Part shown: piece after piece, positions 1 through 64,000 of the stretch
Position numbering within the stretch: position 1 is the stretch's first letter
Layout: each line of letters opens with the position of its first letter
Assembly (NCBI RefSeq): GCF_000300975.2
Contig: NZ_AEEC02000007.1
Coordinates: 124,001 to 188,000 of the forward strand
Length of the DNA: 64,000 nucleotides
Direction: 5' to 3'
Source: Herbaspirillum frisingense GSF30
GTDB taxonomy: Bacteria > Pseudomonadota > Gammaproteobacteria > Burkholderiales > Burkholderiaceae_D
Made by a program: the position numbers and the translations under genes
The notes under the pieces: model-generated
Databases searched by the model: none
Told to the model about the DNA's origin: nothing
Seen by the model: the letters and a program-made list of their open reading frames with translations, nothing else

Positions 1-723
1 GTCGGGGACGATGCCGTAGTCGCTGACGGCGCAACCCAGTTTTTGCAGCAGGCCACGCAGGAGGAAGCGGTTGGAGTTGTAGATGGCACCGGGCTTGAGG
101 GGCTCGCCGGGCATGGTCAGTTCGTCGCCGGTAAAGAACACCGCCACCCGTACCCGCCGCAATACCTCCAGTTCGGCCTGGCCGACTGAAGCCGCCAGCC
201 CCAGTTCCTGCGGGCGCAGGCGGGTGCCGGCGTCGAGGATGGTGCTGCCCTGGCGGATGTCTTCGCCGGTATAGCGCACCCATTCGCCACGGGTGGGCAC
301 ATGGCGGATCACGACGTGGTCACCGTCCACCTCGCAGGCTTCCTGCATGACGATGGCGTCTGCGCCCTCGGGCAGCATGGCGCCGGTGAAGATGCGGGCG
401 GCCGTGCCGGCTTCCAGCGGCTGGCCGACGTGACCGGCGGGAATGCGCTGCGACACCCGCAGGCGCGCCTGGCCGGAGGCGCAATCGGCGGCGCGCACGG
501 CATAGCCGTCCATCTGCGAATTGTCCATGCCAGGCACGTTGATGTGGGCCTGCACGGGAGTGGCCAGCACGCGGTCGCAGGCGTCCAGGGTGGCGACGGT
601 CTGGCTGCCGGTGACCGGCACGGCCGCATCGAGCAGGGTGTCGAGTGCCTGGGCGACGCTTTGCATGGGCGTGCGGGCGGGCTTGGCCGGGGAGTCTGGA
701 ATGGGAGCGGGCGTGGATTGCAT
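1..723 (-). CDS. moeA: Molybdopterin molybdenumtransferase MoeA (C-terminus cut by window edge)
   Basis: MoeA inserts molybdate into adenylylated molybdopterin in the cytoplasm, the last step of molybdenum cofactor synthesis. The gene reads leftward from ATG at 723 and stays open for 241 codons to the window edge, so its end is missing. Visible family marks are VPGMDNSQMDGYAVR near residue 70, the AGTAARIFTGAMLPEGADAIVMQE stretch in separate blocks around residues 125-150, and GEDIRQGS with FFTGDEL further on, which belong to the MoeA N-terminal and molybdopterin-binding domains. It lies downstream of thrC in the same direction, separated by a terminator-like hairpin. Identification is by motif recognition. 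Confidence 0.93.
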   Translation of the reverse strand, partial: MQSTPAPIPDSPAKPARTPMQSVAQALDTLLDAAVPVTGSQTVATLDACDRVLATPVQAHINVPGMDNSQMDGYAVRAADCASGQARLRVSQRIPAGHVGQPLEAGTAARIFTGAMLPEGADAIVMQEACEVDGDHVVIRHVPTRGEWVRYTGEDIRQGSTILDAGTRLRPQELGLAASVGQAELEVLRRVRVAVFFTGDELTMPGEPLKPGAIYNSNRFLLRGLLQKLGCAVSDYGIVPD

Positions 724-830
724 GGCGGGCTTGAGGGATGGAATGCAGGAGTTGCGTTGTTTTCTGGTCAATTCCGGTCAACACAGCGACCCGACATTCT
801 AATGCAATCACCGCCCCTCTGCGGCCCATG

Positions 831-865
831 AAAAACGCCGCCCGGGCCGATGGCGCGGACGGCGT
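831..865 (-). terminator. Intrinsic terminator after thrC
   Basis: Read on the minus strand, a GC-rich hairpin with arms ACGCCG and CGGCGT (plus positions 860-865 and 835-840) is followed by a run of five T. It starts about 20 bases after the thrC stop, so it probably ends thrC transcription before moeA. Confidence 0.6.
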
Positions 866-887
866 GATCGGGCAGAACCGACGGTGC

Positions 888-2348
888 TTACAGGCCGGTG
901 TGCTCGGCCACGAAGGCCTTCACACGGGCGGCATCGGCCGGCATGACCTCGAAGCGCTGCGGCAGTGCCTCGATATTCTCGAAGCCGGCCGGACGGTCGG
1001 CGTCACGACCCAGGGCTTCGCGGATGGTCTCGTTGAACTTGGCCGGCAAGGCGGTCTCCAGCACGATCATGGTCACACCCGGGGTGAGGTTTTCGCGCGC
1101 CACCTTGATGCCGTCGGCAGTGTGGGTATCGACCGTGATGCCGTAGGTCTTTTCGGCGAAGCGGATGGTGTCCAGGCGGTCGGCGTGGGTGGACTTGCCG
1201 GAGGCGAAACCGTACTTGATCACGCTGGCGAATTCATCGCCGTCGCTGCCGGGCTTGCCGGTCAGGCCGAAGCCACCGGCGGTCTCGACCTTGTGGAACA
1301 GGGACTTGACGCGGGCGCTGTCGCGGCCCAGCAGGTCATAGACGAAGCGCTCGAAGTTGGAGGCCTTGCTGATGTCCATGCTGGGGCTGCTGGTGTGGTA
1401 GGTCTCGGCCGACTTGCGCACGCGGTACACGCCGGTGCGGAAGAATTCGTCGAGCACGTCGTTCTCGTTGGTGGCCACCACCAGCTTGTCGATGGGCAAG
1501 CCCATCATGCGCGCGATGTGACCGGCGCAGATGTTGCCGAAGTTGCCCGAAGGGACGGTGAAGGAGACCTTCTGTTCATTGCTGGTGGTGGCGGCCAGGT
1601 AGCCACGGAAGTAGTACACCACCTGCGCCACCACGCGTGCCCAGTTGATCGAGTTGACGGTACCGATCTTCTTGGCGGCCTTGTATTCCAGATCATTGGA
1701 GATGGCCTTGACGATGTCCTGGCAGTCGTCGAAGACGCCTTCCACCGCGAGGTTGAAGATGTTGGGGTCTTGCAGGCTGAACATCTGTGCGGTCTGGAAG
1801 GCGCTCATCTTCTTGTGCGGGGACAGCATGAAGACGCGGATGCCCTTCTTGCCGCGCATGGCGTATTCGGCGGCGCTGCCGGTGTCACCGGAGGTGGCGC
1901 CGACGATATTGAGTTCGGCCCCCTGCTTGGCCAGGGCATATTCGAACAGGTTGCCCAGCAGTTGCATGGCCATGTCCTTGAAGGCCAGCGTGGGGCCGTT
2001 GGACAGGCTTTGCAGTACCAGCTTGTTGCCGTCGCGCTCTTCCAGCGTGCGCAGCGGGGTGATCTGGGCGGCGTCCTCACCGGCGCGGGTGTTGCGATAG
2101 ACGTCGGCGGTATAGGTCTTGTGCGCCAGCGCCTTGAGATCGGCTTCGGGGATATCGGTGGCGAACTTGCGCAGCACCTCGAAGGCCAGGTCGGCGTAGG
2201 ACAGCTTGCGCCACTGCTCGAGCTCGGCGCCGCTCACCTGCGGATACTGCGCCGGGAGGTAGAGGCCACCGTCCGGGGCCAGGCCGCCCAGCAGGATTTC
2301 GGAGAAGGAAGGAGTTGCAGCGTGACCGCGAGTGGAGACGTATTGCAT
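888..2348 (-). CDS. thrC: Threonine synthase
   Basis: This PLP enzyme converts O-phosphohomoserine to threonine. The predicted product is 486 residues. It starts MQYVSTRGHA, as long-form threonine synthases do, so ATG at 2348 is preferred to the longer open frame that begins at 2453. The PLP-binding lysine lies in TLAFKDMAMQLL at about residue 124. GATSGDTGSAA, the phosphate-binding glycine-rich loop, follows about 35 residues later. It is oriented like hom but separated from it by an oppositely transcribed gene, so it probably has its own promoter. No thrB is present in the window. Confidence 0.96.
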   Translation of the reverse strand: MQYVSTRGHAATPSFSEILLGGLAPDGGLYLPAQYPQVSGAELEQWRKLSYADLAFEVLRKFATDIPEADLKALAHKTYTADVYRNTRAGEDAAQITPLRTLEERDGNKLVLQSLSNGPTLAFKDMAMQLLGNLFEYALAKQGAELNIVGATSGDTGSAAEYAMRGKKGIRVFMLSPHKKMSAFQTAQMFSLQDPNIFNLAVEGVFDDCQDIVKAISNDLEYKAAKKIGTVNSINWARVVAQVVYYFRGYLAATTSNEQKVSFTVPSGNFGNICAGHIARMMGLPIDKLVVATNENDVLDEFFRTGVYRVRKSAETYHTSSPSMDISKASNFERFVYDLLGRDSARVKSLFHKVETAGGFGLTGKPGSDGDEFASVIKYGFASGKSTHADRLDTIRFAEKTYGITVDTHTADGIKVARENLTPGVTMIVLETALPAKFNETIREALGRDADRPAGFENIEALPQRFEVMPADAARVKAFVAEHTGL

Positions 2349-2662
2349 GTCGATAGGAAGCGCCGGCAGGCGGCTGGAGGGTGAATTGGCAGGAAAGCCT
2401 TGGATTATAAGGCCAGACGGGCTACGACAAAAGCGCAGCAAGGGGCCGGCCATGAAATCCTTGTGGCATCCGGGGCAAGGTGATCATGGGAAGGACTATT
2501 GCCCCGGAACATCACTGACCTGAAATAAAACGTTACCACCCTTGAAAGCCGGCCATGGCCGGGCTATGCTGCGCCACTTCGTGTGCAGCGCCGGATTGGC
2601 GGAATGTTTGCACGCTGGCGACATCAAAGACCTATTCAAACTCAACAAGGATGGAAAACGGC
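2349..2662. other. Intergenic region between thrC and the Adhesin_E-like gene
   Basis: This 314-base divergent spacer separates thrC (minus) from the exported protein gene (plus). Apart from the candidate thrC promoter at 2404-2431 and an AAGGA ribosome binding site at 2647-2651, no gene, RNA or repeat was recognised. Short open frames here have no family resemblance. Confidence 0.5.
2404..2431 (-). promoter_or_regulatory. Candidate sigma-70 promoter for thrC
   Basis: On the minus strand a perfect TATAAT (plus 2404-2409) lies about 55 bases before the thrC start. A weak -35, TTTGTC (plus 2426-2431), is 16 bases upstream. The -10 match is good and the -35 is poor, so this is a candidate only. 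Its position fits the need for thrC to be transcribed separately from hom. Confidence 0.4.
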
Positions 2663-3100
2663 ATGAATCACAAGACCAAGACCCTGCTCGCAACGACCGG
2701 CCTGTTCGCGGCCCTCCTGGCGAGTCTGCCGGCCCACGCCGAGAACTGGCAATCGCTGGGCGGTACCGACCAGTCCGAACTGCTGGTCGATACCGACTCC
2801 ATCGTCGAGTCCGGCGGCGTGCGCGAGGCCTGGTCGCTGTGGAACTTCAAGGAAGCGCGCCCCAACAATGGCGACAAGAGCTTTCCGACGCTGAAGTCCT
2901 ACAAGGACCTGCACCAGTACAACTGCAAGGCCGGCACCATGAAGCTGGTGCGCGAGATCATCTTTGCCGAGAACGATGGCAAGGGCGACAAGCGTGACCA
3001 TTCGGACGCGCTCAAGGGCATGGACTTCGTCAAGCCCAAGCCGATGTCGGTGGGTGACGCCATGCTGCAGGCGGTGTGCAGCTTCGAACTGAAGAAGTAG
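2663..3100 (+). CDS. Small exported protein, Adhesin_E-like
   Basis: The product is 145 residues with a clear Sec signal peptide. It has a lysine-rich start, a hydrophobic core LLATTGLFAALLASL, and a likely cut after AHA near residue 26. The mature part resembles the small surface-adhesin E-like family: an opening W, a VDTDSI strand and two cysteines (YNCKAG and AVCSFELKK) that could form a disulfide. ATG at 2663 is chosen because it has an AAGGA site about 11 bases upstream and begins the signal peptide; the open frame extends further upstream without such support. It lies between hom and thrC on the opposite strand. The function is unknown and the family name is a tentative match. Confidence 0.7.
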   Translation: MNHKTKTLLATTGLFAALLASLPAHAENWQSLGGTDQSELLVDTDSIVESGGVREAWSLWNFKEARPNNGDKSFPTLKSYKDLHQYNCKAGTMKLVREIIFAENDGKGDKRDHSDALKGMDFVKPKPMSVGDAMLQAVCSFELKK

Positions 3101-3153
3101 GACACAGCAGGACGGCCCTCGCCCGGCGCGGCGGTCCGCCCTGCCGACGTAAA

Positions 3154-3181
3154 AAAATCGGAGCCCGCGGGCTCCGATTTT
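3154..3181. terminator. Bidirectional intrinsic terminator between the Adhesin_E-like gene and hom
   Basis: A perfect 28-base palindrome has a GC-rich core (CGGAGCCCGCGGGCTCCG) flanked by A and T runs, so it can end transcription from both sides. It sits between the stop of the plus-strand gene at 3100 and the stop of minus-strand hom at 3212. Confidence 0.85.
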
Positions 3182-3211
3182 CGTTGGCGGCCAGACTTGA
3201 CCGGCGAGAGA

Positions 3212-4522
3212 TCAGCTCAGCTCTTCCAGGCGGATCTTGGTGACCTTGCCCACGACGGTGGACAGGGCTTCGATCTTGGCGATGGCGGCCTCGATGTTCT
3301 TTTCCTGGGTCTGGTGGGTCAGCATGATGATGTCGGTCTGCTGTTCACCTTCGCCCGGCTCCTTCTGCAGCATGGCGTCAATGGAGATGGTCGAGTCGGC
3401 CAGGATGCGGGTGACATCGGCCAGCACGCCAGCCTGGTCGGCCACGCGGATGCGCAGGTAGTAGCTGGTCACCACTTCGCTCATGGGCAGCACCGGGGTA
3501 TCGGCCATGGCATTGAGCTGGAAGGCCAGCGAAGGTACGTGGTGTTCCGGATCGGCCGTAGCCAGGCGGGTGATGTCGACCAGGTCGGCGATCACGGCCG
3601 AGGCGGTCGGCTCGGAACCGGCACCCTTGCCGTAGTACAGGGCTTCGCCGACGGCGTCGCCCCGCACCACCACGGCGTTCATGGCCCCCTCAACATTGGC
3701 GATCAGGCGCGAGGCCGGGATCAGCGTCGGGTGCACGCGCAGTTCGATGCCCTTCTCGGTCTGGCGCGTGATGCCCAGCAGCTTGATGCGGTAGCCCAGC
3801 TTTTCGGCATAGGTGATGTCGCTGGCCTGCAGCTTGGTGATGCCTTCCACGTGGGCCTTGTCGAACTGCACCGGGATGCCGAAGGCGATCGAGGCCATGA
3901 TGGTCAGCTTGTGGGCTGCGTCCACGCCTTCGATGTCGAAGGTCGGATCGGCCTCGGCATAGCCCAGGCGCTGCGCTTCCTTCAGGACCACGTCGAAGTC
4001 CAGCCCCTTGTCGCGCATCTCGGAAAGGATGAAGTTGGTGGTGCCGTTGATGATGCCGGCCACCCACTGGATACGGTTGGCGGTGAGGCCCTCACGCAGT
4101 GCCTTGATGATGGGGATGCCACCGGCCACGGCGGCCTCGAAGGCTACCATGACGCCCTTTTCCTGCGCGGCCTTGAAGATCTCGTTGCCATGGGTGGCGA
4201 TCAGGGCCTTGTTGGCCGTGACCACGTGCTTGCCGTTGGCGATCGCCTTCAGTACCAGATCGCGGGCGGTGTCGTAGCCGCCGATCAGTTCGACGACGAT
4301 ATCGATCTCGGGATCGTTCACCACCAGGTTGCCGTCGTTGACGACCTTGACTTCGCCACGGGTCAGTTCGGTCGCGCGGGCAGTATTGCGAGCGGCGACC
4401 ATGGTAATTTCAATGCCCCGGCCTGCACGGCGCGCAATCTCTTCCTGGTTGCGCTTGAGAACATTGAAAGTACCGGAACCCACGGTGCCGATGCCGAGCA
4501 AACCTACTTTGATGGATTTCAT
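3212..4522 (-). CDS. hom: Homoserine dehydrogenase
   Basis: Hom reduces aspartate semialdehyde to homoserine with NAD(P)H, at the branch to threonine and methionine. It has 436 residues, the usual size for the monofunctional enzyme. The N-terminus holds the nucleotide-binding GLLGIGTVGSGTF. The middle carries NGTTNFIL and YAEADPTFDIEGVDAAHK, both hallmark stretches of the catalytic domain. The last 85 or so residues (LRIRVADQAGVLADVTRIL onwards) form an ACT domain, usually the site of threonine feedback. It follows alaA with a 72-base gap and probably shares a transcript with it. A terminator lies just downstream, which separates it from thrC. Confidence 0.97.
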   Translation of the reverse strand: MKSIKVGLLGIGTVGSGTFNVLKRNQEEIARRAGRGIEITMVAARNTARATELTRGEVKVVNDGNLVVNDPEIDIVVELIGGYDTARDLVLKAIANGKHVVTANKALIATHGNEIFKAAQEKGVMVAFEAAVAGGIPIIKALREGLTANRIQWVAGIINGTTNFILSEMRDKGLDFDVVLKEAQRLGYAEADPTFDIEGVDAAHKLTIMASIAFGIPVQFDKAHVEGITKLQASDITYAEKLGYRIKLLGITRQTEKGIELRVHPTLIPASRLIANVEGAMNAVVVRGDAVGEALYYGKGAGSEPTASAVIADLVDITRLATADPEHHVPSLAFQLNAMADTPVLPMSEVVTSYYLRIRVADQAGVLADVTRILADSTISIDAMLQKEPGEGEQQTDIIMLTHQTQEKNIEAAIAKIEALSTVVGKVTKIRLEELS

Positions 4523-4594
4523 ATTGTCTTCGTGGTTGATGAAAAAGACCGCCTGGTCCGCATCAGCGGGCAGGACGGGTTACTGCAGAAACGG

Positions 4595-5824
4595 TCAGGC
4601 GGTGCCGTGGCGGCGACGATAGCCCTCCAGGAAATGGGCGATGCGGCCCATGGATTCGGTCAGGTCGTCGGTATTGGGCAGGAACACCACGCGGAAGTGG
4701 TCCGGCGTGGGACAGTTGAAGCCGGTACCTTGCACGATCAACACCTTTTCCTCGGCCAACAGTTCGTAGGCGAATTCCTGGTCATCCTTGATCGGGTAGA
4801 TCTCCGGGTCCAGGCGCGGGAACATGTACAGCGCCGACTTGGGCTTCACGCAGGTCACGCCCGGGATGTCGGTCAGGAGCTTGTGCGCCAGGTCGCGCTG
4901 CTTGGTCAGGCGGCCGTTGGGGCCGACCAGGTCATTGATGCTCTGGTAGCCGCCCAGCGCGGTCTGGATCGCGAACTGGCCCGGCGCATTGGCGCACAGG
5001 CGCATCGAGGCCAGCATGTTGAGGCCCTCGATATAGTCGCGGGCGTGCTTCTTCTCGCCCGAGACCACCATCCAGCCGGCACGATAGCCGCAGGAACGAT
5101 AGTTCTTGGACAGGCCATTGAAGGTGATGAACAACACATCATCGGCCAGCGACGCCAGCGAGGTGTGGGTGTTGCCATCGTAGAGCACCTTGTCGTAGAT
5201 CTCGTCGGCCAGGATGATCAGCTGGTGCTGACGTGCCAGTTCGATGATTTCCTTGAGCACCTCGACCGAATAGAGCGCGCCGGTCGGGTTGTTGGGGTTG
5301 ATGACGACGATGGCCTTGGTGTTGGGGGTGATCTTCTTCTTGATGTCGGCGATATCGGGCTGCCAGCCTTGCTGCTCGTCGCAGACGTAATGCACGGGGG
5401 TGCCGCCGGACAGGCTCACGGCAGCGGTCCACAGCGGGTAGTCGGGCGACGGCACCAGCACTTCATCGCCGGTGTTGAGCAGCGCGTTCACGCTCATGAC
5501 GATCAGCTCGGAGGCGCCATTGCCGAGGTAGATGTCGTCGATGGTGACGCCTTCGATCTTCTTTTGCTGGGTGTAGTGCATGACCGACTTGCGCGGGGCG
5601 AACAGGCCCTTGGAGTCGGTATAGCCGGAGGCATTGCCCATGTTGCGGATCATGTCCTGCACGATCTCGTCGGGGGCATCGAAGCCGAAGGCGGCCAGGT
5701 TGCCGATGTTGAGCTTGATGATTTTGTGGCCCTCTTCCTCCATCTGACGCGCCTTTTCCAGCACGGGACCCCGAATGTCGTAACACACATCTGCCAGCTT
5801 CTTGGATTTCTGAATCGGTCGCAC
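4595..5824 (-). CDS. alaA: Alanine-synthesising aminotransferase, AlaA/AlaT type
   Basis: This class I PLP aminotransferase makes alanine from pyruvate and glutamate. Similarity runs from the start (KSKKLADVCYDIRGPVLEKA) to the end, with the PLP lysine in TFNGLSKNYRSCGYRAGW at about residue 240. The open frame extends to 6070, but family alignment begins at VRPIQKSKK. A GTG at 5824 has AGAGGA six bases upstream, so a GTG start giving 409 residues is preferred; an ATG at 5881 is the alternative. It is the first gene of a likely alaA-hom unit. Pairing with hom is common in betaproteobacteria (recalled from family knowledge). Confidence 0.9.
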   Translation of the reverse strand: MRPIQKSKKLADVCYDIRGPVLEKARQMEEEGHKIIKLNIGNLAAFGFDAPDEIVQDMIRNMGNASGYTDSKGLFAPRKSVMHYTQQKKIEGVTIDDIYLGNGASELIVMSVNALLNTGDEVLVPSPDYPLWTAAVSLSGGTPVHYVCDEQQGWQPDIADIKKKITPNTKAIVVINPNNPTGALYSVEVLKEIIELARQHQLIILADEIYDKVLYDGNTHTSLASLADDVLFITFNGLSKNYRSCGYRAGWMVVSGEKKHARDYIEGLNMLASMRLCANAPGQFAIQTALGGYQSINDLVGPNGRLTKQRDLAHKLLTDIPGVTCVKPKSALYMFPRLDPEIYPIKDDQEFAYELLAEEKVLIVQGTGFNCPTPDHFRVVFLPNTDDLTESMGRIAHFLEGYRRRHGTA

Positions 5825-6207
5825 AGCTCTTCCTCTAATCGTTTCGCAGGGTTCGGCCAGCCTGGCCCCATCGGATCTCATCGGCGCACATGGCGGGACC
5901 GGAACCTTTGCCTCGCGGTCCTCTCCATTACCACGCTTGCCGTCATTTTCCTGCATGTTCCTGCCCGCTGCAGTGCAATGTAAAGCACCTGCAAAGAGGC
6001 CGGTGACGGCGCCCCAAGGGCCCGCCGGGAACCGGCCATTTTGCCCAAAGCTAAGCATTTTATCAATCAAATAGGCGTGCGCCGGGGTCGGAAACGGCTA
6101 CAATGGCGCACTTTACGACCACGTTGCCGCGATGCATGTCGCCATGACATCCCGGCCCGGCCGTCTGCCCGGACCGGGCGCCTGCAACCCATCCTGCCCA
6201 TCCTGCG
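5825..6207. other. Divergent intergenic region, alaA / Mth938-type gene
   Basis: This 383-base spacer must hold promoters for both directions. A TACAAT at 6099-6104 could be a plus-strand -10, but no convincing -35 was found at the right distance. On the minus strand the frame of alaA remains open through much of the spacer, without family resemblance. No RNA or repeat was recognised. Confidence 0.4.
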
Positions 6208-6588
6208 ATGAAGCTCCACACGACCGAGACCAAGCAATACCAGACCGTCACCGCCTACGATGAGGACGGTGTCGAGCTCAATGCCATCCGTTTCACCAAC
6301 AGCTTGCTGGTGCTGCCCGAAACCGAGCCGGTGCCCTGGCCGGTGGACAGCTTCGAGGCGCTCACCCCGCAGCATTTCGACCAGATCGACGCCACCGCGC
6401 CCGACGTGGTCATCCTGGGTACCGGCGAGCGCCAGCGCTTCGTCCACCCCAAGCTGACCACCGTGCTCACGGCGCGCCGCATCGGTGTGGAATGCATGGA
6501 CAACCAGGCCGCCTGCCGCACCTACAACATCCTCATGGCCGAGGGACGCAAGGTGGCACTGGCGCTGATCATCTCGCCACAAGCCTGA
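6208..6588 (+). CDS. Mth938-like domain protein (DUF498)
   Basis: This is a 126-residue soluble protein of the Mth938/NDUFAF3 domain family. Motifs supporting it are YDEDGVELN near the start, PDVVILGTG in the middle and GVECMDNQAACRTYNIL near the end, the last being the most conserved part of the fold. No catalytic activity is established for the bacterial family; the eukaryotic relatives help assemble respiratory complex I. It lies 55 bases before arnT on the same strand and could be cotranscribed with it. Whether it has any role in lipid A modification is unknown. Confidence 0.85.
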   Translation: MKLHTTETKQYQTVTAYDEDGVELNAIRFTNSLLVLPETEPVPWPVDSFEALTPQHFDQIDATAPDVVILGTGERQRFVHPKLTTVLTARRIGVECMDNQAACRTYNILMAEGRKVALALIISPQA

Positions 6589-6643
6589 ACCGGCACTTGC
6601 CGCGACAAGAAACCCAAGAACACGCAACAAGGAACCGCTGTCA

Positions 6644-8386
6644 ATGCGCGAACTGTACAAATCCAAGGCGTTCGTCTGGACGCTGCTTATCCTCTTCCTG
6701 CTGGTCTGGTTCTGGATGCTGGGCGCTCGCGTCCTGGTGCCCACCGATGAAGGCCGCTACGCCGAGATGGCACGCGAAATGGTGGCCACGCAGGACTGGA
6801 TCACCACCCGCCTGAACGGCATCAAGTATTTCGAAAAGCCGCCGCTGCAGACCTGGATGAATGCCATCACCTTCGAGCTGTTCGGCCTGGGTGAATGGCA
6901 GGCACGCCTGTGGACGGGCCTGTGCGGCCTGCTCGGCATCGGTCTGGCCGGCTACACCGGCAGCCGCGTCTTCAACGGCCGCGTGGGCTTCTATGCCGCG
7001 CTGGTGCTAGCGTCGAGCTTCTTCTGGGCCGGCATGGGTCACATCAATACGCTGGACATGGGCCTGTCGGGCATGATGACCATCGCCCTGTGCGCCCTGC
7101 TGATGGCCCAGCGTGACGGTGCCTCCCGCGAGGGCCAGCGCAACTGGATGCTGCTGTGCTGGGCCGGCATGGCCCTGGCGGTGCTGTCCAAGGGGCTGAT
7201 CGGCATCGTGCTGCCGGGCGCGGTGCTGGTGCTCTATACCTTCTTCGCCCGCGACTGGGCGATCTGGAAGCGCTTACATCTGGTCAAGGGCCTGATCCTG
7301 TTCTTTGCCATCTGCACGCCCTGGTTCGTGGCGGTATCGCTGCGCAACCCGGAATTCCCGCAGTTCTTCTTCATCCACGAGCACTTCCAGCGCTTCACCA
7401 GCAAGATCCATAGCCGCACCGGCCCGTGGTATTACTTCATCCCCATCCTGGTGCTGGGCATCATCCCTTGGTTGGGCGTGTTCTTCCAGAGTCTGTGGAA
7501 AGGCACCCGCGAACAACGCGATACGGCGGGCTACAACAGCCTCAACGGTGGTCGCTTCCAGCCCAAGCGGCTGTTGCTGGTGTGGGCGGTGTTCATCTTC
7601 GTGTTCTTCAGCATTTCGGACTCCAAGCTGCCCTCCTATGTGCTGCCGATCTTCCCCGCGCTGGCCCTGCTGATCGCCTGCCACCTGGAAGAAGCCGATT
7701 ACAAGGCCCTGGCCTGGGCCGGCTCGCTGGTGGCCTTGCCCGCCGCGGTGGCGCTGGCCTTCATCCCGCGCGTGCCGTCGATGGCCAAGGATGCCTACTC
7801 GCTGCCGCTGGTGGAAGCCCACGTGCCCTACCTCTACGCCGCAGCGCTGATCTTCTTCGTCGGCGGCATCGCCGCGATCCGCCTGGCCCGCCAGCACAAG
7901 GACTGGGCCGTCACCTCGCTGGCGGCGACCGCCTTCGTGGCCGGACAGTTGCTGCTGCTGGGGCATGACCCGCAAGGCCGCTATTCGGCCGGCGTCGACT
8001 ATGTCCCGGCGCTGCAGGCAGAGCTCAAGCCGGAAACCCCGATCTACCTGGTCGGCCGCTACGAACAGGCCCTGCCCTTCTACCTGCGTCGCACCATGAC
8101 CCTGGTGCAGCACGCCGACGAAATGGAGTTCGGCCTGAAACAGGAGCCGCAGCTGTGGCTGCCGACGGTGGACGCCTTCGTGGCCCAATGGGTGGCCGAC
8201 AATGCGGCCGGCAAGAAGGACATCGCCATCATCGACCCGACCATCTACAAGCAACTGGTTGAACGCAAGCTGCCGATGCGCCTGATCGGCCAGGATCCGC
8301 GCCGCGTCATCGTGGCCAATGATCCGCCGCCTGCGTCCACTCCTGCCGCTGCCCATGCCAACGGCGAGAAAAAGGCCGGCAAATGA
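6644..8386 (+). CDS. arnT: Lipid A 4-amino-4-deoxy-L-arabinose transferase (ArnT-like GT83/GT39)
   Basis: ArnT moves Ara4N from undecaprenyl phosphate to lipid A phosphates on the periplasmic face of the inner membrane, lowering charge and giving polymyxin resistance. The 580-residue product opens with a membrane helix. The conserved PTDEGRYAEMAREM follows at about residue 35, the first periplasmic loop with the catalytic acidic residue, then KYFEKPPLQTWM. About a dozen hydrophobic segments follow, then a soluble C-terminal part. An AAGGAA site precedes ATG 6644. The next gene starts inside its stop codon (ATGA overlap). Sequence alone cannot exclude a different lipid-linked sugar, but the arn neighbours make Ara4N likely. 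Confidence 0.88.
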   Translation: MRELYKSKAFVWTLLILFLLVWFWMLGARVLVPTDEGRYAEMAREMVATQDWITTRLNGIKYFEKPPLQTWMNAITFELFGLGEWQARLWTGLCGLLGIGLAGYTGSRVFNGRVGFYAALVLASSFFWAGMGHINTLDMGLSGMMTIALCALLMAQRDGASREGQRNWMLLCWAGMALAVLSKGLIGIVLPGAVLVLYTFFARDWAIWKRLHLVKGLILFFAICTPWFVAVSLRNPEFPQFFFIHEHFQRFTSKIHSRTGPWYYFIPILVLGIIPWLGVFFQSLWKGTREQRDTAGYNSLNGGRFQPKRLLLVWAVFIFVFFSISDSKLPSYVLPIFPALALLIACHLEEADYKALAWAGSLVALPAAVALAFIPRVPSMAKDAYSLPLVEAHVPYLYAAALIFFVGGIAAIRLARQHKDWAVTSLAATAFVAGQLLLLGHDPQGRYSAGVDYVPALQAELKPETPIYLVGRYEQALPFYLRRTMTLVQHADEMEFGLKQEPQLWLPTVDAFVAQWVADNAAGKKDIAIIDPTIYKQLVERKLPMRLIGQDPRRVIVANDPPPASTPAAAHANGEKKAGK

Positions 8387-8754
8387 ACCTGGCGACATTT
8401 GGCTTCATCTTTGTCGGCATCTGCCTGAACGCAGTAGCGCAACTCCTGCTCAAGGCCGGTACCAATGCCGTGGGTGCGATCCACCTGACCGCGGACAACT
8501 GGTTTTCCACCGGTCTCAAGCTGGCCACCCAGCTGCCCATCATTGGCGGCCTGTCCTGCTATGTGATCTCGGTGGGCGTGTGGATCATCGGCCTGTCGCG
8601 GGTGGACGTAACCATCGCCTATCCGCTGCTGTCCCTGGGTTACATCATCAATGCCATCGGCGCGTGGTATTTCCTTGGCGAGGCCATTTCCATGCAGCGC
8701 CTGCTGGCCATCGGCGTGATCATTGTCGGCGTGGTCTTGCTGACCCGAAGCTGA
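8383..8754 (+). CDS. Small EamA/SMR-type membrane protein, ArnE/ArnF-like flippase subunit
   Basis: The 123-residue product has four hydrophobic helices and the small multidrug-resistance fold: LNAVAQLLLKAGTNAVG near the start, GLSRVDVTIAYPLLSLGYI in helix 3, and FLGEAISMQRLLAIGVIIVGV at the end. In enterobacteria ArnE and ArnF form a pair thought to flip undecaprenyl-phosphate-Ara4N to the periplasm. Only one such gene is present here, so it may act as a homodimer or have a partner elsewhere. It overlaps the arnT stop by four bases, which implies coupled translation. I cannot tell whether it corresponds to ArnE or ArnF. Confidence 0.82.
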   Translation: MNLATFGFIFVGICLNAVAQLLLKAGTNAVGAIHLTADNWFSTGLKLATQLPIIGGLSCYVISVGVWIIGLSRVDVTIAYPLLSLGYIINAIGAWYFLGEAISMQRLLAIGVIIVGVVLLTRS

Positions 8755-8837
8755 TTTACAATACCGGGTCGCCGCGCGGCGCCCGCCAGCGCCGCGCCGG
8801 CCCTCCCATCCTGAATATCGTCTGACCGGATTCCACC

Positions 8838-9968
8838 ATGAGCCTGCCTTCGCTGCCATTCCTGCCTTTCGCCAAACCCACCATCGATGAAGCCACCATC
8901 GCCGCCGTCGGCGAGGTGCTGCGCTCGGGCTGGATCACCAGCGGCCCCAAGGTCCAGGCGTTCGAAAAGGCGCTGTCGGAATACGTGGGCGGGCGCATCG
9001 TGCGCACCTTCAATTCCGGCACCTGCACGATGGAAATCGCGCTGCGCATCGCCGGCATCGGCCCCGGTGACGAAGTCATCACCACCCCCATCTCCTGGGT
9101 GGCGACGGCCAACGTGATCCTGGAAACCGGTGCCACGCCGGTATTCGCCGACATCGATCCGATCACCCGCAATATCGACCTGGATCGCCTGGAAGCAGCC
9201 ATCACCCCGCGCACCAAGGCGATCATCCCGGTCTATCTGTCCGGCCTGCCGGTGGACATGGACCGCCTGTATGCGATCGCCGCCAAGCACAAGCTGCGCG
9301 TGGTGGAAGACGCCGCCCAGGCGCTGGGTTCGACCTGGAATGGCAAGCGCATCGGCTCGTTCGGCGATTTCGTCTCCTTCAGCCTGCAGGCCAACAAGAA
9401 CATCACCAGCGCCGAAGGTGGCTTCCTGGTGCTCAACAATGCCGACGAAGCGCGCCTGGCCGAGAAATACCGCCTGCAGGGCGTCACCCGCAGCGGCTTC
9501 GACGGCCTGGAAGTGGACGTGCTGGGCGGCAAGTACAACCTGACCGATGTGAATGCCGCCATCGGCCTGGGCCAGTTTGCCCATATCGACGCAGTGACCG
9601 CCCACCGCAAGGAACTGGCACGCCATTACTTCGCCTGCTTCGGCAGCGACTTCGAAGCCAACTACGGCGCCCAGCTGCCGGTGGCCGACTTCGAGAACTC
9701 GAACTGGCACATGTTCCAGCTGGTGCTGCCGGAACGCATTACCCGTGCCGCCTTCATGGAAAAGATGATGGAAAAGCAGGTCGGCATCGGCTACCACTAC
9801 CCGGCCATTCACCTGCTCAAGCTCTACCGTGAACGCGGCTTCAAGGAAGGCATGTTCCCGGTGGCCGAACGCGTCGGCCAGCGCATCGTTTCCCTGCCGA
9901 TGTTCAATGTCATGCGTAAAGAGGACGTTGTGCGCGCGGTTGAAACGGTAAAATCGGTGCTTGGCTGA
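8838..9968 (+). CDS. arnB: UDP-4-amino-4-deoxy-L-arabinose aminotransferase ArnB (DegT/DnrJ/EryC1 family)
   Basis: ArnB uses glutamate to aminate UDP-4-keto-pentose to UDP-L-Ara4N, with PLP. The product is 376 residues. GSTW..IGSFGDFVSFSLQANKNITSAEGG contains the PLP lysine at about residue 187, and the SAEGG pattern matches ArnB closely. Upstream marks are RSGWITSGPKVQAFE and NSGTCTMEIALR, the sugar-nucleotide and PLP phosphate regions. It is 83 bases after the flippase gene. The following 180-base gap to arnC is AT-rich and may hold another promoter. Confidence 0.9.
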   Translation: MSLPSLPFLPFAKPTIDEATIAAVGEVLRSGWITSGPKVQAFEKALSEYVGGRIVRTFNSGTCTMEIALRIAGIGPGDEVITTPISWVATANVILETGATPVFADIDPITRNIDLDRLEAAITPRTKAIIPVYLSGLPVDMDRLYAIAAKHKLRVVEDAAQALGSTWNGKRIGSFGDFVSFSLQANKNITSAEGGFLVLNNADEARLAEKYRLQGVTRSGFDGLEVDVLGGKYNLTDVNAAIGLGQFAHIDAVTAHRKELARHYFACFGSDFEANYGAQLPVADFENSNWHMFQLVLPERITRAAFMEKMMEKQVGIGYHYPAIHLLKLYRERGFKEGMFPVAERVGQRIVSLPMFNVMRKEDVVRAVETVKSVLG

Positions 9969-10148
9969 TTTTTGCGGAATTGTTCGAAAATTTCGGCATA
10001 ATTCGATTTATTTGCACTTTCGCAATTTGCAGCCAACGCAATTCGTCATCTTTGCAACACGCTGGCCTGAACGCCGCGACCTCTACTGTCGCAGCGCATC
10101 GGGCCTTTGATTTATTTCAGCACCTGCATTTCCAGCATTCGATATTTG

Positions 10149-11105
10149 ATGAAACCAGAACTGTCCGTCGTCATCCCGGTTTACAACGAGGAATCCGGGC
10201 TCTCCAAACTGTTCGAGCGCCTCTACCCGGCGCTGGACGCGCTGGGCTACAGCTATGAAGTCATCTTCGTCAACGATGGCAGCCGCGACCGCTCGGCCGG
10301 CATCCTGGCCGAACAGTATCGGCTGCGCCCGGATGTCACGCGGGTGGTGCTCTTCAATGGCAACTACGGTCAGCACATGGCCATCATGGCAGGCTTCGAG
10401 GCGACCCGGGGCGAAGTCGTGGTGACGCTGGACGCCGACCTGCAGAATCCACCCGAGGAAATCGGCAACCTGGTCGCCAAGATGCGCGAGGGCTACGACT
10501 ACGTGGGCTCGATCCGCCGCAAGCGCCAGGATTCGGCCTGGCGCACCTATGCCTCCAAGGCCATGAACCGCCTGCGCGAGAAGATCACCCGCATCAAGAT
10601 GACCGACCAGGGCAACATGCTGCGCGCCTATGGCCGCAACGTCATCGACCTGGTCAATCGCTGCCGGGAGGTGAATACCTTCGTGCCGGCCCTGGCCTAC
10701 ACCTTTTCGCGCAATCCGACCGAGATCGTGGTGGAGCATGAAGAGCGCTCGGCCGGGGAGTCGAAATACTCCTTCTACAGCCTGATCCGCCTCAATTTCG
10801 ACCTGGTGACCGGTTTTTCGCTGGTGCCGCTGCAGTTCTTCTCGCTGCTGGGTATCGGGCTGTCCTTCGCCTCGGCGGCGCTGTTCATCCTGATCGTACT
10901 GCGCCGCCTGCTGATCGGCGCGGAAGTGGGCGGCGTCTTCACGCTGTTCGCCATCACCTTCTTCCTGATGGGCGTGATCCTGTTCTCGATCGGCCTGCTG
11001 GGTGAATACATCGGCCGCATCTACATGCAGGTGCGCGCGCGCCCCCGCTATGTGGTGCAGGCCATCCTCGAGCAATCCTCTTCGGAAGACAAGCAAGCCC
11101 TATGA
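10149..11105 (+). CDS. arnC: Undecaprenyl-phosphate Ara4FN transferase ArnC (GT2)
   Basis: ArnC transfers formylated Ara4N from UDP to undecaprenyl phosphate at the inner membrane. The 318-residue product starts MKPELSVVIPVYNEESGL; the ATG at 10149 is preferred to an upstream in-frame start. The GT2 nucleotide site is VIFVNDGSRDRS, and the metal-binding motif is TLDADLQNPPEE at about residue 100. TDQGNMLRAYGR follows. Two membrane helices near residues 225 and 265 match the ArnC/DPM1 layout. Its stop overlaps the start of the next gene by four bases (ATGA). Confidence 0.9.
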   Translation: MKPELSVVIPVYNEESGLSKLFERLYPALDALGYSYEVIFVNDGSRDRSAGILAEQYRLRPDVTRVVLFNGNYGQHMAIMAGFEATRGEVVVTLDADLQNPPEEIGNLVAKMREGYDYVGSIRRKRQDSAWRTYASKAMNRLREKITRIKMTDQGNMLRAYGRNVIDLVNRCREVNTFVPALAYTFSRNPTEIVVEHEERSAGESKYSFYSLIRLNFDLVTGFSLVPLQFFSLLGIGLSFASAALFILIVLRRLLIGAEVGGVFTLFAITFFLMGVILFSIGLLGEYIGRIYMQVRARPRYVVQAILEQSSSEDKQAL

Positions 11106-12019
11106 ACGCCGTCGTATTCGCCTACCATGACGTGGGGGTGCGCTGCCTGAAAGTCTTGCTCGCCCGTGGCGTGCAGGTTTCGCTGGTGGTCACGCACGAA
11201 GACAATGCCGCCGAGAACATCTGGTTCGGCTCCGTGGCCGGGGTCTGCCGTGAGCACGGCATCACCTGCATCACTCCGACCGACCCGAAGTCGCCGCAAT
11301 TGCTGGCCCAGGTGCAGGCGGCGCAGCCTGACTTTATCTTCAGTTTCTATTACCGCCACATGTTGCCTGCGGAAGTGCTGGCGACCGCCCGGCGTGGCGC
11401 CTACAACATGCATGGCTCGCTGCTGCCCAAGTACCGCGGCCGCGTGCCGATCAACTGGGCGGTGCTGCACGGTGAGACCGAGACCGGCGCCACCCTGCAT
11501 GAGATGACCGTCAAGCCCGACGCCGGCAGCATCGTGGCCCAGACGGCCGTGCCCATCCTGCCCGACGACACGGCGCACGAAGTCTTCGGCAAGGTCGTGG
11601 TGGCCGCCGAGATGACCCTGTGGACTGCCCTGCCGGCCATGCTGGCGGGTCGCACACCGCAGCTGCCCAACGATCTGTCCAAGGGCAGCTACTTCAGCGG
11701 CCGCAAGCCCGAGGATGGCCGCATCGACTGGCGCCGCACCGCCCGCGAAGTCCATAATCTGGTGCGCGCGGTAGCGCCCCCCTACCCCGGCGCCTTCGAG
11801 GAAATCGCGGGTGATAAAATTACGGTCACGAGAACCCGGCTGGTTCCGCCGTCGGCCCACCCTGCCCTGCAGCGGGCCCATGGCATGCAGGACAAGTTCT
11901 TCGAAGGCGGCAAGTTGTACGCCCGTTGTGGCGATGGCAACTTCCTCCAGATCCTGGGCATCCAGATCAATGATCAGGATGCTTCACTCAACAATTACCT
12001 GAAATACATGGCCTCCTGA
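11102..12019 (+). CDS. arnA: UDP-Ara4N formyltransferase (ArnA N-terminal domain as a separate protein)
   Basis: This 305-residue protein matches the formyltransferase half of E. coli ArnA, which adds a formyl group from N10-formyltetrahydrofolate to UDP-L-Ara4N. The catalytic triad is visible and falls at the same numbers as in E. coli: N102 and H104 in YNMHGSLLPKYRGR, D140 in TVKPDAGSIVAQ. The C-terminal part has the usual formyltransferase beta domain (NLVRAVAPPYPGAF). The protein stops where the linker to the decarboxylase would begin. The decarboxylase is the next gene, 29 bases on, so the bifunctional enzyme is split here. It overlaps arnC by four bases. Confidence 0.92.
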   Translation: MNAVVFAYHDVGVRCLKVLLARGVQVSLVVTHEDNAAENIWFGSVAGVCREHGITCITPTDPKSPQLLAQVQAAQPDFIFSFYYRHMLPAEVLATARRGAYNMHGSLLPKYRGRVPINWAVLHGETETGATLHEMTVKPDAGSIVAQTAVPILPDDTAHEVFGKVVVAAEMTLWTALPAMLAGRTPQLPNDLSKGSYFSGRKPEDGRIDWRRTAREVHNLVRAVAPPYPGAFEEIAGDKITVTRTRLVPPSAHPALQRAHGMQDKFFEGGKLYARCGDGNFLQILGIQINDQDASLNNYLKYMAS

Positions 12020-12048
12020 AGTCCGGCCATTCACTAGCTCTCAACATT

Positions 12049-13104
12049 ATGAAAAAAGTCCTCATTCTCGGCGTCAACGGCTTCATCGGCCACCACCTGT
12101 CCAAGCGCATCCTGGAAACCACGGACTGGCACGTCTATGGCATGGACATGATGACCGACCGTATCACCGACATTCTGGAAAACGAGGCCTACAAGTCGCG
12201 CATGCACTTCTTCGAGGGCGACATCACCATCAACCAGGAATGGGTGGAATACCACGTCAAGAAGTGTGACGTGATCCTGCCGCTGGTGGCCATCGCCACC
12301 CCGTCGACCTACGTCAACGCCCCGCTGCGCGTGTTCGAGCTGGACTTCGAAGCCAACCTGCCGATCGTGCGTTCGGCCGCCAAGTACAAGAAGCACCTGG
12401 TCTTCCCCTCGACCTCGGAAGTCTATGGCATGTGCCACGACGAGGAATTCGATCCGGAAGAATCCGAGCTGATCTGTGGCCCGATCAACAAGCCGCGCTG
12501 GATCTACTCCTGCGCCAAGCAGCTGATGGACCGCGTGATCTGGGGCTACGGCATGGAAGCCGGCCTGAACTTCACCCTGTTCCGCCCGTTCAACTGGATC
12601 GGCGCCGGCCTGGACTCGATCCATACCCCCAAGGAAGGCTCGTCCCGCGTGGTGACCCAGTTCTTTGGCCACATCGTGCGCGGCGAGAACATCTCCCTGG
12701 TCGACGGCGGCCTGCAGAAGCGCGCCTTCACCTATATCGATGACGGCATCGATGCGCTGATGAAGATCATCGCCAACGAAGGCGGCGTGGCCACGGGCAA
12801 GATCTACAACATCGGCAACCCGGTCAACAACTACTCCATCAAGGATCTGGCCGACATGATGTTGAAGCTGGCTGCGGAGTATCCGGAATACGCCGACACC
12901 GCCAAGCAGGTGCAACTGGTGGAGACCACCTCCGCTGCCTACTACGGCAAGGGTTACCAGGACGTGCAGAACCGCGTCCCGAAGATCACCAATACCTGCG
13001 AAGAACTGAACTGGGCGCCCAAGACCACCATGGCCGACACCCTGCGCAACATCTTCGACGCCTACCGCAGCCAGGTCGCCGAAGCCCGTGCCCTGATGGA
13101 CTGA
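12049..13104 (+). CDS. arnA: UDP-glucuronate C4 oxidase/decarboxylase (ArnA C-terminal domain as a separate protein)
   Basis: This 351-residue short-chain dehydrogenase matches the decarboxylase half of ArnA, which oxidises and decarboxylates UDP-glucuronate to the UDP-4-keto-pentose used by ArnB. The NAD-binding motif is GVNGFIGHHL at residues 8-17. The catalytic block PSTSEVYGMC places Ser and Glu at about 123-124. WIYSCAKQLMDR supplies the Tyr/Lys pair. DGGLQKRAFT holds an arginine at 225 equivalent to the key arginine of E. coli ArnA. It starts directly at the fold, with no remnant of a fused N-terminal domain. A terminator lies 22 bases downstream. Confidence 0.93.
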   Translation: MKKVLILGVNGFIGHHLSKRILETTDWHVYGMDMMTDRITDILENEAYKSRMHFFEGDITINQEWVEYHVKKCDVILPLVAIATPSTYVNAPLRVFELDFEANLPIVRSAAKYKKHLVFPSTSEVYGMCHDEEFDPEESELICGPINKPRWIYSCAKQLMDRVIWGYGMEAGLNFTLFRPFNWIGAGLDSIHTPKEGSSRVVTQFFGHIVRGENISLVDGGLQKRAFTYIDDGIDALMKIIANEGGVATGKIYNIGNPVNNYSIKDLADMMLKLAAEYPEYADTAKQVQLVETTSAAYYGKGYQDVQNRVPKITNTCEELNWAPKTTMADTLRNIFDAYRSQVAEARALMD

Positions 13105-13125
13105 TTTCCATCCCGCCACGGCCCG

Positions 13126-13158
13126 CAAAACCGCGCTTCTGGCGCGGTTTTGTTTTTT
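13126..13158 (+). terminator. Intrinsic terminator after the arnA decarboxylase gene
   Basis: An 11-bp stem (CAAAACCGCGC with GCGCGGTTTTG, five-base loop) is followed by six T. It would end the arn transcript before arnD, which implies a separate or read-through start for arnD. Confidence 0.85.
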
Positions 13159-13358
13159 CCGGCGTGAAACCGTCACAGAGACCATCATCATGAGCCGATC
13201 TGCAGCCTGTTTGCCCCATTTTGCTGCATCGCTGCATATTGTTCTATCGGCCGCACAATGCTAGTCTCGCAACTTGTCGGCGGGCGTTGGCGTCTTCTTC
13301 CAGAGCCCGCCCCACACCATGGCGCGACACGGCCATCACCCATTCCCGGTTCAGCGAA

Positions 13359-14300
13359 TTGCCCAAACTCACACTCAAGATCGACGCCGACACCTATCGC
13401 GGCACCCGCGTCGGCGTCCCCAACCTGATCGCGCAATTGCGCCGCCATGGCGCCGGCGCCACCTTCCTGTTCTCCCTCGGCCCCGACCACACCGGCTGGG
13501 CGCTCAAGCAGATTTTCCGTCCGGGCTTCTTCAGCAAGGTGTCGCGCACCTCGGTGGTAGAGCACTATGGCATCAAGACCCTGATGTACGGCACCCTGCT
13601 GCCGGCACCGGACATCGGCAAGACCTGCGCCGGCTTCATGCGCCAGGCGCGTGATGCCGGCTTCGAATGCGGCATCCACACCTGGGACCACCGCGTCTGG
13701 CAGGACGATGTGCGTACCGCCGATGCCCAGTGGACGGTCGAGACCATGCACCAGTCCCATGCCCGTTACCGCGAGATTTTCGGCGAGGCTCCGCGTACCC
13801 ACGGCGCCGCCGGCTGGCAGATGAATGACCATGCCTTCGTGCAACTGGACCAGTTCGGCATGGCCTACTCCTCCGACGGTCGCTCGCAACTGCGCGAGGA
13901 TGGCCGTCTGGCCGACCAGGACGCTGGCCCGCATCGGCTCTCGGCATTCGGCAAGCCGCTGTCCTGCGTGCAATTGCCGACCACCCTGCCGACGCTGGAC
14001 GAAATCCTGGGCCGTGATATCGGCGGCAAGATGATCGATGCGGGCAACGCCGCCGATTTCCTGCTGCAGTTGACCAGGGAGCCACGCGACCATGTCTTCA
14101 CCTTGCACGCCGAACTTGAAGGGCAGAAACTCGCCCCCATTTTCGAACGATTGCTGGCAGGCTGGCGCGCCCAGGGATACGAACTGGTCTCCATGGGTGA
14201 CTACTACGACAGTATCCGCAACGACGTCCTGCCCATCCTGCCGATCAGCTGGGGCGAATTGCCCGGCCGCTCGGGCGAGATGATCGTTCAGGCCATGTAA
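13359..14300 (+). CDS. arnD: ArnD-like polysaccharide deacetylase (deformylase of Ara4FN-lipid)
   Basis: ArnD removes the formyl group from undecaprenyl-phosphate-Ara4FN, making the transfer route irreversible. The NodB-type fold is visible: LKIDADTYRGTRVGVP holds the catalytic Asp-Asp pair and GIHTWDHRVWQD the metal-binding histidines. GAAGWQMND and FTLHAELEG follow. No in-frame ATG lies near the family start. The TTG at 13359 aligns exactly with the E. coli N-terminus and gives 313 residues, but no strong ribosome binding site is seen, so the start is uncertain (TTG at 13287 or 13221 are alternatives). It is separated from arnA by a terminator. Confidence 0.85.
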   Translation: MPKLTLKIDADTYRGTRVGVPNLIAQLRRHGAGATFLFSLGPDHTGWALKQIFRPGFFSKVSRTSVVEHYGIKTLMYGTLLPAPDIGKTCAGFMRQARDAGFECGIHTWDHRVWQDDVRTADAQWTVETMHQSHARYREIFGEAPRTHGAAGWQMNDHAFVQLDQFGMAYSSDGRSQLREDGRLADQDAGPHRLSAFGKPLSCVQLPTTLPTLDEILGRDIGGKMIDAGNAADFLLQLTREPRDHVFTLHAELEGQKLAPIFERLLAGWRAQGYELVSMGDYYDSIRNDVLPILPISWGELPGRSGEMIVQAM

Positions 14301-14370
14301 TCCGGACAACAGATCGAGCTTCTGGCCGGCATCACTTCCACCAACAAGACTTCACCTACGGGGCGCCATT

Positions 14371-14847
14371 TTGACAGACCGACCATCCATCCTGAACAAG
14401 ACCGTGCCGGAGTTCTCGGCCGCCATGACCAGTGGCAAGACCTTCAACCTGGCCGATTACCGGGGCAAGAACCTGGTGCTGTATTTCTATCCCAAGGACA
14501 ATACCCCGGGCTGTACCACCGAAGGCATGCAGTTCCGTGACCTGCACCCGCAATTCCTAGCCGCCAACACCGAAATCTTCGGTATCAGTCGCGACAGCCT
14601 GAAGTCGCATGAAAACTTCAAAGGCAAGCTGGGCATGCCTTTCGAGCTGATCTCCGATCCCGATGAAACCCTGTGCACCATGTTCGATGTCATGAAGATG
14701 AAAAACATGTATGGCAAGCAGGTTCGCGGCGTGGAGCGCAGCACGTTTGTGATTGACGGCGCAGGTAAAGTGGTGAAAGAATGGCGTGGAGTGAAGGTTC
14801 CTGCCCACGTGGATGAGGTACTGGCCTTCATCAACACCCTTGCCTGA
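14371..14847 (+). CDS. bcp: Thiol peroxidase of the Bcp/PrxQ family
   Basis: This 158-residue peroxiredoxin reduces hydroperoxides in the cytoplasm. The peroxidatic cysteine is C48 in YFYPKDNTPGCTTE, with the family Pro, Thr and later Arg (GVERSTFVID) in place. The position five residues on, where E. coli Bcp has its resolving cysteine, is methionine. The only other cysteine is C102, so it either uses that residue or works as a 1-Cys enzyme. The start is TTG at 14371, with GGGG eight bases upstream; it fits the family length. A terminator follows about 160 bases after the stop. Confidence 0.9.
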   Translation: MTDRPSILNKTVPEFSAAMTSGKTFNLADYRGKNLVLYFYPKDNTPGCTTEGMQFRDLHPQFLAANTEIFGISRDSLKSHENFKGKLGMPFELISDPDETLCTMFDVMKMKNMYGKQVRGVERSTFVIDGAGKVVKEWRGVKVPAHVDEVLAFINTLA

Positions 14848-15233
14848 ACTGAACGATATTCGCTGCCGCGACTGTCGTGTTGCCCAAAAGGCAGCTGGTT
14901 CCGGCAGCGAAGGATCCGTCTGGCAAGCGTTTCCGACGCGTTCGACAAAAATGCGGTCAAACGATACAAGCCATTGAATTCAAACAGAAAAACGTTTGCT
15001 GGAAGCCGTTTCAGGTTTAGGCCTCAGGCCTGCCGAAACGGCTTTTTTACTTTTCGATTTGCCGCCACCTCTAATCAAGCCCTTGCCCACCCGTTTGCCA
15101 GCTTGCCCGGCAAGGGTTTCATTAGACTTCTCGGCCCCGCAGCTTCACCCTGCTTCCCTTTGCTGTTCGCTGTTCTGCTTCACCTGTTCGCTCTGACAAA
15201 GCGGAGTTTTCTTCATCCACTTCCGAGGTCCTG
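14848..15233. other. Intergenic region between bcp and the PIN-PhoH gene
   Basis: This 386-base spacer holds the terminator at 15004-15048 and, downstream of it, about 185 bases of pyrimidine-rich sequence leading to the PIN-PhoH start. Any promoter must lie in that second part, but none was convincing. No gene or RNA was recognised. Confidence 0.45.
15004..15048 (+). terminator. Intrinsic terminator downstream of bcp
   Basis: Arms AGCCGTTTC (15004-15012) and GAAACGGCT (15035-15043) enclose a loop that can itself pair through AGGCCT repeats, and T continues to 15048. This is a good rho-independent signal about 160 bases after bcp. Confidence 0.75.
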
Positions 15234-16937
15234 ATGCCCCTGCCCAAAATGCCGAGCAAACCAGCTTCGATGCTGTCTCCCGAGGACTATCCCAAGGCCG
15301 ATCGCAACAAGCCTGTCAAACCGAACATCACTCTCGTTGAAACGTCCGCTCCCGCTGTCGCACCGCAAGAAGTCGCCGTAGCCGCTCCTCCTGTCGCCGA
15401 TGCCAAGGTCGCAGCACCCCGTGCGCGCATCACCGGCAAGACCGCTGCTGTCGCCGAAAAACCGAAAGCCGCGCCCAAGAGCGCCGAAGTCCGTCCCAAG
15501 TCGCCCACCAGCCGCGTGGCTGACAAGCTGGGCAAGTCCAAGCTGTTCGTGCTGGATACCAACGTGCTGATGCACGATCCGACCTCGCTGTTCCGCTTCG
15601 AGGAACACGACATCTACCTGCCCATGGTGACGCTGGAGGAGCTGGACAACCACAAGAAGGGCATGTCCGAAGTCGCCCGCAATGCGCGCCAGATCTCGCG
15701 TTCGCTGGATGCGCTGGTGTCCGACATCGCCGAGGATGCCATCGACCTGGGCATTCCGCTCTCCAAGCTGGGCAACAAGGATGCCAAGGGCCGCCTGTAC
15801 TTCCAGACCAAGCTGCAGAATGCCGCCCTGCCGGAAGGTCTGCCCGAGGGCAAGGCCGACAACCAGATCCTGGGCGTGGTCCGGGCGCTGGACCAGCAGT
15901 ATCCGGAGCGTCCGGTGGTGCTGGTGTCCAAGGACATCAACATGCGCCTGAAGGCGCGTGCCATTGGCCTGCCCGCCGAAGACTACTTCAACGACCACGT
16001 GCTGGAAGATACCGACCTGCTGTACTCGGGCATCCAGCAACTGCCGGACGACTTCTGGAACAAGCACGGCAAGGGCATGGAGTCGTGGCAGGAGAGCCGC
16101 CACGGCAGCAGCTATACCTACTACCGCGTCACCGGTCCCTACGTGCCGTCGCTGCTGGTCAACCAGTTCGTCTTCATCGAGCCCAAGAACGGCGAACCGG
16201 CCTTCTATGGCCAGGTGTCCCAGATCAACGGCAAGACGGCGGTACTGCAGACCCTGCGCGACTTCGGCCACGCCAAGAACAGCGTCTGGGGCATCACCGC
16301 CCGCAACCGCGAGCAGAACTTCGCGCTGAACCTGCTGATGAACCCGGAGTGCGACTTCGTCACCCTGCTGGGCCAGGCCGGTACCGGCAAGACCTTGCTG
16401 GCACTCGCCTCTGGCCTGGCGCAGGTGCTTGAAACCAAGCTCTACAACGAAATCATCGTCACCCGTGTGACGGTGCCGGTCGGCGAAGACATCGGTTTCC
16501 TGCCAGGGACCGAGGAAGAAAAGATGGGCCCCTGGATGGGCGCCTTCGACGACAACCTCGAAGTGCTCAACAAGTCCGACGGCGACGCCGGCGAATGGGG
16601 CCGGGCAGCGACCCAGGACCTGATCCGCTCGCGTATCAAGATCAAGTCGCTGAACTTCATGCGCGGCCGTACGTTCGTGAACAAGTTCTTGATCATCGAT
16701 GAAGCGCAGAACCTCACGCCCAAACAGATGAAGACGCTGGTCACGCGTGCGGGTCCGGGCACCAAGATCGTCTGCCTGGGTAACATCGCCCAGATCGACA
16801 CACCCTACCTGACCGAAGGCTCCAGCGGCCTGACCTATGTGGTCGACCGCTTCAAGGGCTGGGCGCACAGCGGCCACGTCACTCTGGCGCGGGGCGAACG
16901 TTCCCGCCTGGCCGATCACGCCAGCGACGTGCTGTAA
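15234..16937 (+). CDS. PIN domain-PhoH family ATPase (PhoH2-type)
   Basis: This 567-residue protein joins an N-terminal PIN nuclease domain to a PhoH ATPase domain, the arrangement called PhoH2, for which RNA helicase/ribonuclease activity has been reported in some bacteria. The first 95 residues are rich in Pro, Ala and Lys and probably disordered. The PIN domain opens with LFVLDTNVLMHDP at about residue 103, with further acidic residues in LEELDNHKKG. The PhoH part has Walker A GQAGTGKTLLAL at about 380 and Walker B FLIIDEAQNL at about 485. It converges with pit and shares its terminator. The exact substrate is unknown. Confidence 0.9.
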   Translation: MPLPKMPSKPASMLSPEDYPKADRNKPVKPNITLVETSAPAVAPQEVAVAAPPVADAKVAAPRARITGKTAAVAEKPKAAPKSAEVRPKSPTSRVADKLGKSKLFVLDTNVLMHDPTSLFRFEEHDIYLPMVTLEELDNHKKGMSEVARNARQISRSLDALVSDIAEDAIDLGIPLSKLGNKDAKGRLYFQTKLQNAALPEGLPEGKADNQILGVVRALDQQYPERPVVLVSKDINMRLKARAIGLPAEDYFNDHVLEDTDLLYSGIQQLPDDFWNKHGKGMESWQESRHGSSYTYYRVTGPYVPSLLVNQFVFIEPKNGEPAFYGQVSQINGKTAVLQTLRDFGHAKNSVWGITARNREQNFALNLLMNPECDFVTLLGQAGTGKTLLALASGLAQVLETKLYNEIIVTRVTVPVGEDIGFLPGTEEEKMGPWMGAFDDNLEVLNKSDGDAGEWGRAATQDLIRSRIKIKSLNFMRGRTFVNKFLIIDEAQNLTPKQMKTLVTRAGPGTKIVCLGNIAQIDTPYLTEGSSGLTYVVDRFKGWAHSGHVTLARGERSRLADHASDVL

Positions 16938-16954
16938 GCAGTTTTCTTCCGCAG

Positions 16955-16992
16955 AAAAGCAAAAAGCCACGGTAACGTGGCTTTTTGCTTTT
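16955..16992. terminator. Bidirectional terminator between PIN-PhoH and pit
   Basis: A perfect 17-bp stem (16955-16971 with 16976-16992) closes on a GTAA tetraloop. Its outer part is AAAAGCAAAAAGCC on one side and the T-rich complement on the other, so it serves both convergent genes. Confidence 0.9.
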
Positions 16993-17036
16993 GGACGCCC
17001 GCGTCAACAACCGCCGCGGGCGCAAACCAGGATGGC

Positions 17037-18044
17037 TTACAGCACGTGCACCCCGATCCACCAGGCGATCGCGGCCACGAAGGCCGAAGCCGGGATGGTG
17101 AAGATCCAGGCCCAGACGATGTTGCTGGCCACGCCCCAACGCACGGCCGACATCTTCTGTGCCGCGCCCACGCCGACGATGGCGCCGGTGATGGTGTGGG
17201 TGGTGGAGACCGGGATACCCAAGGCGGTTGCGATGAACAGTGTGATGGCGCCGCCGGTTTCGGCACAGAAGCCACCGACCGGCTTCAACTTGGTGATCTT
17301 CTGGCCCATGGTCTTGACGATGCGCCAGCCACCGAACAAGGTACCCAGGCTGATGGCGCAGTAGCAGGAAATGATGACCCACATCGGCGGCGCTTCCGGC
17401 GAGGAATAGCCCGAGGCGATCAACAGCATCCAGATGATGCCGATGGTCTTCTGCGCATCGTTGCCGCCATGGCCCAGGCTATACATGGAGGCCGACAGCA
17501 ACTGCAGCCGCCGGAACCAGCCATCGATCTTGCGCGGCGTAGAGCGGAAGAATATCCACGACACCATGAGCATCATCAACGAGCCGAATACCAGGCCCAG
17601 CAAGGGTGACAAGACGATGAAGAGGATCGTCTTGAGCAAGCCCGCCGAGATCAGGGCCCCGGTGCCGGCCTTGGCCACAGCCGCGCCGACCAGGCCACCG
17701 ATCAGGGCATGCGAGGAGGAGGACGGAATGCCGTAGTACCAGGTCACCAGGTTCCAGAAGATGGCGCCGATCAGGGCACCGAAGATGACGTACTGGTCGA
17801 CGATGGCCGGCTCGATGGTGCCCTTGCCGACCGAAGCCGCCACGTGCAGCTGGTGGAACACGAACACCGCGGCCAGGTTGAAGAAGGCCGCCATGGCCAC
17901 GGCCGTCTGCGGGCGCAGCACACCGGTGGAGACCACGGTGGCAATCGCGTTGGCGGCGTCGTGGAAGCCGTTCATGAAGTCGAACAGCAGCGCCAGGACG
18001 ATCAACAGCGCGAGGATATGTAAGCTGATTTGGATTGTTTGCAT
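17037..18044 (-). CDS. pit: Low-affinity inorganic phosphate transporter, Pit family
   Basis: Pit moves metal-phosphate with protons across the inner membrane. The 335-residue product has about ten hydrophobic segments and the duplicated PHO4 signature: GFHDAANAIATVV near residue 27 in the N-terminal half and GHGGNDAQKTIGI near 205 in the C-terminal half. SSSSHALIGG and VSTTHTITGAIVG are the paired serine/threonine-rich transport motifs. It is shorter than E. coli PitA, as is usual for Pit proteins paired with DUF47 partners. It lies 60 bases downstream of the DUF47 gene and is probably cotranscribed with it. Confidence 0.93.
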   Translation of the reverse strand: MQTIQISLHILALLIVLALLFDFMNGFHDAANAIATVVSTGVLRPQTAVAMAAFFNLAAVFVFHQLHVAASVGKGTIEPAIVDQYVIFGALIGAIFWNLVTWYYGIPSSSSHALIGGLVGAAVAKAGTGALISAGLLKTILFIVLSPLLGLVFGSLMMLMVSWIFFRSTPRKIDGWFRRLQLLSASMYSLGHGGNDAQKTIGIIWMLLIASGYSSPEAPPMWVIISCYCAISLGTLFGGWRIVKTMGQKITKLKPVGGFCAETGGAITLFIATALGIPVSTTHTITGAIVGVGAAQKMSAVRWGVASNIVWAWIFTIPASAFVAAIAWWIGVHVL

Positions 18045-18104
18045 GGGGAAACCGTTGTGTGAAGCCAGCGGCGTTCCCCGGAGGAATCGCCGCTACGCCG
18101 GGGA

Positions 18105-18731
18105 TCAGGCGTTTTCGACGATGATGCCTTCGATGATGTTGGCCACGTCTTCGCAGCGATCGGTGACGGTTTCCAGGATTTCGTAGATGGCCTTGAGCTT
18201 GATGAGCGTGCGCACATCCGGCTCGTCGCGGAACAGCTTGGACATGGCCGCGCGCATGACGTGGTCGGCATCGGATTCCAGGCGGTCGATTTCCTGGCAG
18301 ATGGCCAGGATCTGGCGCGAATTGTCCATGTTCGACAGCAGGCCCACAGCCGATTGCACCTTCTCCGCACAGGACAGGCACAGCTCGGCCAGGCGCTTGG
18401 CTTCCGGCGTGATAGCCTTGATGTCGTACAGGGAGATGGTCTGGGCGGCATCTTCCAGCAGGTCCAGGATGTCATCCATGCGGGTGATCAGCTGGTGGAT
18501 GTCATCGCGGTCCAGCGGGGTGATGAAGGTCTTGTGCAGCAACTCGATGGCATTGTGCGTGACCTTGTCGGCCTCCTTCTCGACGGCTTCAATGGCGTGC
18601 ACACGGATTTCGAGGTCGTCGAAATTGGTCATCAGCGCCACCATTTCCTTCGCACACTTGACCGCCAGCTCTGCATGCTGATTGAAAAGGTCAAAGAATT
18701 TGCCTTCCGTCGGCATCAATCGTCCAAACAT
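18105..18731 (-). CDS. DUF47 (TIGR00153) PhoU-like Pit accessory protein
   Basis: This 208-residue, mostly helical, soluble protein belongs to the PhoU-like DUF47 family, which is almost always found beside pit genes and is thought to modulate phosphate uptake. Marks are MPTEGKFFDLFNQHAE at the start, EVEKEADKVTHNAIE (read here as AVEKEADKVTHN) near residue 55, and IYEILETVTDRCEDVANIIEGI at the end in two blocks. It is the first gene of a two-gene unit with pit. No phosphate-regulon box was recognised in the 205 bases upstream. Confidence 0.9.
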   Translation of the reverse strand: MFGRLMPTEGKFFDLFNQHAELAVKCAKEMVALMTNFDDLEIRVHAIEAVEKEADKVTHNAIELLHKTFITPLDRDDIHQLITRMDDILDLLEDAAQTISLYDIKAITPEAKRLAELCLSCAEKVQSAVGLLSNMDNSRQILAICQEIDRLESDADHVMRAAMSKLFRDEPDVRTLIKLKAIYEILETVTDRCEDVANIIEGIIVENA

Positions 18732-18936
18732 TTTTCTCTCTCATCAATGGTTAGCGCCCGAACCGGGCGCCGTTTCGAACCGGCCTGCGGCTTGCCCCCC
18801 TTGGAAGCCGGAATCCCGCCCTGCCGGTCCTGCACGGACGGCCTCGGGAGCCATCCGCCTTACATGACACGAGCGGCCATGCGCCGCCCGTGATCCTCGT
18901 GCGGTGACGGCCATCACTGCCCGCCACCCCAACCGT

Positions 18937-20382
18937 TCAGTCGCCGCCGTAGGGCTGCGCCAGATTCCCGATATAGTTGTCGTACTTGGTATACATCCCC
19001 AGGAAAGACAGGCGAATGCTGCCAATGGGGCCATTACGCTGCTTGCCGATAATGATTTCCGCAGTGCCCTTGTCGGGCGAGTCCGGATTGTAAACTTCAT
19101 CCCGGTAAATGAACAAAATGACGTCGGCATCCTGCTCAATAGCACCGGATTCGCGCAAGTCAGACATCACCGGGCGCTTGTTGGGACGCTGTTCCAGCGA
19201 GCGGTTCAGCTGCGACAGCGCAATCACCGGGCAGTTGAGTTCCTTGGCCAGGCCCTTCAGACTACGCGAGATTTCCGAGATTTCGGAGGCGCGGTTTTCC
19301 GAGGAACTGCCACCGTTACCCGACATCAGCTGCAGGTAGTCGATGATGATCAGGCCCAGCTTGCCGCACTGGCGCGCCAGGCGACGCGAGCGTGCGCGCA
19401 ATTCGATGGGCGACAGCGCCGGCGTTTCATCGATGTAGAACTGGGCATCGTTCATCTTCTGGATGGCGTGCGTCAGGCGCGGCCAGTCCTCGTCCAGCAG
19501 GCGACCGGTACGCAGGCGGTGCTGGTCCAGACGACCGACCGAGCCCAGCATACGCATAGCCAGCTGGGCGCCGCCCATTTCCATGGAAAACACCGCCACC
19601 GGCAGGCCGGATTCGATCGCCACGTGTTCGCCGATGTTGATCGAGAACGCCGTCTTACCCATGGAAGGACGACCGGCGACGATGATCAGGTCGCCCGGCT
19701 GCAGGCCGGAGGTCATCTTGTCCAGGTCCATGAAGCCGGTGGGCACACCGGTGATGTCGCTGGTGTTGTCGCGGTTGTAGAGTTCGTCGATACGCTCCAC
19801 CACCTGGGTCAGCAGCGGCTGGATTTCCATGAAGCCCTGCGAGCCGCGCGAGCCCTCTTCGGCGATGGCGAAGATCTTGGATTCGGCTTCGTCGAGCATG
19901 GACTTGACGTCCTTGCCCTGCGGGTTGAAGGCATTGCCGGAGATTTCGTCGGCCACCGTGATCAGCTTGCGCAGGATGCCGCGGTCACGCACGATTTCGG
20001 CGTAGCGGCGGATATTGGCCGCCGAGGGGGTGTTCTGCGCCAGCGCGTTCAGATAGACCAGGCCACCGACTTCCTCGGCCTTGCCACTGGTGGACATGGC
20101 CTCATAGACCGTGATCACGTCCGCCGGCTTGGTGCTGTTGATGAGCTTGACGATGTGCTCGAAGATGATGCGGTGGTCGTAGCGGTAGAAGTCTTCCGCG
20201 CTGACGAAATCTGCGATGCGGTCCCAGGCTGCGTTATCCAGCAGCAGGCCGCCCAGCACCGATTGCTCGGCCTCGATGGAGTGTGGCGGCACGCGGAGCG
20301 CATCGATCTGAGGATCGGAAGACTCCTTCTGGCCGCGGAAAAATTCAGGATTGCCGCGGGACGATTCTTTCATGGCGCGCAT
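18937..20382 (-). CDS. dnaB: Replicative DNA helicase DnaB
   Basis: DnaB is the hexameric 5'-3' helicase that opens DNA at the replication fork. The 481-residue product has the N-terminal DnaG-interacting helical domain (PHSIEAEQSVLGGLLLD) and the RecA-like domain with Walker A GRPSMGKTAFS near residue 236 and Walker B GLIIIDYLQLM. The C-terminus includes NRSLEQRPNKRPVMSDLRES and the arginine-containing IGKQRNGP. ATG at 20382 has an AGCAGG site five bases upstream; an ATG three codons on is the alternative. It lies downstream of the rpsF-rplI ribosomal operon, behind a terminator, an order common in proteobacteria. Confidence 0.97.
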   Translation of the reverse strand: MRAMKESSRGNPEFFRGQKESSDPQIDALRVPPHSIEAEQSVLGGLLLDNAAWDRIADFVSAEDFYRYDHRIIFEHIVKLINSTKPADVITVYEAMSTSGKAEEVGGLVYLNALAQNTPSAANIRRYAEIVRDRGILRKLITVADEISGNAFNPQGKDVKSMLDEAESKIFAIAEEGSRGSQGFMEIQPLLTQVVERIDELYNRDNTSDITGVPTGFMDLDKMTSGLQPGDLIIVAGRPSMGKTAFSINIGEHVAIESGLPVAVFSMEMGGAQLAMRMLGSVGRLDQHRLRTGRLLDEDWPRLTHAIQKMNDAQFYIDETPALSPIELRARSRRLARQCGKLGLIIIDYLQLMSGNGGSSSENRASEISEISRSLKGLAKELNCPVIALSQLNRSLEQRPNKRPVMSDLRESGAIEQDADVILFIYRDEVYNPDSPDKGTAEIIIGKQRNGPIGSIRLSFLGMYTKYDNYIGNLAQPYGGD

Positions 20383-20528
20383 TATAACCTGCTGATGTGA
20401 AGCCGTTGGTTCAGGTGGACGTTTTTGCAGCGCATAGCCCCATCAAGGAACGGATGCGAAGTTCAATCCCCGGCGGATGGTAGGCCAACATGCTTTCCCG
20501 GCAGGAAGAATCGAAGCAAAATGACAAT

Positions 20529-20554
20529 AAAAAAGCCAGGCGAACCCGGCTTTT
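20529..20554 (-). terminator. Terminator of the rpsF-priB-rpsR-rplI operon
   Basis: Read on the minus strand, AAAAGCC and GGCTTTT arms with a GC-rich middle are followed by a T run. It starts 34 bases after the rplI stop and before dnaB. Confidence 0.8.
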
Positions 20555-20587
20555 CTATTGCAAAACGAATTGCAGCAAACAGGCGAA

Positions 20588-21040
20588 TTACGCTTGCTCG
20601 CCCTTCACTGCGATGGTGACGTCGACCACCACGTCGGTGTGCAGAGCAACCGACACAGGGTGTTCGCCGACAATCTTCAGCGGGCCGTTAGGCATACGCA
20701 CTTGCGACTTTTCCACGGCGAAACCCTTCTTGCCCAGGGCTTCAGCGATGTCGAAGTTGGTCACGGAACCGAACAGACGACCGTCAACGCCGGCCTTCTG
20801 CGACACTTCCACGGTGGCACCAGTCAGCTTTTCACCTTGGGCTTGAGCAGCAGCCAGCTTCTCGGCAGCGGCCTTTTCCAGATCGGCACGCTTGGCTTCG
20901 AATTCGGCGATGGCAGCGTCGGTAGCACGACGGGCCTTGCGTTGCGGGATCAGGAAGTTACGTGCGAAACCGTCCTTGACGCGCACGACATCACCCAGAC
21001 CGCCGAGATTAACGATTTTTTCCAACAGAATGACTTGCAT
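20588..21040 (-). CDS. rplI: 50S ribosomal protein L9
   Basis: L9 binds 23S rRNA near the L1 stalk. The 150-residue product starts [19 protein letters not shown] and continues with [14 protein letters not shown], the conserved N-terminal rRNA-binding domain. A long charged helix (about residues 45-80) leads to the C-terminal domain with [16 protein letters not shown]. It is the last gene of the rpsF operon, 26 bases after rpsR. Confidence 0.98.
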
Positions 21041-21066
21041 GTTTTTCTCCTATTTCTCGGCGCAGA

Positions 21067-21351
21067 TTACGCGTTGTGCAGATCGGTGTACGGCAGCAGG
21101 GCCAGATAACGCGCGCGCTTGATGGCGGTGTCAACTTGACGCTGGTAGTGGGCCTTGGTACCGGTCAGGCGTGCCGGCATGATCTTGCCGTTTTCCTGGA
21201 CGAAGTCCTTCAGGGTGTCCACGTCCTTGTAATCGACCTGTTCAACGCCAGCGGCGGTGAAACGGCAGAATTTCTTGCGCTTGAACAGCGGGTTTTGCTG
21301 TTGACGCTTGTTTTTCAGCTTGCTTTTATCGAACTTTTTACCGAATGCCAT
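21067..21351 (-). CDS. rpsR: 30S ribosomal protein S18
   Basis: S18 pairs with S6 on the small-subunit platform. The 94-residue product has the diagnostic [20 protein letters not shown] and [18 protein letters not shown]. It has a slightly long basic N-terminus ([17 protein letters not shown]). It lies between priB and rplI in the same direction, with a short 54-base gap after priB. Confidence 0.98.
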
Positions 21352-21405
21352 GATTTGGCTCCTGTATCTAAAAATTGGGTAAGGTCTTTTTAGCGCAGTC
21401 TCTCG

Positions 21406-21708
21406 TCAGTCTTCCGACGGGACAGCGCCAAAATCAACGATATGAAACACGACGCTCTTGCTGTTGCGATTCCTGCGGGCCAGAAAGCCGGTGAAGCGGA
21501 AGACTTCTCCCAGCGCAGCCTTGTTGAGCGCACCGGAGATTTCTCCTGCTGCCATCGCCGCGATCTCGAATTCGACCTGGCGACGCATGCCAGCTTCCAT
21601 CTGCTCCGACTGATGCTGCAACCTGGCAGTCACGATCGGAATACCGGCCGGCGTATAACGCAATACATCACGTTCGGCCAGACTGGCGATGACTTGAAGC
21701 TGGTTCAC
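21406..21708 (-). CDS. priB: Primosomal replication protein N (PriB)
   Basis: PriB is a small OB-fold single-strand DNA-binding protein that helps PriA restart stalled forks. The 100-residue product starts MNQLQVIASLAERDVLRYTP and has the OB-fold strand pattern with RRQVEFEIAAMAAGEI and GFLARRNRNSKSVVFHI. Its place between rpsF and rpsR is the typical location in beta- and gammaproteobacteria and supports PriB rather than another SSB-like protein. Confidence 0.94.
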   Translation of the reverse strand: MNQLQVIASLAERDVLRYTPAGIPIVTARLQHQSEQMEAGMRRQVEFEIAAMAAGEISGALNKAALGEVFRFTGFLARRNRNSKSVVFHIVDFGAVPSED

Positions 21709-21732
21709 TCTCCGCTATGAATCGCAGCGCAA

Positions 21733-22098
21733 TCAGGCTGCCGGTGCTTCGGTACGGCTCTTGGCCGCGTCTTCCTTCTGCACTGCCTTCAGGATGGGGG
21801 AAGGACCGGTTTCGGCCTTCTTCATCTTGACGGTCAGGTGGCGCAGGACGGCGTCGTTGAACTTGAAGCCGGTTTCGATCTCGGCCAGCGTTTCGCTGTC
21901 GACTTCGATGTTCAGGCAGACGTAGTGAGCCTTGGCCAGCTTCTGGATCTGGTAGGCCAGTTGACGACGGCCCCAATCTTCGACACGGTGAACCTTGCCG
22001 CCGCGGGTGGTGACGATGCCCTTGTAACGCTCGATCATCGCCGGCACTTGCTCGCTTTGGTCCGGGTGGACGATAAATACGATTTCATAATGACGCAT
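21733..22098 (-). CDS. rpsF: 30S ribosomal protein S6
   Basis: S6 is a small-subunit platform protein that binds with S18. The 121-residue product starts [19 protein letters not shown], with [22 protein letters not shown] following. An Ala/Glu-rich tail ([14 protein letters not shown]) follows the conserved fold. It is the first gene of the operon, with an AAGGAG site before the ATG. A candidate promoter lies at 22172-22200. Confidence 0.98.
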
Positions 22099-22123
22099 GT
22101 AGACTCCTTATGGACTTATTGAA

Positions 22124-22141
22124 GACGCCCACCCCGGCGTC
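22124..22141 (-). promoter_or_regulatory. Hairpin in the rpsF leader
   Basis: In the leader before rpsF the minus strand can form GACGCC-GGGGTG-GGCGTC, a six-bp stem and six-base loop. S6:S18 complexes are known to bind their own mRNA leader in many bacteria. Whether this hairpin is that site is not shown by the sequence. Confidence 0.35.
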
Positions 22142-22171
22142 AAGACGGGTGTGGGAAGAGGAAAACCCAAG

Positions 22172-22200
22172 ATCATACAAGGTTTCTGGCATAACAGCAA
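22172..22200 (-). promoter_or_regulatory. Candidate sigma-70 promoter of the rpsF operon
   Basis: On the minus strand TTGCTG (plus 22195-22200) and TATGAT (plus 22172-22177) are separated by exactly 17 bases. A start site near 22165 would give a leader of about 65 bases that includes the hairpin at 22124-22141. Confidence 0.6.
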
Positions 22201-22338
22201 TGTCGACTATTGCTGGCGAGGTCAGGCGGATACAGGCGGAGCCATCGCACCGGGCAGATATGCGGCACAAGATCTTTCATCTATTTATATATAGACAGGA
22301 AAAACTGTTCTTGCAGTACCAGAAAGTGCATGTTGCCG

Positions 22339-22367
22339 TTGACACAAGGATTGCACCTGTATAAAAA
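22339..22367 (+). promoter_or_regulatory. Candidate sigma-70 promoter of lexA
   Basis: A perfect -35 TTGACA (22339-22344) is followed by TATAAAAAT at 22360-22368, which offers a -10 at 15-17 bases spacing. The -10 lies inside the first LexA box, so bound LexA would cover the polymerase site. Confidence 0.6.
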
Positions 22368-22372
22368 TACAG
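22357..22372 (+). promoter_or_regulatory. LexA (SOS) box 1
   Basis: CTGTATAAAAATACAG matches the CTGT-N8-ACAG LexA operator with an AT-rich centre and is almost fully palindromic. It lies 43 bases before the lexA start and over the -10, as expected for autorepression. Confidence 0.88.
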
Positions 22373-22373
22373 A

Positions 22374-22389
22374 CTGTTCATCCAAACAG
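22374..22389 (+). promoter_or_regulatory. LexA (SOS) box 2
   Basis: CTGTTCATCCAAACAG has exact CTGT and ACAG half-sites with eight bases between. It starts one base after box 1, so the two centres are 17 bases apart. The centre is less AT-rich, so it is probably the weaker site. Confidence 0.7.
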
Positions 22390-22415
22390 CCTTCCCCCAG
22401 AGAAAGGCCTACCCC

Positions 22416-23075
22416 ATGCTCAAACTGACCGCGCGCCAGGAACAGATCCTGAACCTGATCAAGAACGCCATCGAGAACACCGGCTTCCCTCCCACGCGCG
22501 CCGAGATCGCTGCCGAGCTGGGCTTCCGCTCCGCCAACGCCGCTGAAGAGCATCTGCAGGCACTGGCCCGCAAGGGCGCCATCGAAATATCCCCTGGCAC
22601 CTCGCGCGGTATCCGCCTGCGCGAATCCGGCGTACCCGCATCAAGCGGCATCGCCCGCCAGATGGCCCTGCCCCACCCCGCCCTCATGCAGTTGAGTCTG
22701 CCCCTGATCGGTCGCGTGGCTGCCGGCTCGCCCATCCTGGCGCAGGAGCATGTCGAGAAGACCTATCAGGTCGATCCGGCGATGTTCCCCAGCAAACCGG
22801 ATTACCTGTTGAAGGTGCGCGGCATGTCCATGCGTGACGCTGGCATTCTCGATGGCGATCTGCTGGCGGTCCGCAAGACAGACCAGGCGCGCAATGGGCA
22901 GATCGTGGTGGCGCGACTGGCCGACGAGGTCACCGTCAAGCGCTACCAGAAGACCGGCTCGGTCATCACACTCTTCCCGGAGAATCCGGAATTCGAACCC
23001 ATCATCGTCAAGCCGGACGCCGACCAGTTTGCTCTTGAAGGGCTTGCCGTCGGGTTGTTGCGCAGCTGGCATTGA
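22416..23075 (+). CDS. lexA: LexA repressor/protease
   Basis: LexA represses DNA-damage genes and is cleaved when RecA filaments form. The 219-residue product has the winged-helix N-terminal domain ([34 protein letters not shown]). The self-cleavage site is Ala103-Gly104 in RVAAGSP. The catalytic Ser138 is in [11 protein letters not shown] and Lys175 in EVTVKRYQK, so it is intact for autolysis. It is divergent from rpsF. Two LexA boxes and a promoter precede it, and a terminator follows about 70 bases after the stop, so it is probably a single-gene transcript. Confidence 0.97.
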
Positions 23076-23145
23076 ACCAGCAGGGAGCAGGCCTGCCGCT
23101 CCCGATGCATCGGCGCCCACCACCGCGCCGATCCCGCTCCCAAGG

Positions 23146-23172
23146 AACCTTCGTCTAAAACGAAGGTTTTTT
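23146..23172 (+). terminator. Intrinsic terminator after lexA
   Basis: AACCTTCGT and ACGAAGGTT form a 9-bp stem with a CTAAA loop, followed by T to 23172. It also shows that the next gene should start downstream of this point. Confidence 0.85.
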
Positions 23173-23275
23173 GCTTTCTATTCGCCTCTTCGGCATCCGG
23201 TCCTTGCGCATATTATTTCTGCTGGACAGCTATGTCCGGCGCAAAGCATGCGCCCAACCAAGAGGATCCCTTTCG

Positions 23276-25249
23276 ATGTCGATGCGCAAGAGCAGCAACA
23301 AGCACGGTAACCAGGCCCAGGCCGCCACCCAGTCCCATCTGCAAGACCTGCTGGATGTCCGCAAATGCCTGGATCTTCTGGATAATCGCAAGGTTGATGA
23401 AGCAAAGACCCTGTGTACTGCCGTGCTGGGGCGCGCTCCCACCCTGGTGTTCGCCAACCATGCACGCGGACTCATCGCCATGCAGGAGGGCCTGCACGCC
23501 GATGCCGAACACTATCTTCGCAAGGCCATCGCGGCCGATCCGGAGAATGCCGAGTACCTGAGCAACCTGGCAGCCGCACTCCTGGCACAGGATCGCATCG
23601 ATGAAGCCATCAGGATCTATGAGCGCGCCATCGAAGTCGACAAGGAAAGTCGGACGGCCCGCGTCGGCCTGGCCAATGCCCTGCATGAAAAGAACGACCC
23701 GGACGCCTCGATCGCCTACTTCGAGGATGCGGTCAAGCGCGAGCCAGAGGCCCCTGGCCCGCTCTCCCATCTGGGGCGGGCGCTGGTGGAAGCGAAGCGC
23801 TATGACGAGGCGGTCGCAACCATCCTCAAGTCACTGGAACTGCAGATCAACTTCGCCCCTTCGCACACCGCCCTGGGCGAAGCCTTCCATGCCATGGAGA
23901 TGTACAAGGAAGCCCTGGAGTCCCATAAGACAGCAATCCTTCTGGACCCGGAAGATACCTACGCGCACAACAAGATTGCCGATACCTACCTGAAACTGAA
24001 CAAGGTCACCGAAGCCCACGAACACCTGCTGCGCGTCATCGACATCGCCCCCAAGGACTCCAACAGCTATCTCAAGCTGGGTGCCAGCTACTTTTCCGCC
24101 GAAGATCGCTTCGACGATGCCATGCGCATGTTCAACAAGGCGTTGGAACTGAATCCCAAGCAAGCCCTCATCTACAACAACATTGGTGCCATCAAGCACG
24201 ACCATGGCGACACCCATGAGGCGGTGGAGATCTTCCGCAAGGCGCTCGAATTGCGCCCCAACTATTCCACCGCCAAACACAACCTGGCCCTGAGCCTGCT
24301 GTTGCACGGCGACCTCAAGGAAGGCTGGCAATGTCACGAAAGTCGCCTGGAAACCCGCGAGCGCGCCTACGTCTACAAGCTCATCCACAAACTGTTCGAG
24401 ATCATTCCCAAATGGGATGGCAAGAGTTCGCTGGAAGGCAAATTCATACTCCTGATGCATGAACAGGGCTTTGGCGACAGCATCCAGTTTCTGCGCTATG
24501 CACGCCTGGTCATGGACCGTGGCGCCCGGGTGGCGGTGCACGTGAAGAATCCGCTGTATCGGCTGTTCCAGTCGTTCACACCAGAAGTCACCCTGATCCG
24601 GGAAAGCGACCCGCTGCCACCCTGCGACTGCGCCTACGTGATGATGAGCCTGCCCTATGCGCTGGGCACCGATACCGTGGACGACATCCCCTCCTTCCCC
24701 AGCTACTTGGCAGCCGATCCCTTGCTGGCAGAAGAATGGCGCCAGAAAATTGCCGCAATAACAATATCGGAACAGCATCTACGTGTCGGTGTGGTGTGGG
24801 GCGGCAATCCGGAGCACGGCAATGATCGGCACCGCTCGATCCCCCTTGACACCTTCAAGCAATTGTTCGGACTCCCGAAGATCGAGTTCTACTCCCTGCA
24901 AAAGGGCAAGCCCCTGGAAGACCTGAAGAATCTGCCTGCCGACCGGTCAGCCCACAATCTGGGTGACCAATGCGCAGACTTTGCCGATACCGCCGCAGCG
25001 ATCCACAACCTGGACCTGGTCATCAGCGTGGATACCTCGGTGGTGCACCTGGCTGGCGCCATGGGCCACCCCACCTGGGTACTGCTCCCGCACATCCCCG
25101 ACTGGCGCTGGCTGCAGAACCGCGACGATTCGCCCTGGTATCCGAGCATGCGTCTGTTCCGCCAGCCAGCCTTCAGCGACTGGGACTCCGTGATGAAGCG
25201 CATCGCCGAAGAATTAATCAGATTGCAACAAGAAAAGGCGCAGCAATAG
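23276..25249 (+). CDS. TPR protein with C-terminal glycosyltransferase-like domain, next to flagellin
   Basis: The 657-residue product has about eight to ten tetratricopeptide repeats (roughly residues 40-380), for example AEYLSNLAAALLAQDRIDEA and ALIYNNIGAIKHDHGDTHEA. A C-terminal domain of about 260 residues resembles GT9/GT41-type GT-B enzymes: LMHEQGFGDSIQFLRYARL near 391, VGVVWGGNPEHGND near 503, and DLVISVDTSVVHLAGAMG near 580. ATG at 23276 is chosen because AGAGGA lies nine bases upstream and the longer frame runs into the lexA terminator. Its position directly before fliC suggests glycosylation of flagellin or another surface protein; this is inference. It has no signal peptide, so it acts in the cytoplasm. 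Confidence 0.8.
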   Translation: MSMRKSSNKHGNQAQAATQSHLQDLLDVRKCLDLLDNRKVDEAKTLCTAVLGRAPTLVFANHARGLIAMQEGLHADAEHYLRKAIAADPENAEYLSNLAAALLAQDRIDEAIRIYERAIEVDKESRTARVGLANALHEKNDPDASIAYFEDAVKREPEAPGPLSHLGRALVEAKRYDEAVATILKSLELQINFAPSHTALGEAFHAMEMYKEALESHKTAILLDPEDTYAHNKIADTYLKLNKVTEAHEHLLRVIDIAPKDSNSYLKLGASYFSAEDRFDDAMRMFNKALELNPKQALIYNNIGAIKHDHGDTHEAVEIFRKALELRPNYSTAKHNLALSLLLHGDLKEGWQCHESRLETRERAYVYKLIHKLFEIIPKWDGKSSLEGKFILLMHEQGFGDSIQFLRYARLVMDRGARVAVHVKNPLYRLFQSFTPEVTLIRESDPLPPCDCAYVMMSLPYALGTDTVDDIPSFPSYLAADPLLAEEWRQKIAAITISEQHLRVGVVWGGNPEHGNDRHRSIPLDTFKQLFGLPKIEFYSLQKGKPLEDLKNLPADRSAHNLGDQCADFADTAAAIHNLDLVISVDTSVVHLAGAMGHPTWVLLPHIPDWRWLQNRDDSPWYPSMRLFRQPAFSDWDSVMKRIAEELIRLQQEKAQQ

Positions 25250-25275
25250 GACTCTGGCCCTCACTCACTCCTTCC

Positions 25276-25306
25276 GAAAAAGCCGCTTGCACCGAGCGGC
25301 TTTTTC
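25276..25306 (+). terminator. Intrinsic terminator after the TPR-glycosyltransferase gene
   Basis: GAAAAAGCCGCT and AGCGGCTTTTTC form a perfect 12-bp stem with a seven-base loop. It lies 26 bases after the stop, so fliC is transcribed from its own promoters. Confidence 0.88.
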
Positions 25307-25345
25307 AATGGAGCGAAAATTTCTTGGTTTCAACAAAGATTTCCC

Positions 25346-25372
25346 TAAAGTTTTCTCGATCGGCGTCGAAAA
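25346..25372 (+). promoter_or_regulatory. Upstream sigma-28 (FliA)-type promoter of fliC
   Basis: TAAAGTTT (a perfect -35) is followed by 11 bases and GTCGAAAA, which matches the GCCGATAA -10 at six of eight positions. It is about 200 bases before the fliC start and is the weaker of two candidates. Confidence 0.5.
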
Positions 25373-25447
25373 AGGATTTGCTTGCAGTTTCAAAGCACGC
25401 AGTTTTAGTTCGGAAAGCCTTGAAAGAGATTTTTTTCGCGAAAGCCC

Positions 25448-25474
25448 TAAACTTTTTCCAAGACTGCCCGATAA
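25448..25474 (+). promoter_or_regulatory. Main sigma-28 (FliA)-type promoter of fliC
   Basis: TAAACTTT, an 11-base spacer and CCCGATAA match the sigma-28 consensus TAAAGTTT-N11-GCCGATAA with one mismatch in each element. It would start transcription about 95 bases before fliC, which has a TAGGAGAAT ribosome site just upstream of the ATG. Confidence 0.8.
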
Positions 25475-25574
25475 AGCAATCAACAGAGGTTGAAACGCCT
25501 GGGGCTCATGGGTAGAAGACCAAAGTTAAGCACTGAAACTCGGATCATCGGTCTCAAATCTTAGGAGAATTAAC

Positions 25575-26663
25575 ATGGCATCAGTCATCAATACCAACAT
25601 TGCGTCGCTGAACACGCAACGCAATCTGAATTCGTCGCAGGCGTCGCTCAACACCTCGATCCAACGCCTGTCCTCCGGTCTGCGCGTCAACAGCGCAAAG
25701 GACGACGCCGCCGGCCTGGCCATCGCCGACCGCATGAACTCCCAGATCAAGGGTCTGGCAGTTGCGCAACGTAACGCCAACGACGGCATCTCGATGGCCC
25801 AGACCGCTGAAGGCGCTCTGTCCACCGTGACCGACAACCTGCAACGTATGCGTGAACTGGCTGTTCAAGCTTCGAACGGCACCAACAGCGCGCAAGACCG
25901 CAAGACCCTGAACGACGAATACAAGCAGCTGTCGGAAGAAGTGTTCCGCGTGCTCAACGGCACCAGCTTCAACGGCCAGAACCTGTTCACCGGCTCCGGC
26001 CAAGGTGCATCGGCTGGCGTGGGCTCCAGCTCGGCCAACGTTTCGGCTTCCCTGACCCTGTCGTTCCAGGTCGGCGCCAACGTCCAGGACAACAAGCTGA
26101 ACGACCAGATCACCATCACCCTGGATGACCTGTCGAACAACAAGACCATGGCCGACGTCATCGGCACCAGCGCCAAGGGTCTGATCGGTCTGGGCGACAC
26201 CTCCGGTGTGAGCACTGCCCAAACCACCTACACCTCGGCCAAGGCCAAGCTGGACAACCTGTTCGCTACCGGCTCGACCCTGACCGCCAGCGCCCTGGCT
26301 TCTTCGGCAGTGACCCTGCAGAAGGCCGTGGACAGCGCCAAGCTGGCCCTGGACAAGGCTGTTGCTGCTCCGTCCGCACAAAGCGATGCACAGAAGGCAA
26401 TCACCAACCTGGACAAGGCCATCAGCCTGATCTCGTCCAAGCGTGCAGAATTCGGTGCCGTTCAGAACCGCTTCAGCGCCGTCATCAGCAACCTGCAAGT
26501 GTCGAGCGAGAATATCACCTCGTCCCGTAGCCGTATCATGGATACCGACTACGCTGCAGAAACTGCCAACCTGACCCGTGCGCAGATCCTGCAACAGGCT
26601 GGTAACGCGATGCTGTCGCAGGCCAACTCGGCACCGCAGCAAGTCCTGTCGCTGTTGAAATAA
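25575..26663 (+). CDS. fliC: Flagellin
   Basis: FliC is the filament subunit. The 362-residue product keeps both conserved ends: ASVINTNIASLNTQRNLNSS with SSGLRVNSAKDDAAGLAIADR at the N-terminus, and NITSSRSRIMDTDYAAETANL with QQAGNAMLSQANSAPQQVL at the C-terminus. These are the D0/D1 polymerisation and TLR5-contact regions. The variable middle, about 170-270, is short and rich in Ser, Thr and Ala. It is the only flagellin gene in the window. A strong hairpin follows it, and flaG lies 78 bases downstream. Confidence 0.98.
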   Translation: MASVINTNIASLNTQRNLNSSQASLNTSIQRLSSGLRVNSAKDDAAGLAIADRMNSQIKGLAVAQRNANDGISMAQTAEGALSTVTDNLQRMRELAVQASNGTNSAQDRKTLNDEYKQLSEEVFRVLNGTSFNGQNLFTGSGQGASAGVGSSSANVSASLTLSFQVGANVQDNKLNDQITITLDDLSNNKTMADVIGTSAKGLIGLGDTSGVSTAQTTYTSAKAKLDNLFATGSTLTASALASSAVTLQKAVDSAKLALDKAVAAPSAQSDAQKAITNLDKAISLISSKRAEFGAVQNRFSAVISNLQVSSENITSSRSRIMDTDYAAETANLTRAQILQQAGNAMLSQANSAPQQVLSLLK

Positions 26664-26684
26664 GCCTGATAGCTAGGTAGGATG

Positions 26685-26717
26685 ACGTGCGGAGGATAGG
26701 CCTTATTCTCCGCACGT
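26685..26717 (+). terminator. Hairpin between fliC and flaG
   Basis: ACGTGCGGAG and CTCCGCACGT form a perfect 10-bp stem with a 13-base loop. Only TTCCTTTAA follows, not a clean T run, so it may be a partial terminator or an mRNA-stabilising structure that keeps fliC expression above flaG and fliD. Confidence 0.55.
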
Positions 26718-26741
26718 TCCTTTAAGGAAGGGAGTAGTAAC

Positions 26742-27101
26742 ATGTCGATTGCCCCACTTAATATCACAGCTGCTGGCGATTCCGGTACGGCGTATGCCTT
26801 GCCGCAAAGCGCTGTCAAGCCCGATCCCGTGGTATCGACCGTTGCCCCGGCAGCGACTTCGGAAGCACGTCGCGCGACGGAAAGCGATGTCAACGATGCC
26901 GTCGGCAAACTCAACGACTTCGCCAAGACCAGCGCCTCGGCACTGAACTTCTCCAAGGACGAAGAGACTGGCCGCACCATCGTCAAAGTCGTGGATACCG
27001 CGACCGACACCGTGATCCGCCAGATTCCCAGCGAAGAAGCGATCTCCATCGCCAAGTCCATCGACAAGATGCAAGGCCTGTTGATCAACCACAAGGTCTG
27101 A
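26742..27101 (+). CDS. flaG: FlaG family flagellar protein
   Basis: The 119-residue product has a low-complexity N-terminal half and the FlaG core: VGKLNDFAKTSASALNFSKDEETGRTIV in two blocks, then DTVIRQIPSEEAISIAKSID, which holds the diagnostic IRQIP(S/P)EE. In other bacteria FlaG affects filament length and stability, with an unclear mechanism. It sits between fliC and fliD, as usual. An AAGGAAGGGAG site precedes the ATG. Confidence 0.9.
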   Translation: MSIAPLNITAAGDSGTAYALPQSAVKPDPVVSTVAPAATSEARRATESDVNDAVGKLNDFAKTSASALNFSKDEETGRTIVKVVDTATDTVIRQIPSEEAISIAKSIDKMQGLLINHKV

Positions 27102-27330
27102 TTTGAAGTTGAGTCTGGTACGAACTGCAGTGGCTCGAAAGACCGCGTGCGCCCATGATCATTCATGGCGCATGACGGGTTCGGCTACCCCAGTTCATAA
27201 TGGATTCGCATAACACCCGCACAGCGTCCCTCCTGCACCGACGCCGTACTTGAGAGCCACTCTCCTGTTGACCGCGCGCGCAGCTCCCCCTTAAAGCGCT
27301 GTGCTTACGCAAAGATTCAGGAGTTGAACC

Positions 27331-29401
27331 ATGGCCACTTCCACCGGCACTATCTCCACCTCGGCAGGCCCGCTTGACGTTGCGACCCTGGTCAGCCAGC
27401 TGATCTCGGCGGAAAGCCAGTCTCAACTGACTCCGCTGACCACCCAGGCCAGCAGCTACAACACCCTGATCTCGGCGTACGGCAGCCTCAAGAGCGCGCT
27501 GTCGACCTATCAGTCGGCCATCAAGGGGCTCAGTGCAGCCAGCTTCAGCTCCCAGAAAAGCAGCGTCAGCAATGCCGGCACCGGTAGCAACCTGACCACC
27601 GATCCGTTCACCGCCGACGTCAACAGCGACGATTCGACCAAGATCCTGGCGCAGAAGATCAAATCCGAGGGCGTCACCAGCGGCACCACCTTCAGTGCTG
27701 GCGACTCGCTGGCGATCAAGATCGGCACCAACTCGCCCACCTTTATCACGCTCAAGGCCAACTCCACCCTGGCAGGCGTTCGCGACGCCATCAATGCCTC
27801 CAAGGCTGGCGTTACTGCCTCCATCGTCACCGATGGCAGCGGCGATCACCTGGTGCTGGAATCGAATACCGGCGGCACTGCCAATACCATCAAGGTCACT
27901 GCCAACAATAGCCTGTCCCGCTTCGCCTACGATCCATCGAGCTCGACGCCCAGCACCACCACCCAGATCCAGGCGCCGCGCGATGCGACCAAGGCTGCCT
28001 CGGGCACCTATTCGGTTGGCGTGACGCAACTGGCGCAGACCGCCAAGCTCAGCTCGGCCAGCATCACCCCGGGCAGCACGTTTGAAAATGGTCTGCTGGC
28101 CATCAAGACCGGCACCGGCTCGACGACCATCATCAAGCCGTCCACCAATAGTCTGGCCGGCATTCGCGATGCCATCAACAGCAGCGATGCCGGCGTGAAC
28201 GCCACCATCGTCAGCGACGGCACTAACGACCACCTGGTGCTCACCGCCAAGGACAGCGGCGCCACCAATACCATCAAGGTCACCGGCACAGCGGACTTTG
28301 CCGTATTCAATTCGGATCCGAGCGGTACGGTCACTACCCCCAATGTCAGCAATAGCCAGCTCTATACCACTGGTACGCTGAACCTGAAAGTGGGGGACAG
28401 CACCATCGCCATCAACCCGACGGCCAATGGCAGTGGCGACATCGACCTGACCCAGGTCATGACCGCCATCAATGGTGCGGGTGCCGGCGTGACCGCCTCT
28501 ATCACCAACGACGGCACCAATAGCCGCCTGGTACTGACGCCGAACGCCGCGAACGCCACGGCTTCCATTTCCCTCGCGGGCAGTGGTGATTATTCGGGTC
28601 TCAGCGCCAGCGGCATGGGACAGTTGCTCAAGGCGCAGGACGCCAAGCTGTCCATCGACGGCGTGACGGTCACCAGTCCCAGCAACAAGGTAGAAAACGT
28701 GATTTCGGGTGTGACCCTGAATCTCTCCAAGGTCACCACCTCGGCAGACGATTTCACGCTCAACATCAGCAACGACACCACCGGCCTGACCAGTGCGGCC
28801 AACACGTTCGTCTCCGCCTACAATACCCTGGCCAAGGCGATCGCCAGCATGACCGCGCAGACGCCTTCGACCACACTGGGCCAGGCCAATACCTCGGCCC
28901 CCCCTGGCCAGCGAGTCGTCGGTTCAGACCATCTTGACCCAGTTGCGCAACACCCTGTTCTCCTCGGTGGACGGTGGCAATGGCATCAACACGCTTTCCG
29001 ACATCGGCATCGGGTTCCAGAAGGACGGCACGCTGGCACTGGACGCAACCAAATTGTCGACCGCGGCCACCAACAATTTTGCCGGCATCGCCAACCTGTT
29101 TGCCGGCACCGACCCGGATACGACCAACACCACGTCCTCCAAAAATGGTATCGTCACCAAGTTGACGACGCTGATGACGAACCTGTTGAGTGACACCGGC
29201 ATCATCGCCACCAAGACCAACGGCCTGCAGGCCAGCCTGAAGATCAATCAGGATCGCCAGACCGCAGTGCAGACCCGTTTGTCCAACATGAAAGATGCCT
29301 ACACCAACCAGTTCAACCAGCTCAACATCACGCTGGCCAGCATGCAATCCACGCAAAGCTACCTGACCCAGCAACTGGCCAGCCTGGCCAAGAGCAGTTG
29401 A
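27331..29401 (+). CDS. fliD: Flagellar filament cap FliD, interrupted by an apparent +1 frameshift
   Basis: FliD caps the growing filament and folds flagellin into place. Codons 1-523 read in one frame from ATG 27331 and show the FliD N-terminus (GPLDVATLVSQLISAESQSQ) and three repeated flagellin-IN-type modules near residues 143, 271 and 371. After a run of seven C at 28898-28904 the frame becomes unrelated. The true C-terminus, SVQTILTQLRNTLFSS through QSYLTQQLASLAKSS, continues in the +1 frame to 29401. Removing one C restores a 689-residue protein with TSAPLASESSVQ at the joint. As written, translation would run on to a stop at 29193 and lose about 165 C-terminal residues, including the coiled-coil needed for capping. 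Confidence 0.88.
28898..28904 (+). repeat. Run of seven C at the fliD frameshift
   Basis: CCCCCCC lies exactly where the fliD frame breaks. With six C the gene is intact. Such a tract can slip in replication (phase variation) or be miscounted in sequencing. Confidence 0.85.
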
Positions 29402-29430
29402 GTCTGAATCCGCGAACATAGGAGAACGTC

Positions 29431-29889
29431 ATGTTCGGAAGCATGAAACGCGGGGCCAACGCCTACGCCAATATCGGGGTGGAAACCGGCGTGGTCGCCG
29501 CCAGCCCGCACAAGCTCATCACCATGCTCTTCGATGGCGCACTGGTTGCCATTGCACTGGGCAAGAAGCACATGGGCGAAGGCAATATCAAGGACAAGGG
29601 TGAATCCATCACCAAGGCCATCCTGATCGTCGACAACGGTCTGCGCGCCAGCCTCAACAAGGAAGTCGGCGGCGAACTGGCGTTGAACCTGGATTCGCTG
29701 TACGAGTACATGAGCCGACGCCTGTTCGAAGCCAATGCCACCAACAATCCTGCCATCCTCGATGAGATCCACGGTTTGCTCAATGACATCCGTTCGGCGT
29801 GGGAACAGATTGGCCCCAACACCGTGCAGTCCGCACCGCAAATGGCAGTTGTCCAGGATCATTCCCAACCCAGCTTCGCAAAGGCCTGA
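29431..29889 (+). CDS. fliS: Flagellin export chaperone FliS
   Basis: FliS binds the C-terminus of flagellin in the cytoplasm and prevents early polymerisation. The 152-residue product begins MFGSMKRGANAYANIGVETGV and has ASPHKLITMLFDGALVAIA and DSLYEYMSRRLFEANATNN, the conserved helices. The C-terminal tail (VQSAPQMAVVQDHSQPS) is variable. A GGAGAA site precedes the ATG. It is five bases before fliT. Confidence 0.95.
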   Translation: MFGSMKRGANAYANIGVETGVVAASPHKLITMLFDGALVAIALGKKHMGEGNIKDKGESITKAILIVDNGLRASLNKEVGGELALNLDSLYEYMSRRLFEANATNNPAILDEIHGLLNDIRSAWEQIGPNTVQSAPQMAVVQDHSQPSFAKA

Positions 29890-29894
29890 CTGAT

Positions 29895-30224
29895 ATGAAC
29901 GGTGACGAAGTCATCGCCATTTACGAGTCGATTTCGCAATTGACTGACGAAATGCTGGCTGCCGCGCGGGCAGCAGACTGGGACCTGCTGGCCGGACTTG
30001 AGGCGCAGTGCGGCAAGCACATCGCCAATCTGCGCAATTGCGAGGACCATGTTTCCCTGCCTGAGGCCTTGCGCAACCGCAAGGTCGATATCATCAAGAA
30101 GATCCTCGAAGACGATCGCCACATCCGCAACCTGACCGAACCGGGATTGCGCAAACTGTCGGCGCTCATCCAAAGCAACCAGACCGAACAGAAGCTGCTC
30201 AATACCTACGGCATGGGTAGTTGA
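29895..30224 (+). CDS. fliT: FliT-like flagellar chaperone
   Basis: FliT is a short helical chaperone for the FliD cap and, in enterobacteria, a regulator of FlhDC. The 109-residue product is almost wholly helical (DEVIAIYESISQLTDEMLAAARAAD in two blocks). It ends with IRNLTEPGLRKLSALIQSNQ and TEQKLLNTYG, matching the FliT pattern. ATG at 29895 is chosen because it follows the fliS stop by five bases; an upstream in-frame start lies inside fliS. Assignment rests on size, helical pattern and position as much as on sequence. Confidence 0.8.
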   Translation: MNGDEVIAIYESISQLTDEMLAAARAADWDLLAGLEAQCGKHIANLRNCEDHVSLPEALRNRKVDIIKKILEDDRHIRNLTEPGLRKLSALIQSNQTEQKLLNTYGMGS

Positions 30225-30226
30225 AC

Positions 30227-31411
30227 ATGCTGCCGCGGGCCGATATCGCCAGCGCCGTCCAGCCTGTCCATGCAGTTGACGCGGCCACCGCCGTCGTCTC
30301 GGTTGCCGATACCCGCCAGGAGGCCTTCAGCCGCCTGGCGCAGATTGCCATCGGCCAGCAGATGTCCGGCCGCATTCGCTCGAACTTCAGCGACGGCACT
30401 TTCCTGGTGCGCATTGCCAATACGGCTGCGCGCATGGTGTTGCCCAACAACGCCAAGGTCGGCGACTCGCTGATCCTCACCCTGGTCTCGAAGGACCCTC
30501 GTCCCACGTTCTCGGTCAACGAAGGCAGCATCCGCACCGACGAAGACAGTGCCTCGGTGGCGCTGAGCAATGCCGGCCGCGCCATGCAGAAGGACCTGAA
30601 GTCCTTGCAGTTCGTCACCCGTGACGAGAGTGGCGCCGGCCAGATCGGGCAGAACGAGGAAGTCCCCGTAGATGCCCGCGCCAAGGGCCCAGGCCAGGGC
30701 GATTCGGGCGCCCCCTCCAGCACCACCACCACGCTCAGCAATGCCGGCCGCCTCATCGGCAGCCTGCTGCAGGCCTCACAGCAAGGCGACATGGCCGATC
30801 ACGTCAGCGCGCCTGCCCCGCTGCTGGCCAAGCCCAATGTTCCCACCGAACAGATGGCAGGCGCCCTCAAGGATGCCATCGCCTACAGCGGCGTTTTCTA
30901 CGAGTCCCACGTCTCGGCGTGGGCCGCCGGCCAGCGCCCCGCCGAAGAACTGATGAAGGAACCGCAAGCCCAGGTGGCTGCCCAGAAAGGCGGCGACATC
31001 AACCTGCTGAGCCAGAGTGATCCGGCACAGAACCAGCTCGGACAGTTGATCAACCTACAACTAAACGCCCTGGAACAGCAACGGGTCGTCTGGCACGGGC
31101 AAGTCTGGCCGGGGCAGCAGATGGAATGGGAAATCGCCCAGGAACATGACCAGTCCGCCTCCGGCGGACGCGACGACGACGCCTCGCCCCCGACCTGGCA
31201 CAGCGTCGTGCGCTTCAACTTCGCCCAGCTGGGCAGCGTTTCCGCCTCGATCCGCCTGATCGGACAGCAGATCCACGTACAGGTCAAGGCCGACAACGAA
31301 GCTGCCGCGGCCGCCCTGCGTGGTCATAGCGGCCTGTTTGCCAATGCCATGGCAGCCGCAGGCACCTCCCTCGACTCCCTCACCGTCAAGCAAGCCGATG
31401 GAGAAACCTAA
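30227..31411 (+). CDS. FliK-like protein with hook-length-control C-terminal domain (second copy)
   Basis: The 394-residue product has a Gln/Ser-rich N-terminal part and a C-terminal domain of about 140 residues resembling that of FliK: LGQLINLQLNALEQQRVVWHGQVWPGQ in two blocks, HSVVRFNFAQLGSVSASIRL, then VQVKADNEAAAAALRGH and LFANAMAAAG. The layout of strands with a final ALxxxxxxLxxxL helix is that of Flg_hook domains. The canonical fliK lies at 38856. This gene overlaps the next by 14 bases and follows fliT by two, so the four are one translational unit. Whether it sets hook length is unknown. Confidence 0.7.
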   Translation: MLPRADIASAVQPVHAVDAATAVVSVADTRQEAFSRLAQIAIGQQMSGRIRSNFSDGTFLVRIANTAARMVLPNNAKVGDSLILTLVSKDPRPTFSVNEGSIRTDEDSASVALSNAGRAMQKDLKSLQFVTRDESGAGQIGQNEEVPVDARAKGPGQGDSGAPSSTTTTLSNAGRLIGSLLQASQQGDMADHVSAPAPLLAKPNVPTEQMAGALKDAIAYSGVFYESHVSAWAAGQRPAEELMKEPQAQVAAQKGGDINLLSQSDPAQNQLGQLINLQLNALEQQRVVWHGQVWPGQQMEWEIAQEHDQSASGGRDDDASPPTWHSVVRFNFAQLGSVSASIRLIGQQIHVQVKADNEAAAAALRGHSGLFANAMAAAGTSLDSLTVKQADGET

Positions 31412-31742
31412 TATCCCGCTGCAAAACGCCGTCGCGCTGGCCTACAATGCCAGCCAGGGGGCGCCCCAGGTCGTGGCCAAGGGCCGTGGCCTGGTGGCCG
31501 AAGCCATCATCGCGCGGGCCAAGGAAAGTGGCGTCTACGTGCACGAATCCAAGGAACTGGTTTCCCTGCTGATGCAGGTCGAACTGGACCAGCAGATCCC
31601 CCCCGCTCTCTACCGCACCGTGGCCGAACTGCTTGCGTGGCTATATCGTATTGAAAATATGCAATTAAGTGAGTCTGTGATGTATGATACTGGGTTAAAT
31701 TATTCCAATAATTTCCCCGGGGAAAGCGAGCCCACTCGCTGA
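31398..31742 (+). CDS. Small FlhB C-terminal-like protein (FhlB/EscU-type)
   Basis: The 114-residue product resembles only the cytoplasmic end of FlhB: LQNAVALAYNASQGAPQVVAKGRG, then EAIIARAKESGVYVHESKELVSLL and QIPPALYRTVAELLAWLY. It has no membrane helices. The NPTH self-cleavage motif is absent; the equivalent place reads GAPQ. Similar short proteins, called FhlB or FlhX, can partly replace the FlhB C-terminal fragment in some bacteria. ATG at 31398 overlaps the FliK-like gene by 14 bases. Its last 30 codons are strikingly AT-rich compared with neighbours. Confidence 0.8.
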   Translation: MEKPNIPLQNAVALAYNASQGAPQVVAKGRGLVAEAIIARAKESGVYVHESKELVSLLMQVELDQQIPPALYRTVAELLAWLYRIENMQLSESVMYDTGLNYSNNFPGESEPTR

Positions 31743-31778
31743 TTTCAGACGCACAAGACGCAAAAGACGCACAGATAG

Positions 31779-32534
31779 ATGGCTAATCACGACGAGATCG
31801 ACGACGACAGTCCCTACCGGGTTCATTCACGGCGGGAAATCATCGCCCTGCTGACCAGCATGATGGAAAAGAACCAGCTCCTGAGCCTGCTGATCAAGGG
31901 TGGCTCCGAGTCCGTGATCACCTCCATCCTCGAAGTCGATGCCGATGATGATTCTCTGATCATCGATGCCGCGCCCAGCGCCATGCTCAATGAGAGCATC
32001 GTTTCCAGCAAGCGCATCAATTTCGAAGCCCTGTACAACAGCATCCGCATCACCTTCGCCGTCGACGGCGCCACCCAGATCGAATACCAGAATCGCCCTG
32101 CCCTCAAGGTCGACATCCCGGAAAGCCTGGTTCGCCTGCAACGTCGCGAGTATTTCCGTATCCCGACGCCGATCGCCAAGCCGCTGCGCTGCACCTTCCG
32201 CATCACCCAGGCCGATGGCTCCTTCGCCACGGTGATCACCCTGCTCAACAACATCAGCGCAGGTGGTGTGGGTATCACGGACGAAAAGAAGATCCTCCCC
32301 GCCACACCAGGCGTGATCTATGAAGATTGCCAACTGGAACTGGGTGACAACACCCTGGTCTCGGTAAAGCTGCAGGTGCGCGACTGCAAGGAATTCAAGA
32401 TGACCAACGGCAAAGTGGTCAACCGCTTCGGCTGCCAGTTCGTGGACATTCCCCGCACCGTACTGGCGGCGATCCAGCGTTTCATCACCAAGCTGGAACG
32501 CGAACAGAACGCCAAGGCTTCCGGCATGATGTAA
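31779..32534 (+). CDS. ycgR: YcgR flagellar brake protein (PilZ domain)
   Basis: YcgR binds cyclic di-GMP and slows the motor by contact with the rotor or stator. The 251-residue product has the N-terminal YcgR domain (about 15-115) and a C-terminal PilZ domain. The c-di-GMP ligands are present: RxxxR at R123-R127 in QRREYFRIPTP and NxSxxG at N158-G163 in LNNISAGGVGI. It is the last gene of the fliC-side plus-strand block; a strong terminator follows. Confidence 0.93.
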   Translation: MANHDEIDDDSPYRVHSRREIIALLTSMMEKNQLLSLLIKGGSESVITSILEVDADDDSLIIDAAPSAMLNESIVSSKRINFEALYNSIRITFAVDGATQIEYQNRPALKVDIPESLVRLQRREYFRIPTPIAKPLRCTFRITQADGSFATVITLLNNISAGGVGITDEKKILPATPGVIYEDCQLELGDNTLVSVKLQVRDCKEFKMTNGKVVNRFGCQFVDIPRTVLAAIQRFITKLEREQNAKASGMM

Positions 32535-32590
32535 GGCCGGACGGGGCCGCCCTGCAACCCCGCTCCCAACAGTCATCCCCGCACAAAACA

Positions 32591-32631
32591 AAACACCCCG
32601 AGACCGGTTCGACCGGTTTCGGGGTGTTTTT
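32591..32631. terminator. Bidirectional terminator between ycgR and fliE
   Basis: An 18-bp stem with one G-T pair (32591-32608 with 32612-32629), a TCG loop, and flanking A and T runs. It separates ycgR (plus) from fliE (minus). Confidence 0.9.
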
Positions 32632-32695
32632 GCATGCAGAGCGTACCGCCACGGCGCGGCAATCGCTGCGCCGAAGCAACATCAGGGCAAATCGA

Positions 32696-33052
32696 TCACA
32701 GCTGCATGGTCATGATGTCGCGGTAGGCCGAGACCAGCTTGTTGCGCACCTGAATACTTGTCTGGAAAGAAATGCTTGCCTTCTGTGAAGCAATCATCAC
32801 GTCCGAAAGGTTCACACTATCATCGCCCATTGCGAAGGCTTGCGACATTTTGGCCGCCGTCTGCTGGGAGCTGTTGACCTGATCGATCGCGCCCTTGAGC
32901 ACATCGGCAAAATCCACGCGCTGCGCCGGCTTTTCCGCCTTCAGGCTGCTCTGGACCGGGTCGGTCACACCCTGCGCCCGCGCTGCAGCCGCCTTCAGCT
33001 GGGCCACCATCGCCTCGATCTTGCTGGTATCAATCACGCTTTCGATTGCCAT
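32696..33052 (-). CDS. fliE: Flagellar MS-ring/rod junction protein FliE
   Basis: FliE links the MS ring to the rod and is the first exported axial protein. The 118-residue product has a variable N-terminal half and the conserved C-terminal helix pair: VDFADVLKGAIDQVNSSQQ, SVNLSDVMIASQKASISFQ, and VRNKLVSAYRDIMTMQL. It is transcribed away from fliF as a single gene; the shared 249-base spacer carries a long inverted repeat. Confidence 0.96.
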   Translation of the reverse strand: MAIESVIDTSKIEAMVAQLKAAAARAQGVTDPVQSSLKAEKPAQRVDFADVLKGAIDQVNSSQQTAAKMSQAFAMGDDSVNLSDVMIASQKASISFQTSIQVRNKLVSAYRDIMTMQL

Positions 33053-33157
33053 TTCCCACCCCTTGAGTTCATCTTGCAGGCCTTACGGGAGCGCAGCACG
33101 CACCCCTGCCATCTACAGCAGCACCTTAACACTGCCGCATTGACAAATCGCACCAAT

Positions 33158-33202
33158 AAGCGGGGAATTTGCCATTCTGTTCGGGCGATCAAATTCCCGC
33201 TT
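33158..33202. promoter_or_regulatory. Inverted repeat between divergent fliE and fliF
   Basis: AAGCGGGGAATTTG (33158-33171) is matched by CAAATTCCCGCTT (33190-33202), an inverted repeat with one extra G in the left arm and 18 bases between. The layout of two long arms around a spacer resembles FlhDC-type operators in size, though the base sequence is not the enterobacterial one. It could control both transcripts. Confidence 0.45.
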
Positions 33203-33301
33203 CCAACGGACAATCCACACTGAGCAAAAAACCTCACAAAGGTAGGCAGTGAATAAAGTCTTTATCAAGCTGGCAATCGCGGGGACGCCAGAGGGGAAAT
33301 C

Positions 33302-35086
33302 ATGGCGGTAGCAGCCGACGGCACGATGACCGGCGAAACCAATACCACGGGCGACATCAGCAACGCTGAGGGCATGCCCCAGGGGCAACCCGCCCAGGGT
33401 GGCATGGTTGGCTATGCCCGCTCGCCGCAAGGCAAACGCATCCTGCTCATCATCGCCGCAGCTGCCACCCTGGCACTGATGGCCGGTATCTGGCTGTGGA
33501 GCCAGAAGGTCGAGTATCGCGTCCTGTTCTCCAACTTCAATGACCGCGACGGCGGTGCCATCGTGGCCTCGCTGCAGCAGATGAACGTGCCCTACAAGTA
33601 CTCCGAGGGCGGCACGGCCATTCTGGTGCCCGAGAACATGGTCCACGACGCCCGCCTGAAGCTGGCCGCTCAAGGCCTGCCCAAGGGCGGCAATGTCGGC
33701 TTCGAACTGATGGAAAACCAGAAGCTGGGCATCTCCCAGTTCCTGGAACAGGTCAACTTCCAGCGCGCCCTCGAAGGTGAGCTGGCGCGCTCAGTGCAAT
33801 CCCTCTCTTCGGTACAGACCGCCCGCGTGCACCTGGCCTTGCCCAAGGCCTCGGTCTTCGTGCGCGACCAGCAGAAACCCACTGCCTCCGTAGTGCTGAG
33901 CCTCTATCCGGGCCGCTACCTCGACCAGCAACAGGTCAGCGCCATCGTCCACCTGGTGGCCAGCAGCGTCCCCGAACTGTCTCCCAAGTCGGTCACCATC
34001 GTCGACCAGAACGGCAACCTGCTCTCCGACACCACCAAGCAAACGCAGACCAATACCCTGGACCCGACGCAGCTGAAGTATGTCCAGGACCTGCAGCAGG
34101 ACATCGTCAAGCGCGTCGAGTCGATCATCGCGCCCATCGTCGGCAATGGCAACGTGCGTGCCGAAGCGACCGCCGATGTCGACTTCTCCCGCACCGAACA
34201 GGCTTCCGAAGCCTACAAGCCCAACCAGACCAAGGATACCGCCGCCGTTCGCAGCAAACAGAGCAGCGAAGCCAATAGCGCGACCTCCGGCACCTCCGGC
34301 GTCCCCGGCGCACTCACCAACCAGCCGCCGGCCCCGGCCACCGCGCCTATCGTCAATCCGGCGGTTGCCAATGGTGCTGCCAACCAGAACGGTACCGCCG
34401 CCACACCCAATGGCGCAGCGCCCACCCCCACGGCCAGCGGCAATTCGCGCAAGGACGAGACCATCAACTACGAGGTCGACAAGACCGTGCGCTACACCCA
34501 GCAACCCATGGGTGGCGTGCGTCGCCTGACGGTGGCCGTGGTGGTGAACTACAAGCGCACCATGGACAACACCGGCAAGATCGTGATGCGTCCGCTGACC
34601 GAAGCCGAACGCAACCAGATCACCGACCTGGTCCGTGAAGCCATGGGCTACAACAAGGACCGGGGCGACTCGCTCAACGTGGTCAACACCCAGTTCAGCA
34701 CCGACATGGAACCGGAAGTGCCGCTCTGGAAGCAGCCGGGCATGATCGAGCTGGCCAAGGAAATCGGCAAGTACGTGCTGGTGGCCGCAGTCCTGCTGTT
34801 CCTCTACTTCCGCGTACTGCGCCCCATCGTCTGGAAGCTCTCCGGCCGGGAAGAGCGCGAACGCCTGGCCAAGGAAAAGGCCGAGGCCGAAGCCGCCGCA
34901 GCCGCTGCCGCCGTGGCCGCCGGCTTCGATCCGGACGATCCGGATGCCATCGTCAACCTCTCGGGCGAACCCGAAGTCGACGAACGCGCCGCCTACAAGG
35001 CCAACCTCGAAACCGCCAAGCAGTGGGCCAAGAACGATCCGAAGCTGGTGGCAAGCATCATCAAGTCATGGGTGAACAATGAGTAA
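33302..35086 (+). CDS. fliF: Flagellar MS-ring protein FliF
   Basis: FliF forms the MS ring in the inner membrane, on which the motor and export gate are built. The 594-residue product has a first membrane helix at about 47-65 (ILLIIAAAATLALMAGIWLW) and the ring-building YscJ-like domain (VEYRVLFSNFNDRDGGAIV). A Pro/Ala/Asn-rich loop lies around 310-385. The second helix is near 490 (YVLVAAVLLFLYFRVL), and the C-terminal FliG-binding tail ends AKQWAKNDPKLVASIIKSWV. It leads fliFGHIJ and overlaps fliG by eight bases. Confidence 0.98.
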   Translation: MAVAADGTMTGETNTTGDISNAEGMPQGQPAQGGMVGYARSPQGKRILLIIAAAATLALMAGIWLWSQKVEYRVLFSNFNDRDGGAIVASLQQMNVPYKYSEGGTAILVPENMVHDARLKLAAQGLPKGGNVGFELMENQKLGISQFLEQVNFQRALEGELARSVQSLSSVQTARVHLALPKASVFVRDQQKPTASVVLSLYPGRYLDQQQVSAIVHLVASSVPELSPKSVTIVDQNGNLLSDTTKQTQTNTLDPTQLKYVQDLQQDIVKRVESIIAPIVGNGNVRAEATADVDFSRTEQASEAYKPNQTKDTAAVRSKQSSEANSATSGTSGVPGALTNQPPAPATAPIVNPAVANGAANQNGTAATPNGAAPTPTASGNSRKDETINYEVDKTVRYTQQPMGGVRRLTVAVVVNYKRTMDNTGKIVMRPLTEAERNQITDLVREAMGYNKDRGDSLNVVNTQFSTDMEPEVPLWKQPGMIELAKEIGKYVLVAAVLLFLYFRVLRPIVWKLSGREERERLAKEKAEAEAAAAAAAVAAGFDPDDPDAIVNLSGEPEVDERAAYKANLETAKQWAKNDPKLVASIIKSWVNNE

Positions 35087-36074
35087 CGACGGCGTTCAGA
35101 AAGGTGCCATCCTCATGCTCGCCCTGGGCGAGGATGAAGCCGCCGAAGTCATGAAGTACCTGGGCCCGAAAGAGGTCCAGAAGCTGGGCGCGGCCATGTC
35201 GGCCCTGCGCAATGTCAGCTTCGAGGAAATCAATGAGGTGCTGGAAGCCTTCGTGGCCGAGACCGGCCAGGCCTCTTCGCTGGGCCTGGATTCGGACGAG
35301 TACATCCGCAGCGTCCTGACCAAGGCCCTGGGCGATGACAAGGCCACCTCCCTGCTCAACCGCATCCTGGGTGGCCGCGACGCTTCCGGTATCGAAAGCC
35401 TCAAGTGGATGGACGCCCAGTCGGTCGCCGAACTCATCCGCAACGAGCACCCGCAGATCATCGCCACCATCCTGGTTCACCTGGAGCGCGACCATGCCTG
35501 CGGCATCATCAACAATTTCACGGAACGTTTGCGCAACGATGTCATCCTTCGTATTGCAACTCTGGACGGCGTGCAGCCGGCTGCGTTGCGCGAACTCAAT
35601 GATGTGCTGACCAAGCTGCTGACCGGCAACGAAAGCCTGAAGAAGCAACAGATGGGCGGTATCCGTACCGCGGCCGAGATCCTCAACTTCATGTCCGGCG
35701 AGAACGAGACCTCGGTGATGAACAACCTGCGCTCCTACGACGAGGACATGGCGCAGAAGATCATGGACGAGATGTTCGTCTTCGAGAACATCATCGACAT
35801 CGACGGCCGCGGCATCCAGCTGCTGCTGCGCGAAGTCCAGTCCGAGTCGCTGATCGTGGCCCTGAAGGGTGCCTCGCAAGGCCTGCGCGACAAGATCTTC
35901 GCCAACATGTCGCAGCGTGCGGCCGAGATGATGAAGGAAGACCTGGAATCCAAGGGGCCGGTACGCCTGTCCGAAGTGGATGCCCAGCAGAAGGCCATCC
36001 TGCAGATCGTGCGCCGCCTGGCCGACGAAGGCCAGATCGTCCTGGGCGCCAAGGGCGAGGACGCGTTCATCTGA
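35079..36074 (+). CDS. fliG: Flagellar motor switch protein FliG
   Basis: FliG is the rotor protein on which stators act. The 331-residue product shows the N-terminal FliF-binding domain (KGAILMLALGEDEAAEVMKY), the middle domain with the EHPQ motif in LIRNEHPQIIATILVHLE, and the C-terminal torque domain with MFVFENIIDIDGRGIQLLLR and the charged helix LKGASQGLRDKIFANMS. All key elements look intact. Its start lies inside the end of fliF. Confidence 0.98.
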   Translation: MSNDGVQKGAILMLALGEDEAAEVMKYLGPKEVQKLGAAMSALRNVSFEEINEVLEAFVAETGQASSLGLDSDEYIRSVLTKALGDDKATSLLNRILGGRDASGIESLKWMDAQSVAELIRNEHPQIIATILVHLERDHACGIINNFTERLRNDVILRIATLDGVQPAALRELNDVLTKLLTGNESLKKQQMGGIRTAAEILNFMSGENETSVMNNLRSYDEDMAQKIMDEMFVFENIIDIDGRGIQLLLREVQSESLIVALKGASQGLRDKIFANMSQRAAEMMKEDLESKGPVRLSEVDAQQKAILQIVRRLADEGQIVLGAKGEDAFI

Positions 36075-36136
36075 TGCGCTTGATGCCCATCATGCAGTTT
36101 GCTGTCGGCATGCCGGCCTGAGGAGTCAAAGAAGCC

Positions 36137-36838
36137 ATGCGTGCAAAGATCATTCCCAAGGAAGAGATGACGCCCTACCAGCGCTGGGAGCTGGCGTCCT
36201 TCCACGACGAACCCGAACCGGAGCCCGAACCGCTGCCGGTAGAGGAAGAATTCCTCGAAGAACCGCCGCCGGTGCCACAACTGACGGCCGAACAGCTCGA
36301 CGCCATCCGCGAAGCAGCGCGCCAGGAAGGCTTCGCCGAAGGTCGCCAGCACGGCCTGCAGGCCGGTCGCTCAGAAGGCTACATGGCCGGTCTGCAGCAA
36401 GGTCAGCAGGAAATCAACGAAGTCATCCAGCATTTCCGCCAGATCGCGGTCAACTTCAGCACCGAAGTCTCCCAGTGCAGCGAACGCATGGCCCCCGAAA
36501 TGCTGGACCTGGCGCTGGACCTGGCCAAGTCCATGCTCAAGACCGCCCTGCGCGCACGCCCGGAACTGGTCCTGCCCACCGTCAGCGCTGCCATCCACGC
36601 CCTGCCGGTGCTGCAACTGCCGGCCAGCCTGACCCTGCACCCGGAAGACGCCGCCCTGGTGCGCGAGCACATGGGTGCCGAGCTGGCCCAGCAAGGCTGG
36701 AAGATCGATGAAGATGCCCAGATGGACCGCGGCGGCTGCCGCGTCGAAACCCGCACCAACCAGATCGATGCCACCACCGAGACCCGCTGGAAGCGGCTGG
36801 GCGAATCGCTGTCCAAGCAGCTCGAATGGCTGGAATGA
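36137..36838 (+). CDS. fliH: Flagellar assembly protein FliH
   Basis: FliH holds and regulates the FliI ATPase at the export gate. The 233-residue product has a Pro/Glu-rich N-terminal segment, then a glycine-repeat helix pattern AARQEGFAEGRQHGLQAGRS, continuing to YMAGLQQGQQEINEVIQHF. The conserved C-terminal domain (ALDLAKSMLKTALRARPEL, ILHPEDAALV-like LTLHPEDAALVREHM) follows. It lies 38 bases before fliI. Confidence 0.95.
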   Translation: MRAKIIPKEEMTPYQRWELASFHDEPEPEPEPLPVEEEFLEEPPPVPQLTAEQLDAIREAARQEGFAEGRQHGLQAGRSEGYMAGLQQGQQEINEVIQHFRQIAVNFSTEVSQCSERMAPEMLDLALDLAKSMLKTALRARPELVLPTVSAAIHALPVLQLPASLTLHPEDAALVREHMGAELAQQGWKIDEDAQMDRGGCRVETRTNQIDATTETRWKRLGESLSKQLEWLE

Positions 36839-36876
36839 CGTTTTACAAGTGATACCGACCTGAACGGGAGCCCCGC

Positions 36877-38283
36877 ATGAACTCCCCGATGCCATCCCAT
36901 AGCAGCCTGTGGCAAGCCTATCTGCACAACTGTCGCAGCCTGGTGTCCATGGCTGAGCCGACCATGACCGCCGGCCGCATCACCCGCGTCGCCGGGCTGG
37001 TGATGGAAGCGGTCGGACTGAAGCTGCCAGTGGGCAGCCCCTGCAACGTGCCCCTGCCCAATGGCACCATGATCGAAGCAGAAGTCGTCGGATTCCAGGA
37101 CGATCGCCTCTTCCTGATGCCGCAGAGTGATGTCGAAGGCATCGTTCCGGGCACCCGCGTCTACCCCGTCGAACCCGTACGCCCGCCCCCGCGCACCGGC
37201 CCCATCAGCTTTACCCCGCGCCGCATCGACGAACACAGCCGGCGCCTGCCGGTCGGCGACGAACTGCTGGGCCGCGTGCTCGATGGCGCCGGCCGCCCGC
37301 TGGACAACCTCGGCCCGCTGCACACTGAAAGCTCGGCGCCCCTGGGCGTACGTGCCGCCAATCCGCTGGGGCGCGCGCCCATCCGCGACATCCTCGACAC
37401 CGGCATTCGCGCCATCAACACCATGCTGACCGTCGGCCGTGGCCAGCGCATGGGCCTGTTCGCCGGCTCAGGCGTGGGCAAGAGCGTGCTGCTGGGCATG
37501 ATGGCGCGCTACACCAGCGCCGACGTGATCGTGGTCGGCCTGATCGGGGAACGTGGTCGTGAGGTCAAGGAATTCATCGAACAGATCCTGGGACCGGAAG
37601 GCCTGGCACGTTCGGTGGTGGTAGCAGCCCCCGCCGATACCCCACCCCTGATGCGCCTGCAGGGCGCGGCCTATTGCACCTCGATTGCCGAGTATTTCCG
37701 CGACCAGGGCAAGGATGTGCTGCTGATCATGGATTCGCTCACCCGCTATGCCATGGCCCAGCGCGAGATCGCCCTGGCCATCGGCGAGCCGCCTGCCACC
37801 AAGGGCTATCCACCTTCCGTGTTCGCCAAGCTGCCGGCACTCGTGGAACGCGCCGGCAATGGCGACGAAGGTGGCGGCTCCATCACCGCCTTCTACACCG
37901 TGCTGACCGAAGGCGATGACCAGCAGGACCCCATCGCCGACGCCGCCCGCGCCATCCTGGACGGCCACATCGTGCTCAACCGCCAACTGGCCGAAGCCGG
38001 CCACTACCCGGCCATCGATATCGAGCAATCCATCAGCCGCGCCATGCACAGCATCACCGATGCCGATCACCAGCGCCGCTCCCGCCACTTGAAGCAGTTG
38101 TACTCACGCTTCCAGCGTAACCGCGACCTCATCAGCGTGGGCGCCTACGCTGCCGGCAGCGACCCCATTCTGGACGAAGCCATTGCCTTATTGCCAAGAA
38201 TGGAAGCCTTTTTGCAGCAAGGTATTCACGAGCAGGCCGATGTATCAGAGAGCTTGAGGCAACTTACCGCTCTATTCGGGTGA
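36877..38283 (+). CDS. fliI: Flagellum-specific ATPase FliI
   Basis: FliI drives substrate unfolding and entry at the type III flagellar export gate. The 468-residue product is F1-beta-like: Walker [14 protein letters not shown] at about 195-205, Walker [19 protein letters not shown] near 285, and the export-ATPase [19 protein letters not shown]. The N-terminal beta-barrel domain is present. It is 38 bases before fliJ. Confidence 0.98.
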
Positions 38284-38320
38284 TTGAGCGGGCACGGCCA
38301 AAAATATAATCGGAGCGATC

Positions 38321-38762
38321 ATGGCTACTCCCTCCGCACTTGATACGCTGATTGAATTGGCGACCAAAGAGACCGACGATGCGACCAAACGCCTCGGCCG
38401 GGCTTATTCGCGTGAGTGAAGAAGCACAGCAGAAGCTGGGCATCCTGCAGCAGTACCGCGACGACTACGCGGCCCGTTTCCAGGAAACCCTGACCAATGG
38501 CTTGACCGCGCTGGCCTATCGGAACTTCCAGTTGTTCCTGGAGAAGATCGACAACGCCATCGACGGCCAGCAGGACGTGGTGCGCAGCAGCCAGCAACGC
38601 GTGGCCGAGGCGCGTGCCGCCTGGCAGGCCTGCGAGCGCAAGCGCATGTCCTACGACACCCTGGCCACGCGTGCCCGGGACAAGGAAATGCGCAAGGAAA
38701 GCAAGCGCGACCAGAAGTCCATGGATGAGCACGCCGCACGCATCAGCTTCTACAAGCGCTGA
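38321..38762 (+). CDS. fliJ: Flagellar export protein FliJ, interrupted by an apparent +1 frameshift
   Basis: FliJ is a coiled-coil stalk that couples FliI to the export gate FlhA. From ATG 38321 the frame reads MATPSALDTLIELATKETDD and KRLGRA, the expected N-terminus, then stops at 38419. The rest (RVSEEAQQKLGILQQYRDDY to HAARISFYKR) is in the +1 frame to 38762. Removing one T of the pair at 38404-38405 joins them as LGRAIRVSEEA and gives 146 residues, close to the E. coli length. As written only about 32 residues would be made. The spacing after fliI is 37 bases. Confidence 0.85.
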
Positions 38763-38855
38763 TCGCACGGATGACAGGCAAGCAATACCAGACGACGACC
38801 GCAACGCAAAGAGCACGCAGAGCACCGAGTAGCAAGTAACCGACAGGCCACCACC

Positions 38856-40148
38856 ATGAATACTTCCCTGCCGCTGTTGAACGTCATTACCGGCTCGCAA
38901 GCCGCCACCGGTTCGCGTTCCGGCAATCCTGCCGACAGCTTCACGGCCGACGCCCCCTTCAACCAGGTGCTCAACAGCCAGGTGAACTCGCGCAATCAGG
39001 AACAGCAGTCGCAAGCCAAGCCACAAGCTCCGCAGCCACCGGCCGCGACCAACCAGGCTGCACAGAATGATGCTGCCAAGCAGGCAGCGGCCACCAAGAC
39101 CGAATCAAAGCAGGACGTTGCCGACCAGAGCAAGGAAAAGGACGAGGACAGCGACGACACCACCACTGCCGCCTCCGCCGAGCTGCTGGCGCTGGTGGCC
39201 AACATCGCCCAGAACGCCGTCAAGCCGGTCGGCGAAGGCAAGAGCGAAAATACCGAGGCCGATCTGCTGGCCCAATCCAAGCGTAGCGGCGCTACGCTGT
39301 CACTGGCCGACCAGCAAACCCTGATGGCGGACGGCAAGCAAGGCAAGATCGACCTGGCCGGCCTGCAGGACGCCATGGCTGCCAACAAGCTGAAACAGGA
39401 AGGCCGCGACCTGAGCCGCAATGCCAGCGGAACCGAAGCCAATCCCTTGGGCCAGGAAAGCGCCAACAATGGCAAGAGCGACAAGCCGGCCCTGGACCTG
39501 AGCGCTGACACCAAGGCCGCGCCCAAGGAAGATGCCAGTGCCTTGGCCGCTGCCCGCGCCCAGACTGGCAAGGTCACCGCCGAAGCCGTGACGACCGCCA
39601 AGCAGGACCTGCCGCAAACGACACCGGCCCCGATCGTCGTGCCTGCCATCCAGCAGACCCTGGCCGCCAGCCAGCCGCAAGCCGTCTTCGCCAACTATAC
39701 CGACAAGGTGCAGCCCAATGTCGGCAGCGCCGGCTGGGACCAGGCCGTCGGCAGCAAGATCACGTGGATGGTCAGCGCCGGTATGCAAAGCGCCTCCCTG
39801 AGCCTGAATCCGCCCGACCTGGGCCCCATGCAGGTGGTGCTGAACGTGCACAACCAGCAGGCTGACGCCACCTTCATCACTGCCCAGCCCGAAGTGAAGC
39901 AGGCGCTGGAAGCGGCCATGCCCAAGCTACGCGAAATGATGGACCAGGCTGGCATCCAGCTGGGTCAGGCGACCGTCAATACCGGCATGCCCAATCAGCA
40001 GCAGGGCAACACCGGCCAGCAGCAGGGCCGCTCTGCATCTGCCTCCGGCAGCTTCGGCAAGGATCAGGAAGGCGAACTGGCCGTCAACGCTACCACCACC
40101 ACGACCGCCACCACCAGCGGCTTGGGCCTGGTAGACACCTTCGCCTGA
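38856..40148 (+). CDS. fliK: Flagellar hook-length control protein FliK
   Basis: FliK measures the hook and switches export from rod/hook to filament substrates by acting on FlhB. The 430-residue product has a long Gln/Ala/Lys-rich ruler region and the C-terminal Flg_hook domain (about 285-375). That domain contains MQSASLSLNPPDLGPMQVVL, the diagnostic LxLxPxxLGxxxV, then AAMPKLREMMDQAGIQLG. A Gln/Gly/Thr-rich tail follows. It is the canonical copy, in the usual place between fliJ and fliL. Confidence 0.95.
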   Translation: MNTSLPLLNVITGSQAATGSRSGNPADSFTADAPFNQVLNSQVNSRNQEQQSQAKPQAPQPPAATNQAAQNDAAKQAAATKTESKQDVADQSKEKDEDSDDTTTAASAELLALVANIAQNAVKPVGEGKSENTEADLLAQSKRSGATLSLADQQTLMADGKQGKIDLAGLQDAMAANKLKQEGRDLSRNASGTEANPLGQESANNGKSDKPALDLSADTKAAPKEDASALAAARAQTGKVTAEAVTTAKQDLPQTTPAPIVVPAIQQTLAASQPQAVFANYTDKVQPNVGSAGWDQAVGSKITWMVSAGMQSASLSLNPPDLGPMQVVLNVHNQQADATFITAQPEVKQALEAAMPKLREMMDQAGIQLGQATVNTGMPNQQQGNTGQQQGRSASASGSFGKDQEGELAVNATTTTTATTSGLGLVDTFA

Positions 40149-40274
40149 GGCACGCCGCTTCGGTCACGCTTACAAAAAATGCAATTTCGTCCGCGCAGGG
40201 CTCAACAATGGGATTTCCTTGCCGATAAGCAGATATCCTCGCATTGTGCGCAGACGAACTGAAAGGACTAGTAG

Positions 40275-40790
40275 ATGGCAACAAAAGGAAAAGCACCTGC
40301 CAAGGGCGCTGAAGCAGACGCAGCACCGGCCAAATCCAGCAAGAAGATGCTGTTCATCATCATCGGTGCCGTGCTGGTACTGGTCATCGGTGGTGCCGCA
40401 GCCTTCTTCATGATGGGCGGCAAGGGCAAGAAAGGCGAGGACCATGCCGAGGAAAAGACCGAGGCCAAGGCACCGACCTTCGTGGTCATCGAACCCTTCG
40501 TGGTCAACCTGCAGCAGGAAAGCGGCGACCAGTATCTGCAAGTGGCGATGACCCTGCAGGTGCCGGACGGCCAGACCGCCGAAGCCCTGAAGCTTTACAT
40601 GCCCCAGGTGCGCAGCCGGCTGCTGATGGTACTGTCCAGCAAGAAGGCTTCCGAACTGCTCACCAGTGAAGGCAAGCGCAAGCTCACCGACGAGATCATC
40701 GACCAACTAGGCGAACCGTTCTCCGGCAAGGGCAAGGGTCCGCAGATCACCGACGTGTTCTACACCTCGTTCGTGATCCAACAGCAGTAA
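40275..40790 (+). CDS. fliL: Flagellar basal body-associated protein FliL
   Basis: FliL surrounds the stator and supports torque. The 171-residue product has a Lys/Ala-rich cytoplasmic start, one membrane helix at about 23-42 (KKMLFIIIGAVLVLVIGGAA) and a periplasmic stomatin-like domain: FVVIEPFVVNLQQESGDQYL, then LYMPQVRSRLLMVLSSKKA. A GAAAGGA site precedes ATG 40275. It leads fliLMNOPQR, and a weak sigma-28-like -10 (GCCGATAA at 40221-40228) lies upstream. Confidence 0.96.
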   Translation: MATKGKAPAKGAEADAAPAKSSKKMLFIIIGAVLVLVIGGAAAFFMMGGKGKKGEDHAEEKTEAKAPTFVVIEPFVVNLQQESGDQYLQVAMTLQVPDGQTAEALKLYMPQVRSRLLMVLSSKKASELLTSEGKRKLTDEIIDQLGEPFSGKGKGPQITDVFYTSFVIQQQ

Positions 40791-40819
40791 CACCGCATCG
40801 CAGTCAGAGATTTTCGACC

Positions 40820-41824
40820 ATGGCCGAGCATTTTCTATCACAGGAAGAAGTCGATGCCCTTTTGAAGGGTGTGACGGGAGACGAAGACGAAGAAAAAATC
40901 GTCGAAGAAGCTCCTGGTACGGTACGTACCTACAACCTGGCCACGCAGGAACGCATCGTGCGCGGGCGTATGCCCACGCTCGAAATCATCAACGAGCGCT
41001 TCGCCCGGCTGTTCCGCATCGGCTTGTTCAACTTCATCCACCGTACCGCCGAGATTTCGGTCGGTCCGGTGAAGGTGTCCAAGTACAGCGAATTCATCCG
41101 CAACCTGGTGGTGCCGACCAACCTGAACCTGGTCCACATCAAGCCCTTCCGGGGCATCGGTCTGGTGGTGTTCGACCCGCAGTTCGTGTTCATGCTGGTG
41201 GACAACATGTTCGGTGGCGATGGCCGCTTCCACACCCGCATCGAAGGTCGCGAATTCACGCCCACCGAGCAACGCATCATCATGCGCGTGCTCGAAATTA
41301 CGTTTGAGACCTACTCCAAGTCGTGGGAACCGATCTATCCGATCGAGTTCGAGTTCATCCGCTCGGAAATGAACACCCAGTTCGCCAACATCGCCACCCC
41401 CAACGAAGTGGTGGTTTCCACCACCTTCACCGTTGAACTGGGGCCGGTGTCCGGTGAAATCCATATCTGCACGCCCTACTCGATGATCGAGCCGGTGCGT
41501 GACCGCCTCACCAGCAGCATGCAGGGTGAGGCACTGGAAGTCGACAAGCGCTGGATCCGCCTGATGAAGCAGCAGATCCAGACCGCCGAAGTCGAACTGA
41601 TCGTCAATTTTGGCACCGCCCGCGTCAACTTTACCGACCTGCTCCACATGCAGGTGGGTGACGTGATCCCGCTGCAGACCAACGAGACCGTCGAGGCGCA
41701 GGTCGATGGCGTGCCGGTGATGGAATGCAGCTATGGCCAGTTCAATGGCCAATACGCCTTGCGCGTGGAAAAACTGCTGTCCATCACCCATCAAGAAACA
41801 CCGGAAAGCTTTCAAGGAGATTAG
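40820..41824 (+). CDS. fliM: Flagellar motor switch protein FliM
   Basis: FliM receives the CheY-P signal and sets rotation direction. The 334-residue product begins MAEHFLSQEEVDALLKGVTG, the CheY-binding peptide. The middle CheC-like domain (LVVFDPQFVFMLVDNMFGGDG) and C-terminal SpoA domain (GDVIPLQTNETVEAQVDGVP) follow. The stop is two bases before the fliN start. Confidence 0.98.
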   Translation: MAEHFLSQEEVDALLKGVTGDEDEEKIVEEAPGTVRTYNLATQERIVRGRMPTLEIINERFARLFRIGLFNFIHRTAEISVGPVKVSKYSEFIRNLVVPTNLNLVHIKPFRGIGLVVFDPQFVFMLVDNMFGGDGRFHTRIEGREFTPTEQRIIMRVLEITFETYSKSWEPIYPIEFEFIRSEMNTQFANIATPNEVVVSTTFTVELGPVSGEIHICTPYSMIEPVRDRLTSSMQGEALEVDKRWIRLMKQQIQTAEVELIVNFGTARVNFTDLLHMQVGDVIPLQTNETVEAQVDGVPVMECSYGQFNGQYALRVEKLLSITHQETPESFQGD

Positions 41825-41826
41825 TA

Positions 41827-42282
41827 ATGGCTGATGAGAACGTAGCAGGCGCAGGCGCGGCGGAAGACGATCCGTGGGGCGCGGCCATGGCCGAGCAGAC
41901 CCAGGCCGAAGAAGAACAGAAAAAAGGTCAGATGGAAGACGAGAAGGGCATCACGGCCGCACCGGCTGCCGCCACCGTCTTCAAGGACCTGAGTGCCCAG
42001 GACATCAAGACCAACACCCCCAACGATATCGACTTCATCCTCGATATCCCGGTGCAGTTGACCGTGGAACTGGGTCGCACCAAGATCGCCATCAAGAACC
42101 TGCTGCAACTGGCGCAGGGCTCGGTGGTGGAACTGGACGGCATGGCCGGCGAACCGATGGACGTGCTGGTCAACGGCTGCCTGATCGCCCAGGGCGAAGT
42201 GGTGGTGGTCAACGACAAGTTCGGTATCCGCCTGACCGACATCATCACGCCCGCCGAACGCATCCGCAAGCTCAACCGCTAG
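41827..42282 (+). CDS. fliN: Flagellar motor switch protein FliN
   Basis: FliN forms the base of the C-ring and docks FliH. The 151-residue product has an acidic, Ala-rich N-terminal extension and the SpoA domain: FILDIPVQLTVELGRTKIAI, LAQGSVVELDGMAGEPMDVL, NGCLIAQGEVVVVNDKFGIR. ATG at 41827 follows the fliM stop by two bases and an AAGGAGA site; longer frames begin inside fliM. Confidence 0.97.
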   Translation: MADENVAGAGAAEDDPWGAAMAEQTQAEEEQKKGQMEDEKGITAAPAAATVFKDLSAQDIKTNTPNDIDFILDIPVQLTVELGRTKIAIKNLLQLAQGSVVELDGMAGEPMDVLVNGCLIAQGEVVVVNDKFGIRLTDIITPAERIRKLNR

Positions 42283-42301
42283 GCAGGACGGCTTGAGTTT
42301 G

Positions 42302-42934
42302 ATGAAACGCATTTCCGCTGCATCCCCCGCCTCACCTGCCACACGCTCGTCGGGCAGATTGCATCAGCACCGGGCGGGCCTTGTGTCCGCCCGGCTTCTC
42401 ATCGGTGGCACGCTGGTCGCCTGCGCCCAGGCCTGGGCTGACAACGCCCCCGCCGCTGCCACTGCGACCAGCACCGCTCCCGTCGCAACCGCATCTGTCA
42501 CAACTGCTCCTGCGGCGACCGTCCCTGCCGTCACCGGCAGCGCCCTGCCCTCGTCCGGCGGCAGCATCTTCACGATGCTCTTCGGCCTGGTGGCAGTCCT
42601 GGCTGTGATGGCAGGCATTGCCTGGCTCCTGAAACGCTTCGGACTGAGCCAAAACCTGAGCGGTAATGCCGCCGCCAAGGTAGTCGGTGGTGTCTCCGTG
42701 GGGAGCCGCGAACGCGTGATGGTCATCGAAGTCGGCGAACAGTGGATCGTGGTCGGCGTGGCGCCGGGACGCGTGAACGCCCTGGCCACCCTGCCGCGCC
42801 AGGAACTGACGGCACAGCAAAGCAGCCAGGCCAGTGCACCGGCCTTCGCCACCTGGCTCAAGCACACCATGGACAAACGTAATGGCGGCGCCGGCAACGG
42901 CAGTCGCCCAGGTAATGATGGCAGCACAAGCTAA
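42302..42934 (+). CDS. fliO: Flagellar biosynthesis protein FliO
   Basis: FliO helps assemble the FliP export-gate ring. The 210-residue product has a basic N-terminus with a hydrophobic signal-like segment and an Ala/Thr/Val-rich linker. The conserved membrane helix [21 protein letters not shown] leads into a short cytoplasmic domain ([21 protein letters not shown]). The start is ATG 42302; a TTG three codons earlier with AGGACGG nearby is possible. It overlaps fliP. Confidence 0.88.
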
Positions 42935-43715
42935 GCCGCAAGGCCTCCTCCGTATCCTGGCCGCGCGCGCGGCCACGCTGCTGCGCAGCCGCTACTGGTG
43001 GCTGGCACTGATCTGCCTGCCGCTGGCCGCCTCGGCCCAGCAAGGCATCCCCGCATTGAACAGCATGCCCGCGCCGGGCGGTGGCACGAATTATTCGCTG
43101 CCGATCCAGACCATGCTGTTGCTCACTTCGCTGTCGTTCATTCCGGCGGCGTTGCTGATGATGACCTGCTTCACGCGCATCGTGATCGTGCTGTCGCTGC
43201 TGCGCCAGGCGCTGGGCACGCAATCGACGCCACCCACCCAGGTGCTGATCGGCCTGTCGCTGTTCCTGACCTTCTTCGTCATGAGCCCGGTGTTCGACCG
43301 CATCTACACCGAGGCCTACCAGCCCTTCGCGGAAAACCGGATCCAGATGATGGAGGCCCTGGACAAGGGTGCCGCCCCGCTCAAGGAGTTCATGCTCAAG
43401 CAGACCCGCCAGTCCGACCTGGCGCTGTACGTCAAGCTCTCGCGCGGCCCGGCCCTGCAGGGACCGGAAGACGTGCCGCTGCGTCTGCTGGTGCCGGCCT
43501 TCGTCACCAGCGAATTGAAGACGGCCTTCCAGATCGGTTTTGCCATCTTCATCCCCTTCCTCATCATCGACATGGTGGTGGCCAGTATCCTGATGTCGAT
43601 GGGCATGATGATGATGTCGCCGGCCATCGTCTCGTTGCCCTTCAAGCTGATGCTGTTCGTGCTGGTGGATGGATGGCAGTTGTTGATCGGGTCTCTGGCC
43701 CAGAGTTTCTACTAG
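42915..43715 (+). CDS. fliP: Flagellar export gate protein FliP
   Basis: FliP is the core of the FliPQR export gate. The roughly 266-residue product has a cleavable signal-like segment ending ASAQQG and four membrane helices. Conserved stretches are [60 protein letters not shown] and [18 protein letters not shown]. Several in-frame starts exist (42882, 42915, 42918) inside the end of fliO; 42915 has AGG close by, but the choice is not certain. Confidence 0.95.
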
Positions 43716-43734
43716 CCGCCGGCAAGGACCGACA

Positions 43735-44004
43735 ATGACTCCCGAAACCGTCATGACCATGGGCCGCCAGGCCATCGAAGTCACCCTCCTGATCGCCGCG
43801 CCGATGCTGCTCACGGCACTGGCCATCGGCCTGCTGGTGAGCATCTTCCAGGCTGCCACCCAGATCAATGAACAGACCCTGGCCTTCATTCCCAAGCTGG
43901 TAGGCGTATTCCTGGCCATGATCATCGCCGGTCCCTGGATGCTGAGCATCATCATGGACTACATGCACAACATGCTCACCGGCATTCCCGCCATGGTCCA
44001 GTAG
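43735..44004 (+). CDS. fliQ: Flagellar export gate protein FliQ
   Basis: FliQ is the small helical-hairpin subunit of the FliPQR gate. The 89-residue product has two membrane helices: ALAIGLLVSIFQAATQINEQT and FIPKLVGVFLAMIIAGPWML. It starts MTPETVMTMGRQAIEVTLLI. It lies 19 bases after fliP and 38 before fliR. Confidence 0.97.
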   Translation: MTPETVMTMGRQAIEVTLLIAAPMLLTALAIGLLVSIFQAATQINEQTLAFIPKLVGVFLAMIIAGPWMLSIIMDYMHNMLTGIPAMVQ

Positions 44005-44042
44005 CGCGCTTGCAGGACCGCGTGTCCGGCAACTCCTGATTC

Positions 44043-44846
44043 ATGCTTACCTTCTCCAGCCAGCAGCTCTACACCTGGGTTGCCATGTTCATCTGGCCGA
44101 CCACCCGCATCCTCGGGCTGCTGTCCATCGCACCGCCTTTCGGCAGTGCCAGCGTGCCGATGCTGGTGAAAGTCCTGCTGGGCATCGCCATCGGCGCGGT
44201 GCTGGCGCCGGACGTGCCGGTGCCACCGGCGATCGACCCGATGTCGATGACCGGCCTCCTGATCCTGCTGCAGCAGTTGCTGATCGGCCTGTCCATGGGC
44301 CTTGCCATGCGCGTGGTGTTTGCCGCCGTCGAAGCAGCCGGCGAACTGACCAGTTCCACCATGGGCCTGTCCTTTGCCGCCTTCTTCGATCCGCAAAGCC
44401 AGGGCCGCACGGCCGTCATCAGCCAGGTCCTGTCACTGCTGGCCACCATGGTCTTCCTGAGCCTGAACGGCCACCTGCTGCTGCTGCAGGTGATGGCCGA
44501 AAGCTTCCACACCCTGCCCATCACCGGCCAGCCGATCACCACCGAGGGCTTCCACCAGCTTGTCCTGTGGGGTGCCAAGGTGTTCAGCATGGGGGTGCAA
44601 TTGTCGCTGCCGCTGCTGATCGCCCTGCTGATCACCAACTTCGCGCTAGGCATCCTGACCCGCGCCGCGCCTCAATTGAACCTGTTCGGGATCGGTTTTT
44701 CGATTACCATGCTGTCCGGTTTCATCCTGATCGCCTTTGCCCTGCCCTACATGCTCACCCCCCTGCAACGTCTTCTCTCGGATGGCATCGAGATGGTGCG
44801 CCTGCTGGGTAGTGTGCCGCCGGTCAATGCATTGCCCAAACCGTGA
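44043..44846 (+). CDS. fliR: Flagellar export gate protein FliR
   Basis: FliR completes the FliPQR gate. The 267-residue product is highly hydrophobic, with about six membrane segments and family motifs FIWPTTRILGLLSIAPPFGS near the start, GELTSSTMGLSFAAFFDP near 100, and LTRAAPQLNLFGIGFSITML near 210. It is the last gene of the fliL-R block; no clear terminator separates it from macA. Confidence 0.96.
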   Translation: MLTFSSQQLYTWVAMFIWPTTRILGLLSIAPPFGSASVPMLVKVLLGIAIGAVLAPDVPVPPAIDPMSMTGLLILLQQLLIGLSMGLAMRVVFAAVEAAGELTSSTMGLSFAAFFDPQSQGRTAVISQVLSLLATMVFLSLNGHLLLLQVMAESFHTLPITGQPITTEGFHQLVLWGAKVFSMGVQLSLPLLIALLITNFALGILTRAAPQLNLFGIGFSITMLSGFILIAFALPYMLTPLQRLLSDGIEMVRLLGSVPPVNALPKP

Positions 44847-44982
44847 GCAGGCGACTTAGCTTCGAGCGGGGTGATCGCCAGTGCGCGATGGCTCCACATT
44901 TACTTCTTCTGACGATCCGGCGGCCCGCCTTGCCACACACTGGCGGCTATCCGGTACTGACTACAGCGCGCCCATTTTTCGC

Positions 44983-46203
44983 ATGAATATTGCCTCCCTT
45001 CGCCGTCCCAAGATCATCGTCCTGGCACTCGCCGTCCTGCTCGTGGGCGGCTACGTCGTCCATCGCATGCTCACACCGCCGCCACCGCCCACCTACCTGA
45101 GCGCCACTGCCGCCGTGGCCGATATCCAGGACGTGGTACTCGCCAGCGGCACCGTCAAGGCCTACAAGCAGGTCAGCGTGGGTGCCCAGGTCTCGGGCCA
45201 GATCAAATCGCTCAAGGTGGTGCTGGGCGAGCGCGTCAAGAAGGGCCAGCTGGTGGCCGAGATCGATTCCATGACCCAGGCCAATACCCTGGCCAGCAGC
45301 GAATTCACGCTACAAAACCTGCAGGCCCAGTTGCGCTCCAAGGAAGCCACCCTGAAGCAGGCGCAACTGGCCTACGAGCGCCAGAAGACGATGCTGGCCG
45401 GTGACGCCAGTTCGCGCGAGAACTTCGAGACCGCCGAAGCCACCCTCAATGCCACCCGCGCCGACATCACCGGCCTGCAGGCGCAGATCAGGGATGGCGC
45501 CATCAAGGTGGACAATGCCCGCGTCAACCTGGGCTATACCCGCATCACCGCCCCCATCGACGGCGAAGTGGTGGCCATCGTGGCGCAGGAAGGACAGACC
45601 GTGAACGCCAACCAGTCCACGCCGACCATCATCAAGGTGGCGCGCATGGATACGGTCACCGTCAAGGCGCAGATCTCTGAAGCCGACGTGGTCCGCGTCA
45701 AGCCGGGCCTGCCGGTCTACTTCACCATCCTGGGCGACCCCGATCACCGCTACCGCACCACGCTGCGTGCCATCGAGCCGGCACCGGACTCCATCCTGCA
45801 GGACGAGACCTCCGCCAGTAGTCTCAGCAGCAGCAGCTCCAGCGCCACGTCCACGGCGATCTACTACAACGGCTTGCTGGACGTGCCCAATCCCGACGGC
45901 AAGTTGCGCATCTCCATGACCACCCAGGTCAACATCGTCCTGTCCGAAGCCAAGAACGCCGTGCTGGTGCCCTCGACCGCGCTGGGCGAGAAGGATGCCC
46001 AGGGCAGCTACCTCGTGCGCGTGCTCGATGAACAGGGCCTGGCACATGATCGGCGCGTCAAGATCGGCATCAACACCAATGCCCAGGTACAGATCACCGA
46101 GGGCCTGAAGGCCGGTGAGCGTGTCGTGACCGGCACCGCCGTGGCCGGCGCCACCGACAGCAGCAACAGCAGCGAACGCCGCGGTCCGCCGCCGCGCATG
46201 TAA
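44983..46203 (+). CDS. macA: MacA-like periplasmic adaptor of an ABC efflux pump
   Basis: MacA links the MacB ABC transporter to an outer membrane channel. The 406-residue product has an N-terminal membrane anchor ([17 protein letters not shown]), the biotinyl-lipoyl motif [20 protein letters not shown], a coiled hairpin (about 110-200), and the beta-barrel part with [21 protein letters not shown] Ser-rich insert ([14 protein letters not shown], near 285) is unusual. ATG 44983 begins the anchor. It is eight bases before macB. Confidence 0.92.
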
Positions 46204-46210
46204 GGCCGCC

Positions 46211-48190
46211 ATGACCACAGCCCTGCTGCAGCTGCGCGGCCTGCGCCGCGATTTCCCGGCCGGTGACGACAGCATCACCGTGCTCAATGACGTCAACCTC
46301 GACATCGAGGCCGGCGAGCTGGTGGCCATCGTCGGCGCCTCCGGCTCCGGCAAGTCGACCCTGATGAACATCCTCGGCTGCCTGGACAAGCCCAGTGCCG
46401 GCAGCTACCTGGTGGCCGGGCGCGAGACCGGCAAGCTCGATGCCGACGAACTGGCGCAATTGCGGCGCGAACATTTCGGCTTCATCTTCCAGCGCTACCA
46501 CCTGCTCTCGGACCTGGACGCCACCTCCAACGTTGAAGTGCCCTCGGTCTATGCCGGTCTGGACCCGGCGCAACGACGCCAGCGTGCCGCACAACTGCTG
46601 GCCCGCCTGGGCCTGGCCGAACGCAGCCATCACAAGCCGGGGCAATTGTCGGGTGGTCAGCAGCAGCGCGTGTCCATCGCGCGCGCCTTGATGAATGGCG
46701 GCGACGTCATCCTCGCCGACGAACCCACCGGCGCCCTGGACAGCCACAGCGGTCACGAGGTGATGAACATCCTCAAGGAACTGCATGCCGAAGGCCACAC
46801 CATCATCATCGTCACTCACGATATGCAGGTGGCCAGCAATGCCCAGCGCATCATCGAGATCAAGGATGGCGTGATCATCACCGACCGCCGCAATCTGCCG
46901 GCCGGGACCGATGCCACCACCCCCACGGGCAGCGGCAGCCCCTCCCGCCAACGCAGCGACCGCCAGCAGCAGGCCAGCCCCTGGCGCGCCACGCTGGACC
47001 GTCTTGGCGAGGCGCTGCGCATGTCACTGCTGGCCATGAACGCACACCGCCTGCGCAGCTTCCTGACCATGCTGGGCATCATCATCGGCATTGCCTCGGT
47101 GGTCTCGGTGGTGGCACTGGGAAGTGGCTCGCGCGAGCAGATCCTCTCCGACATCAGTGCCATGGGCACCAACACCATCGACATCTTCCCCGGCACCGAC
47201 TTCGGCGACATGAAGTCGGCGGCCATCCGCACCCTCACCCCGGCCGATGCCGCCGCCCTGGCCGAGCAGAACTTCGTCGACAGCGTCACTCCCAGCGTGG
47301 CCACGGCCTCCTCGGCGCGCTACGGCAACATCTCGGTGACCGCCACCATCAACGGCGTGGGCGAGCAGTATTTCCGCGTGCGCGGCCTGAAGATGGCGCA
47401 GGGCATGGGCTTCAACGACGAGAGCATCCGCCGCTATGCGCAGGAAGTGGTGATCGATGCCAATACCTACAAGAAGCTCTTCCCCAACGGTGGCAATGCC
47501 CTGGGCGAAGTGATCTTCCTGGGTAGCGTGCCCTGCCGCGTGATCGGCGTAACGCAAAAGCGCGAGAACGGGTTCGGCAACAACAGCGCGCTCAACGTCT
47601 GGGTGCCCTACACCACGGCGATGAGCCGGGTGATCGGGCAACGCTATCTGAGCGGCATCACCGTGCGGGTGAGCGACAACGTCCCCAGCGCCGCCGCCGA
47701 GGAAGGCATCACGCGGCTGATGACGCTGCGTCACCGGACCAAGGACTTCTACATCTTCAACACCGACAGCATCCGCCAGACCATCGAAAAGGCCACTGCC
47801 ACCCTCACCCTGCTGGTGTCGATGATCGCGCTGATCTCGCTGGTGGTGGGCGGCATCGGGGTGATGAACATCATGCTGGTGTCGGTCACCGAGCGCACCC
47901 GCGAGATCGGCGTGCGCATGGCGGTGGGCGCGCGCCAGAGCGACATCATGCAGCAGTTCCTGATCGAGGCGGTGCTGGTTTGCCTGGCCGGCGGGCTGCT
48001 GGGCGTGTTGCTGGCACTATCCTTCGGCGCCATCTTCGCGCACTTCGTCAGTAGCTTCCGGATGATCTATTCCACCGCCTCCATCGTCAGCGCCTTTGCC
48101 TGCTCCACCCTGATCGGCGTGGTCTTCGGCTTCCTGCCGGCGCGCAATGCAGCGCGCCTGAACCCGGTGGATGCCCTTGCACGCGAATGA
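46211..48190 (+). CDS. macB: MacB-like ABC transporter (ATPase fused to permease)
   Basis: MacB is an inner membrane mechanotransmission pump that exports macrolides, peptides or lipopeptides from the periplasm. The 659-residue product has the ABC domain with Walker [17 protein letters not shown], signature [15 protein letters not shown] and Walker [17 protein letters not shown]. The first membrane helix is near 285 ([20 protein letters not shown]), a large periplasmic domain follows, and the last three helices include [20 protein letters not shown]. The substrate cannot be told from sequence. It is ten bases before the outer membrane gene. Confidence 0.94.
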
Positions 48191-48200
48191 TTCCATAGCC

Positions 48201-49604
48201 ATGTCCAAGCCTCTTCTCTCCCCACTTCCGCTGCTGCTGGCACTGGCCCTGCTGGGCGGCTGCAGTTCCCTGACGCGCACACCCTACGCGCCGCCGGTGA
48301 CCCAGGCGCCGCCGGCCTGGCAACAGGCGCCTGCGGCCGGCACGGTCGATGCCCAGCGCTGGTGGCAAGGTTTCGGCGACGCCGAACTGACCCGCCTGAT
48401 CGATGAAGTCCTGCGCAAGAACAATAATCTGGCTGCCGCCACCATCAAAGTACGACGCGCCCAAATGGTGGCCGGACTGGCGGACGATGCCTTCGTCCCG
48501 GCGCTTGGTGGCCAGCTCGGCACCAGCGCCAGCAAGCCCCTGAGCGGCAACCGCTCGACCACGCGCCAAAGCCAGAATTCGATCACCCTGTCTTATGAAG
48601 TGGATCTCTGGGGCCGCCTGGGCGCCAACTATGACGCAGCCCGCTGGGAGGCGCTGGCGACCGAACAGGATCGCGCCGCCACCGCGCTGACAATGGTCGG
48701 CACCACCGCGAGCCTTTACTGGACCGGCGCCTTCCTGAACCAGCGCATCCGCACCGCCGAGCAGAGCATAGCTTACGCCCGCAAGACGCTAGAACTGGTC
48801 AACACGCAATACGGTGCCGGCGCCGTCTCTTCGCTGGAAGTGCTGACGGCGCAGCAGAACCTGCTGAGCCAGCAGTCCAGCTATACCGACCTGATACGGC
48901 AGCGGGTGGAAAACGACAACGCCCTGGCGATTCTTTTCGACAGCCCGCCGGGACAGGTCTTTACGCTTCCGTCCAGCCTGCCTGAGCAGCCACTGCCAGC
49001 GCTTGAAGCCGGCCTGCCGGCCGACCTGCTGGGGCGCCGACCGGACCTGCGCGCGGCCGAACTGCGCCTGCGCGGCTCGCTGGCCAATGTCGACCTCACA
49101 CGACTGGGCTTCTATCCGCAACTGAACCTCACCGGCACGCTCGGTACCAGCAGTGACGCCCTGCTGCGTCTGGTACAGAATCCCTTGGCCACGCTGGGCG
49201 CCCAACTGACCCTGCCCTTCCTGCAGCAGACGCAGATGAAGCTCAAGGTCGGCGTCTCGCAGGCCGACTATGACACCGCCGTCACCAACTTCCGTCAGAC
49301 CCTGTATTCGGCCTTCAGCGAGGTCGAAAATGCCCTCGCGGCACGCCAGCAATATGCCAACCAGCAAGCCCTGCTGGTACGTAACCTGGAAGTGGCGCAG
49401 GCCGCCGAGCGACTGTTCGAGCTGCGTTACCGCGCCGGTTCGGTCACCTTGCAGGCCTGGCTGGATCAGCAGGACAAACGGCGTACCGCCGAGACTTCAC
49501 TGGCCCAGACGCGGCTGAACCAGCTCAAGAACCAGATGACGCTATACCAGGCTCTGGGCGGCGACGCCAGGGCAACCCCACCCGCCATGCCGCCAGCGCA
49601 GTAG
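48201..49604 (+). CDS. NodT-family outer membrane efflux lipoprotein (TolC-like)
   Basis: This is the outer membrane channel of the MacAB-type pump. The 467-residue product has a lipoprotein signal with lipobox ALLGGC, so Cys21 would be acylated. Two outer membrane efflux repeats follow. Typical NodT marks are WWQGFGDAELTRLIDEVL, YEVDLWGRLGANYDAARWEA and GLPADLLGRRPDLRAAELRLR. ATG 48201 starts the lipoprotein signal. It ends the three-gene operon before a strong terminator. Confidence 0.92.
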   Translation: MSKPLLSPLPLLLALALLGGCSSLTRTPYAPPVTQAPPAWQQAPAAGTVDAQRWWQGFGDAELTRLIDEVLRKNNNLAAATIKVRRAQMVAGLADDAFVPALGGQLGTSASKPLSGNRSTTRQSQNSITLSYEVDLWGRLGANYDAARWEALATEQDRAATALTMVGTTASLYWTGAFLNQRIRTAEQSIAYARKTLELVNTQYGAGAVSSLEVLTAQQNLLSQQSSYTDLIRQRVENDNALAILFDSPPGQVFTLPSSLPEQPLPALEAGLPADLLGRRPDLRAAELRLRGSLANVDLTRLGFYPQLNLTGTLGTSSDALLRLVQNPLATLGAQLTLPFLQQTQMKLKVGVSQADYDTAVTNFRQTLYSAFSEVENALAARQQYANQQALLVRNLEVAQAAERLFELRYRAGSVTLQAWLDQQDKRRTAETSLAQTRLNQLKNQMTLYQALGGDARATPPAMPPAQ

Positions 49605-49632
49605 CCAGCGCAATAGCAAGCGCAGTGCCAAA

Positions 49633-49669
49633 GCAAAAAGGCGAACCCGCGGGTTCGCCTTTCTTTTGC
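49633..49669. terminator. Bidirectional terminator between the efflux operon and flgL
   Basis: A perfect palindromic core (AAAGGCGAACCCG with its complement, 49637-49662) extends outward by GCAAAA/TTTTGC pairing. It serves both the efflux operon and the convergent flgKL transcript. Confidence 0.88.
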
Positions 49670-49709
49670 CTGGCGACCGCTGCCGAAAGCAGACGGTCTG
49701 CATCAGAAA

Positions 49710-50840
49710 TTACTTCAGATAGTTCAGCAGGGTCAGGCCGCTGGTGGTGACGAACACCTTCTGCGCCGCCGACAGGTAGGTCTGCTTGAGCGTCAGGTCA
49801 CTGATGAGTTCGCTGGTGTCGGACAGGTTGCGGCCCAGCAGGTTGTTGATGGTCTGGGTGTAGTTTTCCTTGTTGACTTCACCAGCGGCATCGAGGTTGT
49901 CCAGTTCATTCTGGCGTGCACCGATGGAGGCCTTGGCAGTGGACACGCTGCTGGAAATGGAATCGATCTGGGTATTGAACGCGGCCAGGTTGCGGTTCAG
50001 CGCGGCCTGGCTGCCCGGGATCGGCGTACGGGCAGCATCGGCGGCGTCGGCCTTGAGCTTGGCGGCGGCCGTGGCAGTGAACTGGGCCTGGTAGCCCGGA
50101 TCATCGGGCTTCATGCCATCCAGGGTCGCCTGTTGTGTCTTGTAGTCCTGGATCGGAAACTGACCCGCAGTAGGATACGCAAAGTTATTGGCTGCGATTT
50201 CGTCGGCCTTGTTGGCTGCCTCGGTCACCGGCACCGACAAGGTGTTGATCAGGTTGGTCATGGTCTTGAAGATATCCTGACCACCGCCCTGGAAGATCGC
50301 CTGACCAGACGCGCTGATGTCCATCTGGCGGGTCGAATCGACCTGCAGGGTGATGGCGCCCTGATCACCGTTGTAGGTCACGCCGCCGCTGCCGTCCAGG
50401 GTGAACGGCTGGGTCGTGCTCTTGAAGCCGGCGAAGATGTAGTTGCCCTGGCCGTCCTGGGCGTTGGCATAGCCCATCACTTCGTTCAGATTGCCCTTGA
50501 TCTCGGAAGCCATGTTGCTGCGTTCGGCATTGGAGTAGGAGGCATTGCCGGCTGCGATCACGTTGGACTTCAGCTTCGTCAGCATGTTGGTCAGGCTGTC
50601 CAGGGTACCCTGCACGCTCGACAGTGCGCTGTTGGCGTTCTGGCGGTTCACCTTGTACTGCTCATTCAAGTCCGACGTCTGTTTCATGTCGAGAGCGCGC
50701 GCAGCGGCGACTGGGTCGTCCGACGGCAGCAAGACCTTCTGCTGTGCTGTCACCTGCTGGTTCAGCTTCAGGATCTGACTCTGCAGAGTGGTCAGATCGT
50801 TGTTGCTCGTCTGATAGAGCATCTGGGTGCTAATACGCAT
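49710..50840 (-). CDS. flgL: Hook-filament junction protein FlgL (HAP3)
   Basis: FlgL joins the hook to the filament. The 376-residue product has flagellin-like ends: MRISTQMLYQTSNNDLTTLQ at the start and ETSELISDLTLKQTYLSAAQ-type sequence (DTSELISDLTLKQTYLSAAQ) at the end. The middle carries GNYIFAGFKSTTQPF, the junction-protein motif. It follows flgK by 23 bases and is probably transcribed with it from the sigma-28 promoter at 53249-53275. Confidence 0.96.
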   Translation of the reverse strand: MRISTQMLYQTSNNDLTTLQSQILKLNQQVTAQQKVLLPSDDPVAAARALDMKQTSDLNEQYKVNRQNANSALSSVQGTLDSLTNMLTKLKSNVIAAGNASYSNAERSNMASEIKGNLNEVMGYANAQDGQGNYIFAGFKSTTQPFTLDGSGGVTYNGDQGAITLQVDSTRQMDISASGQAIFQGGGQDIFKTMTNLINTLSVPVTEAANKADEIAANNFAYPTAGQFPIQDYKTQQATLDGMKPDDPGYQAQFTATAAAKLKADAADAARTPIPGSQAALNRNLAAFNTQIDSISSSVSTAKASIGARQNELDNLDAAGEVNKENYTQTINNLLGRNLSDTSELISDLTLKQTYLSAAQKVFVTTSGLTLLNYLK

Positions 50841-50863
50841 ATCGTCTTCCTCTATCTAACTGT

Positions 50864-53206
50864 TCAACCGCCCAGGGTGAGCAGCACATTGATCATGTCG
50901 CTGGCCGCCTGGATGATCTTGGCGGCCGCCTGGTATTGCTGCTGGTTGCGGATCATCTGCGCCAGTTCCTCATCCTGGTTGACCCCGGACTCGGATTGCT
51001 GCTGGGTCTGGATCGCCGTCAGCCTTGCCTTCTCGGCAGTGTTGGTGACATTGATCTCATTGGTCTTGTTGCCGATGGTGGCCACCAGCTGCGAGTACGA
51101 ACCCTGGAAGTTGGTGCCATTGATGGTCTTGGCCGTCTGCAGGTTGCCCATGGCCAGCATGTTGCGATTGTCCGAGGCGGCATTGGTATTGGCCGCGATG
51201 GTGAACTGGTCGCCATCAGAAGGCTGCCCGGAAATCTGGAACGATACCCCGCTGATCTCGTAGGTATCCCCCGCCGTGTAAGGCAGCACCGTGACACCGG
51301 CACCGATGGTGGTGGTGGTGCCATCCTTGTGCGTGATGGTACCGCCACCGGCCGGAACAGCCGGAGAAATCGTAAAGTTCGGCGGCGTGGCGGTGGCGTC
51401 GTACTCCAGCGTGGTTGGCTTGGTCAGCGGGGTCGTGGTGGTCAGGTAGGCCGGCGTGACCGATCCGGTGCTGATGGTGGCCGTACCCTTGTTGGCCGCG
51501 ACCGGCGCGAAGTTGAACTTGTCACCGGCCCCCGACGTGCTGGGCGTGCCGGTCAGCGTGAAGGACACGCCACCGCTGGTGATGGTCATGCCCGACTGGT
51601 AAGGGAATGCCGCGCCGCCGGCGACGGTGCCGCCGGTGCCATCCGGATTGGAATAGGTCACGTCCGGAACCGGAGTCGCATTGCTCCAGGCGCCCGTCAA
51701 CTGCAACACGGGCGGCACTGCCGCGCTCATCGAAGCAGTGAACGACACCGACGAACCCTGCTGGAACTTGGTCCCATCCAGCGAGGTGCTGGAGATGAGG
51801 GCATTGCCGGTATTGGCGGCCCCCGTGCTGGCGTTGACGTTGTTGGTGGCGTTGATCGAGGTCGAGATCGGCGCCGCCGTGGCCAGTAGCTGGGTGTTGT
51901 TCAGTGCCAGCGAGAAGCCGGCCGCGCCATTGGCGGTCGGCTGGATCTTGTAGATGTTGCCGTTCGGGATGGCCGGTGCGTAAGGACCGGGCGCGGCCGC
52001 ACCGTTGGAGTAGGTCACCCCATCCAGCGTCACCGGGAAATCGCCCGCCGCCTTGACGGTCTTGGTATTGTCAGACAGGCGGGTGAAGGTGTAATTGGTG
52101 CCGTCGTAGGTCAGCGTGTAGTCGCTGGTGCTCAAGGCCGACGGATCGCTAATCGTCGCCTTCAGGTCAGTCGTGCCGGTATTGGTCGGATAACCGATCA
52201 GGTTGGGCGAGCTGACATTGAACATGTTGGTGCCGGGATTGCCGTTCTGGTCCAGGCCCAGCTGTTGCTGCTGGTTGAAGGCGGTACCCAGGGCGATGGC
52301 GATACGGCCCAGCGCGTTTTGGGTCGGATCCAGGGTTTCGCTGCGGTACTTCAGCAGGCCACCAAGGCTGCCGCCGTCGTAGAAGAAGCTGTCCGGAATG
52401 GTCGAGGTGGTGCCACCGTTGACCTGGCCGATCTGCAGACGCGACACGTCGGTGGGTGAATTGGTCACTGCCAGCTGGGTCACGTTCTCGCCCGTCACCA
52501 GCGCCTGGCCCGTACCAATGAACACGCTCACGGCACCGGTATCCTGTGGCACGGTGGTGATCTTGACGTACTTGTTGAGCTCGGCCACCAACTGGTCACG
52601 CTGGTCCAGCAAGTCGTTGGGCTGCTGACCGCCACCGGTACCGATGGCATTGACGATGGCCTTGTTGAGCTGCGCCAGTTGCTGCGCGTAGGAGTTGATC
52701 GTGGTGACGGTAGATGTGATCTGGCTATTGACGCTGGCGCTGCTGGCCGAGAGCTGATCGTTGATGCTGGTCACCCGTGCCACCAGGGTCGAGGCCTGCG
52801 ACAGTACCGACTGGCGCGAAGCCTGGGTGTTCGGATTGGAGGCCAGGTTCTGGATCGCCGCAAAGAAATCCTGCAAGGACGGCGACAAGCCAGCCTTGGT
52901 GTCGGCCACCATGTTGTTGATCTGCGAGATCTCGGAGTAGTACGCATCCAGCGAGCTGGCCGAGGTCTGCGAGGCCAGTGCCTGCTTGGTCAGGAAGTCG
53001 TTGTAGACACGCTTGATCTCGGTGACCTGGGTCCCCTGGCCGACGAAGCCGTAGCCGTAGTTGATGCCGCCGGCCGAGCTCTGCACGACTTCCTGGCGGT
53101 TGTAGCCGGGCGTGGTGGCGTTGGAGATGTTGTGGCTGGTGGTGGCCTGAGCCGCCATGGCCGCCTGCAACGCGGATTGCCCGATACTGAAGATGTTAGT
53201 TGCCAT
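50864..53206 (-). CDS. flgK: Hook-filament junction protein FlgK (HAP1), long form
   Basis: FlgK is the first junction zone above the hook. The 780-residue product is much longer than the E. coli form of about 547. The conserved ends are NIFSIGQSALQAAMAAQATT with NISNATTPGYNRQ at the N-terminus, and NQQQYQAAAKIIQAASDMIN at the C-terminus. The extra length lies in the middle, which is rich in Thr, Gly, Ala and Pro and includes two related modules near residues 534 and 640 (GGVSFTLTGTPS...GDKFNF and SGVSFQISGQPSDGDQFTI). The frame is unbroken. Confidence 0.95.
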   Translation of the reverse strand: MATNIFSIGQSALQAAMAAQATTSHNISNATTPGYNRQEVVQSSAGGINYGYGFVGQGTQVTEIKRVYNDFLTKQALASQTSASSLDAYYSEISQINNMVADTKAGLSPSLQDFFAAIQNLASNPNTQASRQSVLSQASTLVARVTSINDQLSASSASVNSQITSTVTTINSYAQQLAQLNKAIVNAIGTGGGQQPNDLLDQRDQLVAELNKYVKITTVPQDTGAVSVFIGTGQALVTGENVTQLAVTNSPTDVSRLQIGQVNGGTTSTIPDSFFYDGGSLGGLLKYRSETLDPTQNALGRIAIALGTAFNQQQQLGLDQNGNPGTNMFNVSSPNLIGYPTNTGTTDLKATISDPSALSTSDYTLTYDGTNYTFTRLSDNTKTVKAAGDFPVTLDGVTYSNGAAAPGPYAPAIPNGNIYKIQPTANGAAGFSLALNNTQLLATAAPISTSINATNNVNASTGAANTGNALISSTSLDGTKFQQGSSVSFTASMSAAVPPVLQLTGAWSNATPVPDVTYSNPDGTGGTVAGGAAFPYQSGMTITSGGVSFTLTGTPSTSGAGDKFNFAPVAANKGTATISTGSVTPAYLTTTTPLTKPTTLEYDATATPPNFTISPAVPAGGGTITHKDGTTTTIGAGVTVLPYTAGDTYEISGVSFQISGQPSDGDQFTIAANTNAASDNRNMLAMGNLQTAKTINGTNFQGSYSQLVATIGNKTNEINVTNTAEKARLTAIQTQQQSESGVNQDEELAQMIRNQQQYQAAAKIIQAASDMINVLLTLGG

Positions 53207-53248
53207 GCTAGGTTGTCGTCCCTGAAAGCTTTTAGCGGAATAACCAAG

Positions 53249-53275
53249 TCAACGGCAGGATTGACCAAAACTTTA
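53249..53275 (-). promoter_or_regulatory. Sigma-28 (FliA)-type promoter of flgKL
   Basis: On the minus strand TAAAGTTT (plus 53268-53275, a perfect -35) is followed by exactly 11 bases and GCCGTTGA (plus 53249-53256; six of eight to consensus). It lies 43 bases before the flgK start, between flgJ and flgK, so flgKL can be expressed late. Confidence 0.75.
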
Positions 53276-53365
53276 GATGGCTGCGATCGAATTTGTTTCC
53301 GACTGGCACCGATGAGCTTGCCGCCGGGTAATCGCTCGCGGCCCAGGTCATGACCAGCGGGAAAC

Positions 53366-54340
53366 CTATGCCGAGAGCGACTGGCGAATGATGCGCGACA
53401 GTTTCTCGGCGTAATGTGGATCGGTGGCGTAACCGGCACGCTGCAGGCCGTAGGCGAAACCGTGCGCATCCTGGGCGCTGGCCAGTACCTTCTCGTAGCG
53501 CGGATTGCTGCGCAGCAAGTTGGCGTAATCCTTGAAGGCGTCCGCATAGGAATCATAGGCCCGGAATTTCTCCACCCGCTTTTGCGGCTTGCCGTTGATG
53601 TATTCGATGGTGGTGGCCTCGACCACCTTGCCGGTCCAGTTACCGGTGGCCTTGATGCCGAACAGGTTGTGCGCCGAACGACCATCGCGGGCGATGATTT
53701 CCTTCTTGCCCCACCCGGTTTCGAGCGCGGCCTGGGCCAGCATGAACTTGGCCGGGATGCCGGTCATCTTGCTGGCGATCTCGGCATCGGCCTGCAGGCG
53801 GTTCTGGAAGGCCTCGACATGGGCCGGCTTGTTGGAGTTGCGGCGCTGCTTGCCGTTGCGACCATCCTGGTCGGTACTCTCGGCCTGCTGTTGGCTAGCG
53901 AAACTCTGGATGAACTTGGCACGGTCGGCATCGCTCATTTCCTTGACCAGCGGTATACCCATGGGCAAGCCCTCCTCGCCCGGCATGGTCGTACCCTCCA
54001 GGTCCTGCGCATCCGGCAGCTTCTTGGGCAGCGAGGCCGACAACTGGCGGGTCAGCACATCGGCCAGCCCGACGCCGCGCTGTGCCAGGCTCTGGCTCAA
54101 CTGCTGGTCCAGCATGGAGGTAAACATCTTGGTCTGCTCGTTATCGAACGGGCCATTTTGCGGCGTCGCGTCGCGCATGCTCTTCATCACCATGTTCAGG
54201 AACAGCGCCTCGAACTGCTTGGCTGCACCCTTGATGGCCTCCGGCGAGTTCTGCCGGGCTGCTTCGCGCAGGCCATTCAGCCCATTCGCATCGACGGCCA
54301 GATTCTCGGTCGGATTGGATGGGTTGATCTTGTTGAGCAT
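53366..54340 (-). CDS. flgJ: Rod-cap and peptidoglycan hydrolase FlgJ
   Basis: FlgJ caps the growing rod and cuts a hole in peptidoglycan. The 324-residue product has the N-terminal rod-binding domain (AAKQFEALFLNMVMKSMRDA), a Gln/Lys/Asn-rich linker around 150-170, and the C-terminal glucosaminidase domain with AALETGWGKKEI, which holds the catalytic Glu, and NLFGIKATGNWTG. This dual-domain form is usual in beta- and gammaproteobacteria. Confidence 0.96.
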   Translation of the reverse strand: MLNKINPSNPTENLAVDANGLNGLREAARQNSPEAIKGAAKQFEALFLNMVMKSMRDATPQNGPFDNEQTKMFTSMLDQQLSQSLAQRGVGLADVLTRQLSASLPKKLPDAQDLEGTTMPGEEGLPMGIPLVKEMSDADRAKFIQSFASQQQAESTDQDGRNGKQRRNSNKPAHVEAFQNRLQADAEIASKMTGIPAKFMLAQAALETGWGKKEIIARDGRSAHNLFGIKATGNWTGKVVEATTIEYINGKPQKRVEKFRAYDSYADAFKDYANLLRSNPRYEKVLASAQDAHGFAYGLQRAGYATDPHYAEKLSRIIRQSLSA

Positions 54341-54402
54341 GGGTTACCTTGGATGAAAGCGTTTGTAATGGAATCGGCCATGCCGTCCCGCTACCGTTAC
54401 CG

Positions 54403-55539
54403 TTAGATCACTTCGAGTTCGGCGCGCAAGGAACCTGCCGCCTTCATCGCCTGCAGGATCGCCAGCAAGTCCTGGGGCGTGGCGCCGATGGCATTGAGTG
54501 CCTTGACCACATCGGACAGCGAGGCACCGCCCTTCAACAGCATGACCTTGCCCGGCTCCTTGTTGATCGAGACCTGCGCATTCTGCACCCCGGCCGTCTG
54601 ACCACCGGCCAGCGCATTGGGCTGGCTCACGGCATTGTCAGCCTGGATCACCACCGACAGATTGCCGTGCGAAACGGCGCAGGTATCGAGCATGACGCTC
54701 TGGTTCATCACCACCGAACCGGTACGCGCATTGAGGATGACCTTGGCCGCCAGCTTGCCGGGCGTCACGTCGACGTTTTCCAGCGCTCCCAGGAAGGCCA
54801 CCCGGTCGCCGCTGGAGATCGGCGCGCGCACGCGGATCACGCGGCCGTCCTGTGCCACGGCAGTATCGGTACCAAAGCGCTTGTTGAGCGCATCCACCAC
54901 CCGGGCGGCGGTAGAGAAATCGTTGTCGTTCAGTTCCAGCACGACCATGTCGCCGCCACCCAGCGAACTGGGCACTGCACGTTCGACCGTGGCACCGCCG
55001 GAAATGCGGCCGGCCGACAGCTGGTTGATGGTCGTGCTGCTGCCGGCGGCCGAAGCACCGGCACCACCGACCACGATGTTGCCCTGGGCGATGGCATAGA
55101 TCTGGCCGTCGGCGCCCTTGAGCGGGGCCATCAGCAAGGTGCCGCCGCGGATGCTCTTGGCATTGCCGATGGACGACACGGTCACGTCGATCAACTGGCC
55201 GGGCTGTGCGAAGGCCGGCAGGTTGGCCGTCACCATGGCCGCGGCCACGTTCTTCAACTGCATGTTGCTGCTGGTACCGGACGGCACGTTCACGCCCAGT
55301 TGCTGCAACATGCTGATCACGCTCTGCACGGTGAAGGGGGTCTGGGTGGTCTGGTCACCACTGCCGTCCAGACCAACCACCAGGCCGTAACCGACCAACT
55401 GGTTCTGACGCACGCCCTGGATGCTGGCCAGGTCCTTGAGTCGCTCGGCCTGGGCCGGAAGCGCCACGCCCAGGCACAGGGTGGCCACGGCCGCGGCGGT
55501 CACCATGGCCCGCCTGCTACCTGATCTGAAGATATCCAT
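54403..55539 (-). CDS. flgI: Flagellar P-ring protein FlgI
   Basis: FlgI forms the periplasmic P ring. The 378-residue product has a signal peptide cut after LPAQA, then ERLKDLASIQGVRQNQLVGY and LVVGLDGSGDQTTQTPFTVQ, the family hallmark. The C-terminus ends ILQAMKAAGSLRAELEVI. ATG at 55539 is preferred over the upstream start because GGAAAGGA lies about eight bases before it and it begins the signal peptide. Confidence 0.97.
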   Translation of the reverse strand: MDIFRSGSRRAMVTAAAVATLCLGVALPAQAERLKDLASIQGVRQNQLVGYGLVVGLDGSGDQTTQTPFTVQSVISMLQQLGVNVPSGTSSNMQLKNVAAAMVTANLPAFAQPGQLIDVTVSSIGNAKSIRGGTLLMAPLKGADGQIYAIAQGNIVVGGAGASAAGSSTTINQLSAGRISGGATVERAVPSSLGGGDMVVLELNDNDFSTAARVVDALNKRFGTDTAVAQDGRVIRVRAPISSGDRVAFLGALENVDVTPGKLAAKVILNARTGSVVMNQSVMLDTCAVSHGNLSVVIQADNAVSQPNALAGGQTAGVQNAQVSINKEPGKVMLLKGGASLSDVVKALNAIGATPQDLLAILQAMKAAGSLRAELEVI

Positions 55540-55577
55540 CGCGAAAAATCCTTTCCGGGTCATTGCACTACTCCACA

Positions 55578-56237
55578 TCAGAAAGGAGAAACGCTGAAGA
55601 AGAATCGGCCCAGCGAGGACATGAAGTCAGCCATGTCCACGCGGGTATTGGTACGGTATTCGACCTTGGCATCGGCCACCAGGGTCGAGGAGACGGTATT
55701 GCCGGTCTGGATGTTGTCCGGGCTGATGGTGCCGGAGAAGCGCACGTACTCCACGCCCTTGTCCAGCGCCACCTGCTTTTCGCCCGAGACCACCAGGTTA
55801 CCGTTGGGCAGCACCTCCACCACCGTCACGCCGATCGTGCCGGTAAAGGTATTGCTGGAATTGGTGGCGCCCTTGTCCTCGAACTTGGCCGAGGAGCTGC
55901 CGGATGCCGACAGTTCCTTGATCGATGTGCCGAAGATGGTCGGCGCAGGCGACGCCACAGCACCAGTCTTGCTGGCCGAGCTGCCGGCGGACTTGCCGGC
56001 ACTGGTCTTTTCGTTGATGACGATGGTGATGGTGTCACCCACCAGGCGCGCGCGGCGGTCTTCCAGCAACGGACGGTAGACCGCCGACTGGAAGATCGCA
56101 CCCGAGGTCGGGGGCGCATAGGAAGCCGGCTGCGGACGCGCCGTCTTGGGACCCGTCACGATGCTGTCAGGCACGGTGGTGCAACCGGCCACAGCCAACA
56201 CGCCCGCGATGGAAACCAATTTCAGCAAGTTCTTCAT
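55578..56237 (-). CDS. flgH: Flagellar L-ring lipoprotein FlgH
   Basis: FlgH forms the outer membrane L ring. The 219-residue product begins MKNLLKLVSIAGVLAVAGC, a lipoprotein signal with Cys19. The family motifs are VYRPLLEDRRARLVGDTITI, NGNLVVSGEKQVALDKGVEY and FSGTISPDNIQTGNTV, with the end RVDMADFMSSLGRFF. ATG 56237 starts the lipoprotein signal; the frame runs 14 codons further upstream without support. Confidence 0.97.
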   Translation of the reverse strand: MKNLLKLVSIAGVLAVAGCTTVPDSIVTGPKTARPQPASYAPPTSGAIFQSAVYRPLLEDRRARLVGDTITIVINEKTSAGKSAGSSASKTGAVASPAPTIFGTSIKELSASGSSSAKFEDKGATNSSNTFTGTIGVTVVEVLPNGNLVVSGEKQVALDKGVEYVRFSGTISPDNIQTGNTVSSTLVADAKVEYRTNTRVDMADFMSSLGRFFFSVSPF

Positions 56238-56307
56238 ATCTGCCTCGTCCTTCTTTCTACTGCCGACTACCTTGTTCAATAACGCCGCCCCGGCTCGCCG
56301 CCAGGTC

Positions 56308-57090
56308 TTACAGCTGCGACAGCTTGGCCAGCATCTGGTCGGATGTGGTGATGGCCTTGCTGTTGATTTCGTAGGCGCGCTGGGTCTGGATCATGTTGAC
56401 CAGCTCTTCCACCACGTTCACGTTGGAGGTTTCCACATAGCCCTGCCACAAGGCACCGGCACCGTTGGTACCCGGGGTATTCGGGTTGGGAGTGCCGGAA
56501 GCGGCGGTTTCCACGTACAGGTTTTCGCCACGGCTTTCCAGGCCAGCCGGGTTGATGAAGGTGGCCACCTGGATGGTGCCGATCTGCGTGGTCGCGGTCG
56601 AACCGGCCTGCATGATCGAGACGGTACCGTCACGACCCACGCTGAGCTTGGTGGTGTTGAGCGGAATGGTGATCGGCGGCTGCAGGGTGTAGCCGCTGGA
56701 GGTCACCAACTGGCCCTGGCTGTCGGTCTGGAAGGCGCCATCGCGGGTGTAGGCGGTGGTACCGTCGGGCAGCAGGATCTGGAAGAAACCATTGCCCTGG
56801 ATCGCCAGATCCTTGTCATTGTTGGTCTGGTTGACGTTGCCCTGGCTGAAGATGCGCTCGGTGGCGACCGGACGCACGCCAGTACCGATCTGCAGGCCCG
56901 AGGGCAGTTGTGTCTGTTGCGAGGACTGGGCGCCGGGTTGACGCACGGTCTGGTACAGCAGGTCTTCGAACACGGCGCGCGAACGCTTGAAGCCGTTGGT
57001 GCTGACGTTGGCCAGGTTGTTGGAAATCACGTCCAGTTGCGTCTGTTGCGCATCCAGGCCGGTCTTGGAAATCCACAGGGAACGAATCAT
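56308..57090 (-). CDS. flgG: Distal rod protein FlgG
   Basis: FlgG builds the distal rod. The 260-residue product begins [20 protein letters not shown], followed by [20 protein letters not shown], and has [20 protein letters not shown], the FlgG-specific segment. The end is [20 protein letters not shown] with [12 protein letters not shown]. It follows flgF by 35 bases. Confidence 0.98.
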
Positions 57091-57125
57091 TTATTTCTCC
57101 GGTAATCAGCGCAGGGGCTGCGCTA

Positions 57126-57863
57126 TCAGGACAAGGACAGAATCTGGGTCGCCTTGGTCGCATCGCTTTCGGCGGTCTGGATCACCTTCATGTTCATCTC
57201 GAACTGGCGCGACAGGTTGATCATGTTGACCATCGCCTCCACCACGTTCACGTTACTGCCTTCGACGGCACCGCTGGCCAGGCGCACGTTGGCGTCCGGC
57301 TGGGCAGCACCGGTGATGGTGCGGAACAGGCCATCATCACCGCGCTTCATGTTCTTTTCGTCCGGATTGACCAGCTTGATGCGGCCCAGCACGTTGACCG
57401 CATTGGGAATGCCATTGGTCGGGATCGACGACACGGTGCCATCGGCGGCGATGGCCACCGTGGTATCGGGCGGGATGGTGATCGGACCGCCGTCGCCCTG
57501 CACCGACTGACCATTCTGCGTCTGCAGGATGCCGTTCTCGTTGATCTTGAAGCTGCCATTGCGGGTATAGGCTTCGCCGCCATCGGCGGTCTGCACCGCG
57601 ATCCAGCCGCGCCCCTGAACGGCCACGTCCAGCGCACGCCCGGTGTCCTGGATCGGTCCCTGCGAAAAATCGCTGCCCGCGGTCGAGTCGACCACGAAGG
57701 CCCGCGTGGGCAAGCCATCGCCCACCACCGGTGCCGAGCGGAAGGTATTCAATTGGGCGCGAAAACCCGTGGTCGTGGCGTTGGCCAGATTGTTGCTGGC
57801 AGTCGCTTGCTGCTCCAGCGTATGCTTGGCCCCCGACATCGCTGTATAGACCAGACGATCCAT
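57126..57863 (-). CDS. flgF: Proximal rod protein FlgF
   Basis: FlgF is a proximal rod subunit. The 245-residue product begins MDRLVYTAMSGAKHTLEQQ, with SNNLANATTTGFRAQLNTF and the FlgF-type QGPIQDTGRALDVAVQGRGW. The end is VEAMVNMINLSRQFEMNMKV. ATG 57863 is the family start; an upstream frame of 28 codons has no resemblance. It lies between flgE and flgG as usual. Confidence 0.97.
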   Translation of the reverse strand: MDRLVYTAMSGAKHTLEQQATASNNLANATTTGFRAQLNTFRSAPVVGDGLPTRAFVVDSTAGSDFSQGPIQDTGRALDVAVQGRGWIAVQTADGGEAYTRNGSFKINENGILQTQNGQSVQGDGGPITIPPDTTVAIAADGTVSSIPTNGIPNAVNVLGRIKLVNPDEKNMKRGDDGLFRTITGAAQPDANVRLASGAVEGSNVNVVEAMVNMINLSRQFEMNMKVIQTAESDATKATQILSLS

Positions 57864-57974
57864 AAAACCCCTTATTTGCGGCACCATCCCCCGGCGCCAG
57901 CGGTTGAAACCGGCCGCCGGCGACGCCGGCGGCCTTGCAGCACGCACGCCGCAAGGCGCGCGATCAAGCCATTA

Positions 57975-59276
57975 TCAGCGCAGGCTGACCAGGGTCTGCA
58001 GCACGGTGTCCTGCACCTTGATGGTCTGCGAGTTGGCCTGGTAGACGCGCTGCGCCACGATCATGTTGACCAGTTCAGCGGTCAGATCGACGTTGGAGTC
58101 TTCCACCGCGCGCGCCTGCAGGCTACCGAACGTGCCGGTGGAGGGCTTGCCCACCAGCGGGCTGCCGGCCGCACCGGTGGCCGCATACAGGTTGTTGCCC
58201 AGCGGCTGCAGGCCATTCGGGTTGGCGAAGTTCACCAGCACCACGGTACCCAGGTTCTTGGTCTGCTGGTTGCTGTAGGAACCAACGATGGTGCCATCCT
58301 TGTCGATCGAGAAGCTCGACAGGGTACCCGGCGGCATGCCGTTCTGGTTTTGCGCCAGGTTGACGAAAGCCGAACCGGTCTGGGTCGAACCTGCATAGGA
58401 GAAATTGATCGGTGCAGCGAAGTTACCACCGCCCTTGACGATGCTCGGATCATTCAATTGCGCGGCCGTCAGGGTCATGACGCTGGTGGCCGTCACCGGC
58501 GCACCGTTGATCTGGGTCAGGGTACCGGTCGAGTCATAGGTCATGGTACCCAGCGCAACGGGGGCCGGTGGGGTGGCGCCGTCGTTCAGGGTGGTGTTGT
58601 CGATCTTGGCGTAGACGGTCCAGGTAGTCGTCGGCGGCACACCGGTCGGCGCTGCCTTCACGTAGTAAGTCTGCATGCTGTACGGGTTACCCAGGCTGTC
58701 ATACAGGGTAACGCCGGTGGAGTTGTTGTAGCTGTTCGGATCGGCAGCGTTGAAAGGCGTGACCGTCGGCACGGCCAGGCGAGAATCCAGGTTGACCTTG
58801 GTGGACACCGAAGTGGTTGGGGTGGCCGGGATCGACGAAGTATCGATCTGCAGCTGCACCGGATCGCCACCGGACGCACCGGCGGCCCAGCCCATCAGGA
58901 AGGCGCCATTCATGCTGGGGTTGATGATGTAGCCATTCTTGTCCAGCTGGAACTGGCCGTTGCGGCCGTACATCGGCGACAGATCTGACGCGCTGGCCGA
59001 CATCTGGAAGAAGCCGTCGCCATTGATGGCGATGTCCAGCGGATTGTTGGACGAGCTGACGTTACCCTGTGTGAACTGCTGCGAGACATTGGCCACGGTG
59101 ACGCCGATGCCCACCGGCGAATTGCCGGAGCGGTTCATCGAGTTGGCATACATGTCGGCAAACTGGGTCTGCGACTGCTTGAAACCGACCGTGCTGGCGT
59201 TGGCCACGTTATTACCGATGACGTCCAGGCTCTTGGCTGCGCCGTTCAGTCCGCTCAGACCTTGCTGAAAACTCAT
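57975..59276 (-). CDS. flgE: Flagellar hook protein FlgE
   Basis: FlgE forms the flexible hook. The 433-residue product starts MSFQQGLSGLNGAAKSLDVI, with GNNVANASTVGFKQSQTQFA. The middle holds hook D2 strands such as GVTLYDSLGNPYSMQTYYVK, and the end is ELVNMIVAQRVYQANSQTIK. Length is close to the enterobacterial form (about 400). It follows flgD by 39 bases. Confidence 0.98.
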   Translation of the reverse strand: MSFQQGLSGLNGAAKSLDVIGNNVANASTVGFKQSQTQFADMYANSMNRSGNSPVGIGVTVANVSQQFTQGNVSSSNNPLDIAINGDGFFQMSASASDLSPMYGRNGQFQLDKNGYIINPSMNGAFLMGWAAGASGGDPVQLQIDTSSIPATPTTSVSTKVNLDSRLAVPTVTPFNAADPNSYNNSTGVTLYDSLGNPYSMQTYYVKAAPTGVPPTTTWTVYAKIDNTTLNDGATPPAPVALGTMTYDSTGTLTQINGAPVTATSVMTLTAAQLNDPSIVKGGGNFAAPINFSYAGSTQTGSAFVNLAQNQNGMPPGTLSSFSIDKDGTIVGSYSNQQTKNLGTVVLVNFANPNGLQPLGNNLYAATGAAGSPLVGKPSTGTFGSLQARAVEDSNVDLTAELVNMIVAQRVYQANSQTIKVQDTVLQTLVSLR

Positions 59277-59315
59277 GAGATATCCCCTTGTTCCGAATGA
59301 TGTCGGTAATAACGA

Positions 59316-60038
59316 TTAAAGAATTTGTACGATGTCGCTGGACTTGATGGTGCCAACGTTGGTGACATTGAGCTTGACGCCGTCCGTGCCGGTGGACACG
59401 CTGGCCACCGTACCGAAGGCCAGCGCCGTCACCGCGACCGGGGTGCCATTGTTGGATGCGGTGGCGGTGAAGGTGTACTTGCCGTCAGCCGCCTTGCCGC
59501 CGGCGTCATTGGTACCATCCCAGATCACAGGCACGGCACCGGCAGCCTGGGTACCCAGGTCCATGGTGCGCACCACTGCGCCGGTGGAGTCCTTGACGGT
59601 GACGATGACCGAGGAAGCCGTGCTGGGCAGGTTCACACCGAACACCGCCTTCTGGCTGGTGACTTCGTTGCCGTCGGCATCCTTGGTCGTGTCCGAAGTG
59701 AGCTGGATGCCATTGCCCGGGGCCAGCACGCTATGACCGATCATGCTGGCCGTGGACAACGCCTGCGAAGAACTGAGATTGCCCATCAGCGTACCCAGCG
59801 AATCGTTCAACTGGCTGATGCCGGAGACGGTCGACAGCTGGGCCATCTGTGTAGTCAGCTGCGAGTTGTCCATCGGGTTGCTGGGGTCCTGGTTCTTCAT
59901 CTGCGCAATCAGCAGCGTCAGGAAACGATTCTGGATCGCATCCGGGCTGTTGTCGTTCAGACTGGCCGAGTTGTTGGTCGACGAGCTGCTGCTCGTGCCA
60001 TTCATTGCATTGAGCAGGTCATTGGAGACGATTGCCAT
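59316..60038 (-). CDS. flgD: Hook cap protein FlgD
   Basis: FlgD caps the hook while FlgE assembles. The 240-residue product has a Ser/Asn-rich start, the signature MKNQDPSNPMDNSQLTTQMA with QLSTVSGISQLNDSL, and the C-terminal FlgD Ig-like and Tudor-like domains (DLGTQAAGAVPVIWDGTNDAGG). It is 18 bases after flgC. Confidence 0.97.
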   Translation of the reverse strand: MAIVSNDLLNAMNGTSSSSSTNNSASLNDNSPDAIQNRFLTLLIAQMKNQDPSNPMDNSQLTTQMAQLSTVSGISQLNDSLGTLMGNLSSSQALSTASMIGHSVLAPGNGIQLTSDTTKDADGNEVTSQKAVFGVNLPSTASSVIVTVKDSTGAVVRTMDLGTQAAGAVPVIWDGTNDAGGKAADGKYTFTATASNNGTPVAVTALAFGTVASVSTGTDGVKLNVTNVGTIKSSDIVQIL

Positions 60039-60056
60039 GATTTAAGGTCCTGTTTC

Positions 60057-60461
60057 CTATTGTCCGATGGTAAGGGTCTTGACCAGCATGGCCTTGGCCG
60101 TATTCATCGTTTCCACATTGGTCTGGTAAGAGCGGGAAGCCGAGATCATGTTGACCATTTCCTCGACCGGGTTGACGTTGGGCATGGCGACATAACCATT
60201 GCCATCGGCCATGGGATGCTTGGGGTCGTAGACCAGCTTGGGCGGCGCCTGGTCTTCCACCACGGCGGCCACTTTCACGCCGCTATCCTTGACATCGCCC
60301 ACGGGGATGGACTCGAAGACCACCTGCTTGGCCTTGTAGGGCCGGCCGTCCGGGCCGGTGGCGCTATCGGCGTTGGCGATATTGCTGGCGGTGGCATTGA
60401 GGCGCTGGGCCTGCGCACTCATGGCCGAACCGGCAACGTTGAAGATGTTGGAAAGGGACAT
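60057..60461 (-). CDS. flgC: Proximal rod protein FlgC
   Basis: FlgC is a proximal rod subunit. The 134-residue product starts [20 protein letters not shown], followed by [20 protein letters not shown]. The end is [20 protein letters not shown] with [18 protein letters not shown], the standard FlgC close. It lies six bases after flgB. Confidence 0.98.
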
Positions 60462-60467
60462 GGTTTA

Positions 60468-60896
60468 TCAACCCGGTTGGATGGCGTTAATCATGGCCTT
60501 GATCTGGCCGTTCACAGCGGTGACACCGGCTTCGTAGCGGATGCCGTTGTCGACGAATTCATTGCGCTCCACGTCCAGGTCGACGGTGTTGCCGTCCACG
60601 CTACCCTGGGTCACCGTGCGGTACTGCAGGGGCGAACCGCCGATGCTGCCCGGGCCGTTGTCAGGCGCGGTCCCGGCCACGTGCGAGGCGGCGGTGCGGG
60701 CCAGTTGCAGCGGCGGCATAGCGCCGCCCTTGTTGTCGAGGGCGTTTTTCAGCGCATCGGCAAAATTGACGTCCCGCGCCTTGTAGTTGGGCGTATCGGC
60801 GTTGGCGATATTGGAGGCCAGCACCTGTTGGCGCTGTGCCCGCAGGTTCAGCGCCATCTCATTGAAGCGGAAGAAATCGTCGAGCTTTGAGACCAT
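60468..60896 (-). CDS. flgB: Proximal rod protein FlgB
   Basis: FlgB is the innermost proximal rod subunit. The 142-residue product has MALNLRAQRQQVLASNIANA with DTPNYKARDVNFADALKNAL, diagnostic for FlgB. The end, VDLDVERNEFVDNGIRYEAG with INGQIKAMINAIQ-type helix, agrees. It is the first gene of the flgB-J minus-strand operon and is divergent from flgA. Confidence 0.98.
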   Translation of the reverse strand: MVSKLDDFFRFNEMALNLRAQRQQVLASNIANADTPNYKARDVNFADALKNALDNKGGAMPPLQLARTAASHVAGTAPDNGPGSIGGSPLQYRTVTQGSVDGNTVDLDVERNEFVDNGIRYEAGVTAVNGQIKAMINAIQPG

Positions 60897-61117
60897 CGGG
60901 TCCTCCGGAAATACCGGCGCCGCTGCCGCCCTGCCTGGGACGATCGCACACTACGCCGATGATGGAATTACGTAGGCTTGATCATACGTTTCCACCCGGG
61001 ACTTTAAGGGGCGATAAAGAGATAAAAGCCTCCCCTGTTTGCGCTTTTGACCTCGCACGCGCGACGTACCATTGCTGCCAAGATTCGCCAATGCCTGCTG
61101 CAGGCAAGTTGCACAAA

Positions 61118-61864
61118 ATGAAACATTCTTTTCGCCCCATGCGCGTACTGCGCCGTGCCATTGCCGCCTTGGCCATGCTGGCCGGCGCATTGACGGCCGC
61201 CTCGCCAGCCACCGCGCAAAACACCCCTGACGGTCCACAAAAGCAGAACTTGCAAGCTCTGCAACAGGTTGCCGAGCAATTCCTGGCCAGCCAGACCTCC
61301 GGCCTGCCGGGCAGTGTCACGATCACCATCGATCCCGCCGACCCGCGCCTGACGCTGGCCTCCTGCCTCGAACCGCAAGCCTTCATGCCCAACGGCGGAC
61401 GCCTGTGGGGCCGCACCACGGTCGGCGTCAAGTGCGTGGCGCCCTCCCCCTGGACGATCTATCTGCGCGCCAATGTCCAGGTCATTTCCGACTACCTGGT
61501 GGCCGCCGTGCCGCTGGCGCAGGGCCAGACCATCAGCGCCAGCGACATCACCCGCATCCGCGGTGACATGTCCAGCCTGCCCAGTGGGGTGATCACCGAA
61601 GAAGCCCAGGTGGTGGGCCGGGTCGCCAACATGTCCTTACGCGCAGGAACCCCGCTGCGCATGGACGCCATCCGCAACCAGCGGGTGGTACAACAAGGAC
61701 AGTCGGTACGGGTCGTCTCGATCGGCCCGGGCTTCCAGATTTCCACGGAAGCGCGCGCCATGACCAACGCCAATGAAGGCCAGATGGCACAGGCGCGGAC
61801 CGCCGCCGGGCAAGTGGTCAGCGGCATCGCCAAGGCGGGTGGCATTCTGGAAATCAACTATTGA
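61118..61864 (+). CDS. flgA: P-ring assembly chaperone FlgA
   Basis: FlgA helps the P ring assemble in the periplasm. The product of about 248 residues has a signal peptide (MRVLRRAIAALAMLAGALTA, cut near ATAQ) and the SAF domain: DYLVAAVPLAQGQTISASDI near residue 130, and LRAGTPLRMDAIRNQRVVQQ. It ends AGQVVSGIAKAGGILEINY. Possible starts are ATG 61091, 61118 and 61139; none has a strong ribosome site, so the start is uncertain. It is divergent from flgB. Confidence 0.93.
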   Translation: MKHSFRPMRVLRRAIAALAMLAGALTAASPATAQNTPDGPQKQNLQALQQVAEQFLASQTSGLPGSVTITIDPADPRLTLASCLEPQAFMPNGGRLWGRTTVGVKCVAPSPWTIYLRANVQVISDYLVAAVPLAQGQTISASDITRIRGDMSSLPSGVITEEAQVVGRVANMSLRAGTPLRMDAIRNQRVVQQGQSVRVVSIGPGFQISTEARAMTNANEGQMAQARTAAGQVVSGIAKAGGILEINY

Positions 61865-61969
61865 TAGAGGGCAATCCTGAAGAAAGGACTGTCTAGCCGG
61901 GATCTGCAGCCGGGCGTCGGAAATGTGAAGAAAATTTCTCCCATTTCGTCATTTTGGCGCCCTGGATGT

Positions 61970-61996
61970 TAAAGTTTGCGCAGAACTGGTCGATAA
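61970..61996 (+). promoter_or_regulatory. Sigma-28 (FliA)-type promoter of flgM
   Basis: TAAAGTTT (perfect -35), an 11-base spacer and GTCGATAA (seven of eight) form a near-consensus sigma-28 promoter. It starts transcription about 45 bases before the flgM GTG and lets FliA drive its own anti-sigma factor. Confidence 0.85.
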
Positions 61997-62047
61997 TCCA
62001 TACGACAGGCGGGTGCGATGCGCCCCCACCCTACAAGGAATACTGCC

Positions 62048-62368
62048 GTGAACGTTAACGACGCCCTCAAATCCGCTGCCCTCAACAGCGAGCAGACCCA
62101 GGCCCAGCCTCGCAACAACGCCCCCGCCGGCGCTGCTGCCGGCAATGGTGCCGCGGCCACTGCAGCCACTTCCGATAGCGTGCGCCTGTCCAGCACCTAT
62201 CAGTCGCTGGAAACCAAGGTCAACAGCAACAGCAGCAGTTTCGATGCCAAGAAAGTGGCCGAAATCAAGGCTGCCATCGCCAACGGCACCTTCCAGATCG
62301 ATCCGGAAAAAGTGGCCAATGGCCTGATCGACACCGTCAAGACCCTGATCAGCGCCCGTCCGGCCTGA
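62048..62368 (+). CDS. flgM: Anti-sigma-28 factor FlgM
   Basis: FlgM binds FliA until the hook is finished, then is exported through it. The 106-residue product has a disordered, Ala/Asn-rich N-terminal half and the sigma-binding C-terminal helices: FDAKKVAEIKAAIANGTFQI and DPEKVANGLIDTVKTLI. A GTG start at 62048 is preferred because AAGGA lies eight bases upstream. The in-frame ATG at 62018 has no ribosome site. It shares a transcript with flgN. Confidence 0.95.
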   Translation: MNVNDALKSAALNSEQTQAQPRNNAPAGAAAGNGAAATAATSDSVRLSSTYQSLETKVNSNSSSFDAKKVAEIKAAIANGTFQIDPEKVANGLIDTVKTLISARPA

Positions 62369-62398
62369 TCGTCACTGCCTTCGCACAGGATGACCCGC

Positions 62399-62857
62399 AT
62401 GAATCCGGCCAGCAACCTGCCTCTGGAACACGCTGCCCTGTCCCGCCTGGTCGAAAAACTGAATCAGGAACAGGCCTTGCTGGCTGAAGCCACCGCCGAA
62501 GGCCTGACCGACATCATTTCCGAAAAAGCCACCATCGTTTCCGACATGGCCACGCTGGCCGGTAACCGCCACAGCCTGCTGGGCAGCCTGGGTTACAGCG
62601 GAGACGAGGCCGGCATGCAGCAGTGGATGAACGAACATGGCAGCGACGCCGACAAGGACGTCTGGGCCGGCCTGTTCGAACTGGCCCAGGATGCCAAGGA
62701 GCTCAACCGCGTCAATGGCTTGCTGATCGGCAAGAAGCTTTCGATCAACCAGAGCGCACTGACCATCCTGCAAGGCAAGACCGGCACCGGTAACTTCTAT
62801 GGACCGGATGGACAGAACAGCATCAAATCTTCCGGCCGCAGGCTCGGCGTGGTCTGA
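62399..62857 (+). CDS. flgN: Flagellar chaperone FlgN
   Basis: FlgN is the export chaperone for FlgK and FlgL. The 152-residue product is helical (LPLEHAALSRLVEKLNQEQA, LLAEATAEGLTDIISEKATI). It ends with INQSALTILQGKTGTGNFYG, a typical FlgN tail, then a short basic end. ATG 62399 has AGGA about eight bases upstream, whereas ATG 62390 overlaps that site. It lies 30 bases after flgM and before a terminator. Confidence 0.92.
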   Translation: MNPASNLPLEHAALSRLVEKLNQEQALLAEATAEGLTDIISEKATIVSDMATLAGNRHSLLGSLGYSGDEAGMQQWMNEHGSDADKDVWAGLFELAQDAKELNRVNGLLIGKKLSINQSALTILQGKTGTGNFYGPDGQNSIKSSGRRLGVV

Positions 62858-62901
62858 CCACCCTCCAAGCCGAGCGCCACGGGCGCAATCGCCGCAGATT
62901 C

Positions 62902-62937
62902 AAAGACCCCGAGCGCCATGCCTCGGGGTCTTTTTTT
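62902..62937 (+). terminator. Terminator of flgMN
   Basis: AAAGACCCCGAG and CTCGGGGTCTTT form a perfect 12-bp stem with an eight-base loop. T continues to 62937, a total run of nine. Confidence 0.9.
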
Positions 62938-63020
62938 GTGCCGTGCAGGTGCCTCAAGCTTTACCTGCTCAGCGCAAGCTGGGTCAGACCCAAGGCGGCA
63001 CACAAGAGCTCGATGGAATT

Positions 63021-63045
63021 GAAAACGGCTCCCGAAGGAGCCGTT
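63021..63045 (-). terminator. Terminator downstream of fliA
   Basis: AACGGCTCC and GGAGCCGTT form a 9-bp stem with a tetraloop. Read on the minus strand, TTTTC follows. It lies 40 bases after the fliA stop, and converges with the flgMN terminator. Confidence 0.75.
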
Positions 63046-63085
63046 AAAGCATGCCGGAGCCATCCTCCCGGACGCAAATCACTTC

Positions 63086-63823
63086 TCAGGCCACCCCACT
63101 CCACGAATGCTCCCGCAGATAGGAACGCATGCGTGAGATCGCCTGGCTGTGCAGCTGGCACACGCGAGATTCGGACACGCCCATGACGGCGCCGATCTCC
63201 TTGAGGTTCATTTCCTGCTCGTAGTAAAGGGCCATCAGGATCTGCTCGCGCTCGGGCAGGGCCTTGATGGAGTCCACCACGGCTTCGCGGAAGCCGCCAT
63301 TGATCAGGTTCTGCAGCGGGTCGTCGTCGGACTCGGCGGTCTGGTAGCGGTCCAGGAAATGTTCATGGCCACCATCGTCGTCGTGGAAATCCTCGTAGTA
63401 GATCAACTGGTGCCCACCGCATTCGCTGAGCAGCGACTGATACTCGGTGAGGCTGATCTTGAGGTGCTGCGCCACTTCGGTTTCCTGCGGCTGGCGACCG
63501 AGCTGCTGCAGCAAGGCCTGCATGGCTTCGTCCACCTTGCGGGCGTTCTGACGGATGCTGCGCGGCAGCCAGTCGCTGCTGCGCAGCTCGTCCAGCATGG
63601 CGCCGCGAATGCGTTGGACGGCATAGGTCTCGAACTGCGCGCCATGGGTCTCTTCGTAGCGGTTGACGGCGTCGAGCAAGCCCATCATGCCGGCCTGGAT
63701 CAGGTCGTCCACCTCTACGCTAGGGGGCAATTTGGCCTTGAGCTGATGCGCCAGTTTCTTGACCAGCGGCGCATGCTGCTCCAGCACATCATTCTTGCCC
63801 TTTTTTCCCTTGACGTTATACAT
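63086..63823 (-). CDS. fliA: Flagellar sigma factor FliA (sigma-28)
   Basis: FliA directs RNA polymerase to late flagellar promoters. The 245-residue product has sigma region 2 (VEVDDLIQAGMMGLLDAVNR, FETYAVQRIRGAMLDELRSS with DWLPRSIRQNARKV), region 3, and region 4 (LPEREQILMALYYEQEMNLK, EIGAVMGVSESRVCQLHSQA). ATG 63823 is chosen because GGGAG lies about ten bases upstream; a GTG at 63832 is too close to that site. It starts five bases after the flhG-like stop, so the two are cotranscribed. The sigma-28-type promoters in this window are its expected targets. Confidence 0.97.
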   Translation of the reverse strand: MYNVKGKKGKNDVLEQHAPLVKKLAHQLKAKLPPSVEVDDLIQAGMMGLLDAVNRYEETHGAQFETYAVQRIRGAMLDELRSSDWLPRSIRQNARKVDEAMQALLQQLGRQPQETEVAQHLKISLTEYQSLLSECGGHQLIYYEDFHDDDGGHEHFLDRYQTAESDDDPLQNLINGGFREAVVDSIKALPEREQILMALYYEQEMNLKEIGAVMGVSESRVCQLHSQAISRMRSYLREHSWSGVA

Positions 63824-63828
63824 GCACG

Positions 63829-64000
63829 TCACACTCCCAGGCTTGCACCATCGGTTGCCATTCCGTAAGTGCTGCGGGCCGTATCGGCCGCCGTGAATTG
63901 CTTGGACAGGCGCTGGAAAGCCAGCGCCGCACCGGCAAAGGGAAACACATCCATCACCGCCCGCCCCTGGCCAGTAGCGCGGCGGATATGGTCGTCGGCC
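63829..64000 (-). CDS. flhG: C-terminal end of a FlhG-like (MinD family) protein, cut by window edge
   Basis: Only the last 57 codons are visible, reading DDHIRRATGQGRAVMDVFPF and AGAALAFQRLSKQFTAADTA to a stop at 63829-63831. The pattern (D-HIRRA, V-D-FP-A, AF-RL) matches the end of FlhG/FleN, the MinD-type ATPase that sets flagellar number with FlhF. Its place directly before fliA supports this; flhF and flhA would be expected beyond the edge. The ATPase motifs are outside the window, so confidence is limited. Confidence 0.72.
   Translation of the reverse strand, partial: ADDHIRRATGQGRAVMDVFPFAGAALAFQRLSKQFTAADTARSTYGMATDGASLGV

Follow-up and report, generated by a model that had tools for sequence, protein, structure and literature searches.

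The flagellar gene fliJ of Herbaspirillum frisingense GSF30T is divided between two reading frames in the genome assembly, which raises the question of whether the strain itself carries a broken fliJ, whether the break exists in the assembly only, or whether the gene might work in spite of it. In the flagellar export ATPase ring (FliH-FliI-FliJ), FliJ forms the coiled-coil stalk; it is placed in the FliI hexamer and links the ring to FlhA (PMC7911332, PMC4905995). Here we examine the break within a 64-kb window (the whole stretch of 64,000 nucleotides that was analysed, to whose numbering the coordinates below refer), compare the locus with those of relatives, and weigh the possible readings. 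The genes fliD and fliH to fliK discussed below, with their parts, all lie on the forward (+) strand.

Reading frames of fliJ in GSF30

fliJ sits between fliI and fliK, in the gene order fliH-fliI-fliJ-fliK that its assignment as FliJ requires. Its neighbours fliH (36137..36838), the export ATPase gene fliI (36877..38283) and fliK (38856..40148, with a Flg_hook domain) are intact, as are the further flagellar genes examined, including flg, flhA, flhB and che. A short protein encoded at 31320-31742 matches the C-terminal part of FlhB only (PF01312 positions 258-335); its gene is distinct from the full flhB, is intact, and contains an in-frame run of seven C (C7) at 31598.

The 5' part of fliJ (38321..38419) comprises the native ATG, 28 native codons, four aberrant residues (YSRE) and a TGA stop (38417-38419). 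The native ATG at 38321 forms the best ribosome-binding-site-like duplex among the candidate starts (-5.8 kcal/mol), and translation from it gives the 32-aa product MATPSALDTLIELATKETDDATKRLGRAYSRE, instead of a single uninterrupted frame of ~146 aa. The gene leaves its frame after codon 28, at the TT pair 38404..38405 that holds the single extra base; the local sequence at about 38396-38419 is ..CGGCCGGGCTTATTCGCGTGAGTGA, in which GSF30 reads CTT and same-genus relatives have one base fewer. Native FliJ residues resume at I29, from 38406, and continue for 118 codons in the open frame 38352..38762. This body frame scores 101 bits against the Pfam FliJ family PF02050 (cut-off 28.4; profile positions 13-121 of 123), which places it in the family, and it is the sole PF02050 match in the whole GSF30 genome. 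The 32-aa peptide gives no score against PF02050. A 9-base direct repeat, GCGACCAAA, with a spacing of 21 bases, is also seen in the 5' part of fliJ (window 38360-38389); it falls in conserved coding sequence and is probably due to chance.

The body frame thus belongs to the same family as Salmonella FliJ (PDB 3AJW; PF02050), from which GSF30 differs in having the native N-terminus and the body in separate frames. Residues 1-143 of the closest relative's FliJ match the solved structure 3AJW, and the FlgN-FliJ fusion structure 8FTX includes the N-terminus of FliJ (residues 1-51). Since both structures include the N-terminus, the out-of-frame part belongs to a folded, interacting protein. An earlier, sequence-only reading of this DNA had placed the FliJ N-terminus and body in different frames after codon 28, and the translation and the PF02050 match in the body frame bear this out. 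It had further held that only a 32-residue peptide is made; the stop after codon 32 stands, but the claim passed over candidate starts in the body frame at TTG 38352, ATG 38379 and GTG 38412.

Comparison with relatives and the second break in fliD

A DNA search of 40 related genomes located fliJ in 24 other genomes of the same genus, and these loci were aligned. The extra T at 38404/38405, previously proposed from the sequence, is present in GSF30 only, all 24 relatives being one base shorter, and the insertion is therefore private to this genome. The comparison with fliJ of close relatives that had been suggested as a check finds the FliJ frame open in 24/24, encoding 146-151 aa, and 141 aa where it meets the edge of a contig. 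Relative to the closest relative compared, Herbaspirillum sp. AP02 (fliJ locus 93 per cent identical), 18 of the 22 substitutions in fliJ fall in the third codon position, as do 138/159 in fliD, a bias which shows that purifying selection acted on the two genes until very recently. As judged from these alignments, the fliJ frameshift is private and recent. fliJ shows two marks of a recent loss-of-function mutation (pseudogene): the disruption is strain-private, the relatives being intact, and no decay of the rest of the gene was seen.

The second break, in fliD, lies 9.5 kb away in the same pathway. As read in GSF30, fliD (27331..29193) has 524 native codons followed by aberrant residues, and this 620-aa ORF retains the N-terminal FliD domains and the first part of FliD_C only. 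The second half of FliD_C lies in the out-of-frame rest of the gene (28934..29401), native from about 28901, and what is one 689-aa FliD in the closest relative is here divided between the two frames. The +1 frameshift falls in a C7 run (28898..28904), at which all aligned loci of relatives are one base shorter, with the run interrupted in most. In GSF30, the C7 was created by substitutions closing the interruptions found in the relatives. Like the fliJ frameshift, that of fliD is private and recent. A second +1 insertion in fliD had been noticed from the sequence, together with the statement that every other gene in the window reads through, and both observations hold: fliD and fliJ aside, no gene in the 64-kb window is broken mid-frame relative to the closest relative.

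Sequencing error, residual function or mutation

The GSF30T genome was determined by 454 sequencing at 48x and Illumina sequencing at about 420x, giving 93 contigs over 200 bp and about 5.4 Mb (Straub et al. 2013, PMC3695564). The assembly that contains the fliJ break has 5,408,328 bases in 93 contigs. nifH is present in the GSF30 genome, as expected of a diazotroph, and GW103 has no match over the cut-off.

Frameshifts were surveyed against the closest relative in parts of contigs C86, C87, C88, C93 and C65 (about 11 per cent of the genome), in a set of 554 genes whose divergence is codon-like (585 kb of coding sequence), and flagged cases were judged by codon-position bias and translation. 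The convincing mid-gene frameshifts among the 554 genes are those in fliD and fliJ only. About 20 more genes called broken automatically were rejected: they are ORFs that begin upstream of the true start, frames that overlap, or intergenic sequence. A candidate for a third frameshift outside the window (C87:122401) is a one-base difference that falls in a gene leader, that of a permease-like gene on the minus strand. Within the window, a T is inserted at 22116 in the CTTATT context also seen in fliJ, upstream of an rpsF-like gene on the minus strand; this difference belongs to the closest relative, because a second relative has the same form as GSF30.

The survey included 485 coding homopolymers of five or more bases, 70 of them of six or more. 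Just one of the 70, the fliD run, alters the frame of a convincing gene; the 69 without such an effect include the other C7 run of the window (31598), through which the FlhB-like gene reads. General sequencing trouble is made unlikely by the finding of fliD and fliJ only among the 554 genes, with no other homopolymer of six or more changing the frame of a convincing gene. For two random breaks, the chance that both would fall in flagellar or chemotaxis genes is near 0.5 per cent (0.005), a value computed after the fact from a rough count of ~40 such genes among the 554. A recent functional loss in the sequenced lineage would fit these results better than general sequencing trouble.

It is nevertheless conceivable, if somewhat unlikely, that the extra T in fliJ and the extra C in fliD are present in the consensus only, the genes of the strain being normal. 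H. frisingense is described as motile, with polar flagella, as would be expected in that case. A few assembly errors are not unusual in a 5.4-Mb draft, and two breaks per 585 kb is a rate that a few such errors could also attain. The use of 454 reads, which are prone to homopolymer miscounts, and the position of the fliD break inside a C7 liken GSF30 to other assemblies with 454 homopolymer errors, and the authors of PMC3695564 judged the flagellar set complete. Several features set GSF30 apart from such assemblies, however: at fliJ the run has two bases only (TT), unlike the homopolymers that 454 misreads; Illumina reads were added at about 420x; the fliD run is alone in changing the frame of a convincing gene, with no like errors in the survey; and both breaks affect one pathway.

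The suggestion that fliJ still works, through an internal start or reinitiation yielding an N-terminally altered FliJ that is partly or wholly tolerated, appears improbable. Such a product could be made in the body frame, open from 38352. The candidate internal ATG (38379..38381) would give 127 aa, the first nine aberrant, and is preceded by a weak ribosome-binding-site-like AAAGAG (-2.9 kcal/mol), and the candidate reinitiation GTG (38412..38414, native V31), which would give a 116-aa product, is 2 bases ahead of the premature TGA. The cost would be 28-30 native residues at the N-terminus, a segment that the genus conserves and that falls in the part of FliJ shared with 3AJW and 8FTX, and fliD would stay unrepaired. 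Programmed +1 frameshifting through fliJ as a regulatory device has next to no likelihood: such sites need halves that overlap in adjacent frames, and the two halves of fliJ do so, but a device would be conserved, and fliJ is continuous in all relatives (a frame break at this site in 0/24). The site reads GGG CTT ATT in frame, which resembles no +1 shift motif known to us. Very improbable, too, is a reversible motility switch by slippage in the fliD C7, with fliJ as a bystander or as a second lock-off that came later in the sequenced line. The substitutions that removed the interruptions of the relatives would have raised the slippage rate of the tract, but the C7 is short for a contingency tract and is missing in relatives, and fliJ, lacking a tract, would not revert together with fliD.

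A probable loss of motility and its meaning for users of the strain

The recent, private insertion in fliJ and the break in fliD together probably represent a loss of motility in the sequenced culture. In this explanation, a recent strain-private one-base insertion would have separated the FliJ body from its native start frame, leaving the sequenced GSF30T culture with no normal FliJ; with fliJ and fliD both frameshifted, the cells would most likely have no working filament and would not swim. FliD is the filament cap, and its loss by itself should block a normal filament. Loss of motility is often favoured or neutral in rich laboratory medium, and after the loss of either gene the other would have been free to break. 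Weak export remains when the ATPase complex is absent (PMC7911332), so that a defect in fliJ on its own may be leaky.

A comparable case is Campylobacter jejuni NCTC 11168, whose stocks diverge; the paper describing this also notes a cost of flagella in batch culture (PMC6700657). The likeness lies in stocks of one strain losing motility or gaining flagellar frameshifts, and the difference in that the GSF30 case is known from one genome sequence alone. We infer that, most likely, the cells do carry the breaks, that these originated in culture, and that the strain is non-motile. The sequence-only reading had left two possibilities, that a laboratory line lost its motility or that sequencing was locally at fault. 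The survey favours real mutation; it does not distinguish a laboratory from a natural origin. A search of the literature on H. frisingense motility and on Herbaspirillum fliD or frameshifts gave nothing direct, including no report of the sequenced GSF30 culture as non-motile.

A one-base frameshift is missed by tblastn unless it is looked for. GSF30T was said to have the "entire flagella machinery", and the flagellum was argued to matter for plant colonisation (PMC3695564); contrary to this complete set, the assembly has frameshifts in two flagellar genes. GSF30T is the type strain of a species serving as a model grass endophyte. If the breaks are real in the stock, colonisation and immunity experiments with it may have been carried out on a non-motile variant; in the case of errors, the GSF30 reference needs correction. 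Either way, the finding is a strain-quality matter for users of the strain, and an event of a known kind that brings no new biology.
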